From contig CADAYD010000016.1 in NCBI GenBank assembly GCA_902791985.1, forward strand, positions 1 through 38,665: a stretch of DNA of 38,665 nucleotides, in the 5' to 3' direction. Positions within the stretch are counted from its first letter, which is position 1, and every line of letters starts with the position of its first letter. Shown one piece after another: positions 1-38,665 of this stretch. The position numbers and the translations under genes are program-made. Source of the stretch: an uncultured bacterium. Lineage in GTDB: Bacteria > Cyanobacteriota > Vampirovibrionia > Gastranaerophilales > Gastranaerophilaceae. The notes beneath the pieces were generated by a model, which did not search any database, had not been told where the DNA came from, and saw only the letters and a list, made by a program, of their open reading frames with translations.

Positions 1-61
1 TCTTTTGCTCAAAATTTTGATTTATTTTTATTTGAGGTAAAGTTTTTACTGGTTCTATCAT
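1..61 (-). CDS. Hypothetical protein, N-terminal fragment cut by window edge
   Basis: An ATG at 59-61 on the minus strand opens a frame of 20 codons that runs without a stop off the left edge; it begins MIEPVKTLPQIKIN. A good ribosome binding site (AAAGGA) lies about 7 bases before the ATG. It follows the stop of the next gene upstream by only about 20 bases, so the two are probably co-transcribed. Too little is visible to name a family. Confidence 0.5.
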   Translation of the reverse strand, partial: MIEPVKTLPQIKINQNFEQK

Positions 62-80
62 TGTATATCCTTTCTTTTAA

Positions 81-1184
81 TTATACCCATGCATACGATA
101 TAGAAGCATTTATGTAATTTTTTCTATTTGTGATAATATTACCATTCGCATCGTATACAACATCATTAAAATGTAAATGTCTAATTGATCTTCCAACTTC
201 ATATGTTCCGCCTCCGAAAAATGTTTCAGTGCTGGTTTCAAACTCTTTAAATTCGTGGTCAAATGTTCTTTCAATTTTTGAAACAAGTTTACCATTTTCA
301 TCAAAATGTTCTATTGTACCCGTAGTTCCTTGTTTATCTAATTTTAAAACATCTTTCATTCCATTTTTAAATTCTCTTGTAATGGTATGCCCGGCAGCAT
401 CCTCAACATCTATTATTTGAGCATTTGGATAACTGCCTCCAAGACCACTTTCCCATTTTCTGTAAGGCATATTTTCTCTGAGGCCGGTAGTAAGAATATT
501 ATGTTCAGGATTATCATACATACAATCCTCAACTTCTGCAGATTTTATAAAGGTTGTAGTTTTTTCAGGAGTTACAACTTTTGTTTCTTTAATATCGCCG
601 TACGAGCCTCGCTTAAATTCAACAGAACTCTTGACACCATTTCTATCGACTAATACTTTATCTAATACCTTATCTCCATGATGCCAAGTGTCACTTAAAC
701 AATATGTATATTGGTATTCTTTTTGGGTTAGTATTTTTCCTTCTTTATCTTTAATTATACTTGATTGTATTTGACCATTTTCATAAACCATAGAAACTTG
801 ATTACCATTTTTTAATTCATGGCTTACTGTTCCACTAAATTTTTCTCCTGAAGGTAGCATTGCTTTGCCTTTTTCGAATTTCAGATCATTTAATTTAATT
901 TGTGGTTTTTCAGTACCGCCTAAAATCTTCCCGCCTTCTAAACCTTTAGGCAGTTTACCATTTTTAAGATATTTAATCGCTAAAAGTGTCCCCACAAGTG
1001 TAGTTGCTACTGCTGCAGTACCAAGTAAAAAATTTTTTATATTTTTCTTTTGCTTTTTATCAACCAGGTCAATTTTATTATTATTGACAAACATATCCCC
1101 ACCTTTTGTAAAATCAACCGGTGCAGGAATAATATGAGCGTTTTGTCCATATTTTTCTTTTAATTCTTTATCCTTTTTAATCAT
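81..1184 (-). CDS. Hypothetical single-pass membrane protein, 367 aa as it stands; 5' end disrupted
   Basis: Not recognised as a named family. The protein has a charged N-terminus, one hydrophobic segment at about residues 52-70 (a single membrane span), then a long Lys/Glu/Gly-rich hydrophilic region. This region contains short beta-type stretches such as NGNQVSMVYENGQ, DENGKLVSKIER and DANGNIITNRK, loosely like MORN/toxin-type 'NG' hairpin repeats. The topology suggests that the C-terminal part is exposed outside the cytoplasm (inference). The natural start appears to be the ATG at 1239, with its own RBS, and the N-terminus would read MTSIQPVNPWTPE-MIKKDKE. A perfect 16-bp tandem duplication (1169-1184 and 1185-1200) shifts that frame, so translation from 1239 stops after 20 codons. 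The ATG at 1184 overlaps that stop, so re-initiation is possible. Confidence 0.6.
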   Translation of the reverse strand: MIKKDKELKEKYGQNAHIIPAPVDFTKGGDMFVNNNKIDLVDKKQKKNIKNFLLGTAAVATTLVGTLLAIKYLKNGKLPKGLEGGKILGGTEKPQIKLNDLKFEKGKAMLPSGEKFSGTVSHELKNGNQVSMVYENGQIQSSIIKDKEGKILTQKEYQYTYCLSDTWHHGDKVLDKVLVDRNGVKSSVEFKRGSYGDIKETKVVTPEKTTTFIKSAEVEDCMYDNPEHNILTTGLRENMPYRKWESGLGGSYPNAQIIDVEDAAGHTITREFKNGMKDVLKLDKQGTTGTIEHFDENGKLVSKIERTFDHEFKEFETSTETFFGGGTYEVGRSIRHLHFNDVVYDANGNIITNRKNYINASISYAWV

Positions 1185-1200
1185 TATCCTTTTTAATCAT
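1169..1200. repeat. Perfect 16-bp tandem duplication
   Basis: The unit TATCCTTTTTAATCAT occurs twice back to back (1169-1184 and 1185-1200). Sixteen is not a multiple of three, so copy number changes the reading frame of the gene it sits in. Confidence 0.95.
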
Positions 1201-1239
1201 TTCAGGTGTCCAAGGATTTACTGGTTGAATACTTGTCAT
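1177..1239 (-). pseudogene. Displaced true 5' end of the 81-1184 gene
   Basis: A 20-codon frame starts at the ATG at 1237-1239 and stops with TAA at 1177-1179. Its leader (GAAAGTAGGTAAATT before ATG) almost copies that of the neighbouring 95-aa gene (GAAAGTAGGAAATT before ATG), which argues that this is the genuine initiation site. Removing one copy of the 16-bp repeat joins it in frame to the 367-aa frame. It could be a fixed frameshift, a slipped-strand (on/off) state or an assembly error. Confidence 0.6.
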
Positions 1240-1295
1240 AATTTACCTACTTTCGTTTACACTGACCATACAAGATGTATCAAATACTTCTGGTT

Positions 1296-1583
1296 TTATG
1301 AATTTTGTCTACACTGTTTTAACTCTATCGCCTGCTGTGCACACTCACGTTGAGCATCCGCAAGTTCTGCTCTTACAATATCAACTTGCGCTTTAGTCAA
1401 TTTTTTTTCAAATCTGTCTATTGTGTCTTGATAAAATGCTACTTTGTACTGTGCTAATTGAAATTTCAATTCTTGTTTCATTAGTGTTCTAAATTTTTCA
1501 GTTGCCGAATTTGAATTATCCACAGCACCTACAGGTGAACACCCAGGATAAAAACCTGCATTTTGAATTGATACTTTTTCCAT
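1296..1583 (-). CDS. Small hypothetical helical protein, 95 aa
   Basis: Not recognised. The first 25 residues are polar and Gly/Pro/Asn-rich (IQNAGFYPGCSPVGAVDN). Residues about 28-90 look like one or two long amphipathic helices rich in Lys, Gln, Glu and Ala, so a coiled-coil or helical hairpin is likely. Three Cys are present (one near residue 15, two near the C-terminus). The RBS AGTAGGAAATT precedes the ATG. It is on the same strand as, and just upstream of, the disrupted 367-aa gene and shares its leader sequence, suggesting a small co-regulated cluster. There is no signal peptide. Confidence 0.6.
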   Translation of the reverse strand: MEKVSIQNAGFYPGCSPVGAVDNSNSATEKFRTLMKQELKFQLAQYKVAFYQDTIDRFEKKLTKAQVDIVRAELADAQRECAQQAIELKQCRQNS

Positions 1584-1775
1584 AATTTCCTACTTTCATT
1601 ACATAAATTTTTTACTAACTATACATGTAAAAACAAAAAAGTCGGAATTATTGCTCCGCCCACCACATCAAATCATAACATATAGCAGATTATAACAGGG
1701 TTTGCGCCATTTAAAATTCAACTTAACATTTCGTAATGTTTTTAATTAAAGAGTTAAATATCGGCAGTTGAACTC
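1584..1775. other. Intergenic region between clpX and the hypothetical genes
   Basis: About 190 bases with no credible ORF. It contains the tail of the clpX hairpin and presumably the promoter of the 95-aa gene. No clear -35/-10 pair was found by eye. Confidence 0.4.
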
Positions 1776-1787
1776 TCAACTGCCGAT
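1760..1787 (-). terminator. Hairpin overlapping the clpX stop codon
   Basis: A perfect 12-bp stem (ATCGGCAGTTGA / TCAACTGCCGAT) with a 4-base loop. The clpX TGA stop lies inside the stem. The tail on the minus strand (ATATTTAACTCTTT) is only moderately T-rich, so this is a probable rather than textbook intrinsic terminator. Confidence 0.6.
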
Positions 1788-3104
1788 TTTCGCTAAAACA
1801 TAATTAATAAAATAAGCCGTTATGCTTTCATCTTTTTTAGTCGGAAGCGGTACAACCTCCGCATTTTTGCGATTTTCTACCATTTCCTTAGTTACAACAA
1901 ATTTTTTAATATTTTCTTTTGTCGGAACATCATACATAACATCAAGCATAATTTCTTCAACTATTGAACGCAACGCTCTGGCACCGGTCTTACGTTTAAT
2001 CGCTTCTTTTGCAATCATCTCAACAGCATCAGGTTCAAATTCAAGCTCCACACCGTCCATTTCTAAAAGTGCCTGATATTGTTTTAAGATTGCATCCTTA
2101 GGCTCGGTTAAAATCATTTTCAAAGTCTTTTCGTTCAACTGATCCAAAACTGCATAAACAGGAATACGCCCGATAAATTCCGGTATCAAACCAAATTTTA
2201 ACAAATCTTCCGGCTGCAATTTTTTCAACAATTTCATCGCATTAGCATCTTTTTCAGCCTGCGACAAAGATGCCGTACCAAAGCCGACAGCATTACCTTG
2301 CCCTGCGCGTTTATCAACAATTTTTTCTAACCCGACAAAAGCACCTCCGCAAATGAACAGGATATTTTTTGTATTAATTTCGATAAATTCCTGATGCGGA
2401 TGCTTTCTGCCACCCTGAGGAGGAACATGAGCAACAGTGCCTTCTATCATTTTTAACAGCGCCTGCTGAACACCTTCTCCGGAAACATCTCTTGTAATAG
2501 AAGTGCTTTCAGATTTTCTTGAAATTTTATCAATTTCATCAATATAGATAATACCGCGTTCAGCCTTGGCAGAATCAAACTCTGCATTCTGATAAAGTCT
2601 TAACAAAATATTTTCGACATCATCCCCGACATAGCCGGCTTCAGTTAATGTCGTTGCATCCGCAACCGCAAACGGAACATCCAGCATCTTTGCCAATGTT
2701 TGCGCAAGTAAAGTTTTACCTGAACCGGTTGGTCCTACAAGCAAGATATTTGATTTTTGAATTTCTACACCGTCTTTTGCTTCATCTGTATTGTGCTTCA
2801 ATCTTTTGTAGTGATTGTATACAGAAACAGCGAGAACTTTTTTCGCATCCTCTTGTCCTACTATATATTGATCAAGATAAGCCTTAATTTCGTGAGGTTT
2901 CGGGATAGCCTTTTCATCTTTGTCAGACTTGGCACCTTCAATTTCTTTTTCTTTACCTTCTAAAAATTCCTCATCTAGAATCTCATTACATAATTCAACA
3001 CATTCATCACAGATATATACCTCAGGACCCGCTATGAGTTTTTTAACCTGATCCTGTGTCTTTCCGCAAAAAGAACATTTTAATTTATCATCATGTTTTG
3101 GCAT
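1776..3104 (-). CDS. clpX: ATP-dependent Clp protease ATP-binding subunit ClpX
   Basis: AAA+ unfoldase that recognises substrates and feeds them to the ClpP chamber in the cytoplasm. The 442-aa length is normal. An N-terminal C4 zinc-binding domain is visible (C10, C13, C32, C35). The Walker A motif GPTGSGKT is at 124-131, the pore loop GYVG at 157-160 and the Walker B motif IIYIDEID at 185-192; the small AAA+ subdomain follows. The ClpP-docking loop reads VGF where many ClpX proteins have IGF or LGF, a conservative variation. The RBS AAAGGTG precedes the ATG. It lies 16 bases after clpP, so the two are one transcription unit, preceded by tig. Identification is secure. Confidence 0.98.
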
Positions 3105-3120
3105 TAATTTACACCTTTTA

Positions 3121-3711
3121 CTACTTAATTTCGTCTCTGGATATTACCTTATCAATCATACCATACTCAAGCGCTTCTTGCGGAGTCATGATATAATCAC
3201 GATCTGTATCCTTTTCTATTTTCTTAATAGATTGCCCCGTATTAGAGGCTAAAATTTCATTCAATGATTTTTTAATTCTAATAATCTCAGCAGCCTGAAT
3301 TTCAATATCGGTAGCCTGACCTTGCGCACCGCCCAAAGGCTGGTGAATCAAAACTCTTGAATGAGGAAGAGCCAATCTTTTACCTTTTGTTCCGGATGAT
3401 AACAAAAATGCACCCATAGAAGCAGCCTGACCCAAACATATTGTAGAAACATCTGCTCTTATATGCTGCATTGTATCATAAATTGCAAATCCTGCAGTGA
3501 CACTCCCACCAGGAGAATTTATGTACAACATAATATCTTTCTCCGGATTTTCACTATCCAATAATAACAATTGAGCGACAACCAAATTAGCAACCATATC
3601 ATCAATTTGGGTTCCTAAAAATATAATTCGCTCTCTTAATAATCTTGAAAAAATATCAAAAGAACGTTCCCCTCTGCTTGATTGTTCTATAACTACCGGC
3701 ACAAAACTCAT
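3121..3711 (-). CDS. clpP: ATP-dependent Clp protease proteolytic subunit ClpP
   Basis: Serine peptidase that forms the tetradecameric degradation chamber partnered by ClpX. The 196-aa length is standard. The catalytic triad is visible: Ser98 in GQAASMGA, His123 in LIHQPLGG and Asp172 in DTDRDY. The Gly-rich oxyanion segment SPGGSVTAG is at about 66-74. The short N-terminal stretch before the fold fits a self-processed propeptide. The RBS AAAGGGA sits upstream of the ATG. It is followed immediately by clpX; tig lies upstream but is separated by an intrinsic terminator, so clpPX may depend on read-through or a promoter of its own. Confidence 0.98.
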
Positions 3712-3744
3712 AATAATTATTCCCTTTCTTATTGTCTAATAATT

Positions 3745-3774
3745 TTAAAAAAGGCGGAGCGAAAACTCCGCCTT
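3745..3774 (-). terminator. Intrinsic terminator between tig and clpP
   Basis: On the minus strand the perfect 9-bp stem AAGGCGGAG / CTCCGCCTT with a 6-base loop is followed by a run of T (read as A at 3747-3752 on the plus strand). It lies between the tig stop and the clpP start and is a canonical Rho-independent signal, perhaps a partial one that sets the tig:clpPX ratio. Confidence 0.85.
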
Positions 3775-3790
3775 CTATATATCTATTATA

Positions 3791-5170
3791 CTAATCTTCA
3801 GTTTTTTCTGCTTTCTTAGAAGCCTTTTTCTTTGGTTTTGTTGTTTCTTTAGCTTCTTCCTGAGCAGTAGCAACTTCTACATAATCAAATTTGTTGTTGT
3901 CAATGATGAAGTTCCTAACTTTATCATTAATAACTTGTTGAGATAATGAAGTTACAAATGCCGGATTTTGTCCAAACTGATTAACCAACTGTTGAGGTGT
4001 TGTACCATAAGCAGCACTTAATTGATTGATTCTGCCTGTCAAATCTTCTTGAGTAACAGTCAATTTTTCTTCTTTTGAAATTTTATCAACAATTAAAGAA
4101 TTTTTAATTCTGATTTTTGCATCTTCAGAAAGAGTTTGAGCAAATTTTGTTTCGCCACCTTGTGCTTCAACAAATTGAGCCCAATTACCACCTTGATTTA
4201 CAACTCTTTGTTGATAATCAGCCGCAATTGCTCTGACCTCTCTATCAATCATCGATTGAGGAATATTGATCGTTGTTGCATCGGCAATTGCTTTGAAAAC
4301 AGTATTTTCAGCGCTAATTCTCTTTGCACCTTCTCTTTGATTTTCTAAGAATTTATTGATATCTTCTTTGAGTGCATCAACTGATTCAAATCTTGTTGAT
4401 TTTTTAACAAACTCGTCTGTTAATTCAGGAAGAACTCTTTCCTTAATTTCGTGAATTTTAATATCAAATTTTGCATCTTGACCCTTTAATTTTTCATCAC
4501 GATAATCTTCAGGGAATTTAATGTCAATAGTAAATTCGTCTTTAATATTGTGACCGACCAATTGTTCTGCAAATCCCGGAACAAGAGTAGAATGAGCTAA
4601 ATCCAATGCAAAGTTTTTCGCACTTCCGCCTTGGATTTTTTCGCCATTGCAAGTACCGTCAAAATCAAACACTACTATATCCGTATCTTTAGAAGGTCTG
4701 TCCAAAACAAGTTCTAAAGAAGAATTTTGAGTTAAGAACGAATTAAGAGCATTATCAAATGCCTTTTCATCAACCGCAGGAATTTCAGCCTTTAATTCCA
4801 TTCCTTTATATTGAGCAATTGCAAATTCAGGTCTTGTTTCGACTTGAATAGTAACTTGCAAATTTTGCCCAGGTTCAAAACTGTAACCCGTTAAAGCCGG
4901 TTGAGTAACCGTATCTAAATTATTTTCGGTAATAGCCTGACTTACATATCTTGGCAATAACATATCAAGTGCTTCCTGTTGAATTCTATCAACACCAACG
5001 TGTCTTTCAACAACAGATTTTGGTGCTTTTCCCGGTCTGAAACCGTTGATGTTTACATGCTGAGAAATTCTGTTTGCTGCAAGATTGTAAGCAGATTCTG
5101 CTTCTCCGGCAGGAATTGTCATATTCAATATAACCACATTCTCTGCCTCTCTTGTTAAGGTTGTTTCCAT
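3791..5170 (-). CDS. tig: Trigger factor (ribosome-associated chaperone / peptidyl-prolyl isomerase)
   Basis: Binds near the ribosome exit tunnel and shields nascent chains. The 459-aa length is close to the usual 430-450. The N-terminal ribosome-docking signature GFRPGKAPKSVVERHVG is at about 43-59. An FKBP-type PPIase domain spans roughly residues 155-240 (VVFDFDGTCNGEKIQGG and following), and a long helical C-terminal chaperone domain completes the protein. The last ~20 residues form a Lys/Glu-rich tail (PKKKASKKAEKTED), an extra piece common in AT-rich genomes. The RBS AGAAGGAG precedes the ATG. The gene order tig-clpP-clpX is conserved in many bacteria. Confidence 0.97.
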   Translation of the reverse strand: METTLTREAENVVILNMTIPAGEAESAYNLAANRISQHVNINGFRPGKAPKSVVERHVGVDRIQQEALDMLLPRYVSQAITENNLDTVTQPALTGYSFEPGQNLQVTIQVETRPEFAIAQYKGMELKAEIPAVDEKAFDNALNSFLTQNSSLELVLDRPSKDTDIVVFDFDGTCNGEKIQGGSAKNFALDLAHSTLVPGFAEQLVGHNIKDEFTIDIKFPEDYRDEKLKGQDAKFDIKIHEIKERVLPELTDEFVKKSTRFESVDALKEDINKFLENQREGAKRISAENTVFKAIADATTINIPQSMIDREVRAIAADYQQRVVNQGGNWAQFVEAQGGETKFAQTLSEDAKIRIKNSLIVDKISKEEKLTVTQEDLTGRINQLSAAYGTTPQQLVNQFGQNPAFVTSLSQQVINDKVRNFIIDNNKFDYVEVATAQEEAKETTKPKKKASKKAEKTED

Positions 5171-5211
5171 AATATTAACTCCTTCTATTCAATTACTCTC
5201 TCACAATTTAC

Positions 5212-5239
5212 ATTTTACATTAAATAGAAAGAAAATCAA
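5212..5239 (-). promoter_or_regulatory. Probable tig promoter
   Basis: On the minus strand, TTGATT (5234-5239), a 16-base spacer ending in TG, then TAAAAT (5212-5217). The predicted start lies about 35 bases upstream of the tig ATG. It is divergent from the rpsP promoter. Confidence 0.5.
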
Positions 5240-5266
5240 GTATCTTCACAATTTTTTAATAATTGC

Positions 5267-5295
5267 TTGCAACAAAAAAATATTTGTGATTAAAT
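5267..5295 (+). promoter_or_regulatory. Probable rpsP promoter
   Basis: TTGCAA (5267-5272), a 17-base spacer, then TTAAAT (5290-5295). The -35 is part of GCTTGCAA, a word that recurs at three other promoters in this window. The leader of about 95 bases contains a small inverted repeat, TTTAGG...CCTAAA (5342-5361). Confidence 0.5.
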
Positions 5296-5396
5296 TTTCT
5301 CATAGCCGAAGTAATTTTCCTCTTTATTTTGGCTTAGACATTTTAGGAAGCGGCGCCTAAACTGTTGCGAATATGTATAAATAGAAGGAAAAACAA

Positions 5397-5843
5397 ATGT
5401 TAAAAATCAGATTAAAAAGATTAGGTGCAAAAAAGCAACCATCATACAGAATTATAGTTATTAATTCAACAACAAAAAGAGAAGGCCGTCCAATTCAAGA
5501 ATTAGGCCACTACAATCCGAAGACAAAAGAAATGAAATTTGATAAAACAGCAGCTGAAGAATGGATTTCAAAAGGTGCTCAGCCAACTGAGAGAGTTCAA
5601 TACTTGATGAAACACTGCAACGAAGACGGAACTTTAAATTATGTGAAAAAAGAAACCGTTAAACTCTCTAAGAAAGCTTTAGCTAAGAAGCAAGCGGAAG
5701 AAGAAGCAAAAGCACAAGCAGAGGCAGAAGCAAAGGCCGCTGCAGAAGCTGAAGCAAAAGCAGCAGAAGAAGCAAAAGAAGCACCTGCTGAAGAAGTACC
5801 CGCTGCTGAAGAAGCAGCAACAGAAGCACCTGCTAAAGCATAA
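5397..5843 (+). CDS. rpsP: 30S ribosomal protein S16 with long Ala/Glu/Lys tail
   Basis: Component of the small ribosomal subunit. Residues 1-80 match the S16 fold: MLKIRLKRLGAKKQPSYRI at the start, then GRPIQELGHYNPK and the helix AAEEWISKGAQPTERV. The usual protein is about 80-95 aa; this one is 148 aa. The extra ~65 residues are a low-complexity Ala/Glu/Lys tail that becomes acidic and Pro-containing towards the end (APAEEVPAAEEA), and is likely disordered or a charged helix. The RBS AGAAGGAAAA lies just before the ATG. It is a single-gene unit ending in a strong hairpin. Confidence 0.97.
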   Translation: MLKIRLKRLGAKKQPSYRIIVINSTTKREGRPIQELGHYNPKTKEMKFDKTAAEEWISKGAQPTERVQYLMKHCNEDGTLNYVKKETVKLSKKALAKKQAEEEAKAQAEAEAKAAAEAEAKAAEEAKEAPAEEVPAAEEAATEAPAKA

Positions 5844-5864
5844 AAAATTATTCTTAAATACAAC

Positions 5865-5897
5865 AAAAAAGAGTTCTCGCATTGAGAACTCTTTTTT
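5865..5897. terminator. Bidirectional intrinsic terminator between rpsP and holB
   Basis: A perfect 14-bp stem, AAAAAAGAGTTCTC / GAGAACTCTTTTTT, with a 5-base loop (GCATT). A and T runs on opposite sides make it work for both the plus-strand rpsP and the minus-strand holA-holB transcripts. Confidence 0.92.
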
Positions 5898-5901
5898 AGC
5901 A

Positions 5902-6810
5902 TTAATTTAAAATCATTTTAAACGCTAAATTTTCACAAATAACCGAATCGTTCATAGGAGGAGTAAGAGTAGCCTGACGTTTGGCATTCTCAACGTGTTC
6001 CAAATCTCGCAAAAGACGATTAAACAATACTTTATTATCAAAATTTTCTTTCATAAGAATACATATATAGTTCTGCATTTGTTCAAATACTTCAACTGCC
6101 CCATTTTCATCTGCTAAAGCAGTTAGATTTTGTTCAAAAATTAAAACATCATTTCGCTCAATACTCCAATAATTATCAAGCAGATTTTGCACAAGTTCAA
6201 AATTTTGTTCAACGTTAACATTTGACGGAACAAAAAACGATTGAGCACGCGATACAACTGTTGAAATAACATCACTTTTGTCATTTGTCAAAAATATAAA
6301 TGTAGTATTTTGCGGGGGTTCTTCAAAGGTTTTCAGAAGCGCATTTGAAGTTACCTCCGGAAAATTGATTTTATTTAACGGCAGCAAATTACCACTTTCA
6401 TCCCTGTCACAAAAAATATAAACTCTGTGATAATCACTTGTGACAGCAAGTTCTGATATTATTCCTCTCGCCTGAGCAACATTAATATTCTTTTTCCCGC
6501 CTGTTGAACCTTCATCTTCTTCAGAACTTTCTGAAGCCTCTTTATAATCAAGTCTTGTATAAATTTTTACTGCAGGATGAGCCTGTTCTCTAATCCAGCG
6601 GCAATTAAGACATTCACAATCCGTATCCCCTGATTCTTTACAGTTTAAAAGTCTTGCTATTTCAAGCGCAAGTTCACATTGAGTCTTTATGTCTGCACCC
6701 CAAAACAAAATACAGTGGCTAATATTTTTGTGTTCATCCTCTATACCGGATTTAAAATACTCAACAAGATGCGGGAGTTTTTGAATTATTGAACTATCGT
6801 AATATTGCAT
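5902..6810 (-). CDS. holB: DNA polymerase III subunit delta' (clamp loader)
   Basis: Part of the clamp-loader complex that opens the sliding clamp during replication. The 302-aa protein has the delta'/gamma-type fold order. A degenerate P-loop region (ILFWGADIKTQ) lacks the Walker A lysine pattern, as in delta' proteins. A four-Cys zinc module follows (CKESGDTDCECLNC, about 57-70), then the segment SNALLKTFEEPPQNT and sensor-1 FIFLTND, then SRAQ in place of the SRC motif. An acidic insert (ESSEEDEGSTGG, about 91-102) breaks the zinc-to-Walker B region. The start overlaps the end of holA by 17 bases, so the two are translationally coupled. Confidence 0.85.
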   Translation of the reverse strand: MQYYDSSIIQKLPHLVEYFKSGIEDEHKNISHCILFWGADIKTQCELALEIARLLNCKESGDTDCECLNCRWIREQAHPAVKIYTRLDYKEASESSEEDEGSTGGKKNINVAQARGIISELAVTSDYHRVYIFCDRDESGNLLPLNKINFPEVTSNALLKTFEEPPQNTTFIFLTNDKSDVISTVVSRAQSFFVPSNVNVEQNFELVQNLLDNYWSIERNDVLIFEQNLTALADENGAVEVFEQMQNYICILMKENFDNKVLFNRLLRDLEHVENAKRQATLTPPMNDSVICENLAFKMILN

Positions 6811-7777
6811 ACTCTATCTCCCTTTCAGGGGCAAGATTTGATTGCCCTGTTTTGATTTTATATTCAGCCTCAGTCAAATTTTCTTTCAATTGTACCAAAT
6901 TTTTCAAAGGAACTTGTTTCAATTTTTGTAGTTCAAGTTTGACTCTGTATGGATGCATACCTGTCAGACGCGCAATTTCGTCTTGAGAATATTTACCACC
7001 GTTTGCTTTAATAAATATTTTTTCTTTTAAGCTTGAATGCAAAGTCGCAAGAATAGATAACGGATAACGAGTTGAAATAAGTTTATTATACTGCTCAAGC
7101 GCCTTTGATTTTTCTCCGAGAACAGCAGAATCAATAAAAGCGAACAAATCTTCGCTGCTTACGCAAATTTCTTTTACCATATCCTTTGTAGCAGGCATAT
7201 CCTTTGCAAAAACTTTAAGCTTTTCAAGCTCGCTATCAAGCATCCTCAAATTTGCCCCAACCTGTAAAAGTAAAAGACTGGCCGCATCAGGATTGATTTT
7301 TAAATCATGCTTCTTAGCCTGATTTTTAATCCACACTTCAAGTTCTGCGACTTTGTATGCAGGAATTTGATTAAATTCCTGCACATTGTATTTTGAGAGA
7401 AGTTTAAACAATTTCTTGCGTTTATCAATTGATGTTTTTTTCTTTGCATCAGGCGCTACATATGCTCTGAACACAATATCCAAATTTTCATTTACATTTT
7501 CAAGTGCATCTTCAATTTGTTTAATTTGTCCGTCATCAAACCCGCCGTCATTTGAATCCTTTTTCTTTGATTTGAAATAATTTACGCAGTCAATTACAAT
7601 GAGCATTTTGCCAAACATCATCGGTTGAGAAGAAATTGCAACCATCAAATCCGGAAATTTAGGATTATCAAGCTCCTTATAACTCATTTCAAGAAAATTT
7701 TTATCAAGTTTTGATTTTAATTTCTTGATTTCGCTGGATATATTAAATTCTTCATCCCCATAATAAAAATAAATCAT
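6794..7777 (-). CDS. holA: DNA polymerase III subunit delta
   Basis: Clamp-loader subunit that contacts and opens the beta clamp. The 327-aa length is typical. The N-terminus MIYFYYGDEEFNI is the characteristic HolA opening, followed by the divergent P-loop-like domain. The conserved middle segment SAVLGEKSKALEQYNKLI lies at about 216-233, and the C-terminal helical collar domain has LTGMHPYRVKLELQKLK. It is first in a two-gene operon with holB. No Shine-Dalgarno is visible before the ATG; an extended -10 (TGTTAATAT) ends 6 bases before it, so the mRNA may be leaderless. Confidence 0.9.
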   Translation of the reverse strand: MIYFYYGDEEFNISSEIKKLKSKLDKNFLEMSYKELDNPKFPDLMVAISSQPMMFGKMLIVIDCVNYFKSKKKDSNDGGFDDGQIKQIEDALENVNENLDIVFRAYVAPDAKKKTSIDKRKKLFKLLSKYNVQEFNQIPAYKVAELEVWIKNQAKKHDLKINPDAASLLLLQVGANLRMLDSELEKLKVFAKDMPATKDMVKEICVSSEDLFAFIDSAVLGEKSKALEQYNKLISTRYPLSILATLHSSLKEKIFIKANGGKYSQDEIARLTGMHPYRVKLELQKLKQVPLKNLVQLKENLTEAEYKIKTGQSNLAPEREIEYAILR

Positions 7778-7783
7778 ACAAAA

Positions 7784-7792
7784 ATATTAACA
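7784..7792 (-). promoter_or_regulatory. Extended -10 of a possible leaderless holA promoter
   Basis: Read on the minus strand: TGTTAATAT, six bases, then the holA ATG at 7777. No convincing -35 is present, which is acceptable for an extended -10. The ATG would coincide with the expected transcription start. Confidence 0.35.
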
Positions 7793-7922
7793 TAAAATAG
7801 ATATAATCATTAAAAGTTATAAAAAAATTAGTAAATTTTTGTAAAAATTATAAATTTATTTAGCAAATTTATTAAAACATTTTTTTTATAGAACATGTAG
7901 TAGAATAGTGAAGGAGAATAAA

Positions 7923-8216
7923 ATGACCGGAATTAAATTGGGTTTCAAAATGGTTGATTTAGCAAAATCTTGGGGCAGAGGAATTGGCAGCGTACGCTTA
8001 AAAGACGGTTCAAGTGTAAAAATTCTTGGCGATCCTAATGACTGTGCTGTTGATTTTTTTAGAATTAAAAATGGGAAAATACTCGGAATAAAAGGTTATC
8101 GAGGTCAAGACGCAATATGCCACGCAGCAAATGAAATCGGAGCGATTGAAAAACAGGCATTGGTTCCGTCGGACGTAGATAATGCTTGGGCAACCTGCTT
8201 TGACGTAATTGCATAA
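7923..8216 (+). CDS. Small conserved-looking hypothetical protein, 97 aa
   Basis: Not recognised. The start at 7923 (MTGIKLGFKMVDL) is chosen because the RBS AAGGAG lies 8 bases upstream; the longer frame from a GTG at 7908 would place the RBS inside the coding region. The protein reads as a small alpha/beta domain with a beta-rich middle (GSVRLKDGSSVKILGDPND, then FFRIKNGKILGIKGYRGQDA) and no signal peptide or membrane span. It is first in a plus-strand row with the amidase and the DUF3326 gene, though no function follows from that. Confidence 0.65.
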   Translation: MTGIKLGFKMVDLAKSWGRGIGSVRLKDGSSVKILGDPNDCAVDFFRIKNGKILGIKGYRGQDAICHAANEIGAIEKQALVPSDVDNAWATCFDVIA

Positions 8217-8262
8217 AAATGGAAAGTTGAACATAAACATCAATACTGGTAAAATATTTTCT

Positions 8263-9618
8263 ATGAAGAAAATATTTTGGTTGATAGTTTTATATATCAT
8301 ATTCATCGGAAATTATTCTTTCGGAGTACAAATCGTTTACCCCAAAAGTAAAAACGTAACAATAAATTCCGACAAAACATTTTTTGCAGGGAATGAATCC
8401 CCAAACAGAACACTAAAAATTAATTCCAAGAAGGTAAATTTACACCCAAGCGGCGGCTTCAGAAAAGCTGTTAACTTAAATTACGGTCTAAATACTTTTA
8501 CTATAGATAACGGAAAAGAAAAAGTAATTTATAAAATTACAAGACCTAAACAGGTTAATAAAACTGACATTACCCCCAGTGCAATAATTTACAAAAATTC
8601 GATATTCATTTCTATTATCAAAGATAATACACCTCTTCGTTCAACTCCAATAGACAAAGGCTTTAACAGGTTACAACATTTTAATAAAGGTATTGAATTT
8701 GAAGCAATAGGTGAAGAAAGAGGTTTTTATAAAGTCAAACTCAGCAGGGATGATTTTGGCTTCATATCAAAAGATTGTGCATCAGAAATTAATAAAAAAA
8801 ATCTTGCAAACGCAAATATAAAAGCTCTCGAACATAAAACAGAACATAATAACAAATACATTAAAATATCTCTTGATAAGCAAGTACCATATGCACTCTC
8901 AGAATCAGAACACGGCTTAGACATTGTAGTTTACAACACTGACAACCAGTTTCAAAAATACGAAGATTTTATTGAAGGAAAACCATTCGGATATACAAGT
9001 TATTACAATGATAATAACGAGCTGATTATATCAATGAAGAAATTTCCTATCACTGACAAAAAAAATCCTCTAAAAAATATCCGAATTACAATTGACCCAG
9101 GACATGGAGGAAACGAACTCGGAGCAACAGGCTGCTTAGGCACTCAAGAAAAAGATCTTAACTTAGAGATTGCTAAAATATTAAAGAATAAGTTAACTAA
9201 ATTGGGTGCCATTGTAAATATGACCAGAGAAAACGATACATTTGTAGAACTAAATGAACGTGTGGAACTAACTAATAACTTTAACTCAGACATTTTTATA
9301 AGCATACATAATAATTCAATTCCCGATTCTGCAGCAGATAAAGATGTAACAGGGACAGAACTTTATTATTTTTACCCTCAATCAAGAGAACTTGCAAAAA
9401 TTTTAGCAGAATCAATTTCCCAAAGAACAGGATTTAAAAACGGTAAAGCAAGAGGACAGAGTTTTGCCGTTATAAGAAACACTCATTGTATAGCTATATT
9501 AGCCGAGATTGGTTACTTGATTAATCCTGAAGACAATTATAAACTTATAAATAAAGATTTTCAAAATAAAATCACAGACGGGATAATTGACGGATTGGAG
9601 AAATATTTAAGACAATGA
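8263..9618 (+). CDS. Secreted N-acetylmuramoyl-L-alanine amidase (Amidase_3)
   Basis: Zinc hydrolase that cuts the amide bond between peptide stem and glycan in peptidoglycan, acting outside the membrane. From the ATG at 8263 the protein is 451 aa and opens with a signal peptide (MKKIFWLIVLYIIFIGNYSFG). The frame extends back to a TTG at 8209, but that start would bury the signal. A beta-rich N-terminal region and an SH3-like segment (TPLRSTPIDKG ... GFYKVKLS) precede the catalytic domain in the last ~190 residues. The zinc ligands are visible: His in DPGHGG, Glu in EKDLNLE and His in ISIHNN; the catalytic Glu is in LAEIGYLINPED. The stop overlaps the next ATG (ATGA), so it is coupled to the DUF3326 gene. 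Confidence 0.93.
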   Translation: MKKIFWLIVLYIIFIGNYSFGVQIVYPKSKNVTINSDKTFFAGNESPNRTLKINSKKVNLHPSGGFRKAVNLNYGLNTFTIDNGKEKVIYKITRPKQVNKTDITPSAIIYKNSIFISIIKDNTPLRSTPIDKGFNRLQHFNKGIEFEAIGEERGFYKVKLSRDDFGFISKDCASEINKKNLANANIKALEHKTEHNNKYIKISLDKQVPYALSESEHGLDIVVYNTDNQFQKYEDFIEGKPFGYTSYYNDNNELIISMKKFPITDKKNPLKNIRITIDPGHGGNELGATGCLGTQEKDLNLEIAKILKNKLTKLGAIVNMTRENDTFVELNERVELTNNFNSDIFISIHNNSIPDSAADKDVTGTELYYFYPQSRELAKILAESISQRTGFKNGKARGQSFAVIRNTHCIAILAEIGYLINPEDNYKLINKDFQNKITDGIIDGLEKYLRQ

Positions 9619-10601
9619 CATACAATAACGAATTATTTGGCGCATTTATTGTTCCGACAGGAATAGGAGCCTCAATTGGGGGATATGCCGGAGATGCATC
9701 CGCTTACGCAAGAAAATTTGCACAAAAATCAAGACTTATCGTAAACCCGAATGTTGTTAATGCAGGGGGATTTTCAGGCATAACAAATAAAATGCTATAT
9801 GTTGAAGGTTTCTCAATTGACAGCTTTTTTAAAGGTGAAATAAATCTTATTCCGGCTTGCAACAACAAAATTGGTATTGTATACGATTGTGCCATCCCGA
9901 ATGATGTTCTCAACGTTCATATCAACACTCAAAACGCTGTAAAAACCGTATACGGTGTAGATTTAAATGATTTTGAAGAAACTGAAGAGGCCGTTGGAGT
10001 AGAATTTTACGTTAACAATGAAGGGATATCAGTCGGAAACGTTAAAAATATATCAACAGTCGAAAATGCTTGCGAAAAACTAATAAATAACGGCTGCGAT
10101 GCAATTGCGATTGTCTGTCTTTTTGAAGAACCAGAAAGTGACAACGAAAATTATTCAAAAGGTATTGGAGTTGACCCTGTAGGAGGAGTTGAAGCAATAA
10201 TATCCCATGCTATTTCAAAAAAATTCAAAGTTCCATGTGCTCATTCTCCGGCTTTTATTGATTATCAAATAAAGCCGGAACTCGTAAACTCAAAAGCTGC
10301 CGCAGAATATATTACTCCGACATTTTTACCTTGTATATTATTGGGGCTTTCGAACGCGCCACAAATAACAACTAACTTGACTCAAGGAATAAACATTAAA
10401 GATTTAGACTACCTTATAATGCCATATAACTCACTTGGCAGTACCCCTGTTTTTGAAGCATTATCAAAAGGCATAAAAGTTTTTGCGATAAAAGAAAACA
10501 AAACAGAACTTGATGTAACAAAAGAAAAACTATTCCCAAATAGCGACATAATTGAAGTTGAAACTTATGACCAAGCATATGAGCAATTATTCGTATCTTA
10601 A
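9615..10601 (+). CDS. DUF3326 family protein
   Basis: The 328-aa protein matches my memory of DUF3326, a family of unknown function found mainly in cyanobacteria and photosynthetic eukaryotes. The conserved opening is FGAFIVPTGIGASIGGYAGDA (about residues 8-28), followed by NPNVVNAGGFSG and the segment GIGVDPVGGVEAIISHAIS. The sequence is Gly-rich and soluble, with no signal or membrane span. The ATG overlaps the amidase stop by 4 bases. Its 3' end overlaps that of the MacB-type permease gene by 15 bases (tail to tail). The activity is unknown; the Gly-rich N-terminus could bind a nucleotide or phosphate, but this is a guess. Confidence 0.8.
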   Translation: MTYNNELFGAFIVPTGIGASIGGYAGDASAYARKFAQKSRLIVNPNVVNAGGFSGITNKMLYVEGFSIDSFFKGEINLIPACNNKIGIVYDCAIPNDVLNVHINTQNAVKTVYGVDLNDFEETEEAVGVEFYVNNEGISVGNVKNISTVENACEKLINNGCDAIAIVCLFEEPESDNENYSKGIGVDPVGGVEAIISHAISKKFKVPCAHSPAFIDYQIKPELVNSKAAAEYITPTFLPCILLGLSNAPQITTNLTQGINIKDLDYLIMPYNSLGSTPVFEALSKGIKVFAIKENKTELDVTKEKLFPNSDIIEVETYDQAYEQLFVS

Positions 10602-11816
10602 CGCATCTATAGGATTAAGCAAAGAAGCTTTATACGCCGGGTAATACCCAAAACCGATTCCTATAGCTGCCGAAAATCCTAACGATAACAAAATTGAAGA
10701 TAGAGTTATAGCTATATTCATCCCCGCAAGGGTATGCATCAGATTCGCACCCACTATACCAACTGCCACCCCGACAAGACCTCCTGAGATGGATAATAAA
10801 AACGATTCTATTAAAAACTGAAATCGGATATCAGACGCTTTTGCACCTATTGCCATACGGATACCAATTTCTTTCGTTCTTTCGGTGACAGATACAAGCA
10901 TAATATTCATAATCCCAATTCCACCGACTATCAAAGAAACCCCTGCAATTGCACCAAGTAAAAGTGACATCGTTTTAGTCGCGGATTTTATAGTTTCCTG
11001 CATTTCTGCCAAGTTTCGTATTTCAAAATCATTATCCTGTTTGGCACCAATATGATGACGGGATTTTAATATTGCTTCGATATCCTCCTGAGCCATATTT
11101 ATTACATCATCATTCTGCGCTTTAACAGTAATCATATTAACAGTTCCGGGGAAATCAGTTCCGAAAACTTTTCTCTGAGCTGTTGTAATCGGTATAAATA
11201 CCAAATCATCCTGATCCTGTCCCATACCGCTTGAACCCTTACTTTTTAACAGACCGACAACTTTAAACGGGATATTACCTATTCTTATTGTTTTGCCTAT
11301 CGGATCAACGTCACCAAAGAGTTCATTGGAAACAGTCTGTCCAATGACGGCAACTTTTGTACCATTTTTTGAATCGTCAGGCAAAAAACCGCGCCCTGAT
11401 TCAATTTCGTAATTACGAATCATAAAATATGACATTGTTGTACCTGCGACAGATGTTGACCAGTTTTGATTCCCGTATGTAACCTGCTTACCTTCCGCAC
11501 TGTAAGGAGCAACAGCAAGAACACCCCTTGCCTTATCCTCAATAGCCTGAGCATCTTTCATAGTTAATGTCGGCTTTGACCCTGCCCCCATACGCACACC
11601 GCCTGATTTTGCGGATGCAGAACGAATCATTAGCAAATTACTACCCATTGATTCCATATCAGATGCGATTTTTTTACTTGCTCCTGAACCGACAGCAAGC
11701 ATTACTATTACGGCACTGACACCGATAATTATACCAAGACTTGTTAGCATTGAGCGCATCTTATTTATCTTTAAAGATATTATTGACATTTTTAATATTG
11801 ATTTAAAATCAAGCAT
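10587..11816 (-). CDS. MacB-type ABC transporter permease
   Basis: Inner-membrane component of a tripartite export system. The 409 aa follow the MacB/FtsX layout. An N-terminal membrane segment (SMLTSLGIIIGVSAVIVMLAVG, about 23-44) precedes a large periplasmic domain of about 220 residues (MacB-PCD type). Three C-terminal membrane segments belong to the FtsX domain, with the conserved VTERTKEIGIRMAIGA between the first two. In E. coli MacB the ATPase and permease are fused; here they are separate genes, a common arrangement. It is last in the tolC-macA-ATPase-permease operon, starting next to the ATPase stop. Substrate is unknown (macrolides, peptides or lipoproteins are possible). Confidence 0.93.
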   Translation of the reverse strand: MLDFKSILKMSIISLKINKMRSMLTSLGIIIGVSAVIVMLAVGSGASKKIASDMESMGSNLLMIRSASAKSGGVRMGAGSKPTLTMKDAQAIEDKARGVLAVAPYSAEGKQVTYGNQNWSTSVAGTTMSYFMIRNYEIESGRGFLPDDSKNGTKVAVIGQTVSNELFGDVDPIGKTIRIGNIPFKVVGLLKSKGSSGMGQDQDDLVFIPITTAQRKVFGTDFPGTVNMITVKAQNDDVINMAQEDIEAILKSRHHIGAKQDNDFEIRNLAEMQETIKSATKTMSLLLGAIAGVSLIVGGIGIMNIMLVSVTERTKEIGIRMAIGAKASDIRFQFLIESFLLSISGGLVGVAVGIVGANLMHTLAGMNIAITLSSILLSLGFSAAIGIGFGYYPAYKASLLNPIDALRYE

Positions 11817-11817
11817 T

Positions 11818-12534
11818 TTACGTTTCCCTTGTTCGTTGCTTTAACCATTCGTCTTTGGGTTGATCAAGAACAATCTTGCCGTCTTTGAATTTAACAACCC
11901 TTTGAGTATATTGTGCAATATCAGGCTCGTGAGTAACAAGAACTATTGTTTTGCCGAGCTTTTCATTGAGTGCAACAAAAAACTCCATAATCTCTATACT
12001 TGTTTTTGTGTCTAAGTTTCCTGTCGGTTCGTCTGCAAGAATCAGCGGGGCATCGTTTACAAGCGCTCTTGCTATTGCAACACGCTGCTGCTGACCACCT
12101 GACATCTGATTTGGCATGTGGTCTTCTCGGTTCTTTAGTCCTACAATTTCAAGAGCTTTTCTGCCTCTTTCAATACGCTCTTTTTCTGGTATTCCTTTAT
12201 ATATCATCGGCAGACAAACATTATCTAGCGCAGAAGTTCTTGAAATAAGATTAAACCCCTGAAAAACAAACCCCATTTTTTCGCATCGCATCATAGCTAA
12301 ACTGTCCGAATCCAAGTGTAACATATCTTGCCCGTCAAGGTAGTATTCTCCGGAATTTGGTTTGTCGAGTGTCCCTAGCATGTTCATAAATGTTGATTTG
12401 CCGGAACCTGATGCGCCCATAATGGCAACAAATTCACCCTGCTTAACACTTAACGATACATCATCTAAAGCGTTAAACGATTCCTCACCGGTTGAATATG
12501 TTTTTATTGCGTGTCGTACTGTTATTAAGTCCAT
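11818..12534 (-). CDS. MacB/LolD-type ABC transporter ATP-binding protein
   Basis: Cytoplasmic ATPase that drives the adjacent permease. The 238-aa protein has every ABC motif: Walker A GASGSGKST (about 40-48), Q-loop FVFQGFNLI, signature MSGGQQQR, Walker B LILADEPTGNLD and H-loop VTHEP. The sequence is of the MacB/LolD subfamily, typical of mechanotransmission exporters rather than importers. The RBS GGGGTAAAC precedes the ATG, 9 bases after the MacA-like gene. The frame ends with its own stop and the permease starts immediately afterwards, so the split is a genuine two-gene design and not a frameshifted fusion. Confidence 0.95.
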   Translation of the reverse strand: MDLITVRHAIKTYSTGEESFNALDDVSLSVKQGEFVAIMGASGSGKSTFMNMLGTLDKPNSGEYYLDGQDMLHLDSDSLAMMRCEKMGFVFQGFNLISRTSALDNVCLPMIYKGIPEKERIERGRKALEIVGLKNREDHMPNQMSGGQQQRVAIARALVNDAPLILADEPTGNLDTKTSIEIMEFFVALNEKLGKTIVLVTHEPDIAQYTQRVVKFKDGKIVLDQPKDEWLKQRTRET

Positions 12535-12543
12535 AGTTTACCC

Positions 12544-13734
12544 CTAAAACATTCCCGGAGGGCCGCCGCGTCGTTTACCCTGCGGCATCGCTTTACCGGA
12601 TTTACCTGTTGAACCTACTATAACCTTATCGCCGACTTTAAGTTTATTTGTTATTATCTGAACGTTTGAATCATCACTTGCGCCTTCTTTAACCGGCACT
12701 CTAACGGGTTCATTGTTCTCAAGAATCCAAACACCTTGTTCTTTATACTTTTGGCCGGTCAATTCAGGAGTATATTTAAGCGCAACTGAAGGGACACACA
12801 ATACATCTTTGTTCTGACTCGTTATTATTGAAACATTTGCAGTCATACCCGGTTTGAGTTTCAAATCCTCATTATCAACACTTACAATAACAGTGTAAGT
12901 AACAACATTTGATGTCGTCGTTGAATTTAAACGAACCTGAGTAACTTCACCATTAAAGGTTGCATCTGGATACCCGTCAAGCGTATATTCAGCTTGCTGC
13001 CCTTCTTTAACTCTGCCGATATCAGCTTCTGAAACATTTACTTCTATCTGCATCTTTTTCAAATCCTGCGCAATAGTAAAAAGTTCCGGAGCCTGAAAAC
13101 TTGCCGCAACCGGCTGTCCGACATCTATTGCACGTTTGATAATCGTTCCGTCAACCGGCGCAATAATTTTTGTGTAACTAAGATTTGTCATAGAAGTATT
13201 TAAACTTGCTCTAGCCTGCGAAATCGATGCTTTTTGTGCAACTAATGATGCTTGTTTTGCAAGATATTCACTCTCTGCCTTGTCAAGCTCACTGCGTGCT
13301 ATAAAATTTTTATCGTACAAATTTTTGTATCTCTGGTAAGTCTTTTGAGCATACATTAATTCTGCATTTAGTTTTGCAAGATTTGCCTCAGCATTTATAA
13401 TTTGAGCATTATTTTGATCGACTTGCGCCTGAAATGTCGCAGGGTCAATCTGAGCCAAAAGCTGTCCTTTTTTGACCTCGCTGTTATAATCAACATAAAT
13501 TTCTTTCATCAGACCTGATACGGTAGAACCAACACTGACAATATTTACGGGATTTATAGTACCTGAAGCCACAACAACTTGAGTAATCGTACAATTTTGA
13601 AGTTCCTTTGTCTGATATTGAACCTTATTCCCATGATGGAAGAAGAAATACCCTGCACAAGCCAAAACTAAAACAGTGGGAATAATTATTCTTTTCTTGG
13701 TCGCAACCGCTTTAATACTATTTTTTACGTCCAT
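12544..13734 (-). CDS. macA: MacA-like periplasmic adaptor (HlyD/RND membrane-fusion family)
   Basis: Bridges the inner-membrane MacB-type transporter and the TolC-type outer-membrane channel. The 396-aa protein has an N-terminal membrane anchor (about 15-32: RIIIPTVLVLACAGYFFFH). The lipoyl half-motif (VSVGSTVSGLMKEIYVDYNSEVKKG) is followed by a long alpha-hairpin coiled coil (about 95-170) and the second lipoyl half (KIIAPVDGTIIKRAIDVGQPV). The beta-barrel and membrane-proximal domains follow, and the protein ends in a Gly/Arg/Pro-rich tail (GKRRGGPPGMF). Its start overlaps the end of the TolC-like gene by 17 bases, with an RBS (AGAGGTGAAG) inside that gene. Confidence 0.92.
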   Translation of the reverse strand: MDVKNSIKAVATKKRIIIPTVLVLACAGYFFFHHGNKVQYQTKELQNCTITQVVVASGTINPVNIVSVGSTVSGLMKEIYVDYNSEVKKGQLLAQIDPATFQAQVDQNNAQIINAEANLAKLNAELMYAQKTYQRYKNLYDKNFIARSELDKAESEYLAKQASLVAQKASISQARASLNTSMTNLSYTKIIAPVDGTIIKRAIDVGQPVAASFQAPELFTIAQDLKKMQIEVNVSEADIGRVKEGQQAEYTLDGYPDATFNGEVTQVRLNSTTTSNVVTYTVIVSVDNEDLKLKPGMTANVSIITSQNKDVLCVPSVALKYTPELTGQKYKEQGVWILENNEPVRVPVKEGASDDSNVQIITNKLKVGDKVIVGSTGKSGKAMPQGKRRGGPPGMF

Positions 13735-15238
13735 TTTTCTTCACCTCTAAAGTTTTTGTAACTCGCTGCGGATATGATATAGCACTTTCCAATGCCGCAA
13801 GAGAAACATTATATAAATATATTGAATTAATGTATGAATGCTGTGCGTTATTGTATTCAAGTTTTGCGTTTTGAAGCTCCAAATAGTCGCCCAAACCAAC
13901 ATAATAACGACCTTCAGCCAATTCAAAATTTTCTCTGGTTTGACGAACCTTGACAGCTTGCAAGGGAATTTGTTTTGCAAGTTGAATCACATTTATATAG
14001 GCATTTTGGACCTGAAAATATATATCATCTTCAAGTTTTTGCAGGGTAATTTTTGCAATATCCAAATAATATTTACCGGCATCTACTCTGTTTTTCTGCG
14101 CCATAATATTCAGACTGCTTGAAAGGTTCAAACCAACATTTAAACTGTTTGTAGAAGATGATGCACTTGTATCTCTGAGTCCATACCCTGCATTAGCGCT
14201 GATTGCAGGGTAGAAATTACGTTTTATATATACCAAATTTTCCTCAATAGCATCAACTGTTGCCTTGTAAGCCTTCAAATCAAAACGATTTTTCTTCGCA
14301 ATTTTAAGACATTCTTGGAATGTGTACGGGAATTTTTCTATTTGATAATCTGTCAGAAGTTCAAGTTTTTCAATTGCAGAAGTCAATTTCGCATCTGAAA
14401 CACCAATAGGCGTTTTACTTGATTCTTTATCATCAATTTTATGGAATTTCGTCAAATCAACCGGCGCAGCAACATCAGTTAAATTCATCCCAAACACCGC
14501 TTCAATATTATAGTTCGGTGCTTCAGTCAGATACATCGCATTATTCAAATTTACAAGCGCATTTTGGTAGGCATTTTCAGATTCTATTAGTCTTATTTTT
14601 GAATCACTCAGAGTAACTTCTGAATTAACAAGGTCTATTTTAGATTTTAATCCTTCATCATAATAAGCCTTTGTTCGTATATAATTGCGTTCATTTATAT
14701 CTACATAAGCCTGATTAATCAGAACATTTGCACGAGCAGCAAGAACTCTGTAGTATTTTTGTTTAACATCAAAAGTCACTTCAACAACAGTATTATAGAA
14801 ATCATATTCATCTGCAATTAAGTAAAATTTTTGCATCTTTATTTGCGCATAAGTTTTACCAAAATCGAATAAAAGCATATTAAGATTTGCATTGAGATTA
14901 TACGAATTAACATCAGATGTTCTGTTACTAATCCTTGTATTCGTAAAATCATATCCCGCACCAATACCTATCGTAGGGAAAAATTGACTGCGAGCGATAT
15001 TTACATCGGTTTTAGATATCCAATAGTTGTACTGCGCCGCACGAACCGCAGGGCTGTTATTGAGTGCAATTCCTATACAATCATCTAAAGACAAAACAGA
15101 ACCCTGTTTTACTTTAACAGACTGGGCTTCAGTTTGTTCAATTTTTGGTGTTGGGTCATCATCAATAGCCAATACCGGCGCTGGCAAAATAAACGCGCTT
15201 AATAAAATTATTGTTGCGATTTTTTTATAAATACTCAA
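13718..15238 (-). CDS. TolC-family outer-membrane efflux protein
   Basis: Outer-membrane channel for the MacA/MacB-type exporter downstream. The 506-aa protein begins with a signal peptide (KKIATIILLSAFILPAPVLA). It contains two OEP repeats, each opening with the family signature (LSLDDCIGIALNNSPAVRAA near 50 and FQECLKIAKKNRFDLKA near 310). Both are followed by long helices and beta segments such as FFPTIGIGAGYDF and FYPAISANAGYGL. The start is a TTG at 15238, supported by the RBS AAAGG 8 bases upstream and by the position of the signal peptide. A linker rich in Asp/Lys/Ser (about 255-290) separates the repeats. First gene of the four-gene operon. Confidence 0.93.
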   Translation of the reverse strand: MSIYKKIATIILLSAFILPAPVLAIDDDPTPKIEQTEAQSVKVKQGSVLSLDDCIGIALNNSPAVRAAQYNYWISKTDVNIARSQFFPTIGIGAGYDFTNTRISNRTSDVNSYNLNANLNMLLFDFGKTYAQIKMQKFYLIADEYDFYNTVVEVTFDVKQKYYRVLAARANVLINQAYVDINERNYIRTKAYYDEGLKSKIDLVNSEVTLSDSKIRLIESENAYQNALVNLNNAMYLTEAPNYNIEAVFGMNLTDVAAPVDLTKFHKIDDKESSKTPIGVSDAKLTSAIEKLELLTDYQIEKFPYTFQECLKIAKKNRFDLKAYKATVDAIEENLVYIKRNFYPAISANAGYGLRDTSASSSTNSLNVGLNLSSSLNIMAQKNRVDAGKYYLDIAKITLQKLEDDIYFQVQNAYINVIQLAKQIPLQAVKVRQTRENFELAEGRYYVGLGDYLELQNAKLEYNNAQHSYINSIYLYNVSLAALESAISYPQRVTKTLEVKKNGRKK

Positions 15239-15364
15239 GATTATACCTTTGCCATAATTACATATATATAACGATTAAAACATATATTTGTTCATTTGAG
15301 GTCATATAAAAAGAGTAAAATATAAAAAAATTATACCTGTTAAAAATACTAAAATAAAAAGTGC
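15239..15364. other. Intergenic region between the tolC-type gene and tRNA-Gly
   Basis: About 125 very AT-rich bases. It should hold the promoter of the minus-strand efflux operon, but no convincing -35/-10 pair or operator was found by eye. Confidence 0.4.
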
Positions 15365-15392
15365 TTGCAAAAAATTTTTTTGCATGTATTAT
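15365..15392 (+). promoter_or_regulatory. tRNA-Gly promoter
   Basis: TTGCAA (15365-15370), a 16-base spacer ending GCATG, then TATTAT (15387-15392). The predicted start is about 14 bases before the mature tRNA. The -35 again sits in GCTTGCAA. Confidence 0.65.
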
Positions 15393-15412
15393 GGTTAGGT
15401 AAAATTAAATAA

Positions 15413-15487
15413 GCGGGGGTAATTCAGTGGTAGAATGCTTCCTTGCCAAGGAAGATGTCGCGAGTTCGAGCCTCGTCTCCCGCTCCA
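15413..15487 (+). tRNA. tRNA-Gly (anticodon GCC), CCA encoded
   Basis: A 75-base cloverleaf. The acceptor stem is GCGGGGG / CTCCCGC with discriminator T and an encoded CCA. The D arm contains TTCAGTGGTAGAA. The anticodon arm CTTCC-TTGCCAA-GGAAG gives anticodon GCC. The T arm is GCGAG-TTCGAGC-CTCGT. It reads Gly codons GGC and GGU. Confidence 0.97.
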
Positions 15488-15488
15488 T

Positions 15489-15522
15489 AAAGAGCCGTTG
15501 GACTTTTGTTCAATGGCTCTTT
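15489..15522 (+). terminator. Terminator of tRNA-Gly
   Basis: The outer stem AAAGAGCC / GGCTCTTT, extended by a few weaker pairs around a short loop, begins two bases after the tRNA CCA and ends in TTTATTGTT. Confidence 0.8.
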
Positions 15523-15736
15523 ATTGTTATAATTTGGATTGCCATTTGCATTGTATTACCTTTTTTTTCAGGACATTTGGTCGGAAGTGCAACTTTACCA
15601 AAAAACCGATTTACACACTTTTACTCACTATTTACTCACACCGGTCTGCTATTTCCCAATAATAGTGGTAGACTGAAGTCTACCCTACTTGCTAAATCAT
15701 AGCCAAGAAAATAATGTCCAATTATGTCCAGTTTAA
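15523..15736. other. Non-coding stretch beside tRNA-Gly with inverted and direct repeats
   Basis: No credible gene is present. It contains a perfect 8-bp inverted repeat, GGTAGACT-GA-AGTCTACC (15667-15684), a near-direct repeat TTTTACTCAC / ATTTACTCAC, and a second one, AATGTCC / TTATGTCC. Its position just 3' of a tRNA gene makes an old integration scar conceivable. No integrase and no second copy of the tRNA 3' end is present in the window. Confidence 0.4.
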
Positions 15737-16858
15737 TTACAGAGTTTTAAAGTTTAGATTTTGTAAAATTAATGCTTTTAAACCACTTCTATTGCCCGTT
15801 TTGTATGCTTCAACTTCTAACGGATTCTTTATATAATCTTTTGATACAGAAATAAATAATCCATCTCCAAGACCTACATAATTTTCCTGTGCTTTTAAAT
15901 ATGCCTCTGCATTCTTACCCATTTCAGAGGCAGGATTGATTTTGGGAGCATTAATTGAGCCTTTGAATGCCTCTCTCATTGTTTTTTCAATATCATTTTT
16001 CGCCCAATGAATATCGATAATTTCCTGTAATTGTATATCATTTTTACCTGCATTTTTTGGGGATTTTTTCAAAGTTTTTAGCATGTTGTTTTTTAAAGCA
16101 GACATATATCGTTCTATTCCAAAAGTTCTTATTATTGTATCAGCCTGTTCAAAATGCTTCAATTCATGAGTAATAAGATTGGTCTGATACCATTTGGGTA
16201 ATGAAGAAAATTCTTTTGTGAATTCTATTGTATTAGACTGAGGATTAAAACCACCCTGACAGCGATATTTAGTTATAAAATCAGGCATAAATGCTTCTTC
16301 TATTGACATTCCTGCTGTTTTATCATTAACAACAATCTTTTGGGGAGCTCTTTCAATAAGTCCATTTGAGCGAATAAGTTTTTGATAATAAGCAAATCCG
16401 AATTCATGTTTTGGCAATTTTACAATATCTTTTAGTAAATTTTTAAAATCTTTTGATATAAAAGCAGAAAATGTCTTATTAACAGGGTATAGAAGAGTTC
16501 TACCAGCTAATACATTTGCACCATGACGAATTTCTTTCATTAAACAAGACGCAGTCTCTTTCATAGCTTTAACATCACACTGATGTTGATACATCTTTAT
16601 TTCAGCATCTGACAATTTGGTAAATTTAGCGAATCCGTCAGATAATGTTTCTTTTAGCAATCCTGAAGATATAAATTCATCTGCAACTTTTTCCGGACTA
16701 TGAAACATCCACCAAATAGCATTTTTAATTTTTGCTGGTTTTTCTTTTATAATATGTTTTAAACCTTGTGTTAGCTGAGTATCTAATACATTTATTTCTG
16801 CCTTTGATTTCCCTATAAAACTTAACGCTGAACGTGCCAGCTTTAAAGCGATTGTCAT
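15737..16858 (-). CDS. Putative HExxH zinc-metallopeptidase-like protein, 373 aa
   Basis: Not a family I can name. A zincin-type motif HELKH is at residues 231-235 within NLITHELKHFEQAD, preceded by a segment likely to form the edge strand (NPQSNTIEFTKEFSS). A possible third ligand is in NPLEVEAY (345-352). The N-terminal 200 residues are helical and basic, with no signal peptide, so the protein is probably cytoplasmic or uses another export route. The RBS AGGGGAAATT precedes the ATG. It is monocistronic. The motif is seen directly; protease activity is inferred. Confidence 0.6.
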   Translation of the reverse strand: MTIALKLARSALSFIGKSKAEINVLDTQLTQGLKHIIKEKPAKIKNAIWWMFHSPEKVADEFISSGLLKETLSDGFAKFTKLSDAEIKMYQHQCDVKAMKETASCLMKEIRHGANVLAGRTLLYPVNKTFSAFISKDFKNLLKDIVKLPKHEFGFAYYQKLIRSNGLIERAPQKIVVNDKTAGMSIEEAFMPDFITKYRCQGGFNPQSNTIEFTKEFSSLPKWYQTNLITHELKHFEQADTIIRTFGIERYMSALKNNMLKTLKKSPKNAGKNDIQLQEIIDIHWAKNDIEKTMREAFKGSINAPKINPASEMGKNAEAYLKAQENYVGLGDGLFISVSKDYIKNPLEVEAYKTGNRSGLKALILQNLNFKTL

Positions 16859-17066
16859 AATTTCCCCTAATATTAATTTATTTCATATTTTCCCTGTATT
16901 TATATAAAGTATTTTTCTTTCCAAAAATTGACTTTTTATTAAGAATTTTAAAGTAATTAAATATATAAATCCTCCAATAACATGAAAATGGCACTTTAAA
17001 TATTATTTATAAATATTGAAACTATTACCCTATCGGGTAATGGTTTTGTATGTGTGAAGTTATACA
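16859..17066. other. Intergenic region upstream of the orphan response regulator
   Basis: About 200 AT-rich bases between divergent genes. It contains the palindrome described at 17024-17041. No ORF. Confidence 0.4.
17024..17041. promoter_or_regulatory. Perfect palindrome, possible regulator operator
   Basis: ATTACCC-TATC-GGGTAAT has a perfect 7-bp dyad about 80 bases before the response-regulator ATG. Its half-sites resemble the TACCY-type heptamers bound by some NarL-family regulators. An autoregulatory site is inferred. Confidence 0.4.
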
Positions 17067-17123
17067 TTGGTATTAGATAAAAAGAGTAGAAGATACACTA
17101 ATTACTACAGGGAGAGAACTGAT

Positions 17124-17795
17124 ATGATTAAAGAAAAATGTATTAAAGTAGTTATTGTTGAAGATTTCAAATTAACAAGAGTCGGACTAAGATGCGCACT
17201 TAATTCTAATTCCGACATTAACGTTGTCGCAGAAGCAGAAGATGCCAACGAAGGAATTAAATTGATTGAAAAATCAAATCCCGATGTAATACTTATGGAT
17301 TTGGGATTGCCGGAAATAAACGGAATAGAAGCAATTATGAAAATACGCGAAAATAATAAAAAAGTCAAAATTATCGCTTTAACATCACACGACCGGCAGG
17401 AAGAAGTCGTTGCAGCACTTAGTTCCGGTGCAAATGCATACTGTCTGAAAGATATTGATCCGGAGAAACTTGCAAATGTAATTCGAGATGTAAATGAAGG
17501 AGTTTGCTGGATTGATCCGCTGGTCGCAGATTTAGCACTAAATGCAATTCCAAAAATTGAAGATGCTTCAATTATCGGAGAAAATTCGGCATCACACGTT
17601 AAAGTTCCGTTAACAGATCGAGAATTTGAAGTTCTAAAACATCTTGTAGCAGGCAAAAGTAACACAGAAATTGCCAAAGAACTAATAGTAAGTGTTCATA
17701 CCGCAAAAGCACATGTTTGTTCGATTTTACAAAAAATGTGCGTTAATGACAGAGTGCAGGCTGCAGTTAAAGCTGTTAAAGAGGGTATGGTATAA
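17124..17795 (+). CDS. NarL/LuxR-family response regulator (orphan)
   Basis: Transcription regulator activated by phosphorylation. The start at 17124 is preferred because AGGGAGAG lies 7 bases upstream; the frame is open further upstream but without an RBS. From this start it is 223 aa. The receiver domain shows the acidic pocket in VVIVEDFK, the phospho-Asp in VILMDLGLPE and the switch Thr/Lys in ALTSHD and YCLKD. The C-terminal LuxR helix-turn-helix is LTDREFEVLKHL...SNTEIAKELIVSVHTAKAH. No kinase is adjacent; the one kinase in the window lies about 10 kb away next to a different regulator. Confidence 0.93.
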   Translation: MIKEKCIKVVIVEDFKLTRVGLRCALNSNSDINVVAEAEDANEGIKLIEKSNPDVILMDLGLPEINGIEAIMKIRENNKKVKIIALTSHDRQEEVVAALSSGANAYCLKDIDPEKLANVIRDVNEGVCWIDPLVADLALNAIPKIEDASIIGENSASHVKVPLTDREFEVLKHLVAGKSNTEIAKELIVSVHTAKAHVCSILQKMCVNDRVQAAVKAVKEGMV

Positions 17796-17821
17796 ATTCT
17801 GCGTCTATATAATAAAAGGAC

Positions 17822-17857
17822 TTTGTCGCAAACAATTTTTAATTCATTTGCGACAAA
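17822..17857. terminator. Hairpin between the response regulator and maf
   Basis: A perfect 11-bp stem TTTGTCGCAAA / TTTGCGACAAA with a 14-base T-rich loop, lying between convergent genes and overlapping the maf stop. Tails on both sides are only weakly T-rich, so it is a probable shared terminator. Confidence 0.55.
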
Positions 17858-18414
17858 AGTTCTTCTACAACTTTTGACGGCAAACCGATGACATTATCGA
17901 TTTGCCCGTCAACAGATTTTAAATAGCCTTCAGGAAGCTCTTGTATTCCATAACTACCTGCTTTATCAAACGGTTTATAATTATCAATGTAAAATTTAAT
18001 TTTATCGTCACTGAGCGACTCAAACGTCACATAAGTCGTATCTGATTTTACTAAATACTCAAGCGACTTTGAATTCACAACCGCAACGGATGTTACAACA
18101 AAATGAGTTTTGCCTGACAACATTTTAAGCATTTCAAAGGCTTCCTCATAATTCGCGGGTTTTCCTAAGATTTTATTATCAATAACAACTATTGTGTCAG
18201 CGCCCAAAATAAGTGCCTCAATCTTGTGTTTATTTATTTTTTTTGCAACATCAAGTGCTTTATTATAGGCAAGATTTTCGACAAAATCGTAAGAGAAAAC
18301 CGTCTGGTTATGAGGTTCCTCATATTCAGACGGTATAACGTCAAAATCCAATTTCATTGTTTTCAAAATACTTGTTCTTCTGGGAGAAGAAGAAGCAAGG
18401 ATGATTTTTCCCAT
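17839..18414 (-). CDS. maf: Maf family nucleoside triphosphate pyrophosphatase
   Basis: House-cleaning enzyme that hydrolyses non-canonical or excess NTPs (dTTP, UTP and modified pyrimidines in characterised homologues) to the monophosphate and pyrophosphate. The 191-aa length is normal. It has the Maf opening IILASSSPRRTSIL with the conserved SxxR loop at about 7-12. The catalytic Asp lies in ILGADTIVVID, followed by LGKPANYEEAFEML. The C-terminal motif PFDKAGSYGIQE carries the conserved KAG. The RBS AAGGAG precedes the ATG. Single-gene unit. Confidence 0.95.
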   Translation of the reverse strand: MGKIILASSSPRRTSILKTMKLDFDVIPSEYEEPHNQTVFSYDFVENLAYNKALDVAKKINKHKIEALILGADTIVVIDNKILGKPANYEEAFEMLKMLSGKTHFVVTSVAVVNSKSLEYLVKSDTTYVTFESLSDDKIKFYIDNYKPFDKAGSYGIQELPEGYLKSVDGQIDNVIGLPSKVVEELLSQMN

Positions 18415-18476
18415 TTTTTTCTCCTTAAATCTTTTAATATGAATATTTTATCAAAAAATTTAAAGAGAGGAAACTT

Positions 18477-18716
18477 TTATCTTTGCCCCAGAGATCTTTG
18501 ATATCTTGCAGTTCTTGCATTAATTGCATAGCAAGCAATATTCAATCTTTGGCGTAATTCAACCATGTTTTTAAGAGTTGAGGCATAATCATTCATTGCA
18601 CCCAACATCTTTTCCGGATCAACCATCGACTCCATACTGTCGTGATTATCGACCTTTTCTTCCTGATACTTCTGAACTAACATCTTATCGATGTAATCTT
18701 CTGCGCCTATACCCAT
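18477..18716 (-). CDS. Small hypothetical helical protein, 79 aa
   Basis: Not recognised. It is charged and helical throughout, with an acidic N-terminal half (MGIGAEDYIDKMLVQKYQEE) and a basic C-terminus (INARTARYQRSLGQR). A strong RBS (GGGAGGA) 8 bases before the ATG supports it as a real gene. It has no membrane span or signal peptide. It lies 62 bases upstream of maf on the same strand and could be co-transcribed with it. Confidence 0.6.
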   Translation of the reverse strand: MGIGAEDYIDKMLVQKYQEEKVDNHDSMESMVDPEKMLGAMNDYASTLKNMVELRQRLNIACYAINARTARYQRSLGQR

Positions 18717-18899
18717 GAGTAGCGTCCTCCCTTGATTTTGACTATCATCCTATTGTATTTTGAATCATCCTATCCCTGAAAATATAAATCAGGTATTCCT
18801 ATATATATTGATAAAGTATTTTTTGTTTCAAAAATTGCCTTTTTGATAAAAAATATTAATAAAACTTTACAATTAATTTCCAATCGCAATAAATACCGC
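18717..18899. other. Intergenic region between the 79-aa gene and rpsO
   Basis: About 180 AT-rich bases upstream of the rpsO promoter, which must contain the minus-strand promoter for the 79-aa gene. No repeat or ORF was found. Confidence 0.4.
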
Positions 18900-18928
18900 T
18901 TGATTTTTTAGTTTTAGCGTATTATTAT
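18900..18928 (+). promoter_or_regulatory. Probable rpsO promoter
   Basis: TTGATT (18900-18905), a 17-base spacer, then TATTAT (18923-18928). A small hairpin, GCAC-N7-GTGC (18929-18943), follows directly and may be near the transcript 5' end. Confidence 0.55.
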
Positions 18929-18982
18929 GCACCTGTAGAGTGCTTACGCCAATAATCACTCAACAAGTAAAGGAAAACTAAT

Positions 18983-19252
18983 ATGTCAATTAACTTAGAA
19001 AACAAAGCAGAATTCGCTAAGAAATTCGGTAAAAATGAAAAAGACACAGGCAATTCAGCAGTTCAGATTGCTATGATGACTGCAAAGATTGCTCAACTTA
19101 CCGAACACCTTAAAACCAATAAAAAAGATTTCTCAACCAAAAGAGGTCTTTTGATGATGGTAGGTAAAAGAAAGAAACTTCTTTCTTACGTTAAATCTAA
19201 AAATCTTGACGAATACAGAGATTTGATTAAAAAGTTAAAGATCAGAGGTTAA
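18983..19252 (+). CDS. rpsO: 30S ribosomal protein S15
   Basis: Primary 16S rRNA-binding protein of the small-subunit platform. The 89-aa length is exactly standard. Conserved features are DTGNSAVQIAMMTAKIAQLTEHL at about 22-44 and the C-terminal RGLLMMVGKRKKLLSYVK, which carries the rRNA-contacting basic residues. The RBS AAAGGAAAA precedes the ATG. Single-gene unit with its own promoter and terminator; hydF follows after the terminator. Confidence 0.98.
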   Translation: MSINLENKAEFAKKFGKNEKDTGNSAVQIAMMTAKIAQLTEHLKTNKKDFSTKRGLLMMVGKRKKLLSYVKSKNLDEYRDLIKKLKIRG

Positions 19253-19256
19253 TCTC

Positions 19257-19286
19257 AAAAAGCCGGCTTTTACAAGTCGGTTTTTT
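19257..19286 (+). terminator. rpsO terminator
   Basis: A 13-bp stem with two G-T pairs (AAAAAGCCGGCTT / AAGTCGGTTTTTT) and a 4-base loop, ending in a run of six T. It ends just 16 bases before the hydF ATG. Confidence 0.9.
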
Positions 19287-19302
19287 ATGAGAAAATTAGA
19301 AT

Positions 19303-20520
19303 ATGAAACCATTAAAATCAAACAGACTTCATATAGGAATTTTTGGGAAAACAAACGTTGGGAAATCATCTATTCTAAACAGAATAACAGGACAAGATGT
19401 TTCAATAGTGTCTGATATTGCGGGAACAACAACTGATGTCGTTGAAAAATCTATGGAATTACTACCTATAGGACCAGTTAATTTCCTTGACACCGCAGGA
19501 ATAGATGACAATACAGAGCTTGGCTCAAAGCGGCTTGAAAAGACTTTAAAAGTAATAGACCGAACGGATGTTGCCGTTGTAGTTTGCGGGAATGAAGGTA
19601 TTGGGGATTATGAGCAAGAACTTATAAATAAATTTAATGAGTTAAATACTCCTTTCTTTATTCTAATCAACAAAACAGATATAAATAGTCCGCAAGAATT
19701 CATGGATATTTCACTTACACTCAGTATAAACGGTAAAGACAAACCGGTTGATGTAATTTACACATCAGCCATATTTGATAATGATTTAGTTTACAAATTC
19801 AAATCCGCACTAATAAAACTATTGCCGGAAGAATTTGTAAATTCGCCTAAAATTGCAGGGGATCTTGTTGACGAGGGTTCAACTGTAGTTTTAGTTATCC
19901 CAATAGATAAAGAAGCCCCGAAAGGCAGAATAATTTTACCGCAAGTACAAACTTTGCGAGATTTACTTGATAGCGGATGTTCTGTTTTATCAGTTCGAGA
20001 TACTGAATTAAAAGAAGCACTTGATGGGTTAAAACAACCACCTGCACTTGTTATTACTGATTCTCAAGCGTTTAAAAAAGTTGATGAGATTGTACCGAAA
20101 AATATAAAATTAACATCTTTTTCAATACTTTTTGCAAGACTCAAAGGGGATTTAAAAGCTTTTATTGATGGAGCAAAAGCGATTGACACTTTGTGTGACA
20201 ATGATAAAGTATTGATTCTAGAAAGCTGTACACATCATGCAATAGATGATGACATTGGCAGGGTTAAAATCCCTAATCTACTGAGACAGAAAACAGGCAA
20301 AAATCTTATTATAGAGAACTATTCCGGACACGATTTACCTGATATCTCGGGATACAAGCTAATAATACATTGCGGCGCATGCATGACAAACCGCAAAGAA
20401 ATATTATCCAGAATAATATTTGCAAATAAAGCAGGAATCCCTGTTACAAATTATGGTATTGCAATATCATATTGCATTGGGATATTAGACAGAGCAATTA
20501 AAATTTTTGAAAATAAATAA
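19303..20520 (+). CDS. hydF: [FeFe]-hydrogenase H-cluster maturation GTPase HydF
   Basis: Scaffold that carries the diiron precursor of the hydrogenase H-cluster, working with the radical-SAM enzymes HydE and HydG. The 405-aa length is usual. The N-terminal GTPase domain has G1 GKTNVGKS (15-22), G3 DTAG (63-66) and G4 NKTD. After a dimerisation domain, the C-terminal cluster domain holds the HydF signature: C309 in ESCTHH, and H356/C357/C360 in HCGAC. HydE, HydG and the hydrogenase are not in the window. No Shine-Dalgarno or promoter is obvious in the 16 bases after the rpsO terminator. Its presence implies anaerobic H2 metabolism. Confidence 0.95.
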   Translation: MKPLKSNRLHIGIFGKTNVGKSSILNRITGQDVSIVSDIAGTTTDVVEKSMELLPIGPVNFLDTAGIDDNTELGSKRLEKTLKVIDRTDVAVVVCGNEGIGDYEQELINKFNELNTPFFILINKTDINSPQEFMDISLTLSINGKDKPVDVIYTSAIFDNDLVYKFKSALIKLLPEEFVNSPKIAGDLVDEGSTVVLVIPIDKEAPKGRIILPQVQTLRDLLDSGCSVLSVRDTELKEALDGLKQPPALVITDSQAFKKVDEIVPKNIKLTSFSILFARLKGDLKAFIDGAKAIDTLCDNDKVLILESCTHHAIDDDIGRVKIPNLLRQKTGKNLIIENYSGHDLPDISGYKLIIHCGACMTNRKEILSRIIFANKAGIPVTNYGIAISYCIGILDRAIKIFENK

Positions 20521-20524
20521 ACCT

Positions 20525-21070
20525 CTAATAAATCTGTCCGGCTAACAATCTGTCGCCAACAGTTATTAATTCATCATCAAAGAATGTTCGCATAGTATCT
20601 GTTGTAATAATATCATCGAGACAATTATATAGAATATTGTCAACACGTGTATTAATCTCTTTATCATTGCATGTACGAGAATCATAACTTCTCAAAGTAG
20701 CCGAACCATATGGTGTTTCGACAATTTTTTCATACTTAAAATTATTAGGATTATATCTGTCTATAATAATATTTTCCGTATACTTACCATTTTCTTGTTC
20801 GACCAAAAGCGCAGGATATTTTTGGGAATAAACAGGTTTTACGCTGGTAATTTTACGCCTGTCACGGCTGAAAAATATAGGCGTTTTATCTTTATTCCCA
20901 CTCATTTTAATGTTTTTCCATTCTTTACTTATTTGTTCATTTAAAGCAGCAACAAGCTTTGCTGTTTTTTTAGAAATTTTACCTTTATCATCAATTAAAA
21001 CTCTGTCAAATACCAAAAGACCTCTGAAATTAGGGGCGTAACTAACATTATTATAACTTATCGGCTGCAT
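20525..21070 (-). CDS. Hypothetical protein, 181 aa
   Basis: Not recognised. The N-terminus MQPISYNNVSYAPNFRG ends in an aromatic-x-Gly motif. This resembles short N-terminal segments seen in other lineage-specific proteins of this window (SINIRG in the 143-aa protein; an internal QISFTGG in the 439-aa protein). The rest is mixed alpha/beta, Lys/Asp/Asn-rich and without membrane spans. The RBS AAGGAG 9 bases before the ATG is strong. It faces hydF tail to tail with 4 bases between, and runs divergently from fba. Confidence 0.6.
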   Translation of the reverse strand: MQPISYNNVSYAPNFRGLLVFDRVLIDDKGKISKKTAKLVAALNEQISKEWKNIKMSGNKDKTPIFFSRDRRKITSVKPVYSQKYPALLVEQENGKYTENIIIDRYNPNNFKYEKIVETPYGSATLRSYDSRTCNDKEINTRVDNILYNCLDDIITTDTMRTFFDDELITVGDRLLAGQIY

Positions 21071-21183
21071 ATATAAACTCCTTTTTGTTTTATAAAAACA
21101 CTGAAAATTTTTTTTGCTATTAAATTTTATAAACTTGAATAAAAGTTATGTTTGTAATAAATTTTTTGTGTACGAGGACGTAG

Positions 21184-21201
21184 TATGCAATTGTTTGCAT
21201 A
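21184..21201. promoter_or_regulatory. Inverted repeat in the fba leader
   Basis: TATGCAA-TTGT-TTGCATA is a perfect 7-bp dyad about 26 bases before the fba ATG and just upstream of its RBS. It could be an operator or a leader hairpin. The fba promoter itself was not clearly identified. Confidence 0.35.
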
Positions 21202-21226
21202 ATTAGATATAAAGAAGGAGAACAAA

Positions 21227-22186
21227 ATGGCTGAAAGAAAATTAGTCGGAACAAACGAAATGTTCAAAAAAGCACTAGCAGGCGGATATGCTATCGGTGC
21301 TTACAACGTTAACAACATGGAAATTTTACAAGGTATTGCAGAAGCAGCAGAAGAAACACAATCACCTATCATTTTGCAGGTATCTGCAGGCGCAAGAAAA
21401 TATGCAAACCAAACTTACCTTATCAAATTGGTTGAAGCAGCATTGGCTACCACAACAGTTCCAATAGCGCTACACTTAGACCACGGTGCTGATTTTGAAA
21501 TTTGTAAAGCATGTATCGACGGCGGTTTTTCTTCCGTTATGATTGACGGCTCAAGATTCCCGTTTGAAGAAAACGTAAGAGTAACAAAACAGGTTGTTGA
21601 TTATGCTCACGAAAGAGGAGTTTCAGTTGAAGCAGAACTTGGTAAACTTGCAGGTGTTGAAGACGACGTAAACGTATCTGCAAAAGATGCTAAATATACA
21701 AACGTTAAAGAAGCCGTAGAATTTGTAAAACAAACTGGTTGTGATTCTTTGGCAATCGCTATCGGCACTTCACACGGGGCATACAAATTCAAAGGTGAAG
21801 CAAAATTAGACTTTGAAAGACTCAAAGAAATTAAAGATGCATTAAGAGAAGCAGGGTTTGGAGATTATCCTATCGTATTGCACGGTTCATCATCAGTACC
21901 AAAAGAATTTGTTGAAAAATGCAACAAATTCGGCGGTAATTTGCCTGATGCTCAAGGCGTTCCGGAAGAAATGCTTAACTATGCATCAAAACATGGTGTT
22001 GCAAAAATCAATATTGATACAGATTTAAGACTTGCAATGACTTCAACAATCAGAGAATTCTTTATTGAACATCCTGAAAAATTCGATCCGAGAGAATATA
22101 TGGGACCGGGCAGAACTGCTGTTAAAGAAATGGTTATGCACAAAATGCGTGACGTTCTTGGTACTGCAGGACATGCTAAGGATTAA
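21227..22186 (+). CDS. fba: Class II fructose-bisphosphate aldolase
   Basis: Zinc-dependent enzyme of glycolysis/gluconeogenesis that splits fructose-1,6-bisphosphate into dihydroxyacetone phosphate and glyceraldehyde-3-phosphate. The 319 aa show the class II pattern: HLDHGADFE (zinc His and catalytic Asp), SVEAELGKLAGVED, TSHGAYKF, LHGSSSVP (phosphate loop and zinc His) and KINIDTDLR. It is closest to the short (type B) branch that also contains tagatose-bisphosphate aldolases; the glycolytic role is inferred from general context (pgi in the same window). The RBS AAGGAG precedes the ATG. It ends in a clear terminator. Confidence 0.95.
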   Translation: MAERKLVGTNEMFKKALAGGYAIGAYNVNNMEILQGIAEAAEETQSPIILQVSAGARKYANQTYLIKLVEAALATTTVPIALHLDHGADFEICKACIDGGFSSVMIDGSRFPFEENVRVTKQVVDYAHERGVSVEAELGKLAGVEDDVNVSAKDAKYTNVKEAVEFVKQTGCDSLAIAIGTSHGAYKFKGEAKLDFERLKEIKDALREAGFGDYPIVLHGSSSVPKEFVEKCNKFGGNLPDAQGVPEEMLNYASKHGVAKINIDTDLRLAMTSTIREFFIEHPEKFDPREYMGPGRTAVKEMVMHKMRDVLGTAGHAKD

Positions 22187-22210
22187 TTTTTTAGTAAACA
22201 TAATAATACA

Positions 22211-22245
22211 AAAAAGACCGTTTATGAAAAATAAACGGCTTTTTT
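22211..22245 (+). terminator. fba terminator
   Basis: AAAAAGACCGTTTAT / ATAAACGGCTTTTTT forms a 15-bp stem with one mismatch (A opposite C), around the loop GAAAA, followed by T and G. Confidence 0.9.
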
Positions 22246-22305
22246 GTAAACATAATGACATCTCATTTGAAATAAGATATAATGTACATTAAATAAGGGG
22301 ATTAT

Positions 22306-22821
22306 ATGGATACTATAGAAATAATAAAATGTCCTGCTTGCGGGGAAAAAATGGAAAAAGTATTTATTCAGTCTGAAGGTATTAATCTTGATATTTGTAC
22401 GAACGGCTGCGGAGGAATATTCTTTGATAATCGGGAATTTGACAAATTTAATGAAGATAATGAAGATATTTCAATTATTGAAGAAAAATTAAAAAACAAA
22501 AAATTTGAAAAAACTGATGAAAACAAAGAAAGAATTTGCCCTGCATGCGGCGCTAAAATGGTAAAAAATACGACAGCAGTCGGAGGCACTGTTGTAGATG
22601 ATTGTTATATTTGCGGCGGTAAATTCCTTGACTATGGGGAATTAACTAAAATAAGAAACGAATTTAAAAATGATTCTCAAAGACAAGAAGCCGCAATGAA
22701 ATATTTATATCAAAAAGTCGGTCAAGAATTGCGAGAAGCAGAATCCGAGGCGGCAAAACGGAAAATGAATAAGACCGTTGCCCAAAAATTATTTTATTCG
22801 CTCTTGGATATTAATGATTGA
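22306..22821 (+). CDS. Twin zf-TFIIB zinc-ribbon protein
   Basis: Small cytoplasmic zinc protein of unknown role. The 171 aa contain two tandem zf-TFIIB-like ribbons. The first has CPACGEKM and CTNGCGGIFFD (about 7-46). The second has CPACGAKM and CYICGGKFLDYGEL (about 75-110). The charged C-terminal helix (REAESEAAKRKMNKT) may be a coiled coil. The RBS AAGGGG precedes the ATG. The 3' end overlaps that of the convergent HExxH gene by 28 bases. Homologues carry this domain singly in many bacteria. Confidence 0.85.
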   Translation: MDTIEIIKCPACGEKMEKVFIQSEGINLDICTNGCGGIFFDNREFDKFNEDNEDISIIEEKLKNKKFEKTDENKERICPACGAKMVKNTTAVGGTVVDDCYICGGKFLDYGELTKIRNEFKNDSQRQEAAMKYLYQKVGQELREAESEAAKRKMNKTVAQKLFYSLLDIND

Positions 22822-23612
22822 AGCTGAGATAATTCTCTATAATAACCCGCATTTAATAATTCATAAAACCGCTTACAGCAATTAGGGGCTATATTTTTTA
22901 TGTAATCCGAATTAATATATAATCCTTCAACAAATCTGGCAAAAAGCTCTGTTGGTTTTGTATAGTATTTATTCATACGATTAATTTTAGCGCTGATTCT
23001 TGATTGTTTTTTCTGGCAGGATTTTAATCTGATATATGCCGCAAACTCCTTGGGCATATCCATGAAATCATTTTCTATATTATCAACGGAATAAATTTCA
23101 ATTTTTTTTGAGAATAAATCATTTGTTACAAGTCGCACTCTATCATACTTTAGCAAATATCTCGCTTTGGAATTTTTTATGTATCGATTAAATTCAGTAA
23201 AATTTTTTGAGCGCATAAATTTAGGATACTTTAATTTTATAATATTTTCATAATTCTGCATTTGTTCTTTAACAATATTTTTATGCTGCAAAAGTTTTTC
23301 ACATTTTGAATTTTTATCTACAAATTTGGTCACTTCGATAAGTTCATTTTGGTAAAATTGGACAGCATTATCATCAAAAATTTTTTCCAAAGTCCCGCCA
23401 GTACACTCCATAAAAGGTTCAATTTCTGAATGAATATAATGAGTAAATTCGTGCAGCAAAGTCGGAACAATCCGTTCTTGCGGAATATTTTTGGAGATAT
23501 CAATTCTTTTTTTTCTGAAAAATCCCTGATTCCCGCGAGCCTTAGTTGAAGTATGAACTTCCAATCCAAGACTCTTAAAATATTTCACCAACTGCTTTGC
23601 TATATCTTCCAT
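22794..23612 (-). CDS. Putative HExxH zinc-metallopeptidase-like protein, 272 aa
   Basis: Not a named family to me. A zincin motif HEFTH lies at residues 54-58 in TLLHEFTHYIHSE, directly after the strand-like KKRIDISKNIPQERIVP. Candidate third ligands are the Glu residues in PTELFARFVEG (220-230), a P-x-E-x-x-A-R arrangement typical of gluzincin-like proteins. A helical, Lys-rich insert of about 130 residues separates them. There is no signal peptide. The upstream region has a textbook promoter whose predicted start coincides with the ATG (leaderless). Confidence 0.65.
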   Translation of the reverse strand: MEDIAKQLVKYFKSLGLEVHTSTKARGNQGFFRKKRIDISKNIPQERIVPTLLHEFTHYIHSEIEPFMECTGGTLEKIFDDNAVQFYQNELIEVTKFVDKNSKCEKLLQHKNIVKEQMQNYENIIKLKYPKFMRSKNFTEFNRYIKNSKARYLLKYDRVRLVTNDLFSKKIEIYSVDNIENDFMDMPKEFAAYIRLKSCQKKQSRISAKINRMNKYYTKPTELFARFVEGLYINSDYIKNIAPNCCKRFYELLNAGYYRELSQLQSLISKSE

Positions 23613-23619
23613 ACCACTT

Positions 23620-23648
23620 AGTATATATGCTTCCTAAGGATTATGCAA
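23620..23648 (-). promoter_or_regulatory. Probable leaderless promoter of the 272-aa HExxH gene
   Basis: On the minus strand: TTGCAT (23643-23648), a 17-base spacer, TATACT (23620-23625), seven bases, then the ATG at 23612. The expected transcription start falls on or next to the A of ATG. Confidence 0.55.
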
Positions 23649-23649
23649 C

Positions 23650-23689
23650 AAAAACTGCCACCCCAAAACTAATTCAAGTGACAGTTTTT
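23650..23689 (-). terminator. Rubredoxin terminator
   Basis: A 12-bp stem AAAAACTGTCAC / GTGGCAGTTTTT (one G-T pair) on the minus strand with a 16-base loop and a terminal T-run. It also directly precedes the promoter of the next minus-strand gene. Confidence 0.8.
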
Positions 23690-23712
23690 ATTATTTGCAT
23701 AATTATATTACT

Positions 23713-23850
23713 CTACGCTTGTTCAAATTGGTCTTTACCAACACCGCAAAGCGGACAAACCCAATCTTCAGGTAAATCTTCAAATGCCACGTTCCCGTTT
23801 TCTGCCGGATCATATTCATAACCGCAAACACTGCATACCCATTTTGTCAT
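23713..23850 (-). CDS. Rubredoxin, short-loop type, 45 aa
   Basis: One-electron carrier holding a single iron by four cysteines, used by anaerobes for oxygen or peroxide detoxification and other redox steps. Both knuckles are clear: C6-S-V-C9-GYEYDP and C32-P-L-C35-GVGKDQFE, with the conserved FEDLPEDW between. At 45 residues it lacks about 7-8 residues of the usual central loop, like the known 45-residue Desulfovibrio desulfuricans rubredoxin. The RBS AAAGGAG precedes the ATG, and it has its own promoter and terminator. It is below most ORF-length cut-offs and easily missed. Confidence 0.95.
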
Positions 23851-23914
23851 AATAAAACTCCTTTCATTAAATCCTGTCGACATAGCAATATCGACCTACA
23901 TATTTTATTTAAAA

Positions 23915-23942
23915 ATTATAACATAATATATAATTTAAGCAA
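23915..23942 (-). promoter_or_regulatory. Rubredoxin promoter
   Basis: On the minus strand: TTGCTT (23937-23942), a 16-base spacer ending in TGT, then a consensus TATAAT (23915-23920). The leader of about 58 bases contains an inverted repeat GTCGA-N10-TCGAC (23876-23895), a possible operator or hairpin. Confidence 0.65.
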
Positions 23943-23954
23943 TTATAAAGTAGA

Positions 23955-25274
23955 TTAAGCCTGAGAGTTAAGCTTTGCTTCAACATCCTTTTTAACCTGA
24001 TAATCTTTATCACCACCTAAAAATCTAACCGCAAGCATTATAGCAGGCGCCAAAATTCCTAATGCCCCGATACAAGCACCCATATTCTTTATGACCGATG
24101 CTCTTTTCAACTTTCTTACTGATTTAAAGAATGTATCTAAGTCTTGTCCGGATTCTTCATACTGGCTCAAAAGTTTTTCAATCTTTTCCCCAACCCCTTT
24201 TAAGTCATCTAAATCAATATATTTTCTTGTATCAACTGTTGTTGGATGCTTTTTAAAGAAAGAAGTCTTGATTCTTGGGATTACATCTGATTCTTTTGCC
24301 ATTTTTACAATAAGATTTTCATTATTTTCAGGATTAACAGCAAATTTATACATATCTGCACCGGAAGAACTTTGAGACTTAAACGCTTCTAATTGAGATT
24401 TAATTGTACCGTTTTTGAACGCATTTTTGAAATCTTCATTTTCAATTACCCTTGCATCAAGATCGATTGATTTTTTGTGAATCTTTTCAGAGTGTTTTTC
24501 AAGCGCCTTTGCAAATAATGGACCGGCAAAATACATAAAGGTCCAGAAACTACCCTCTTTTATTGCATATCCCATAAAATCTTGAGGATTTCTTGAATGA
24601 GAAAGTCTTTCGCCTGTTATAACAGCATCCACAATCATAAGATTCTTCACCGGATTGAACATAAAATCCTGTAATCCTCCGGTGAATGATATCTGGTCGT
24701 TTCTCTTGCTGCTATGAACAGCAGAAAATTTTGATGAGAAAGGAATATATCCGGAACCAAAACTTTCTGATATCTTCTTTTTATTTTCAATATACTCTTT
24801 TTTAATCTGACCTTCAGTGTATTTATGTCTGAACTTTGTCAAACCGAAATAAGATAATGCAGTCAATGCCGTTGAAGCAACAAACTTTGCCATCGTCAAA
24901 GTCTTAAATAATTTTTGTTTTTTGGCAGCATTTTTAAGATTTTCTTTAATTTCTTTTGATGGCGCAAATTTTTTAGCTAAAGTCAAAATTCTTTTATCTT
25001 TGAAAATCCTTACATCAATTTCAGAATCCAATTTAAAATACTTAAATAAAGTTTTATCAAGAATATATTTATAAGCAGGAATACCGCCAAGCCAAATAGC
25101 CTGAGTTCCAAACTCGTCTATGAATCTGTCTTTTCCTTCATGTTTGTCGCCAGCAATATAAGAAGCTGCCGTAAGACCGCAACTGTTAGCGACGTCTTTT
25201 ATACCCAGTGGGATAAGTGAACTGTTATTACCTAATGTTGAATATATTGTGCTTGCTGTTAATTTTGAAATCAT
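23955..25274 (-). CDS. Hypothetical membrane protein, 439 aa
   Basis: Not recognised. Likely membrane segments are at about residues 125-143 (MAKFVASTALTALSYFGL), around 250 (FWTFMYFAGPLFA) and 395-417 (NMGACIGALGILAPAIMLAVRF). Between these are long Lys-rich helical stretches. A segment QISFTGGLQDFMFNPVKNLM lies near 210. The C-terminus is charged (DYQVKKDVEAKLNSQA). The ATG overlaps the stop of a 34-codon ORF upstream (ATGA), suggesting translational coupling if that ORF is real. The RBS AAAAGGAAAAGGAA also lies directly before the ATG. Function unknown. Confidence 0.65.
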   Translation of the reverse strand: MISKLTASTIYSTLGNNSSLIPLGIKDVANSCGLTAASYIAGDKHEGKDRFIDEFGTQAIWLGGIPAYKYILDKTLFKYFKLDSEIDVRIFKDKRILTLAKKFAPSKEIKENLKNAAKKQKLFKTLTMAKFVASTALTALSYFGLTKFRHKYTEGQIKKEYIENKKKISESFGSGYIPFSSKFSAVHSSKRNDQISFTGGLQDFMFNPVKNLMIVDAVITGERLSHSRNPQDFMGYAIKEGSFWTFMYFAGPLFAKALEKHSEKIHKKSIDLDARVIENEDFKNAFKNGTIKSQLEAFKSQSSSGADMYKFAVNPENNENLIVKMAKESDVIPRIKTSFFKKHPTTVDTRKYIDLDDLKGVGEKIEKLLSQYEESGQDLDTFFKSVRKLKRASVIKNMGACIGALGILAPAIMLAVRFLGGDKDYQVKKDVEAKLNSQA

Positions 25275-25375
25275 TTCCTTTTCCTTTTGCAGTCAATTCC
25301 CTCTAACTCTGAGAGTGATTTGTAGAGAAACCTTGTAAGCCTTACAAATGCGAGGATATGAGCTGCCTTAATCAT
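25271..25375 (-). CDS. Possible 34-aa ORF coupled to the 439-aa gene
   Basis: ATG at 25375, 34 codons, with a TGA overlapping the next ATG as ATGA. The peptide begins MIKAAHILAFVRLTRFLY and ends with a basic KRKRK tail. The RBS before it is weak. It is supported mainly by the overlap geometry, so it could equally be a chance frame in a leader. Confidence 0.3.
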   Translation of the reverse strand: MIKAAHILAFVRLTRFLYKSLSELEGIDCKRKRK

Positions 25376-25380
25376 GTGTA

Positions 25381-25467
25381 TTACAAGCCCCAGACTAAAT
25401 TCATAAATTTGACTATTGGGGCATTAGCCTTAATGATTAAGTTTCGTCGTAATTTCATATTATCCAT
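25381..25467 (-). CDS. Possible 28-aa ORF, Arg/Lys N-terminus
   Basis: ATG at 25467 with RBS AAGAGGTG about 9 bases upstream, 28 codons, TAA at 25381-25383. The peptide starts MDNMKLRRNLIIKANAPIVK and ends in a hydrophobic FMNLVWGL. It shares the DNA word AATTACGACG and the residues LRR with the 18-codon ORF at 25636-25692 and stands in the same orientation. Confidence 0.35.
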   Translation of the reverse strand: MDNMKLRRNLIIKANAPIVKFMNLVWGL

Positions 25468-25563
25468 AATACTTTTCACCTCTTGATTAAGTTGCGTAAA
25501 AATATTAATTGACTAAATTTTTAAATATTTTTACTTTTGTTAATAATTTATTTAAAAAGGGTA

Positions 25564-25596
25564 ATAAAAAAGAGCCTTTTAAAACTCAGGCCCTTT
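25564..25596 (-). terminator. Terminator of the 18-codon unit
   Basis: On the minus strand AAAGGGCCT / AGGCTCTTT forms a 9-bp stem with one G-T pair, followed by TTTTATT. Confidence 0.75.
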
Positions 25597-25625
25597 TAAA
25601 TCTTTATACCAAAACGACTTAGCGT

Positions 25626-25644
25626 TTGTTTTAATTTAAAACAA
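25626..25644. repeat. Perfect 9-bp palindrome at the end of the 18-codon ORF
   Basis: TTGTTTTAA-T-TTAAAACAA overlaps the stop codon of the small ORF. With the terminator just downstream it gives the small transcript two tandem hairpins, or a symmetrical protein-binding site. Confidence 0.6.
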
Positions 25645-25692
25645 GCCTTCTAATCTTCGTCTGCTACGTCGTAATTGCTTTGTCATTTTCAT
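25636..25692 (-). CDS. Possible 18-aa Arg-rich peptide in its own transcription unit
   Basis: The frame MKMTKQLRRSRRRLEGLF starts at 25692, or as 16 codons at 25686, which has better spacing from the AAAGG upstream. Five Arg and two or three Lys make it strongly basic. It is enclosed by a promoter with -35, -10 and TG extension (25712-25740) and a terminator (25564-25596), so the transcript would be only about 140 bases. It might be a leader peptide, a small protein or simply the 5' part of a small RNA; I do not recognise it. Confidence 0.4.
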   Translation of the reverse strand: MKMTKQLRRSRRRLEGLF

Positions 25693-25711
25693 AACCTTTT
25701 CTACAAGAGTA

Positions 25712-25740
25712 ATACTAACATGTATCATATACTTTTGCAA
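25712..25740 (-). promoter_or_regulatory. Strong promoter for the 18-codon unit
   Basis: On the minus strand: TTGCAA (25735-25740), a 17-base spacer ending in TGT, TAGTAT (25712-25717). The -35 is in GCTTGCAA and lies inside an inverted repeat TTTTGC-N6-GCAAAA (25733-25750). Confidence 0.65.
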
Positions 25741-25844
25741 GCTCGCAAAAATATTAAGAATTATTAAATCATTAAAAAAAAATAGGCAATTTTTATTAAT
25801 ATATAAACTTTATATATATAAGAGATATTATTCGGAGTATAAAA

Positions 25845-26276
25845 ATGAATATAAGAATTTCTCAAAGTATTAATATTAGGGGTTGCGGAATGCCGATGTT
25901 GCCAATGGGAAGACCTCACTGCGGGTTTGGGATGTCAATATTTCCGGGATTTTTCGCTCAAACACCAATAATGAATAATTATATGGCTGCAGGTTTTTGT
26001 ACAGGATTACTCTTAGGGACTCCAGGAGTACTCGGAGGAATTGTAAAAGCCGGAAAATGGACATATAATCACATACTTAAACCGGTAGGTTCATTTATGT
26101 GGAACAGTGTAATAAAACCAGTAGGAAACTTCTTATATTCTAATGTTTTAAAACCAATAGGATCAGGAATAAAATATGTTTGGGATCATACATTAGGGAG
26201 ATTATTCAGGAAATCAAAACCGGAAGCTGAAGAAAAAACCGGCAAAAAACCTGAAGAAACAGAAACAGAAACATAG
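25845..26276 (+). CDS. Hypothetical protein with three 12-residue KPVG repeats, 143 aa
   Basis: Not recognised. The N-terminus MNIRISQSINIRGCGMPMLP is followed by a Gly/Pro/Cys-rich patch and a hydrophobic Gly-rich segment (about 47-67). Next come three units spaced exactly 12 residues apart (KPVG at 79-82 and 91-94, KPIG at 103-106), each followed by an aromatic/Asn/Ser stretch. The C-terminal tail is charged and Glu/Thr/Lys-rich. The repeat pattern resembles membrane-lying amphipathic repeats. The RBS CGGAG precedes the ATG. It ends one base from the convergent TPR gene. Confidence 0.6.
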   Translation: MNIRISQSINIRGCGMPMLPMGRPHCGFGMSIFPGFFAQTPIMNNYMAAGFCTGLLLGTPGVLGGIVKAGKWTYNHILKPVGSFMWNSVIKPVGNFLYSNVLKPIGSGIKYVWDHTLGRLFRKSKPEAEEKTGKKPEETETET

Positions 26277-26277
26277 A

Positions 26278-26769
26278 TTATATAATGTATTTTTGTAAAA
26301 TAAGTTTTTTAAGAGCCTTGCCGTAAATATGGTCGGGCTCTACTTGTAATAATTTTTCGATATATTCTAAAGTTTTATGATAATCTCCAAGCTTTTTGTA
26401 TGCCGCAGCTATTGCATAGAGAGCATCTTGAAAATTCGGATCAAGCTCAATAGCTTTTTCTAAATCTTTTATTGCGTTTTCTATTTTCGGGGCTTGTATA
26501 TCTTTACGCGTTAAAATAATTTTTGCTCGATTATAATATGCATCCGTCATTTTGGGGTCAAGCTTTATAGCTTTTGAATAGTCCATCATCGCCTCGTCAT
26601 ATTCTTCCAATGAATGATAACAGGCTCCGCGATAAAAATAAGCAACCGAAAAATCATCCTTCATTTCAATAGATTTTGTAATATATTCGATTGCACTTTC
26701 AAATTTACCTCGACCAAAATCTACAATACCGTTATCCAAATAAAATTTATAATTAATCATAATATTCAT
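26278..26769 (-). CDS. Tetratricopeptide-repeat protein, 163 aa
   Basis: Probably a scaffold or adaptor binding other proteins through helical repeats. Almost the whole sequence is four TPR units, with recognisable consensus parts AYFYRGACYHSLEEYDEAMM, KAIKLDPKMTDAYYNRA, KAIELDPNFQDALYAIA and YKKLGDYHKTLEYIEKLL. There is no signal peptide or membrane span. The start is either 26769 or the ATG three codons later; no Shine-Dalgarno is visible, and a TATAAT lies very close upstream. Partner proteins cannot be deduced. Confidence 0.85.
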   Translation of the reverse strand: MNIMINYKFYLDNGIVDFGRGKFESAIEYITKSIEMKDDFSVAYFYRGACYHSLEEYDEAMMDYSKAIKLDPKMTDAYYNRAKIILTRKDIQAPKIENAIKDLEKAIELDPNFQDALYAIAAAYKKLGDYHKTLEYIEKLLQVEPDHIYGKALKKLILQKYII

Positions 26770-26825
26770 TATATTATAAAATTCTTCAATATTCTATCTA
26801 AATGACTTATTTAAAATAATAAATA

Positions 26826-27233
26826 ATGAATAATAATTACAATATGTACGATTCAAATTGGTATCTTTCATTAAACAAACCTCCCCTGAGTCCGCCATCA
26901 TCGGTTTTTGTTCTGGTATGGAGCGTTTTGTACATACTAATGTTTATAAGTCTTGGATTATATATTACTCAAGACACACAAAAATCGAAAATTAGAGGCT
27001 TTATATACTTTTTTATTCAATTATTTTTTAATGCGATATGGAGTCCGATATTTTTCATATTACAAAACATCGGATTTGCTCTTTTGGTGGTAATATTCCT
27101 TGATATATTTGTCTTAATGACTATAAAAGAATTTTATAAAATTTCTAAAATAAGCGCATATTTACTTATCCCGTACCTGATTTGGATATTATTTGCAACT
27201 TATTTGAATGGGGCATATCTATATATAAATTAG
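26826..27233 (+). CDS. tspO: TspO/MBR family membrane protein
   Basis: Five-helix membrane protein related to the mitochondrial translocator protein, which binds tetrapyrroles and related ligands. The 135 aa are slightly short for the family (about 155-160). The first-loop signature WYLSLNKPPLSPPSSVF is present, followed by VWSVLYILMF and an aromatic-rich helix FFIQLFFNAIWSPIFF. The last helix is YLLIPYLIWILFATYLNG, with the conserved W and N. No Shine-Dalgarno is visible; a TAAAAT sits 8 bases before the ATG, so a leaderless start is possible. The 3' end overlaps the kinase gene by 4 bases, tail to tail. Confidence 0.88.
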   Translation: MNNNYNMYDSNWYLSLNKPPLSPPSSVFVLVWSVLYILMFISLGLYITQDTQKSKIRGFIYFFIQLFFNAIWSPIFFILQNIGFALLVVIFLDIFVLMTIKEFYKISKISAYLLIPYLIWILFATYLNGAYLYIN

Positions 27234-27910
27234 TCCATATTAATAGGAATGGCAATTTTAAATACGGTTTCTGATTTTGTAGATTTCACAAGTTCTAAAT
27301 CAGCACCTTGGCTATTAAGGTACTTTTTACAAATATTTAGTCCAAAACCAGAGCCTCTTTGCTTGGATGTATAACCACACTCAAATATTTTTCCCTGTTT
27401 TTCAAGAGGAATTTGTTTGCCGTTATTTGCGATTTTTAAAACGGCAAAATCAGATTTAACTTCACCCAAAACAGAAATCTTTCCTCTTACCTCAATTGCT
27501 TCTATCGCATTTTTTATAATATTTACAACACAAGAAATAAATCTGTTTTCATCTATAAAAATACTTGAGGTATTTTTTACAAATAACTCAAATTCAATAT
27601 CTTTATCTTCAACATACGCTTTAGACAACTCAAAAGCCCTTAAAACGCACATTTTAAAATCTACAACAACCTTATTATCAGGATTCAACGATTTTAAATC
27701 ATTGACATTCATTCCGATTATCTGAAAAGATTTTTGAATACAATCAAGGGCATTGGAAACTGAAGGATTTGAATATCCGTCATTTTCAAGATGTTTTTTT
27801 ATTATTTGAGAATACATATCACAAACTGAAAGGTGATTACGTATTTCGTGAGAAACAAATCTTATCTGCTGAGCCAAATCTACATTATCATCTATATTAA
27901 TTTCAGGCAT
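27230..27910 (-). CDS. Minimal cytoplasmic histidine kinase
   Basis: Two-component sensor kinase stripped to the catalytic core: 226 aa with no membrane span and no recognisable sensor domain. The phospho-acceptor H-box is VSHEIRNHLS near residue 20. The ATPase domain shows the N-box NIIKNAIEA, G1 LKIANNGKQI, an F-box-like KIFECGYTSK and G2 GSGFGLNICKKYL. It lies 70 bases downstream of a NarL-type regulator on the same strand, which is its likely partner, although a hairpin lies between them. The signal must come from a partner protein or the N-terminal ~15 residues. The RBS AAGGAG precedes the ATG. Confidence 0.92.
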   Translation of the reverse strand: MPEINIDDNVDLAQQIRFVSHEIRNHLSVCDMYSQIIKKHLENDGYSNPSVSNALDCIQKSFQIIGMNVNDLKSLNPDNKVVVDFKMCVLRAFELSKAYVEDKDIEFELFVKNTSSIFIDENRFISCVVNIIKNAIEAIEVRGKISVLGEVKSDFAVLKIANNGKQIPLEKQGKIFECGYTSKQRGSGFGLNICKKYLNSQGADLELVKSTKSETVFKIAIPINMD

Positions 27911-27930
27911 ATCTACTCCTTTTTAAATAA

Positions 27931-27960
27931 ATGGGGTTCTACAAATCTGCAGAACCCCAT
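27931..27960 (-). terminator. Hairpin between response regulator and kinase
   Basis: A perfect 10-bp stem ATGGGGTTCT / AGAACCCCAT with a 10-base loop. The tail on the minus strand is TTATTTAAAAA, only weakly T-rich. It may be a partial terminator that makes kinase expression lower than that of the regulator. Confidence 0.55.
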
Positions 27961-27980
27961 AATTAAAATCAAAATTTAAC

Positions 27981-28688
27981 TTATGCCGCTGCTTGCACAG
28001 ACTGAGATGTTACAGAAGGTTTAAAACCATGAGTCAAAGCATATAAAACAGCATTAGTTCTGTCATTAACTTGCAGTTTTTGGAAAATATTATTTACATG
28101 TGTTTTAACTGTAGTTTCTGATATAATCAACTTTTCTGCAATACTCTTGTAGTTAATACCTTGAGTTAATAAATCAAGAACTTCATTTTCTCTGCCGGTT
28201 AAAGTTGTAAGTAAATTTTCGCCAACAAATGCATTCGATTCTTCTTTTGCAGCATTTTGGAAGTACTCAAAGAATCGTGTTGTAAGAACAGAAGGAAGAT
28301 AAACTTTACCATCTGCAACAGTTTCAATAGCATCTATTAATTTTGAAGATGCCATAGTCTTCAAAACATATCCTCGTGCGCCAAGCTTCATTGAGCGATA
28401 AATCAAATCAGAGTCATCATACCCACTCAAAATCAAAATGTTAGTTGAAATACCCAATTTGTTAATTGCTTGAATAGCTTGCAATCCGTCTTTTTCCGGC
28501 ATATTTATATCCATTAAAACAATGTCAGGATGATATTTTTTTATTAAACCTAAGCCTAAATTAGCATTCCTTGTTGCTCCTACGACATTGTAACTTGTTT
28601 CAAGGCTGATTAATTCTTTAATTCCTCTCAAATGATTCGCATTGTCATCAATTAATAACACTCTCAGTTTTTTAGTAAAATCTCTCAT
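27981..28688 (-). CDS. NarL/LuxR-family response regulator paired with the kinase
   Basis: The 235-aa regulator has a receiver domain with acidic pocket LLIDDN, phospho-Asp in IVLMDINMPEKDG and the switch residues in LILSGYDD and GYVLKT. A LuxR helix-turn-helix follows (LTGRENEVLDLLTQGINYKSIAEKLIISETTVKTH, about 165-200) and an Ala/Ser/Gln tail ends the protein. It is similar in design to the orphan regulator at 17124-17795. The RBS GGGGGAA precedes the ATG. It is the first gene of a regulator-kinase pair. Confidence 0.94.
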   Translation of the reverse strand: MRDFTKKLRVLLIDDNANHLRGIKELISLETSYNVVGATRNANLGLGLIKKYHPDIVLMDINMPEKDGLQAIQAINKLGISTNILILSGYDDSDLIYRSMKLGARGYVLKTMASSKLIDAIETVADGKVYLPSVLTTRFFEYFQNAAKEESNAFVGENLLTTLTGRENEVLDLLTQGINYKSIAEKLIISETTVKTHVNNIFQKLQVNDRTNAVLYALTHGFKPSVTSQSVQAAA

Positions 28689-28800
28689 CTTATTCCCCCA
28701 TTTGTTAATTGCTTTCTACACTATACATACTACTCTTTTTAGATGGGAATTTAATCCATGAGATGATTGATAAATCATGCACACAAGATTGAAACAATTA

Positions 28801-28933
28801 TCTAAATCTAAAGATTTAGAAATTTACTCAACCATGCTCTAGACCATGATTTCGCCGCATGGATGAGCAAATCTGTAAATTCATTTAAAAATATGAAATA
28901 TTAAGGCCGTTAAAATATAGCGGCCTTAATATT
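28801..28933 (+). ncRNA. Probable structured small RNA or leader with terminator
   Basis: No ORF is present. A perfect 8-bp hairpin TCTAAATC-TAAA-GATTTAGA (28801-28820) overlaps the 5' arm of a longer imperfect hairpin of about 24 positions (28813-28836 with 28858-28881; about 20 pairs). The same GATTTAGA can therefore pair two ways. A strong terminator-like hairpin follows (28897-28933). The pgi promoter lies downstream of it. The plus strand is preferred because of the T-rich tail. A promoter for the RNA was not identified. Confidence 0.45.
28897..28933 (+). terminator. Strong terminator hairpin upstream of pgi
   Basis: A perfect 13-bp stem AATATTAAGGCCG / CGGCCTTAATATT with an 11-base loop, followed by TATTTACT. 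Confidence 0.75.
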
Positions 28934-28957
28934 TATTTACTGCTCATTTACAGTTTC

Positions 28958-28986
28958 TTGTAATTTTAAATTGAGCATACTAATAT
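28958..28986 (+). promoter_or_regulatory. pgi promoter
   Basis: TTGTAA (28958-28963), a 17-base spacer, TAATAT (28981-28986). The predicted start is about 25 bases before the pgi ATG. Confidence 0.6.
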
Positions 28987-29017
28987 AAAAATACACACTG
29001 GAATATAGGAAACACTG

Positions 29018-30406
29018 ATGATAGAGTTAGATATCAGAGGAGCAGACAGCAAAGTAATCGGAAATGAAAACGGTCTGAATATAGCTGAAGAATTTGAAAA
29101 TTACAAAGAAAAAATAGCACAAATAATATCCGATTTATATAGCAAAAAAGATACCGCAGGAGCAGGATTGCAATGGATGAATCTTGGCTATAGTAAAGAA
29201 ACGTCTTGGTATGTAAAAGAATATGCTTCACTCATTGAAAATAGATTTGATAATATTCTTGTACTGGGAATCGGCGGTAGTGCATTAGGAGGTCTGGCTG
29301 TTACTCATGCTCTTTTAAAACCTTACTGGAATATGTTATCCAAAGAAGAACGAAACGGTTATCCCAGAATATTTTTCCTTGATAACATTGATCCGGATGA
29401 AATGAACGGGCTTTTAAATGTATTGGATTTAAAGAAAACCCTTGTCAATGTAATAACGAAATCCGGTGATACAACAGAAACAATGGCTCAATATATGGTC
29501 ATTAAGGACAGACTTGAAAAAGAACTTGATGATGACTACAGAAAAAATATTATAGTTACAACAGATATTAAAACCGGAATACTTAGACAAATATCGGAAC
29601 AAGAAGGTTATAAAACATTCGTAGTTCCTGATGATGTAGGAGGGAGATTTTCTGTATTTACTGCCGTCGGATTACTTCCGTTTACACTCACCGGAATTGA
29701 TATCGATGAAATAACTAAAGGAATAAGAGATATTGATGATTCTCTACAAAATACAAACATTTATGAAAACATATCCGCTCAAAATGCATTAGTTCATTAT
29801 CTAATGGACACCAAATTAGGTAAAAATATTACAGTAATGATGCCATATTCTCAAAGACTCAAGTATATCGGAGATTGGTTTGTTCAACTCTGGGCAGAAT
29901 CATTGGGTAAAAACAAAAAGCTTGACGGAACAGAACTTTGTACAGGGTCAACACCTGTTAAAGCAGTAGGCGCTACTGATCAACATGCCCAAATGCAATT
30001 ATTTAACGAAGGCCCTAATAACAAACTCATTAATTTTATAAGGGTCGGAGAATATGAGACAAAACTCGATATACCCCGGATTTTCGAATATACAGGAATC
30101 GGATACTTAGGCGGGAAAACAATGAATGACTTAATTAATGCCGAAGCAGATTCTACTTTAGCATCACTAATTGATTATAAAAGACCGACAGTAACAATTA
30201 AACTCCCAAGAATTGATGGTTATCATATCGGTCAGCTTCTTTATATGCTTGAAATTCAAACAGCAATAGCAGGAGCGTTATACAATGTAAATACATTTAA
30301 TCAACCTTCTGTTGAACTTGCACGAAATTATACATACGGATTGATGGGCAGAGTTGGGTATGAAGAATCTGCAAAAACGCTACATAAAAAGATGCTTATG
30401 GTATAG
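29018..30406 (+). CDS. pgi: Glucose-6-phosphate isomerase
   Basis: Interconverts glucose-6-phosphate and fructose-6-phosphate in glycolysis/gluconeogenesis. The 462-aa protein belongs to the shorter bacterial form (about 450 aa). Features seen are the sugar-phosphate loop VLGIGGSALGG (about 81-91), the SIS-domain segment TKSGDTTETMAQY and the conserved GGRFSVFTAVGLLP. The segment SLGKNKKLDGTEL contains a catalytic-region Lys, and EIQTAIAGALYNVNTFNQPSVE lies near the C-terminus. The RBS TAGGAAA precedes the ATG. mnmA starts 11 bases after its stop, so pgi-mnmA are likely co-transcribed. Confidence 0.96.
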   Translation: MIELDIRGADSKVIGNENGLNIAEEFENYKEKIAQIISDLYSKKDTAGAGLQWMNLGYSKETSWYVKEYASLIENRFDNILVLGIGGSALGGLAVTHALLKPYWNMLSKEERNGYPRIFFLDNIDPDEMNGLLNVLDLKKTLVNVITKSGDTTETMAQYMVIKDRLEKELDDDYRKNIIVTTDIKTGILRQISEQEGYKTFVVPDDVGGRFSVFTAVGLLPFTLTGIDIDEITKGIRDIDDSLQNTNIYENISAQNALVHYLMDTKLGKNITVMMPYSQRLKYIGDWFVQLWAESLGKNKKLDGTELCTGSTPVKAVGATDQHAQMQLFNEGPNNKLINFIRVGEYETKLDIPRIFEYTGIGYLGGKTMNDLINAEADSTLASLIDYKRPTVTIKLPRIDGYHIGQLLYMLEIQTAIAGALYNVNTFNQPSVELARNYTYGLMGRVGYEESAKTLHKKMLMV

Positions 30407-30417
30407 AAAGGTAATAT

Positions 30418-31485
30418 ATGAAAATTTTAGTCGGCTTATCAGGCGGAGTTGATTCATCAGTTGCAGCCTTGATTTTAAAAGAAAAAGGGTATGAAGTTAT
30501 TGGAGCAACAATGTCAATTTGGGGTAAACAAGGTTTGGCTGTAGCAGAAGGCAAACACAATGCATGTTACGGACCTGACGAAGTCGAAGATATTGAAGCC
30601 GCACAAAATTTGGCAGCACAACTCGGTATCCCTTATCACGTTGTTGATTGCGTCACGAAATATGAAGATATAGTTATAAAAAACTTCAAAAAGGAATACC
30701 TTGATGGTCACACACCAAACCCATGCGTTTGGTGCAATGCGCTTATAAAATTTGGAGTATTGCCTGAAATTGCAAGACTCAACGGAGTAGTATTTGATAA
30801 ATTTGCAACAGGACATTATGCAAAAGTTGAGGAAGAAAATGGCAGATACATTCTAAAACGAGGAATTGCGCCACATAAAGATCAGTCTTATTTCTTGTAC
30901 AGATTAAAACAAGACCAATTAAAGAATATAATTTTACCTCTCGGAGATTATACAAAAGAGCAAATCCGTAAAATAGCAAAAGATAACGGGCTACAAGCCG
31001 CAGATAAACCTGATAGTCAGGATTTTTACGGTGGAGATTATAACGAGTTGCTTGGAGTTAAGGAAAAAATCGGTAATATAGTTGATTTAAAAGGTAAAAT
31101 TCTAGGGCAGCATAAGGGTATTTGGAACTATACAATAGGTCAGAGAAAAGGAATTGGCGTCAGCGCATCAGAACCATTATACGTCCTTGAGCTTCGCAAA
31201 AATTCAAATGAAGTCGTTATAGGACCGGCAGACAAGACATTTAAAAAATCTTTAATAGCGAATGATTTAAACTGGATTGCTATAGAAGATTTAAAAGAAC
31301 CAATAAAATGTCAAGCAAAAATCCGTTCTACACAACAGCCGACGCCTGTAGAAATCAAACCTTTAGGCGATGAAGTAGAAGTTATTTTTGACGATATGCA
31401 AAAATCCATAGCAATCGGGCAATCCGCAGTATTTTATGACGGAGACAAAGTACTAGGCGGCGGAATTATTAAAAGTGCAAATTAA
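30418..31485 (+). CDS. mnmA: tRNA-specific 2-thiouridylase MnmA, CxxC subtype
   Basis: Puts the 2-thio group on the wobble uridine of tRNA Lys, Glu and Gln. The 355 aa are typical. The PP-loop SGGVDSS is at 8-14. TPNPCVWCN carries Cys103 and Cys106, where the E. coli enzyme has Asp and Cys. The position of the second E. coli catalytic Cys (in an S-x-x-I-C-F context) is instead KPDSQDFYGGDY (about 197-208), with no Cys. This fits a non-canonical subgroup that may use an Fe-S cluster or another sulfur route (inference). The RBS AAAGG precedes the ATG. Confidence 0.9.
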   Translation: MKILVGLSGGVDSSVAALILKEKGYEVIGATMSIWGKQGLAVAEGKHNACYGPDEVEDIEAAQNLAAQLGIPYHVVDCVTKYEDIVIKNFKKEYLDGHTPNPCVWCNALIKFGVLPEIARLNGVVFDKFATGHYAKVEEENGRYILKRGIAPHKDQSYFLYRLKQDQLKNIILPLGDYTKEQIRKIAKDNGLQAADKPDSQDFYGGDYNELLGVKEKIGNIVDLKGKILGQHKGIWNYTIGQRKGIGVSASEPLYVLELRKNSNEVVIGPADKTFKKSLIANDLNWIAIEDLKEPIKCQAKIRSTQQPTPVEIKPLGDEVEVIFDDMQKSIAIGQSAVFYDGDKVLGGGIIKSAN

Positions 31486-31533
31486 CGAAAATAACTATTT
31501 AATTAAGAAATTTTTATAATAAAATTACTAAAT

Positions 31534-33519
31534 ATGGAACATAAATTATTTAAATTAGTTTCAAAATACAAACCATCCGGCGACCAACCTCAAGCAATAG
31601 AAAAGCTTGTACAGGGTGTTAAAAGAGGGGATGACACTCAAACACTCCTCGGCATTACCGGTTCTGGAAAAACTTTTACTATCGCAAATGTCATTGAAAA
31701 GGTTCAACGACCAACCCTGATTATTGCTCATAATAAAACTCTTGCGGCGCAATTATACAACGAATTTAGAGAGCTTTTTCCTGACAATGCAGTTGAATAT
31801 TTTATAAGTTATTATGATTACTATCAACCGGAAGCATATATACCAAGAACTGACACATACATTGAAAAATCCTCAAGTATCAATGAAGAAATTGACAGAC
31901 TTCGTCATAACACAACAAGAAGTCTTTATGAACGAGATGATGTTATTGTAGTGGCTTCTGTAAGCTGCATCTACGGTTTAGGGGTACCTGAAAACTATTT
32001 TAAAGGAACAATAACACTACATAAGGGTGACGATATAGACAGAGATGCACTGTTAAAATACTTGGTCGAAATTCGTTATGAACGAAACGATATTGAACTA
32101 AAGTATTCAACATTCAGAGTTCGCGGGGATATTGTTGAAATTATGCCTCCTTATGAAAAAATTATCACAAGGTTATATTTCTTCGGCGACGAGCTCGAAA
32201 AAATTATTAAAATTGACCAAGTTTCAGGCGAAATTATTGACACCCCGAATGAACTTGTAATCTATCCCGCAGTTCACTATATTACAGATGATGAAAATCT
32301 GGAAGAAACAATAAAAATGATAAGACAAGAACTTTCAGACAGACTTGTCGAACTCAACGACCAAAACAAACTTGTAGAAGCACAAAGACTTGAACAACGA
32401 GTAAAATACGATATAGAAATGATAAAAGAAATGGGGTATTGCACCGGAATTGAAAATTATTCAAGAATTTTAGAGCGCAGAGCGCCAGGAACTCCGCCAG
32501 CTACGCTTTTAGATTATTTCCCTGATAATTTTTTAACAATAGTAGACGAATCTCACGAAACTCTGCCACAGATAAAAGGTATGAGTAACGGGGATGCAGC
32601 AAGAAAACAAGTACTTGTAGATTACGGTTTCAGGCTGCCATGCGCAAAAGACAATCGTCCATTAAAGAATAAAGAGTTTTTTAATAAAGTCGGACAAAAG
32701 ATCTACATATCCGCAACCCCAGCAGAATTCGAGCGACAGACATCCTCACAGATTGTAGAACAAATAATACGTCCGACAGGACTTTTAGATCCTAAAATTT
32801 CAGTTCGCCCAATTGATAGCCAAATCCCTGATTTGAAAGCTGAAATCAAAAAGCGTGCTGATAAAGACGAGCGTATACTTATTACTACATTAACTAAACG
32901 TATGGCTGAAGACCTTACAGATTTCTTCCTGCAAGAAGGTATACGCGTCCGATATCTGCATAGCGAAGTAAAATCTATTGAAAGAGTAGAGATTTTAAGA
33001 GATTTACGACTTGGAGAATTTGATGTCTTAATAGGTGTAAACTTACTAAGAGAGGGACTTGATATTCCTGAAGTTTCACTTGTTGCCATTATGGATGCGG
33101 ATAAAGAGGGATTTTTGCGTTCCGAAACAAGTTTAATACAAACAATAGGACGCGCAGCCAGAAATTCTTGCGGAGAAGTTATAATGTACGCTGACAAAAT
33201 AACTGATTCTATGCAAAACGCAATTAAAGAAACCGAACGCAGAAGGCATATTCAGATTGAATACAACAAAAAGTACGGCATTATTCCGCAAACAATTAAA
33301 AAACCGATTGAAAATAATCTTTTATCACTTATTGCAAGTTACCGTAACCTTGAAGATGTTGTAGCGGAAGAAATGGTTGAACATGGTATAGAGAAGAAGG
33401 ATTTACCTAAGCTCATTACTAAACTTGAAAAAGATATGCATAAAGCCGCAAAAATTCTTGATTTTGAACGCGCAGCACAAATTCGCGACCAACTCAAAAA
33501 ACTCAGAGAAATAAAATAA
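31534..33519 (+). CDS. uvrB: Excinuclease ABC subunit B
   Basis: Damage-verifying helicase-like subunit of nucleotide excision repair. The 661-aa length is standard. Walker A GITGSGKT is at 40-47, the beta-hairpin region [13 protein letters not shown] at about 90-102 and the DEAD-like box [14 protein letters not shown] in the middle. The helicase motif [18 protein letters not shown] is followed by QTIGRAARN. The C-terminal UVR domain ([25 protein letters not shown]) binds UvrC/UvrA. No Shine-Dalgarno is visible; TATAAT (31515-31520) lies 13 bases before the ATG, implying a very short leader. Confidence 0.97.
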
Positions 33520-33529
33520 TTAAGATGAT

Positions 33530-34291
33530 TTATTTATATTTATCATAATTATCAGATTTGCATCCACTCATATAAAATTTATCCCTATATTCATCATCTT
33601 TACCTTTGATGACGTCATATGCTAATTGAGCAAAAAAGCTTGCTAATATAGCAACATTAAAAACGGCGACAACCGAGCAATAAAACAAAAATAAATGATG
33701 AGTTACTGGAATATTAATGCAATACATTACATACCAAACAAAACCTACAATTATACCATTAAATATCACTAATTGCGGGATTAAAAATATAACATTAATC
33801 AATACATCCGAAGTTGCTTCATACAAAGCCGCAAAATTATAAGAATCTACAATATTTGAATTTTTTGAGAAAGATAAATATGAAGTAAGAAGTATGGTTC
33901 CCACAACAGCCCAAACAAATATTTGAAAATACAAATTTATATTTGGCACATCAAAGGGCAGCACAACATTCTTAACAATAATAAAACCACTACCGAATAG
34001 AATTATAGCCGCAGGACCCACAGCAACAATCATACGAATGAGAACAAAAAACATTTTTATAATATTAAATGTAAAAATTTCGTGCTTATTAGAACAAATA
34101 TTATTTATACCTATACTCATTAACACCAAAAATAAAATAAGGGTTAAAGTCAAAAACACATAAAATGAAACCATGTTTTTGGAAAGATATAAATTAACAG
34201 AAATATAAACAGGGATGGCAAACAACAGCATCTTTAAAATAACGTGTTTTTCACTGAGAGCATCATTAAAAGCATCGATAAAAGAGGCCAT
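33530..34291 (-). CDS. Hypothetical multi-pass membrane protein, 253 aa
   Basis: Not recognised. The start at 34291 (MASFIDAFNDALSEKH) is chosen because the RBS AAAGGTGG lies just upstream; the longer frame from a TTG at 34306 would contain that RBS. About six hydrophobic segments span the sequence, beginning MLLFAIPVYISVNLYL and FYVFLTLTLILFLVLMS and ending VVAVFNVAILASFFAQLAY, followed by a charged cytoplasmic-looking tail (DDEYRDKFY). The pattern resembles DUF4013-type membrane proteins, but I cannot confirm that. It lies 21 bases after pilT and is probably the last gene of that operon. Confidence 0.65.
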   Translation of the reverse strand: MASFIDAFNDALSEKHVILKMLLFAIPVYISVNLYLSKNMVSFYVFLTLTLILFLVLMSIGINNICSNKHEIFTFNIIKMFFVLIRMIVAVGPAAIILFGSGFIIVKNVVLPFDVPNINLYFQIFVWAVVGTILLTSYLSFSKNSNIVDSYNFAALYEATSDVLINVIFLIPQLVIFNGIIVGFVWYVMYCINIPVTHHLFLFYCSVVAVFNVAILASFFAQLAYDVIKGKDDEYRDKFYMSGCKSDNYDKYK

Positions 34292-34312
34292 AAAACCACC
34301 TTTCAATAAAAA

Positions 34313-35380
34313 TTATTTTGTAACCAATCTCTGCAATTCAGCAGGTTTAGAAGATTTAGACAATGCGTTTTCCATTGTAACTAAACCTTCATTGACAAGC
34401 TTTGCTAATGCAGCCTCAAGAGTTTGCATACCACTTTCAGAACTTGTTTGGATTGTTGAATATATTTGTGCCGCCTTTGATTCCCTGATAAGGTTTGCAA
34501 TAGCAGGAGTAACCACCATTATTTCCTGAGCCATTACTCGACCTTTTGACGTTCCGTCCGGTAATTGTTTCGGTAAAAGAGTCTGCGCAAATACAGCCAC
34601 AAGAGAGTTTGCAAGCTGTACACGAATTTGTTGTTGTTGTCCCTGAGGGAATACGTCTATAATACGGTCAATAGTTTGGGACGCTGAAGACGTGTGCAAA
34701 GTTCCGAATACCAAGTGACCAGTTTCAGCCGCTGTAAGCGCCAATGCTATCGTTTCATGGTCACGCATTTCACCTACAAGAATAATATCTGGGTCTTCAC
34801 GGAGTGCAGATTTAAGAGCATTCGCAAAAGAACGGGTATCCATCCCTAATTCACGCTGGTGAATAACGCTCATTTTTGATTTATGCACAAATTCTATCGG
34901 GTCCTCAATTGTTAAAATATGTTCAGCTCTTGTTCTGTTGATATAGTCAATCATAGCAGCAAGAGTAGTTGATTTACCTGAACCGGTAGGACCTGTAACA
35001 AGAACAAGACCTCTTGGTTTTTGAGCCACCTCAGTAACAATCGGGGGCATGTTCATATTTTCAAGAGTCGGAGCCTCAGAAGTAATCGTTCTGAATGCTG
35101 CAGCATAAGCACCTTTATCTTTATAGAAGTTTACACGGAATCTGCCCACTCCTTTTACACCATATGAGAAGTCTAATTCCCAATCTTGCTCTAATCTACG
35201 TCTTTGATCGTTAGACATCATTGGAAATAACAACTGTTCAACATCATCAGATGATAGCGGCGGATAATCCATTCTCACCAATTGACCATCCACACGTTTT
35301 ACAGGAGGCAAATTACTTGATATATGTAAGTCTGAGCCTCTGCTTTCCACTAATTCCTTTAGTAAATCTTCTATTATCAT
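34313..35380 (-). CDS. pilT: Type IV pilus retraction ATPase PilT
   Basis: Hexameric secretion-type ATPase that retracts type IV pili (twitching motility, DNA uptake). The 355 aa show the family order: PAS-like N-domain with SRGSDLHISSNLPP, Walker A TGPTGSGKST (about 130-139), Asp box LTIEDPIEFVH, Walker B DIILVGEMRD, His box TGHLVFGTLHTSSASQTIDRIIDVFP. The PilT-type C-terminus has an AIRNLIRE-like motif (AIANLIRES). The RBS GAGGG precedes the ATG. It sits between an 83-aa gene (19 bases upstream) and a membrane-protein gene. No other pilus gene is in the window. Confidence 0.95.
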   Translation of the reverse strand: MIIEDLLKELVESRGSDLHISSNLPPVKRVDGQLVRMDYPPLSSDDVEQLLFPMMSNDQRRRLEQDWELDFSYGVKGVGRFRVNFYKDKGAYAAAFRTITSEAPTLENMNMPPIVTEVAQKPRGLVLVTGPTGSGKSTTLAAMIDYINRTRAEHILTIEDPIEFVHKSKMSVIHQRELGMDTRSFANALKSALREDPDIILVGEMRDHETIALALTAAETGHLVFGTLHTSSASQTIDRIIDVFPQGQQQQIRVQLANSLVAVFAQTLLPKQLPDGTSKGRVMAQEIMVVTPAIANLIRESKAAQIYSTIQTSSESGMQTLEAALAKLVNEGLVTMENALSKSSKPAELQRLVTK

Positions 35381-35399
35381 TTATTTAAACCCTCGTTTA

Positions 35400-35651
35400 C
35401 TAGTCGGTATAATTGAGCAAAGCATCACTATCTTTTGCCGCCAGCTCAAGCATTACATAAGACATATAAGCTCCAAGAGCAATTGCTTTAGGATCCAAAT
35501 CCGTCTTGTTTGCAGCCTCTATGATTGCAGAATTAATTTCAGGATTTTCATCCTTGATATAGTGAATCATTTTTTTACGCCACTCAGGCATATCTACAAA
35601 AATTTCGTCAAACACATTTTTTGAAATTTCTTCAGTTATAACAGGTAACAT
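35400..35651 (-). CDS. Small hypothetical protein ahead of pilT, 83 aa
   Basis: Not recognised. It is helical and acidic: MLPVITEEISKNVFDEIFVDMPEW at the N-terminus, then a segment SAIIEAANKTDLDPKAIALGAYMSYVMLELAAK that could be a helical hairpin, ending in DALLNYTD. It has no signal peptide. A strong RBS (AGGGGAATT) precedes the ATG. It is 19 bases upstream of pilT on the same strand, so co-expression is likely and a pilus-linked role is conceivable but unproven. Confidence 0.65.
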   Translation of the reverse strand: MLPVITEEISKNVFDEIFVDMPEWRKKMIHYIKDENPEINSAIIEAANKTDLDPKAIALGAYMSYVMLELAAKDSDALLNYTD

Positions 35652-35716
35652 AAAAATTCCCCTATGCTCTCACACCTTTATTATTATAGCACCATTAATA
35701 CGCTAAAGTCTATACT

Positions 35717-35746
35717 TTGCCAAAAATCATATATTTAAAGTATAAT
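35717..35746 (+). promoter_or_regulatory. recF promoter, apparently leaderless
   Basis: TTGCCA (35717-35722), an 18-base spacer, consensus TATAAT (35741-35746), six bases, then ATG at 35753. The predicted transcription start coincides with the start codon, and no Shine-Dalgarno is present. Confidence 0.55.
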
Positions 35747-35752
35747 GGATAT

Positions 35753-36865
35753 ATGAAACTTGAGGATTTGAAACTAAGCGATTACAGAAATTGTCATGAT
35801 TTAGAAGTAAATTTTAATAAAAATAAAACTCTTATTATAGGGAAAAATGCGCAAGGTAAAACAAATATCCTTGAAAGCATTTATTTTTTATCAACATTAA
35901 AAACACCCCGAACATCAAATAATATTGATTTAATTCGATTCAACTCCGAACAATTTTCTATTGAAGCACAAATAATAAAAAATAATACAAATATAGAAAT
36001 GTACTACAAATACGACTCTGACAAGAAAAGAGAATTGAAATTAAACGGGGTAAAATCCGGCATTAAAGATTTTAAAAATACATTAAGATGTGTTCTTTTT
36101 TCGGCATCAGATTTACTTTTATTAAGAGGAACGCCGCAAGACAGAAGAGATTGGCTTGACAGGGCAATATCTCAAATTTATCCGGCTTACGACGAAAGAT
36201 TATCAAAATATGAAAAAATTCGAATACAAAAGAATAATTATTTAAAAGATGCAATAAAAACAGGCAATTATGATAATTCGCTACTAGATGTCTTAAATGA
36301 ACAACTATCAGTAACCGGCAGTAATATAATCTATATAAGAAAAAAATATTTAAAAGAAATAGAAAAAATTGCTCAAAACAAACACAACACAATCAGCACC
36401 GGCGAAGATTTGGGAATTTCATACGAATGTTCATTTTTAGACGACCCTGCAATTGAGGATATAAGCGACATACAGACTGTTTTTAAAGCCTCATTAGAAG
36501 AACGAAAAACAGAAGAAATCCGCAGAGCACAAGCATGTGTCGGCCCGCACAGGGATGATGTCAAATTTACCATAAACAAACTTGACGGGACAAAATTCGC
36601 ATCACAAGGACAACAAAGAACTGTTGTACTCGCTTTAAAACTATCCGAGCTCGATATTATAACCGATAAAACAGGCGATGAACCAATTCTGCTTTTAGAT
36701 GATGTACTTGCGGAACTTGATGATATAAGACAAAATTATTTGCTAAAATCAATATCAAAAGACACTCAAACTATTATAACTTCAGTTGATACAATTCTTT
36801 TTGAAGAAGAATTTTTAAAAGATGTTCAAATTTATAAAATAGAAAATGGGCGAATTATTGATTAA
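35753..36865 (+). CDS. recF: DNA replication and repair protein RecF
   Basis: SMC-like ATPase that helps load RecA at single-strand gaps. From the ATG at 35753 it is 370 aa, matching the family (about 360-370). The frame extends back 12 codons to a TTG, but those codons cover the promoter. Walker A GKNAQGKTNILE is at about residues 29-40. RecF-specific segments include RDWLDRAISQIYP, and the ABC-type signature region is FASQGQQRTVVLALKL. Walker B is LLLDDVLAELD, followed by the D-loop region. It stands alone, not with dnaA-dnaN-gyrB as in many bacteria. Confidence 0.94.
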   Translation: MKLEDLKLSDYRNCHDLEVNFNKNKTLIIGKNAQGKTNILESIYFLSTLKTPRTSNNIDLIRFNSEQFSIEAQIIKNNTNIEMYYKYDSDKKRELKLNGVKSGIKDFKNTLRCVLFSASDLLLLRGTPQDRRDWLDRAISQIYPAYDERLSKYEKIRIQKNNYLKDAIKTGNYDNSLLDVLNEQLSVTGSNIIYIRKKYLKEIEKIAQNKHNTISTGEDLGISYECSFLDDPAIEDISDIQTVFKASLEERKTEEIRRAQACVGPHRDDVKFTINKLDGTKFASQGQQRTVVLALKLSELDIITDKTGDEPILLLDDVLAELDDIRQNYLLKSISKDTQTIITSVDTILFEEEFLKDVQIYKIENGRIID

Positions 36866-36899
36866 AAAAAACTAAAATTATTTTCACTTACACCACCTG

Positions 36900-37754
36900 T
36901 TAAGGAAGCGTATCCAAAATAAATTTCCCAATTTTACCTTCTCTAAAATCTTTTAGAACATAACCGCTTGCTCGCTCAATATCAGACTCTTTATTTTTTA
37001 TTAACCATTTACGGCAAAGAGCAATATTTTCAAGTGTCAATTCATTTTGGGGAGCAAGACCATAGTATTCTTTAAAAATTTTTGTCTGATTATCATTTAA
37101 AATATTTAGTAACTCTTTCGCAACATAATCATTAGAATACGCATTATCCCCTACCGAATTAACAAACGCTAATTTTGTAGCTCGTTCCTGATCATCTTGT
37201 TTCATAGGAATAATACCGGGGGTATCTAATAACTCCAATTGCGGATTAATTCTCACCCATTGCTGTTGTCTTGTAACCCCAGCCTTTGCGCCAGTTTTGG
37301 TTTTTGATGAACGCGTCAATTTATTTATTATACTTGATTTCCCTACATTTGGCAGTCCAACAACCATAATTCTTGCAGGACGGCGTAAAAGGCCTTTAGC
37401 CATAATAGACTGTATTCTTGGTTCGGATAATGCTATTGCCTCTTTTACAATAACATTAAAGTCTTTATTAGATTTTGCACTTGTAGGAATAACTGAAATA
37501 CCGGATTCTTTTTTTAAATATTCAACAAATCTATCGAGTTCAATTTTATCAACCAAATCCGATTTATTAACAAGCAAAAAACGGGGCTTCTGATTTAGAA
37601 GTCCCGTAATATTGTCATATCTGCTTGATAGCGGTATTCTCGCATCAATCACTTCTATTACGGCATCCACGAGCGCCAGTTGTTCTTTGAGTTTTCTCTC
37701 AGCCTTGGCTATATGACCCGGATACCAGTGAATATGTGTCTTATCTTTTTTCAA
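36900..37754 (-). CDS. rbgA: Ribosome biogenesis GTPase RbgA (YlqF family)
   Basis: Circularly permuted GTPase needed for late 50S assembly. The 284 aa begin with the family signature [18 protein letters not shown]. The permuted motif order is seen: G4 LVNKSDLVD (about 60-68), G5 TSAK, then G1 GLPNVGKSS (about 137-145), G2 GVTRQQQ, and G3 DTPG. The C-terminal RNA-binding helical domain follows. It overlaps the end of rplS by 14 bases, a gene pair also seen in other bacteria (rplS with ylqF), and RbgA acts on the same subunit that L19 joins. Confidence 0.95.
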
Positions 37755-38097
37755 TTTTTTCCTTAATACGAGTAGCCTTACCTGAACGTTCTCTTAAGTA
37801 ATATAGCTTAGAACGTTTAACATCACCGCGTCTTAATACTTCAATTTTATCGATTCGCGGAGAGTTGATTAAGAATACACGTTCTACACCAACACCTTGA
37901 AATACCTTTCTTACAGTGATTGTTTTATTCAAGCCGGCACCGTGAATTTTAATAATAGTACCTTCAAATGCTTGGATTCTTTCTTTGTTACCTTCAACAA
38001 TCTTAACGAATACTTTAACAGTATCACCTGCGTTGAAAGTCGGCAAAGAATCTTTTAAATATTCTTTTTCTAATTCATCAATAACAGGGTTAATCAT
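37741..38097 (-). CDS. rplS: 50S ribosomal protein L19
   Basis: Large-subunit protein at the 30S-50S interface. The 118-aa length is typical. Conserved parts are [29 protein letters not shown] (about 19-47), [17 protein letters not shown] and the C-terminal [26 protein letters not shown]. The RBS AAAGGA precedes the ATG. It is first in a two-gene unit with rbgA and has a leader of about 105 bases from a good promoter. Confidence 0.98.
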
Positions 38098-38176
38098 TTT
38101 CGTTTTCCTTTATATTTCTAATTATTTTGCTACTTATACAATTCCTTAACTCACGCTTAAAGGACTTTTTCCACAT
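38090..38176 (-). CDS. Possible 28-codon upstream ORF in the rplS leader
   Basis: ATG at 38176, 28 codons, with TAA at 38090-38092, eight bases inside the start of rplS. The peptide is very basic ([20 protein letters not shown]). It has only a weak GGA upstream. It might couple translation to rplS or be a chance frame. Confidence 0.25.
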
Positions 38177-38209
38177 AAAAATCCGCATGAGCGCACGCTT
38201 GCATATTTG

Positions 38210-38238
38210 ATAGTATAATAAACATTTTTTATTTGCAA
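38210..38238 (-). promoter_or_regulatory. rplS promoter
   Basis: On the minus strand: TTGCAA (38233-38238), a 17-base spacer, TACTAT (38210-38215). The -35 is again in GCTTGCAA. Confidence 0.6.
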
Positions 38239-38306
38239 GCAGATAAAAATAGTTTAAAGATTTGTTAAATTCAATGATTACATAAAACATATTATCTGTA
38301 CTAATG

Positions 38307-38665
38307 TTCACTTTTCTTTTTGATTGCGACGCAAAAAGAAAAGTGAACCGAAAAGAAAAACACGCTAGGGTACAATACTGCCTACGGCAGCATTAGACCG
38401 CTACGCGGTAATATGAGTTTTTGCCTGTCGGCAAAAATCTCTTAGCGCAGCTAAGGACAACGCCGCGCGCTTGCGAGATTATTATCAAAGGCGCCGTAGT
38501 CTTAGGCGCCTGATTGATTTTTGCCCGTCAGGACAAAAACGTATGAACACCTTACACTTATATCTGGTGCGCGGAGCGATGCCGTCAGGCATTGCAGTAA
38601 TTTGCGTTTTTCTCTTTCTTGGTTCGTTCTTTCTCTTTTACTCGCAATAAAAGAGAAAGAATGAA
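38307..38665. repeat. Hairpin-dense element with matching inverted ends (MITE- or BIME-like)
   Basis: A GC-richer block unlike its surroundings, with no ORF. Both ends have the same plan read inwards: TTCA, a pyrimidine-rich arm, a loop containing TTGCGA, the complementary purine arm, then GAACC, a purine run with GAAAAAC, and CGC. The left terminal hairpin (38307-38347) has a perfect 16-bp stem; the right one (38627-38661) has a perfect 14-bp stem. Inside are at least seven short hairpins: CTGCC-TAC-GGCAG (38378-38390), ACCGC-TAC-GCGGT (38397-38409), TTTTTGCC-TGTC-GGCAAAAA (38418-38437), CTTAGC-GCA-GCTAAG (38441-38455), AGGCGCC...GGCGCCT (38489-38511), TTTTTG...CAAAAA (38518-38539) and ATGCC-GTCA-GGCAT (38579-38592). 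The window ends exactly at its right terminus. Confidence 0.75.

Follow-up and report, generated by a model that had tools for sequence, protein, structure and literature searches.

In the trp and his attenuators of enterobacteria, a short open reading frame (ORF) carries its control codons in tandem near the start, and the leader RNA forms terminator, antiterminator and protector helices. Attenuators and arrest peptides have mostly been studied in a few model bacteria. The upstream ORF (uORF) of Bacillus subtilis vmlR is described as encoding Met-Ile-Asn, sensing antibiotics and preceding the gene of an ABC-F factor (PMC9226507). In the Salmonella speF leader, two consecutive early Arg codons of orf34 sense arginine (PMC6386406), and the Salmonella mgtCBR leader is reported to contain tandem attenuators with Pro codons and ATP as signals (PMC3641672).

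We identified a leader with similarities to these systems on the minus strand of the window (the whole 38,665-nucleotide stretch of DNA analysed here, from an uncultured bacterium of the order Gastranaerophilales). The preliminary description regarded the unit at its 5′ end as self-contained. It is instead the first module of a leader with two uORFs, which, judged by its sequence, has the anatomy of a leader-peptide transcription attenuator. The first ORF (uORF1) very probably serves as an attenuator of the downstream gene for a 439-aa protein, and the attenuator is probably combined with a second ORF (uORF2) that would act as a regulatory checkpoint. The leader has the tandem codons, the three helices and the stop codon beside the antiterminator arm of the trp and his type but differs in its regulated gene (an orphan with no known link to the amino acid of the control codons), in its second, hyperconserved ORF and in its phylum. 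With vmlR, as that leader is described, it shares the three-helix set, the position of a uORF inside the first of these helices and, ahead of the gene, a further layer of control proposed to be translational (PMC9226507). The speF leader likewise has Arg-Arg early in an upstream ORF before one gene, but its reported Rho-dependent termination, RNase G, DUF2618 peptide and ornithine decarboxylase set it apart (PMC6386406). The mgtCBR leader also has two short ORFs, one of them reported to read a codon-specific tRNA shortage, but its Pro and ATP signals, genes and sequences are different (PMC3641672). Two leader peptides in one leader, as here, are described for ermB, in which antibiotics induce a methyltransferase gene by translational attenuation (PMC8274638). 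The leader is thus outside the vmlR, speF and mgtCBR families, from which it differs in gene, peptides and termination factor or signal.

The promoter, ribosome-binding site, 18-codon frame, palindrome and terminator named in the preliminary description are all present on the minus strand. Promoter P1 (25712..25740), as read in the window, has TTGCAA (25740-25735), a 17-nt spacer and TAGTAT (25717-25712) with a TG extension. "Near-consensus" was a generous term for this match (8/12 plus TG), and P1 is absent from the results of a promoter scan with a cut-off of at least 9/12. The inverted repeat reported around the promoter spans the -35 element but is imperfect (13-nt arms, 85% complementary), and neither this repeat nor the exact 9-bp palindrome over the uORF1 stop (25644-25626), a subclade-specific feature, is general among relatives. 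A Shine-Dalgarno-type AAAAGG precedes uORF1, its AGG 2 nt from the first ATG and 8 nt from the second. The 18-codon frame of the first ATG (25692-25636) exists, but relatives start at the second ATG and yield the 16-aa uORF1 MTKQLRRSRRRLEGLF-stop (25636..25686). The module is thus predicted to present a short ORF, with a conserved start and a conserved CGA-CGN codon pair as control codons, directly after a promoter. It ends in an intrinsic terminator hairpin (25595-25570; 25566..25595 with the U tract) that an automatic terminator scan left out because its loop exceeds the length set by the rule. The folding energy of the unit is not beyond chance expectation (z -0.87), and conservation was therefore used as the criterion instead.

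The preliminary description had staked its reading on conservation in relatives, and the element is indeed conserved. When 40 related genomes were searched with the DNA, many of those in the genus proved to have copies that could be aligned, and a protein search matched the 439-aa protein in 46/46 genus genomes (orthologues and more distant paralogues taken together). We examined the upstream DNA of 40 genus genomes, 39 of them readable (the remaining one had 2 nt). The motif GGCTTGTTNTA[AG] precedes the same gene by 165 to 639 nt in 36 of the 39 readable leaders and occurs as a variant in two others (G007 and G010), bringing the element to 38/39; it was not found in the 421 nt of leader of G048. 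This conservation, rather than the folding energy, supports the early impression that the unit was too organised for accident. The same gene follows, on the same strand, every leader examined (39 genus leaders and 16/16 distant loci), and the genes upstream differ between relatives, which shows that the linkage is with the downstream gene. A sequence-only model searched against 30 genomes gave one strong match in each of 17/19 genus genomes and nothing convincing beyond the genus. Rfam at gathering scores matched only a tRNA in the whole window, its covariance models (T-box included) did not match 25250-25800 even when E values up to 1 were allowed, and in the open-licence PMC literature we found nothing on this leader or on the order.

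An automatic search of 82 leaders, drawn from the genus and other genera, detected uORF1 and the terminator in 66. Leaders shorter than 400 nt (G019 and L101) and two repeats of others (L094 of G009 and L097 of G053) had been dropped before the analysis of the pairing arms. The 16 leaders left unused were G048, G051, G044, G021, L099, L100, L109, L124, L127 and L129-L135. Ten of them were inspected by eye: six carry the element (G021, G044, G051, L124, L129 and L130) and four showed none (G048, L099, L100 and L109). L127, L132 and L133 have only the terminator of the preceding gene and a short uORF2, a short form that L131, L134 and L135 share.

Five arms were defined in the RNA of the first module: A, taken from CGAC in uORF1; B, located at the uORF1 stop; C, which follows B and precedes the terminator; and D and E, which make up the terminator itself. 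In the window, A (CGACGTAGC, 25663..25671, codons Arg-Arg-Ser) pairs with its anti-antiterminator partner C (GCTAAGTCG, 25615..25623). Arm B (GGCTTGTTTTAAA, 25635..25647), which lies over the uORF1 stop and is near-invariant in the genus, pairs with D (TTTAAAAGGGCC, 25589..25600), the arm common to the antiterminator B:D and the terminator D:E. When arms were swapped between species (n=66), cognate duplexes were more stable than swapped ones for A:C (-14.19 versus -9.92 kcal/mol, z -12.6), B:D (-14.73 versus -11.84 kcal/mol, z -12.5) and D:E (-16.23 versus -11.31 kcal/mol, z -14.8), a comparison in which 4 nt are common to the C and D windows and the choice of D:E depended in part on the terminator search. 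Each cognate value was reached by 0/5000 permutations, a control that, like the shuffles, leaves the relatedness of the sequences in place. The four control pairings gave nothing comparable (z of +0.6 for A:D, -1.8 for B:C, +0.1 for A:B and +2.5 for C:D). The three helices also co-vary among the other genera (A:C -8.7, B:D -8.8, D:E -8.7) and within the genus (A:C -6.4, B:D -3.9, D:E -8.8), with 1/5000 permutations reaching the value of B:D in the genus. RNAalifold recovered the terminator alone (7 pairs) from the genus alignment, a result explained by the invariance of B, the shortness of A:C and the impossibility of displaying alternative helices in one structure; the swap test of cognate arms was used in its place. 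B:D and D:E are mutually exclusive and A:C disfavours B:D. The leader thus combines an exclusive terminator and antiterminator with an anti-antiterminator that overlaps the ORF. These co-varying exclusive helices and the constant downstream gene support the leader-peptide attenuator, one of three roles proposed in the preliminary description.

Full-length equilibrium folding favoured the terminator in all ribosome states (about 10-11 pairs), which implies that the switch must be kinetic. With an assumed ribosome footprint on CGA-CGN, B:D was predicted to form before E emerged in 66/66 leaders, compared with 30/66 without a ribosome; the 0/66 obtained with a ribosome at the stop is a direct consequence of masking B. 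We infer a model of translation, readthrough and direction of the response. Transcription would begin at P1, and uORF1 would be translated while the polymerase makes A-B-C-D-E. A ribosome that reads CGA-CGN undelayed would reach the stop and cover B, leaving D:E to terminate transcription. If uORF1 were untranslated, A:C would form, B:D would be disfavoured and transcription would again terminate. A ribosome slowed on CGA-CGN would instead cover A and leave B and C free, B:D would form before E is made, and the polymerase would continue into uORF2 and the gene.

The selected features of uORF1 are its RNA and its codon pair, not its peptide. All 36 exact elements have an ATG-started frame with Arg-Arg (Arg-His in two), and codon 6 is always CGA and codon 7 CGT, CGC or CAC in 25 ungapped genus sequences. 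Synonymous changes account for 16.8% of codon differences against 16.2% in a column-shuffle null, as computed on the 25 uORF1 of exact length rather than on all 38. Furthermore, the invariant GGCTTGTTNTAR is out of frame or past the stop in 5/36 genus leaders (GGCTTGTTTTAA lies in another frame in G015, G021, G044 and G051, and the frame of G024 stops ahead of it). Both observations argue against the basic micro-protein of the preliminary description, and the synonymous-change check that it had suggested thus gave no sign of peptide constraint. The CGA-CGN pair is kept in other genera. CGA comes first in the Arg pair in 66/66 uORF1, a figure biased by the choice of uORF1 partly through a CGAC/CGAA/AGACG motif. 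The letters of the pair also form arm A, which makes codon choice and RNA pairing inseparable at this site.

Several variants of the 5′ end were seen among relatives. In other genera (L114, L118, L120, L125, L136 and others), the distance from the end of a TTTACA-16/17-TATAAT-like promoter to the ATG of uORF1 is often 6-9 nt, a spacing that suggests that uORF1 is the start of a leaderless mRNA in many of them. An apparent tRNA gene (tRNA-Glu by eye) lies directly upstream of uORF1 in L092, L119 and the G051 leader (L027), in which the promoter of the tRNA may also drive the attenuator.

Between the terminator and the regulated gene lies uORF2 (MDNMKLRRNLIIKANAPIVKFMNLVWGL-stop, 28 codons, 25381..25467, minus strand), whose aligned set ends in an invariant NLxWGL-stop. 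A frame with a uORF2-type end motif is present in 76 of 81 loci (the window genome and 80 others), six times as a 15-codon form. uORF2 extends to other families of the order: its profile matched 131/146 order genomes with E up to 1, the weakest of these matches not being significant. Sixteen distant matches, from strong to weak, all immediately precede a relative of the gene, and 15 of these frames end in WGL-stop (one is broken). Selection acts on the peptide: over the final 16 codons, synonymous changes make up 72.4% of the codon differences in frame (null, 21.7%), compared with 12.2% and 6.2% in the other frames, based on 58 distinct sequences with the shorter forms left out. Conservation is concentrated beside the stop, with a near-invariant core of KANAPIVKLMNLIWGL, and the N-terminal half is variable. 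The codons after the Arg-Arg pair (arm X, CTTAATCAT, 25433..25441) pair with the bases just past the stop (arm Y, ATGATTAAG, 25367..25375), and this fourth helix also co-varies (z -10.3). We do not rely on the result for a Y:Z hairpin, the windows of which overlap. No Pfam family matched uORF2 in a scan of 30 members, hence no DUF2618, and no NCBIfam family matched it either.

uORF2 could serve as a second, translational checkpoint, at which the tandem CGA codons can slow the ribosome, the NLxWGL-stop end may stall it and X:Y would change with its position. The peptide-level conservation lies close to where an arrest site would be, and on conservation and position we consider the chances that uORF2 is an arrest peptide to be even. 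Such a candidate class could be tested in a cell-free system. A functional microprotein, for example one that partners the membrane protein or is secreted as a signal, would also account for the strong peptide-level selection and the near-invariant KANAPIVKLMNLIWGL core. We nevertheless regard this alternative as somewhat unlikely, because the 15-residue versions (MNKHSKKLMNLKWGL) end 4 nt before the gene, conservation sits near the stop beside a variable N-terminal half, CGA-CGA is preferred, the X:Y helix spans the ORF and uORF2 is broken in two lineages that retain the gene. The WGL codons of these 15-codon frames contain a GGGG that may act as the ribosome site of the gene. The early in-frame stops were seen in L096 (about 2855-2945) and L189, with the downstream gene intact. 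Three leaders have uORF1 and lack uORF2. uORF1 and uORF2, both with an RR...GL-stop layout, may have arisen by duplication.

The regulated gene (23955..25274, minus strand) codes for a mostly helical orphan protein of 439 aa. In the samples searched, its family is found only in Gastranaerophilales. It is present in 84 of 194 genomes sampled from the phylum, all 84 in the family of the window (f1); of the genomes without a match, 20 were listed by name, one of which (G132) belongs to f1, and 90 more were not. The loci fetched also include distant members, from families f4 to f7 of the order. Among 57 homologues, Pfam and NCBIfam gave no consistent family match, with no ABC-F, methyltransferase, efflux or other resistance family and no ornithine decarboxylase. 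Of the speF/orf34 combination, neither DUF2618 (scanned for in uORF2, uORF1 of the window being too short for a scan) nor ornithine decarboxylase was thus found at this locus. PDB sequences yielded no confident match, and a Foldseek search of solved folds with the predicted model (helical, pLDDT 87.4, pTM 0.80) had a best E of 0.37. The CydC chain of CydDC (best VIA Z 6.3, 187 residues, 6.8 Å) was rejected because it is within the range of unrelated helical proteins. The hydrophobic helices of the model suggest that the protein is probably in the membrane. The only long stretch of low confidence covers residues 171-199 (window 24678-24764, minus strand), with an ISFTGG motif at its end. The same genome has two more distant relatives (G000:C27:3015-4235 and G000:C1:34344-35144); strong uORF2 matches occur once per genome, and these paralogues therefore seem to be without this leader. 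In viral contigs, 151 pattern stretches were found and no relative was confirmed. The leader would thus guard a gene family unnamed in the databases searched, and offers a handle on its role, in an order whose members live in the gut and rumen and have been seen mostly through metagenomes.

The codon preference is clearest in uORF2, which was collected without selection for a CGA motif. CGA opens its Arg pair in 70/70 sequences and CGA-CGA occurs in 64/70 (25444..25449 in the window), and the other Arg codons of uORF2 are AGA (45), CGC (11), CGT (2) and CGA (0). By comparison, CGA makes up 43 of 369 Arg codons in 32 genes of the window and is followed by CGN in 1/43. The CGA-CGA of uORF2 lies outside the supported core of the X:Y helix, which favours a decoding role there. 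We rejected the idea that this CGACGA pairs with arm C of uORF1, as C varies (by eye) where CGACGA is constant. CGA, CGC and CGT are all read by the ACG (inosine) tRNA, and the genome has one tRNA-Arg each with ACG, TCT, CCG and CCT (loci examined among 43 tRNA matches). We infer that the signal could be a shortage of charged tRNA-Arg(ACG), a proposal for which we see equal grounds for belief and doubt; another cause of slow CGA decoding would be an alternative. The 439-aa gene has no known link to arginine. Whatever the signal, the leader is a natural case of CGA-CGN codon-pair choice kept in two separate small ORFs. More tentative, and in our view rather doubtful, is the full combination of a uORF1 tuned to CGA-CGN and one tRNA-Arg(ACG) with a uORF2 of a new arrest class, which would check first how these codons are decoded and next the growing peptide, ahead of the synthesis of an order-specific membrane protein.

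Instead of arginine, the attenuator could sense ribosome-targeting compounds, with the antiterminator set free when a drug stalls the ribosome on uORF1. The RRSRR of uORF1 contains the R-x-R pattern, a macrolide stall motif, but R-x-R is not conserved in other genera, in which only CGA-CGN is. vmlR, as described, follows the same logic of anti-antiterminator, antiterminator and terminator (PMC9226507), but no resistance family, ABC-F and methyltransferases included, was matched by the protein encoded downstream. The locus thus shows no downstream gene of the kind that antibiotic-resistance attenuators (vmlR and erm) control, and a drug sensor is unlikely, although the 439-aa product could be a resistance protein of a new type.

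A (G)CAATTAA box (25502..25512, minus strand) between the terminator and uORF2 may be a second promoter or some other element acting in cis. CAAT occurs 15-75 nt 5′ of uORF2 in 72/78 leaders (median 46 nt). A TTnA lies downstream of the box at constant spacing, and the box is present also where uORF1 is missing. In ten of 82 leaders, uORF2 (in some its short form) is present but no uORF1 was recognised, which indicates that P1 is not the sole promoter everywhere. If the box is a second promoter, the attenuator may add to a basal supply rather than act as the sole gate. The first module could then be an independent terminated sRNA or dual-function RNA that happens to lie beside a gene driven from the GCAAT box, as its own promoter and terminator, the constant distance of the box from uORF2 and the occurrence of uORF2 and the gene without it would allow. 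However, B:D co-varies and is exclusive with the terminator, a feature that a free sRNA does not need, and there is one strong copy per genome, always ahead of the 439-aa gene. A free sRNA is therefore very unlikely, and the dual-function RNA of the preliminary description gives way to control in cis, to which the switch architecture and the fixed downstream gene point. A chance assembly of promoter, ORF and terminator has next to no probability despite the unremarkable folding energy and mediocre promoter match, as it is refuted by the conservation across the genus and order and by the co-varying helices of the arm-swap test.

Repeated CCCTCACCCGAATTTCTAA-type stretches, perhaps a small mobile repeat, lengthen the leaders L005/L023, L116 and L122 between the terminator or uORF2 and the gene.

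Follow-up and report, generated by a model that had tools for sequence, protein, structure and literature searches.

Non-coding chromosomal cassettes between inverted dif-like sites in Gastranaerophilales, candidate invertible modules of the host Xer recombinases

Results

The element at the right end of the window

The window, that is, the whole stretch of DNA that was analysed (38,665 nucleotides, contig CADAYD010000016.1 of assembly GCA_902791985.1), comes from an uncultured bacterium of the Gastranaerophilaceae. Near its right end, the intergenic region upstream of a gene that we take, as read from the sequence alone, to be rplS (ribosomal protein L19) is the insertion slot of the element whose parts are listed in Table 1. 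A sequence-only reading had described 38307-38665 as a composite of nine or more hairpins, most of them perfect and with loops of 3-4 bases. Eight perfect hairpins with a stem of at least 5, plus imperfect ones, were counted there, in keeping with the number proposed, but the loop size does not hold for the end hairpins, whose loops have 9 and 7 bases. The mirror-image ends are as described, namely a long hairpin on each side whose loop contains TTGCGA, after which come GAACC and GAAAAAC, and so is the differing base composition (GC of 0.44, versus about 0.29-0.38 in the adjoining 1-2 kb). Hairpins with a stem of at least 6 number five, whereas dinucleotide shuffles average 0.73 +/- 0.80 and the remainder of the window has 1.0 for a stretch of equal length, and the single strand of the element, folded as DNA, reaches -86.4 kcal/mol (z = -8.4; equalled by 0 of 100 shuffles).

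Table 1. Positions of the element, its parts and the adjoining gene in the window.
Feature	Positions	Strand	Basis
Gene adjoining the insertion slot	37741..38097	-	
Left dif-like site	38275..38302	+	pattern and profile of 98 element ends, match to the host's likely dif, spacer rule
Left dif-like site, XerD-type arm TGATTACATAA	38275-38285		
Left dif-like site, spacer AACATA	38286-38291		
Left dif-like site, XerC-type arm TTATCTGTACT	38292-38302		
Left cap, class II intrastrand triplex motif	38306..38361	+	perfect inverted repeat and perfect mirror repeat
Left cap, pyrimidine arm	38306-38322		
Left cap, purine arm	38332-38348		
Left cap, mirror third strand GAAAAGAAAAAC	38350-38361		
Core, small hairpins	38363..38606	.	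hairpin counts, compensatory changes
Core, hairpin examples	38378-38390, 38397-38409, 38418-38437, 38441-38455, 38489-38511, 38579-38592		
Right cap, inverted triplex motif of another sequence type than the left	38608..38665	-	
Right cap, third-strand complement	38608-38620		
Right cap, arms	38623-38640 and 38648-38665		

The limits of the element are wider than first read, and its outer dif-like sites, the mirror symmetry of its caps and the inversions described below were absent from that reading. On the left it starts about 30 bp before the proposed 38307, at 38275, and among the copies compared the hairpin part has TTTACATAA-AACATA-TTATCTGTACT on either side, one inverted relative to the other. 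On the right, the contig does break in a multi-copy repeat, as had been proposed, but the end of the window is not the end of the element. Indeed, three other contigs of the host's own genome (C9, C18 and C25 of G000; other G numbers denote relatives and L numbers loci read as stretches) have the window's last 89 bases in common and then continue, with the last base of the right cap hairpin, a C that falls outside the contig end, and, in complete copies, with the inverted dif-like site. By synteny, C9 is the right neighbour of the window, since its gene beginning ATGAGCGG(A/G)GATTACAA lies beside the rplS slot in G016, G049 and G004 alike. The right site of the window copy on C9 is degenerate (ATACTATTATTTTTGTG), so this copy may be locked.

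Dif-like sites, likely host dif and Xer recombinases

A profile of 98 sites from 49 elements gave a layout of 28 bp (11-6-11) with a XerD-type arm outside, a 6-bp spacer and a XerC-type arm inside, each complete element having two such sites in inverted orientation with the XerC-type arms internal. The elements are non-coding, 114-626 bp long and mostly single. The likely dif of the host (TTTACATAATATATATTATAGGTA) agrees with the element sites at 17 of the 18 non-spacer positions compared, a match that was partly selected by the search for dif-like cores; positions that were not selected also agree with it across the 98 sites (T0 in 85%, G19 in 94% and A21 in 98%). The sequence TTTACATAATATATATTATNNGTA was found with at most two mismatches in 58 of 79 genomes of the order, usually once per genome, element sites aside. 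Not a base of the likely dif differs between G000, G044, G048 and G050, where it sits in a gene that diverges faster; in a 400-kb stretch of the relative G061, the cumulative GC skew peaks about 30 kb away from it. This single-copy conservation and skew position are the behaviour expected of a chromosomal dif, which the sequence is likely to be. In the host it is located at G000:C2:1872-1895 (L088), inside a reading frame, and across the order the gene around it has diverged by about 25%. The host genome has a single XerC-like and a single XerD-like gene, whose products score just below the XerC/XerD equivalog cut-offs and above the cut-off of the tyrosine-recombinase subfamily.

Identity of the two spacers

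Forty-six candidate elements were chosen only by inverted cores ACATAA-N6-TTAT-nnG lying 80-700 bp apart, the spacer being ignored. The spacer is the same at both ends in 41 of these 46, versus 7% in cross pairs (P ~1e-41 if copies are taken as independent, their kinship lowering the effective number). Position by position, in 45 elements, the excess identity between the two ends amounts to 0.86-1.00 at the five variable spacer positions, and in the flanks and inner arms to at most about 0.3, mostly near 0. The correlation spans the 6 bp that Xer recombinases exchange and is the strongest single piece of evidence obtained here; a homogenising process blind to the Xer cleavage points would not be expected to stop at the spacer edges.

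Copies, distribution and empty slots

The suggestion of a multi-copy repeat was borne out, with about twenty copies in the host's own genome (about 19 places, many of them at contig ends); a BLAST search of 40 genomes found copies in 14, the host's own included. Among the genome contigs searched, exact matches to a 28-base piece of the left cap are confined to metagenome-assembled genomes, which by their names come nearly all from the rumen. The element was found in neither phage nor plasmid collections, and viral contigs lacked a 28-base stretch taken from its end. Empty sites, which the same reading had predicted, were found as well, about ten insertion slots of G000 being empty in at least one of five relatives. 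The window's own slot is without the element in G049 and G016, each retaining a single dif-like site (ATTACATAA-TGCATA-TTATTTTTGTG in G016) that would be either the original target or an excision remnant. Half sites (TTAACATAA, TTTACA, TTATGTAAA) are kept in some relatives at slots C28b/C19, C21/C23 and C8a, and the empty slots C27/C25 and C4b/C18 have no dif-like sequence. Slot C8b/C10b in G049 reads ACATAATATTATGT, which resembles the mark left by a deletion between two short direct repeats belonging to the element ends. A fixed or clear target-site duplication was found at none of the about ten empty sites, in a comparison blurred by the roughly 5-25% divergence of the relatives. Mobility is supported by presence and absence between relatives; the molecular route we infer.

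The first interpretation, a MITE/BIME-like mobile repeat, therefore stands as to a mobile, multi-copy repeat, whereas its transposase-driven part finds no support. A conventional MITE that a DDE or other transposase mobilises in trans, with terminal inverted repeats resembling dif by chance, would be short and non-coding, with inverted ends, many copies and sites empty in relatives, all as observed; it is nevertheless an unlikely explanation, considering that no clear target-site duplication was seen, the close match of the ends to the host's likely dif and the restriction of end identity to the 6-bp spacer rather than to the whole inverted repeat. Moreover, the loci read contained no bigger element sharing these ends, and in them longer same-spacer inverted pairs, at 700-7000 bp and able to hold genes such as a transposase, numbered zero.

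Several slots begin right after the T-run of a terminator-like hairpin (L082:1478; L224:3807; L238:5118), which may be a safe place to insert or one that the T-rich XerD arm prefers. In G002 (L104), the gene that follows the window's slot is another one, resembling the TPR protein at 26278-26769 of the window, and slot C12b in G049 has its flanks split between two contigs (L198, on G049:C7, and G049:C1:358754); both cases are apparent chromosome rearrangements at elements.

Flipped, exchanged and mosaic cassettes

Orthologous slots, i.e. those with both flanks alignable between species, were compared for their contents. At L224 (G004) and L258 (G049) the same cassette lies in opposite orientation, with an interior alignment score of 422 flipped versus 86 unflipped, and the cassette is also flipped between L238 (G016) and L273 (G004) (170 flipped versus 30 unflipped, with flanks at 96% and 93.5%). 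L071/L187 is a probable third flipped slot, and L287/L290 has a low interior score. Other orthologous slots hold unflipped cassettes (L061/L300, L082/L083, L230/L259) or largely unrelated ones (L142/L065, L289/L293, L032/L084). In principle, the assembly choice made at a short inverted repeat could mimic an inversion, these being draft genomes, one per species.

Replication template switching at the inverted repeat of 16-19 bp could also flip cassettes. Indeed, a passive palindromic repeat, which RecA-independent template switching would flip, homogenise and delete without any dedicated recombinase, would agree with the near-perfect inverted ends, which favour such switching, and with the apparent deletion scar in G049. 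Template switching should not confine identity to the spacer, however, and the sharp end of homogenisation at the spacer edges, together with the spread to new sites and the match to dif, which this process leaves unexplained, makes it quite improbable.

Other hairpin modules were observed in the same kind of slots (L039, L043, L008, L187), reading GACCGCTTTCTTTG... and GGCACTTTTG...CAAAAGTGCC, and the cassettes look like mosaics of several module types. G009 has another cassette family (L065, L291-L293), with ends TTAGGGGTAAATAT and TTATCCGCAGGATA, whose slot flanks match those of cassettes in other species. L250 holds two elements (at 217 and 4825) with the same spacer AAAATA, 4.6 kb apart, and the stretch between them is possibly a D-type module arrangement.

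Triplex-capable caps and core hairpins

In each cap, the purine arm of the end hairpin recurs as a mirror copy beyond a 6-base loop (arm/mirror pairs CAAAAAGAAAAG/GAAAAGAAAAAC, AAAAGAGAAAGAA/AAGAAAGAGAAAA, CAAAAGAAAAGAAA/AAAGAAAAGAAAAC and others). Pyrimidine arm, purine arm and mirror purine third strand is the order of class II intrastrand triplexes (PMC4666352), and by their sequence the caps are candidate triplexes of this class. There are several sequence types of cap, and inverted and mirror symmetry are retained in all of them. A scan with 11-base arms and one mismatch allowed found at least one motif in 38 of the 49 elements, for a total of 56 motifs, 54 of which lie in the outer half of the element and point inward; in 438 kb of control sequence, made up of 400 kb from a relative and the rest of the window, the same scan found no motif. 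A scan with 8-base arms was set aside, as its loop limits exclude the true cap geometry. Since 11 of the 49 elements are without a motif by the 11-base-arm scan, the feature common to all elements is the dif-like pair rather than the triplex.

In the core, double compensatory changes were found at 9 of 56 consensus pairs over 14 copies; most are Watson-Crick double changes, with few G-U steps, as expected if pairing at the DNA level is the pairing that matters. A structured RNA or regulatory element repeated by chance, the former having been among the first proposals, would account for conserved hairpins with compensatory changes. It is highly improbable, given the few G-U intermediates, an interior that flips relative to the neighbouring genes between species, cassette contents that differ at orthologous slots, and an Rfam search in which a tRNA was the only match in the window and no family matched the element.

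The very strong fold, the covariation of the hairpins, the complementarity of the end spacers in nearly every copy and the half sites at some empty slots all suit a single-strand integration of the CTX-phi kind, in which the cassette would fold, its annealed ends would form a duplex dif-like site and XerC would insert it into dif-like or half sites. As the main reaction this is doubtful: the XerC-type arms are complementary between the ends only at conserved bases, which would leave the annealed site mismatched, a phage or plasmid carrier was not found in the collections searched, and the inversions are not explained by it alone. It overlaps the Xer-based interpretation developed below, where it could tentatively serve as the path of the integration step.

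Discussion

Comparison with known systems

The closest resemblance is to the C-modules of the dif (pdif) systems of Acinetobacter, which likewise have inverted 11-6-11 Xer sites with XerC arms inside (PMC13141974, PMC12907356); in the XerC arm, for example, TTATACGAAAT in Acinetobacter and TTATCGGTAGT here agree in a G and an A at matching inner positions. Both systems also share inversions between sites whose spacers are identical. Indeed, such pdif sites invert experimentally, and their recombination in vivo needs XerC (PMC13141974). The Acinetobacter modules differ in carrying genes, being found for the most part on Rep_3 plasmids or in module islands of the chromosome, and alternating between C and D types, whereas the cassettes described here, in another phylum, are non-coding, 0.1-0.6 kb long, mostly single, dispersed over the chromosome and usually triplex-capped. 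Being non-coding and mostly single, without the gene cargo and C/D alternation of Acinetobacter, they would work like dif modules yet are a variant outside the standard type.

Integrative elements of the IMEX type, e.g. CTX-phi, whose attP consists of two palindromic sites on folded single-stranded DNA, also combine a dif-like site with host XerC/XerD (PMC5357621), the use of Xer here being the proposed counterpart; they are gene-bearing elements of kilobase size that enter the chromosomal dif, in contrast to the many copies away from dif found here. The TM-ECO/PIT triplex motifs of E. coli have the same pyrimidine-purine-mirror purine order, are intergenic and strain-variable, and some of their pairs are inverted and face each other, but they are G/C-rich (PMC4666352); the origin of intrastrand triplex repeats is left unexplained in that study. 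The E. coli G/C-rich repeats read here (L276, L277, L279) are also convergent pairs with the same architecture as the caps. Dif-like flanks around TM-ECO were considered and rejected, six stretches (five distinct gene contexts) scoring 11-15 of 22 and shuffles a mean of 12.2 and a maximum of 15. REP/BIME and MITE, which move by TnpA-REP and DDE transposases, respectively, are likewise short intergenic palindromic repeats; for the cassettes, neither a clear target duplication at the empty sites nor a longer same-ended element in the loci read was found. Literature searches returned nothing directly comparable on dif-like miniature or invertible elements in Gastranaerophilales, and in none of the papers found are triplex repeats connected with a mobile element.

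Proposed mechanism

On the sequence evidence, the element is best read as a non-coding chromosomal cassette between two inverted dif-like sites, usually triplex-capped inside, and it is probable that such cassettes are invertible 'mini dif modules' worked by the host XerC/XerD, Xer catalysis and integration at new sites being deduced. XerC and XerD of the host would pair both sites and exchange strands within the spacer, which would flip the cassette and keep its spacers matched. Less often, recombination that joins sites of different copies, or that takes place at dif-like sites or half-sites, would move, swap or delete cassettes and rearrange the chromosome. The hairpin or triplex caps may aid folding of the single strand and thereby bring the ends together, the least certain step. 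Integration would likewise be the presumed step, as not every empty site holds a dif-like sequence.

A more far-reaching proposal, which we offer only tentatively, is that of a class of gene-less chromosomal mobile DNA that would live on the enzymes of chromosome dimer resolution and fold via triplex-capped single strands to integrate, flip and swap at persistent slots; such a class could explain the origin of bacterial intrastrand triplex repeats.

Significance

The cassettes extend dif-module-like elements well beyond Acinetobacter and link triplex repeats with a mobile element. If Xer recombination is active at sites scattered over a chromosome, rearrangement of that chromosome is to be expected, and here dozens of dif-like sites per genome are seemingly in use, with the spacer as an 'address' deciding which of them may pair. 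It thereby becomes testable how a cell tolerates and regulates Xer sites besides dif, and the cassettes may be an engine of chromosome rearrangement in Gastranaerophilales.
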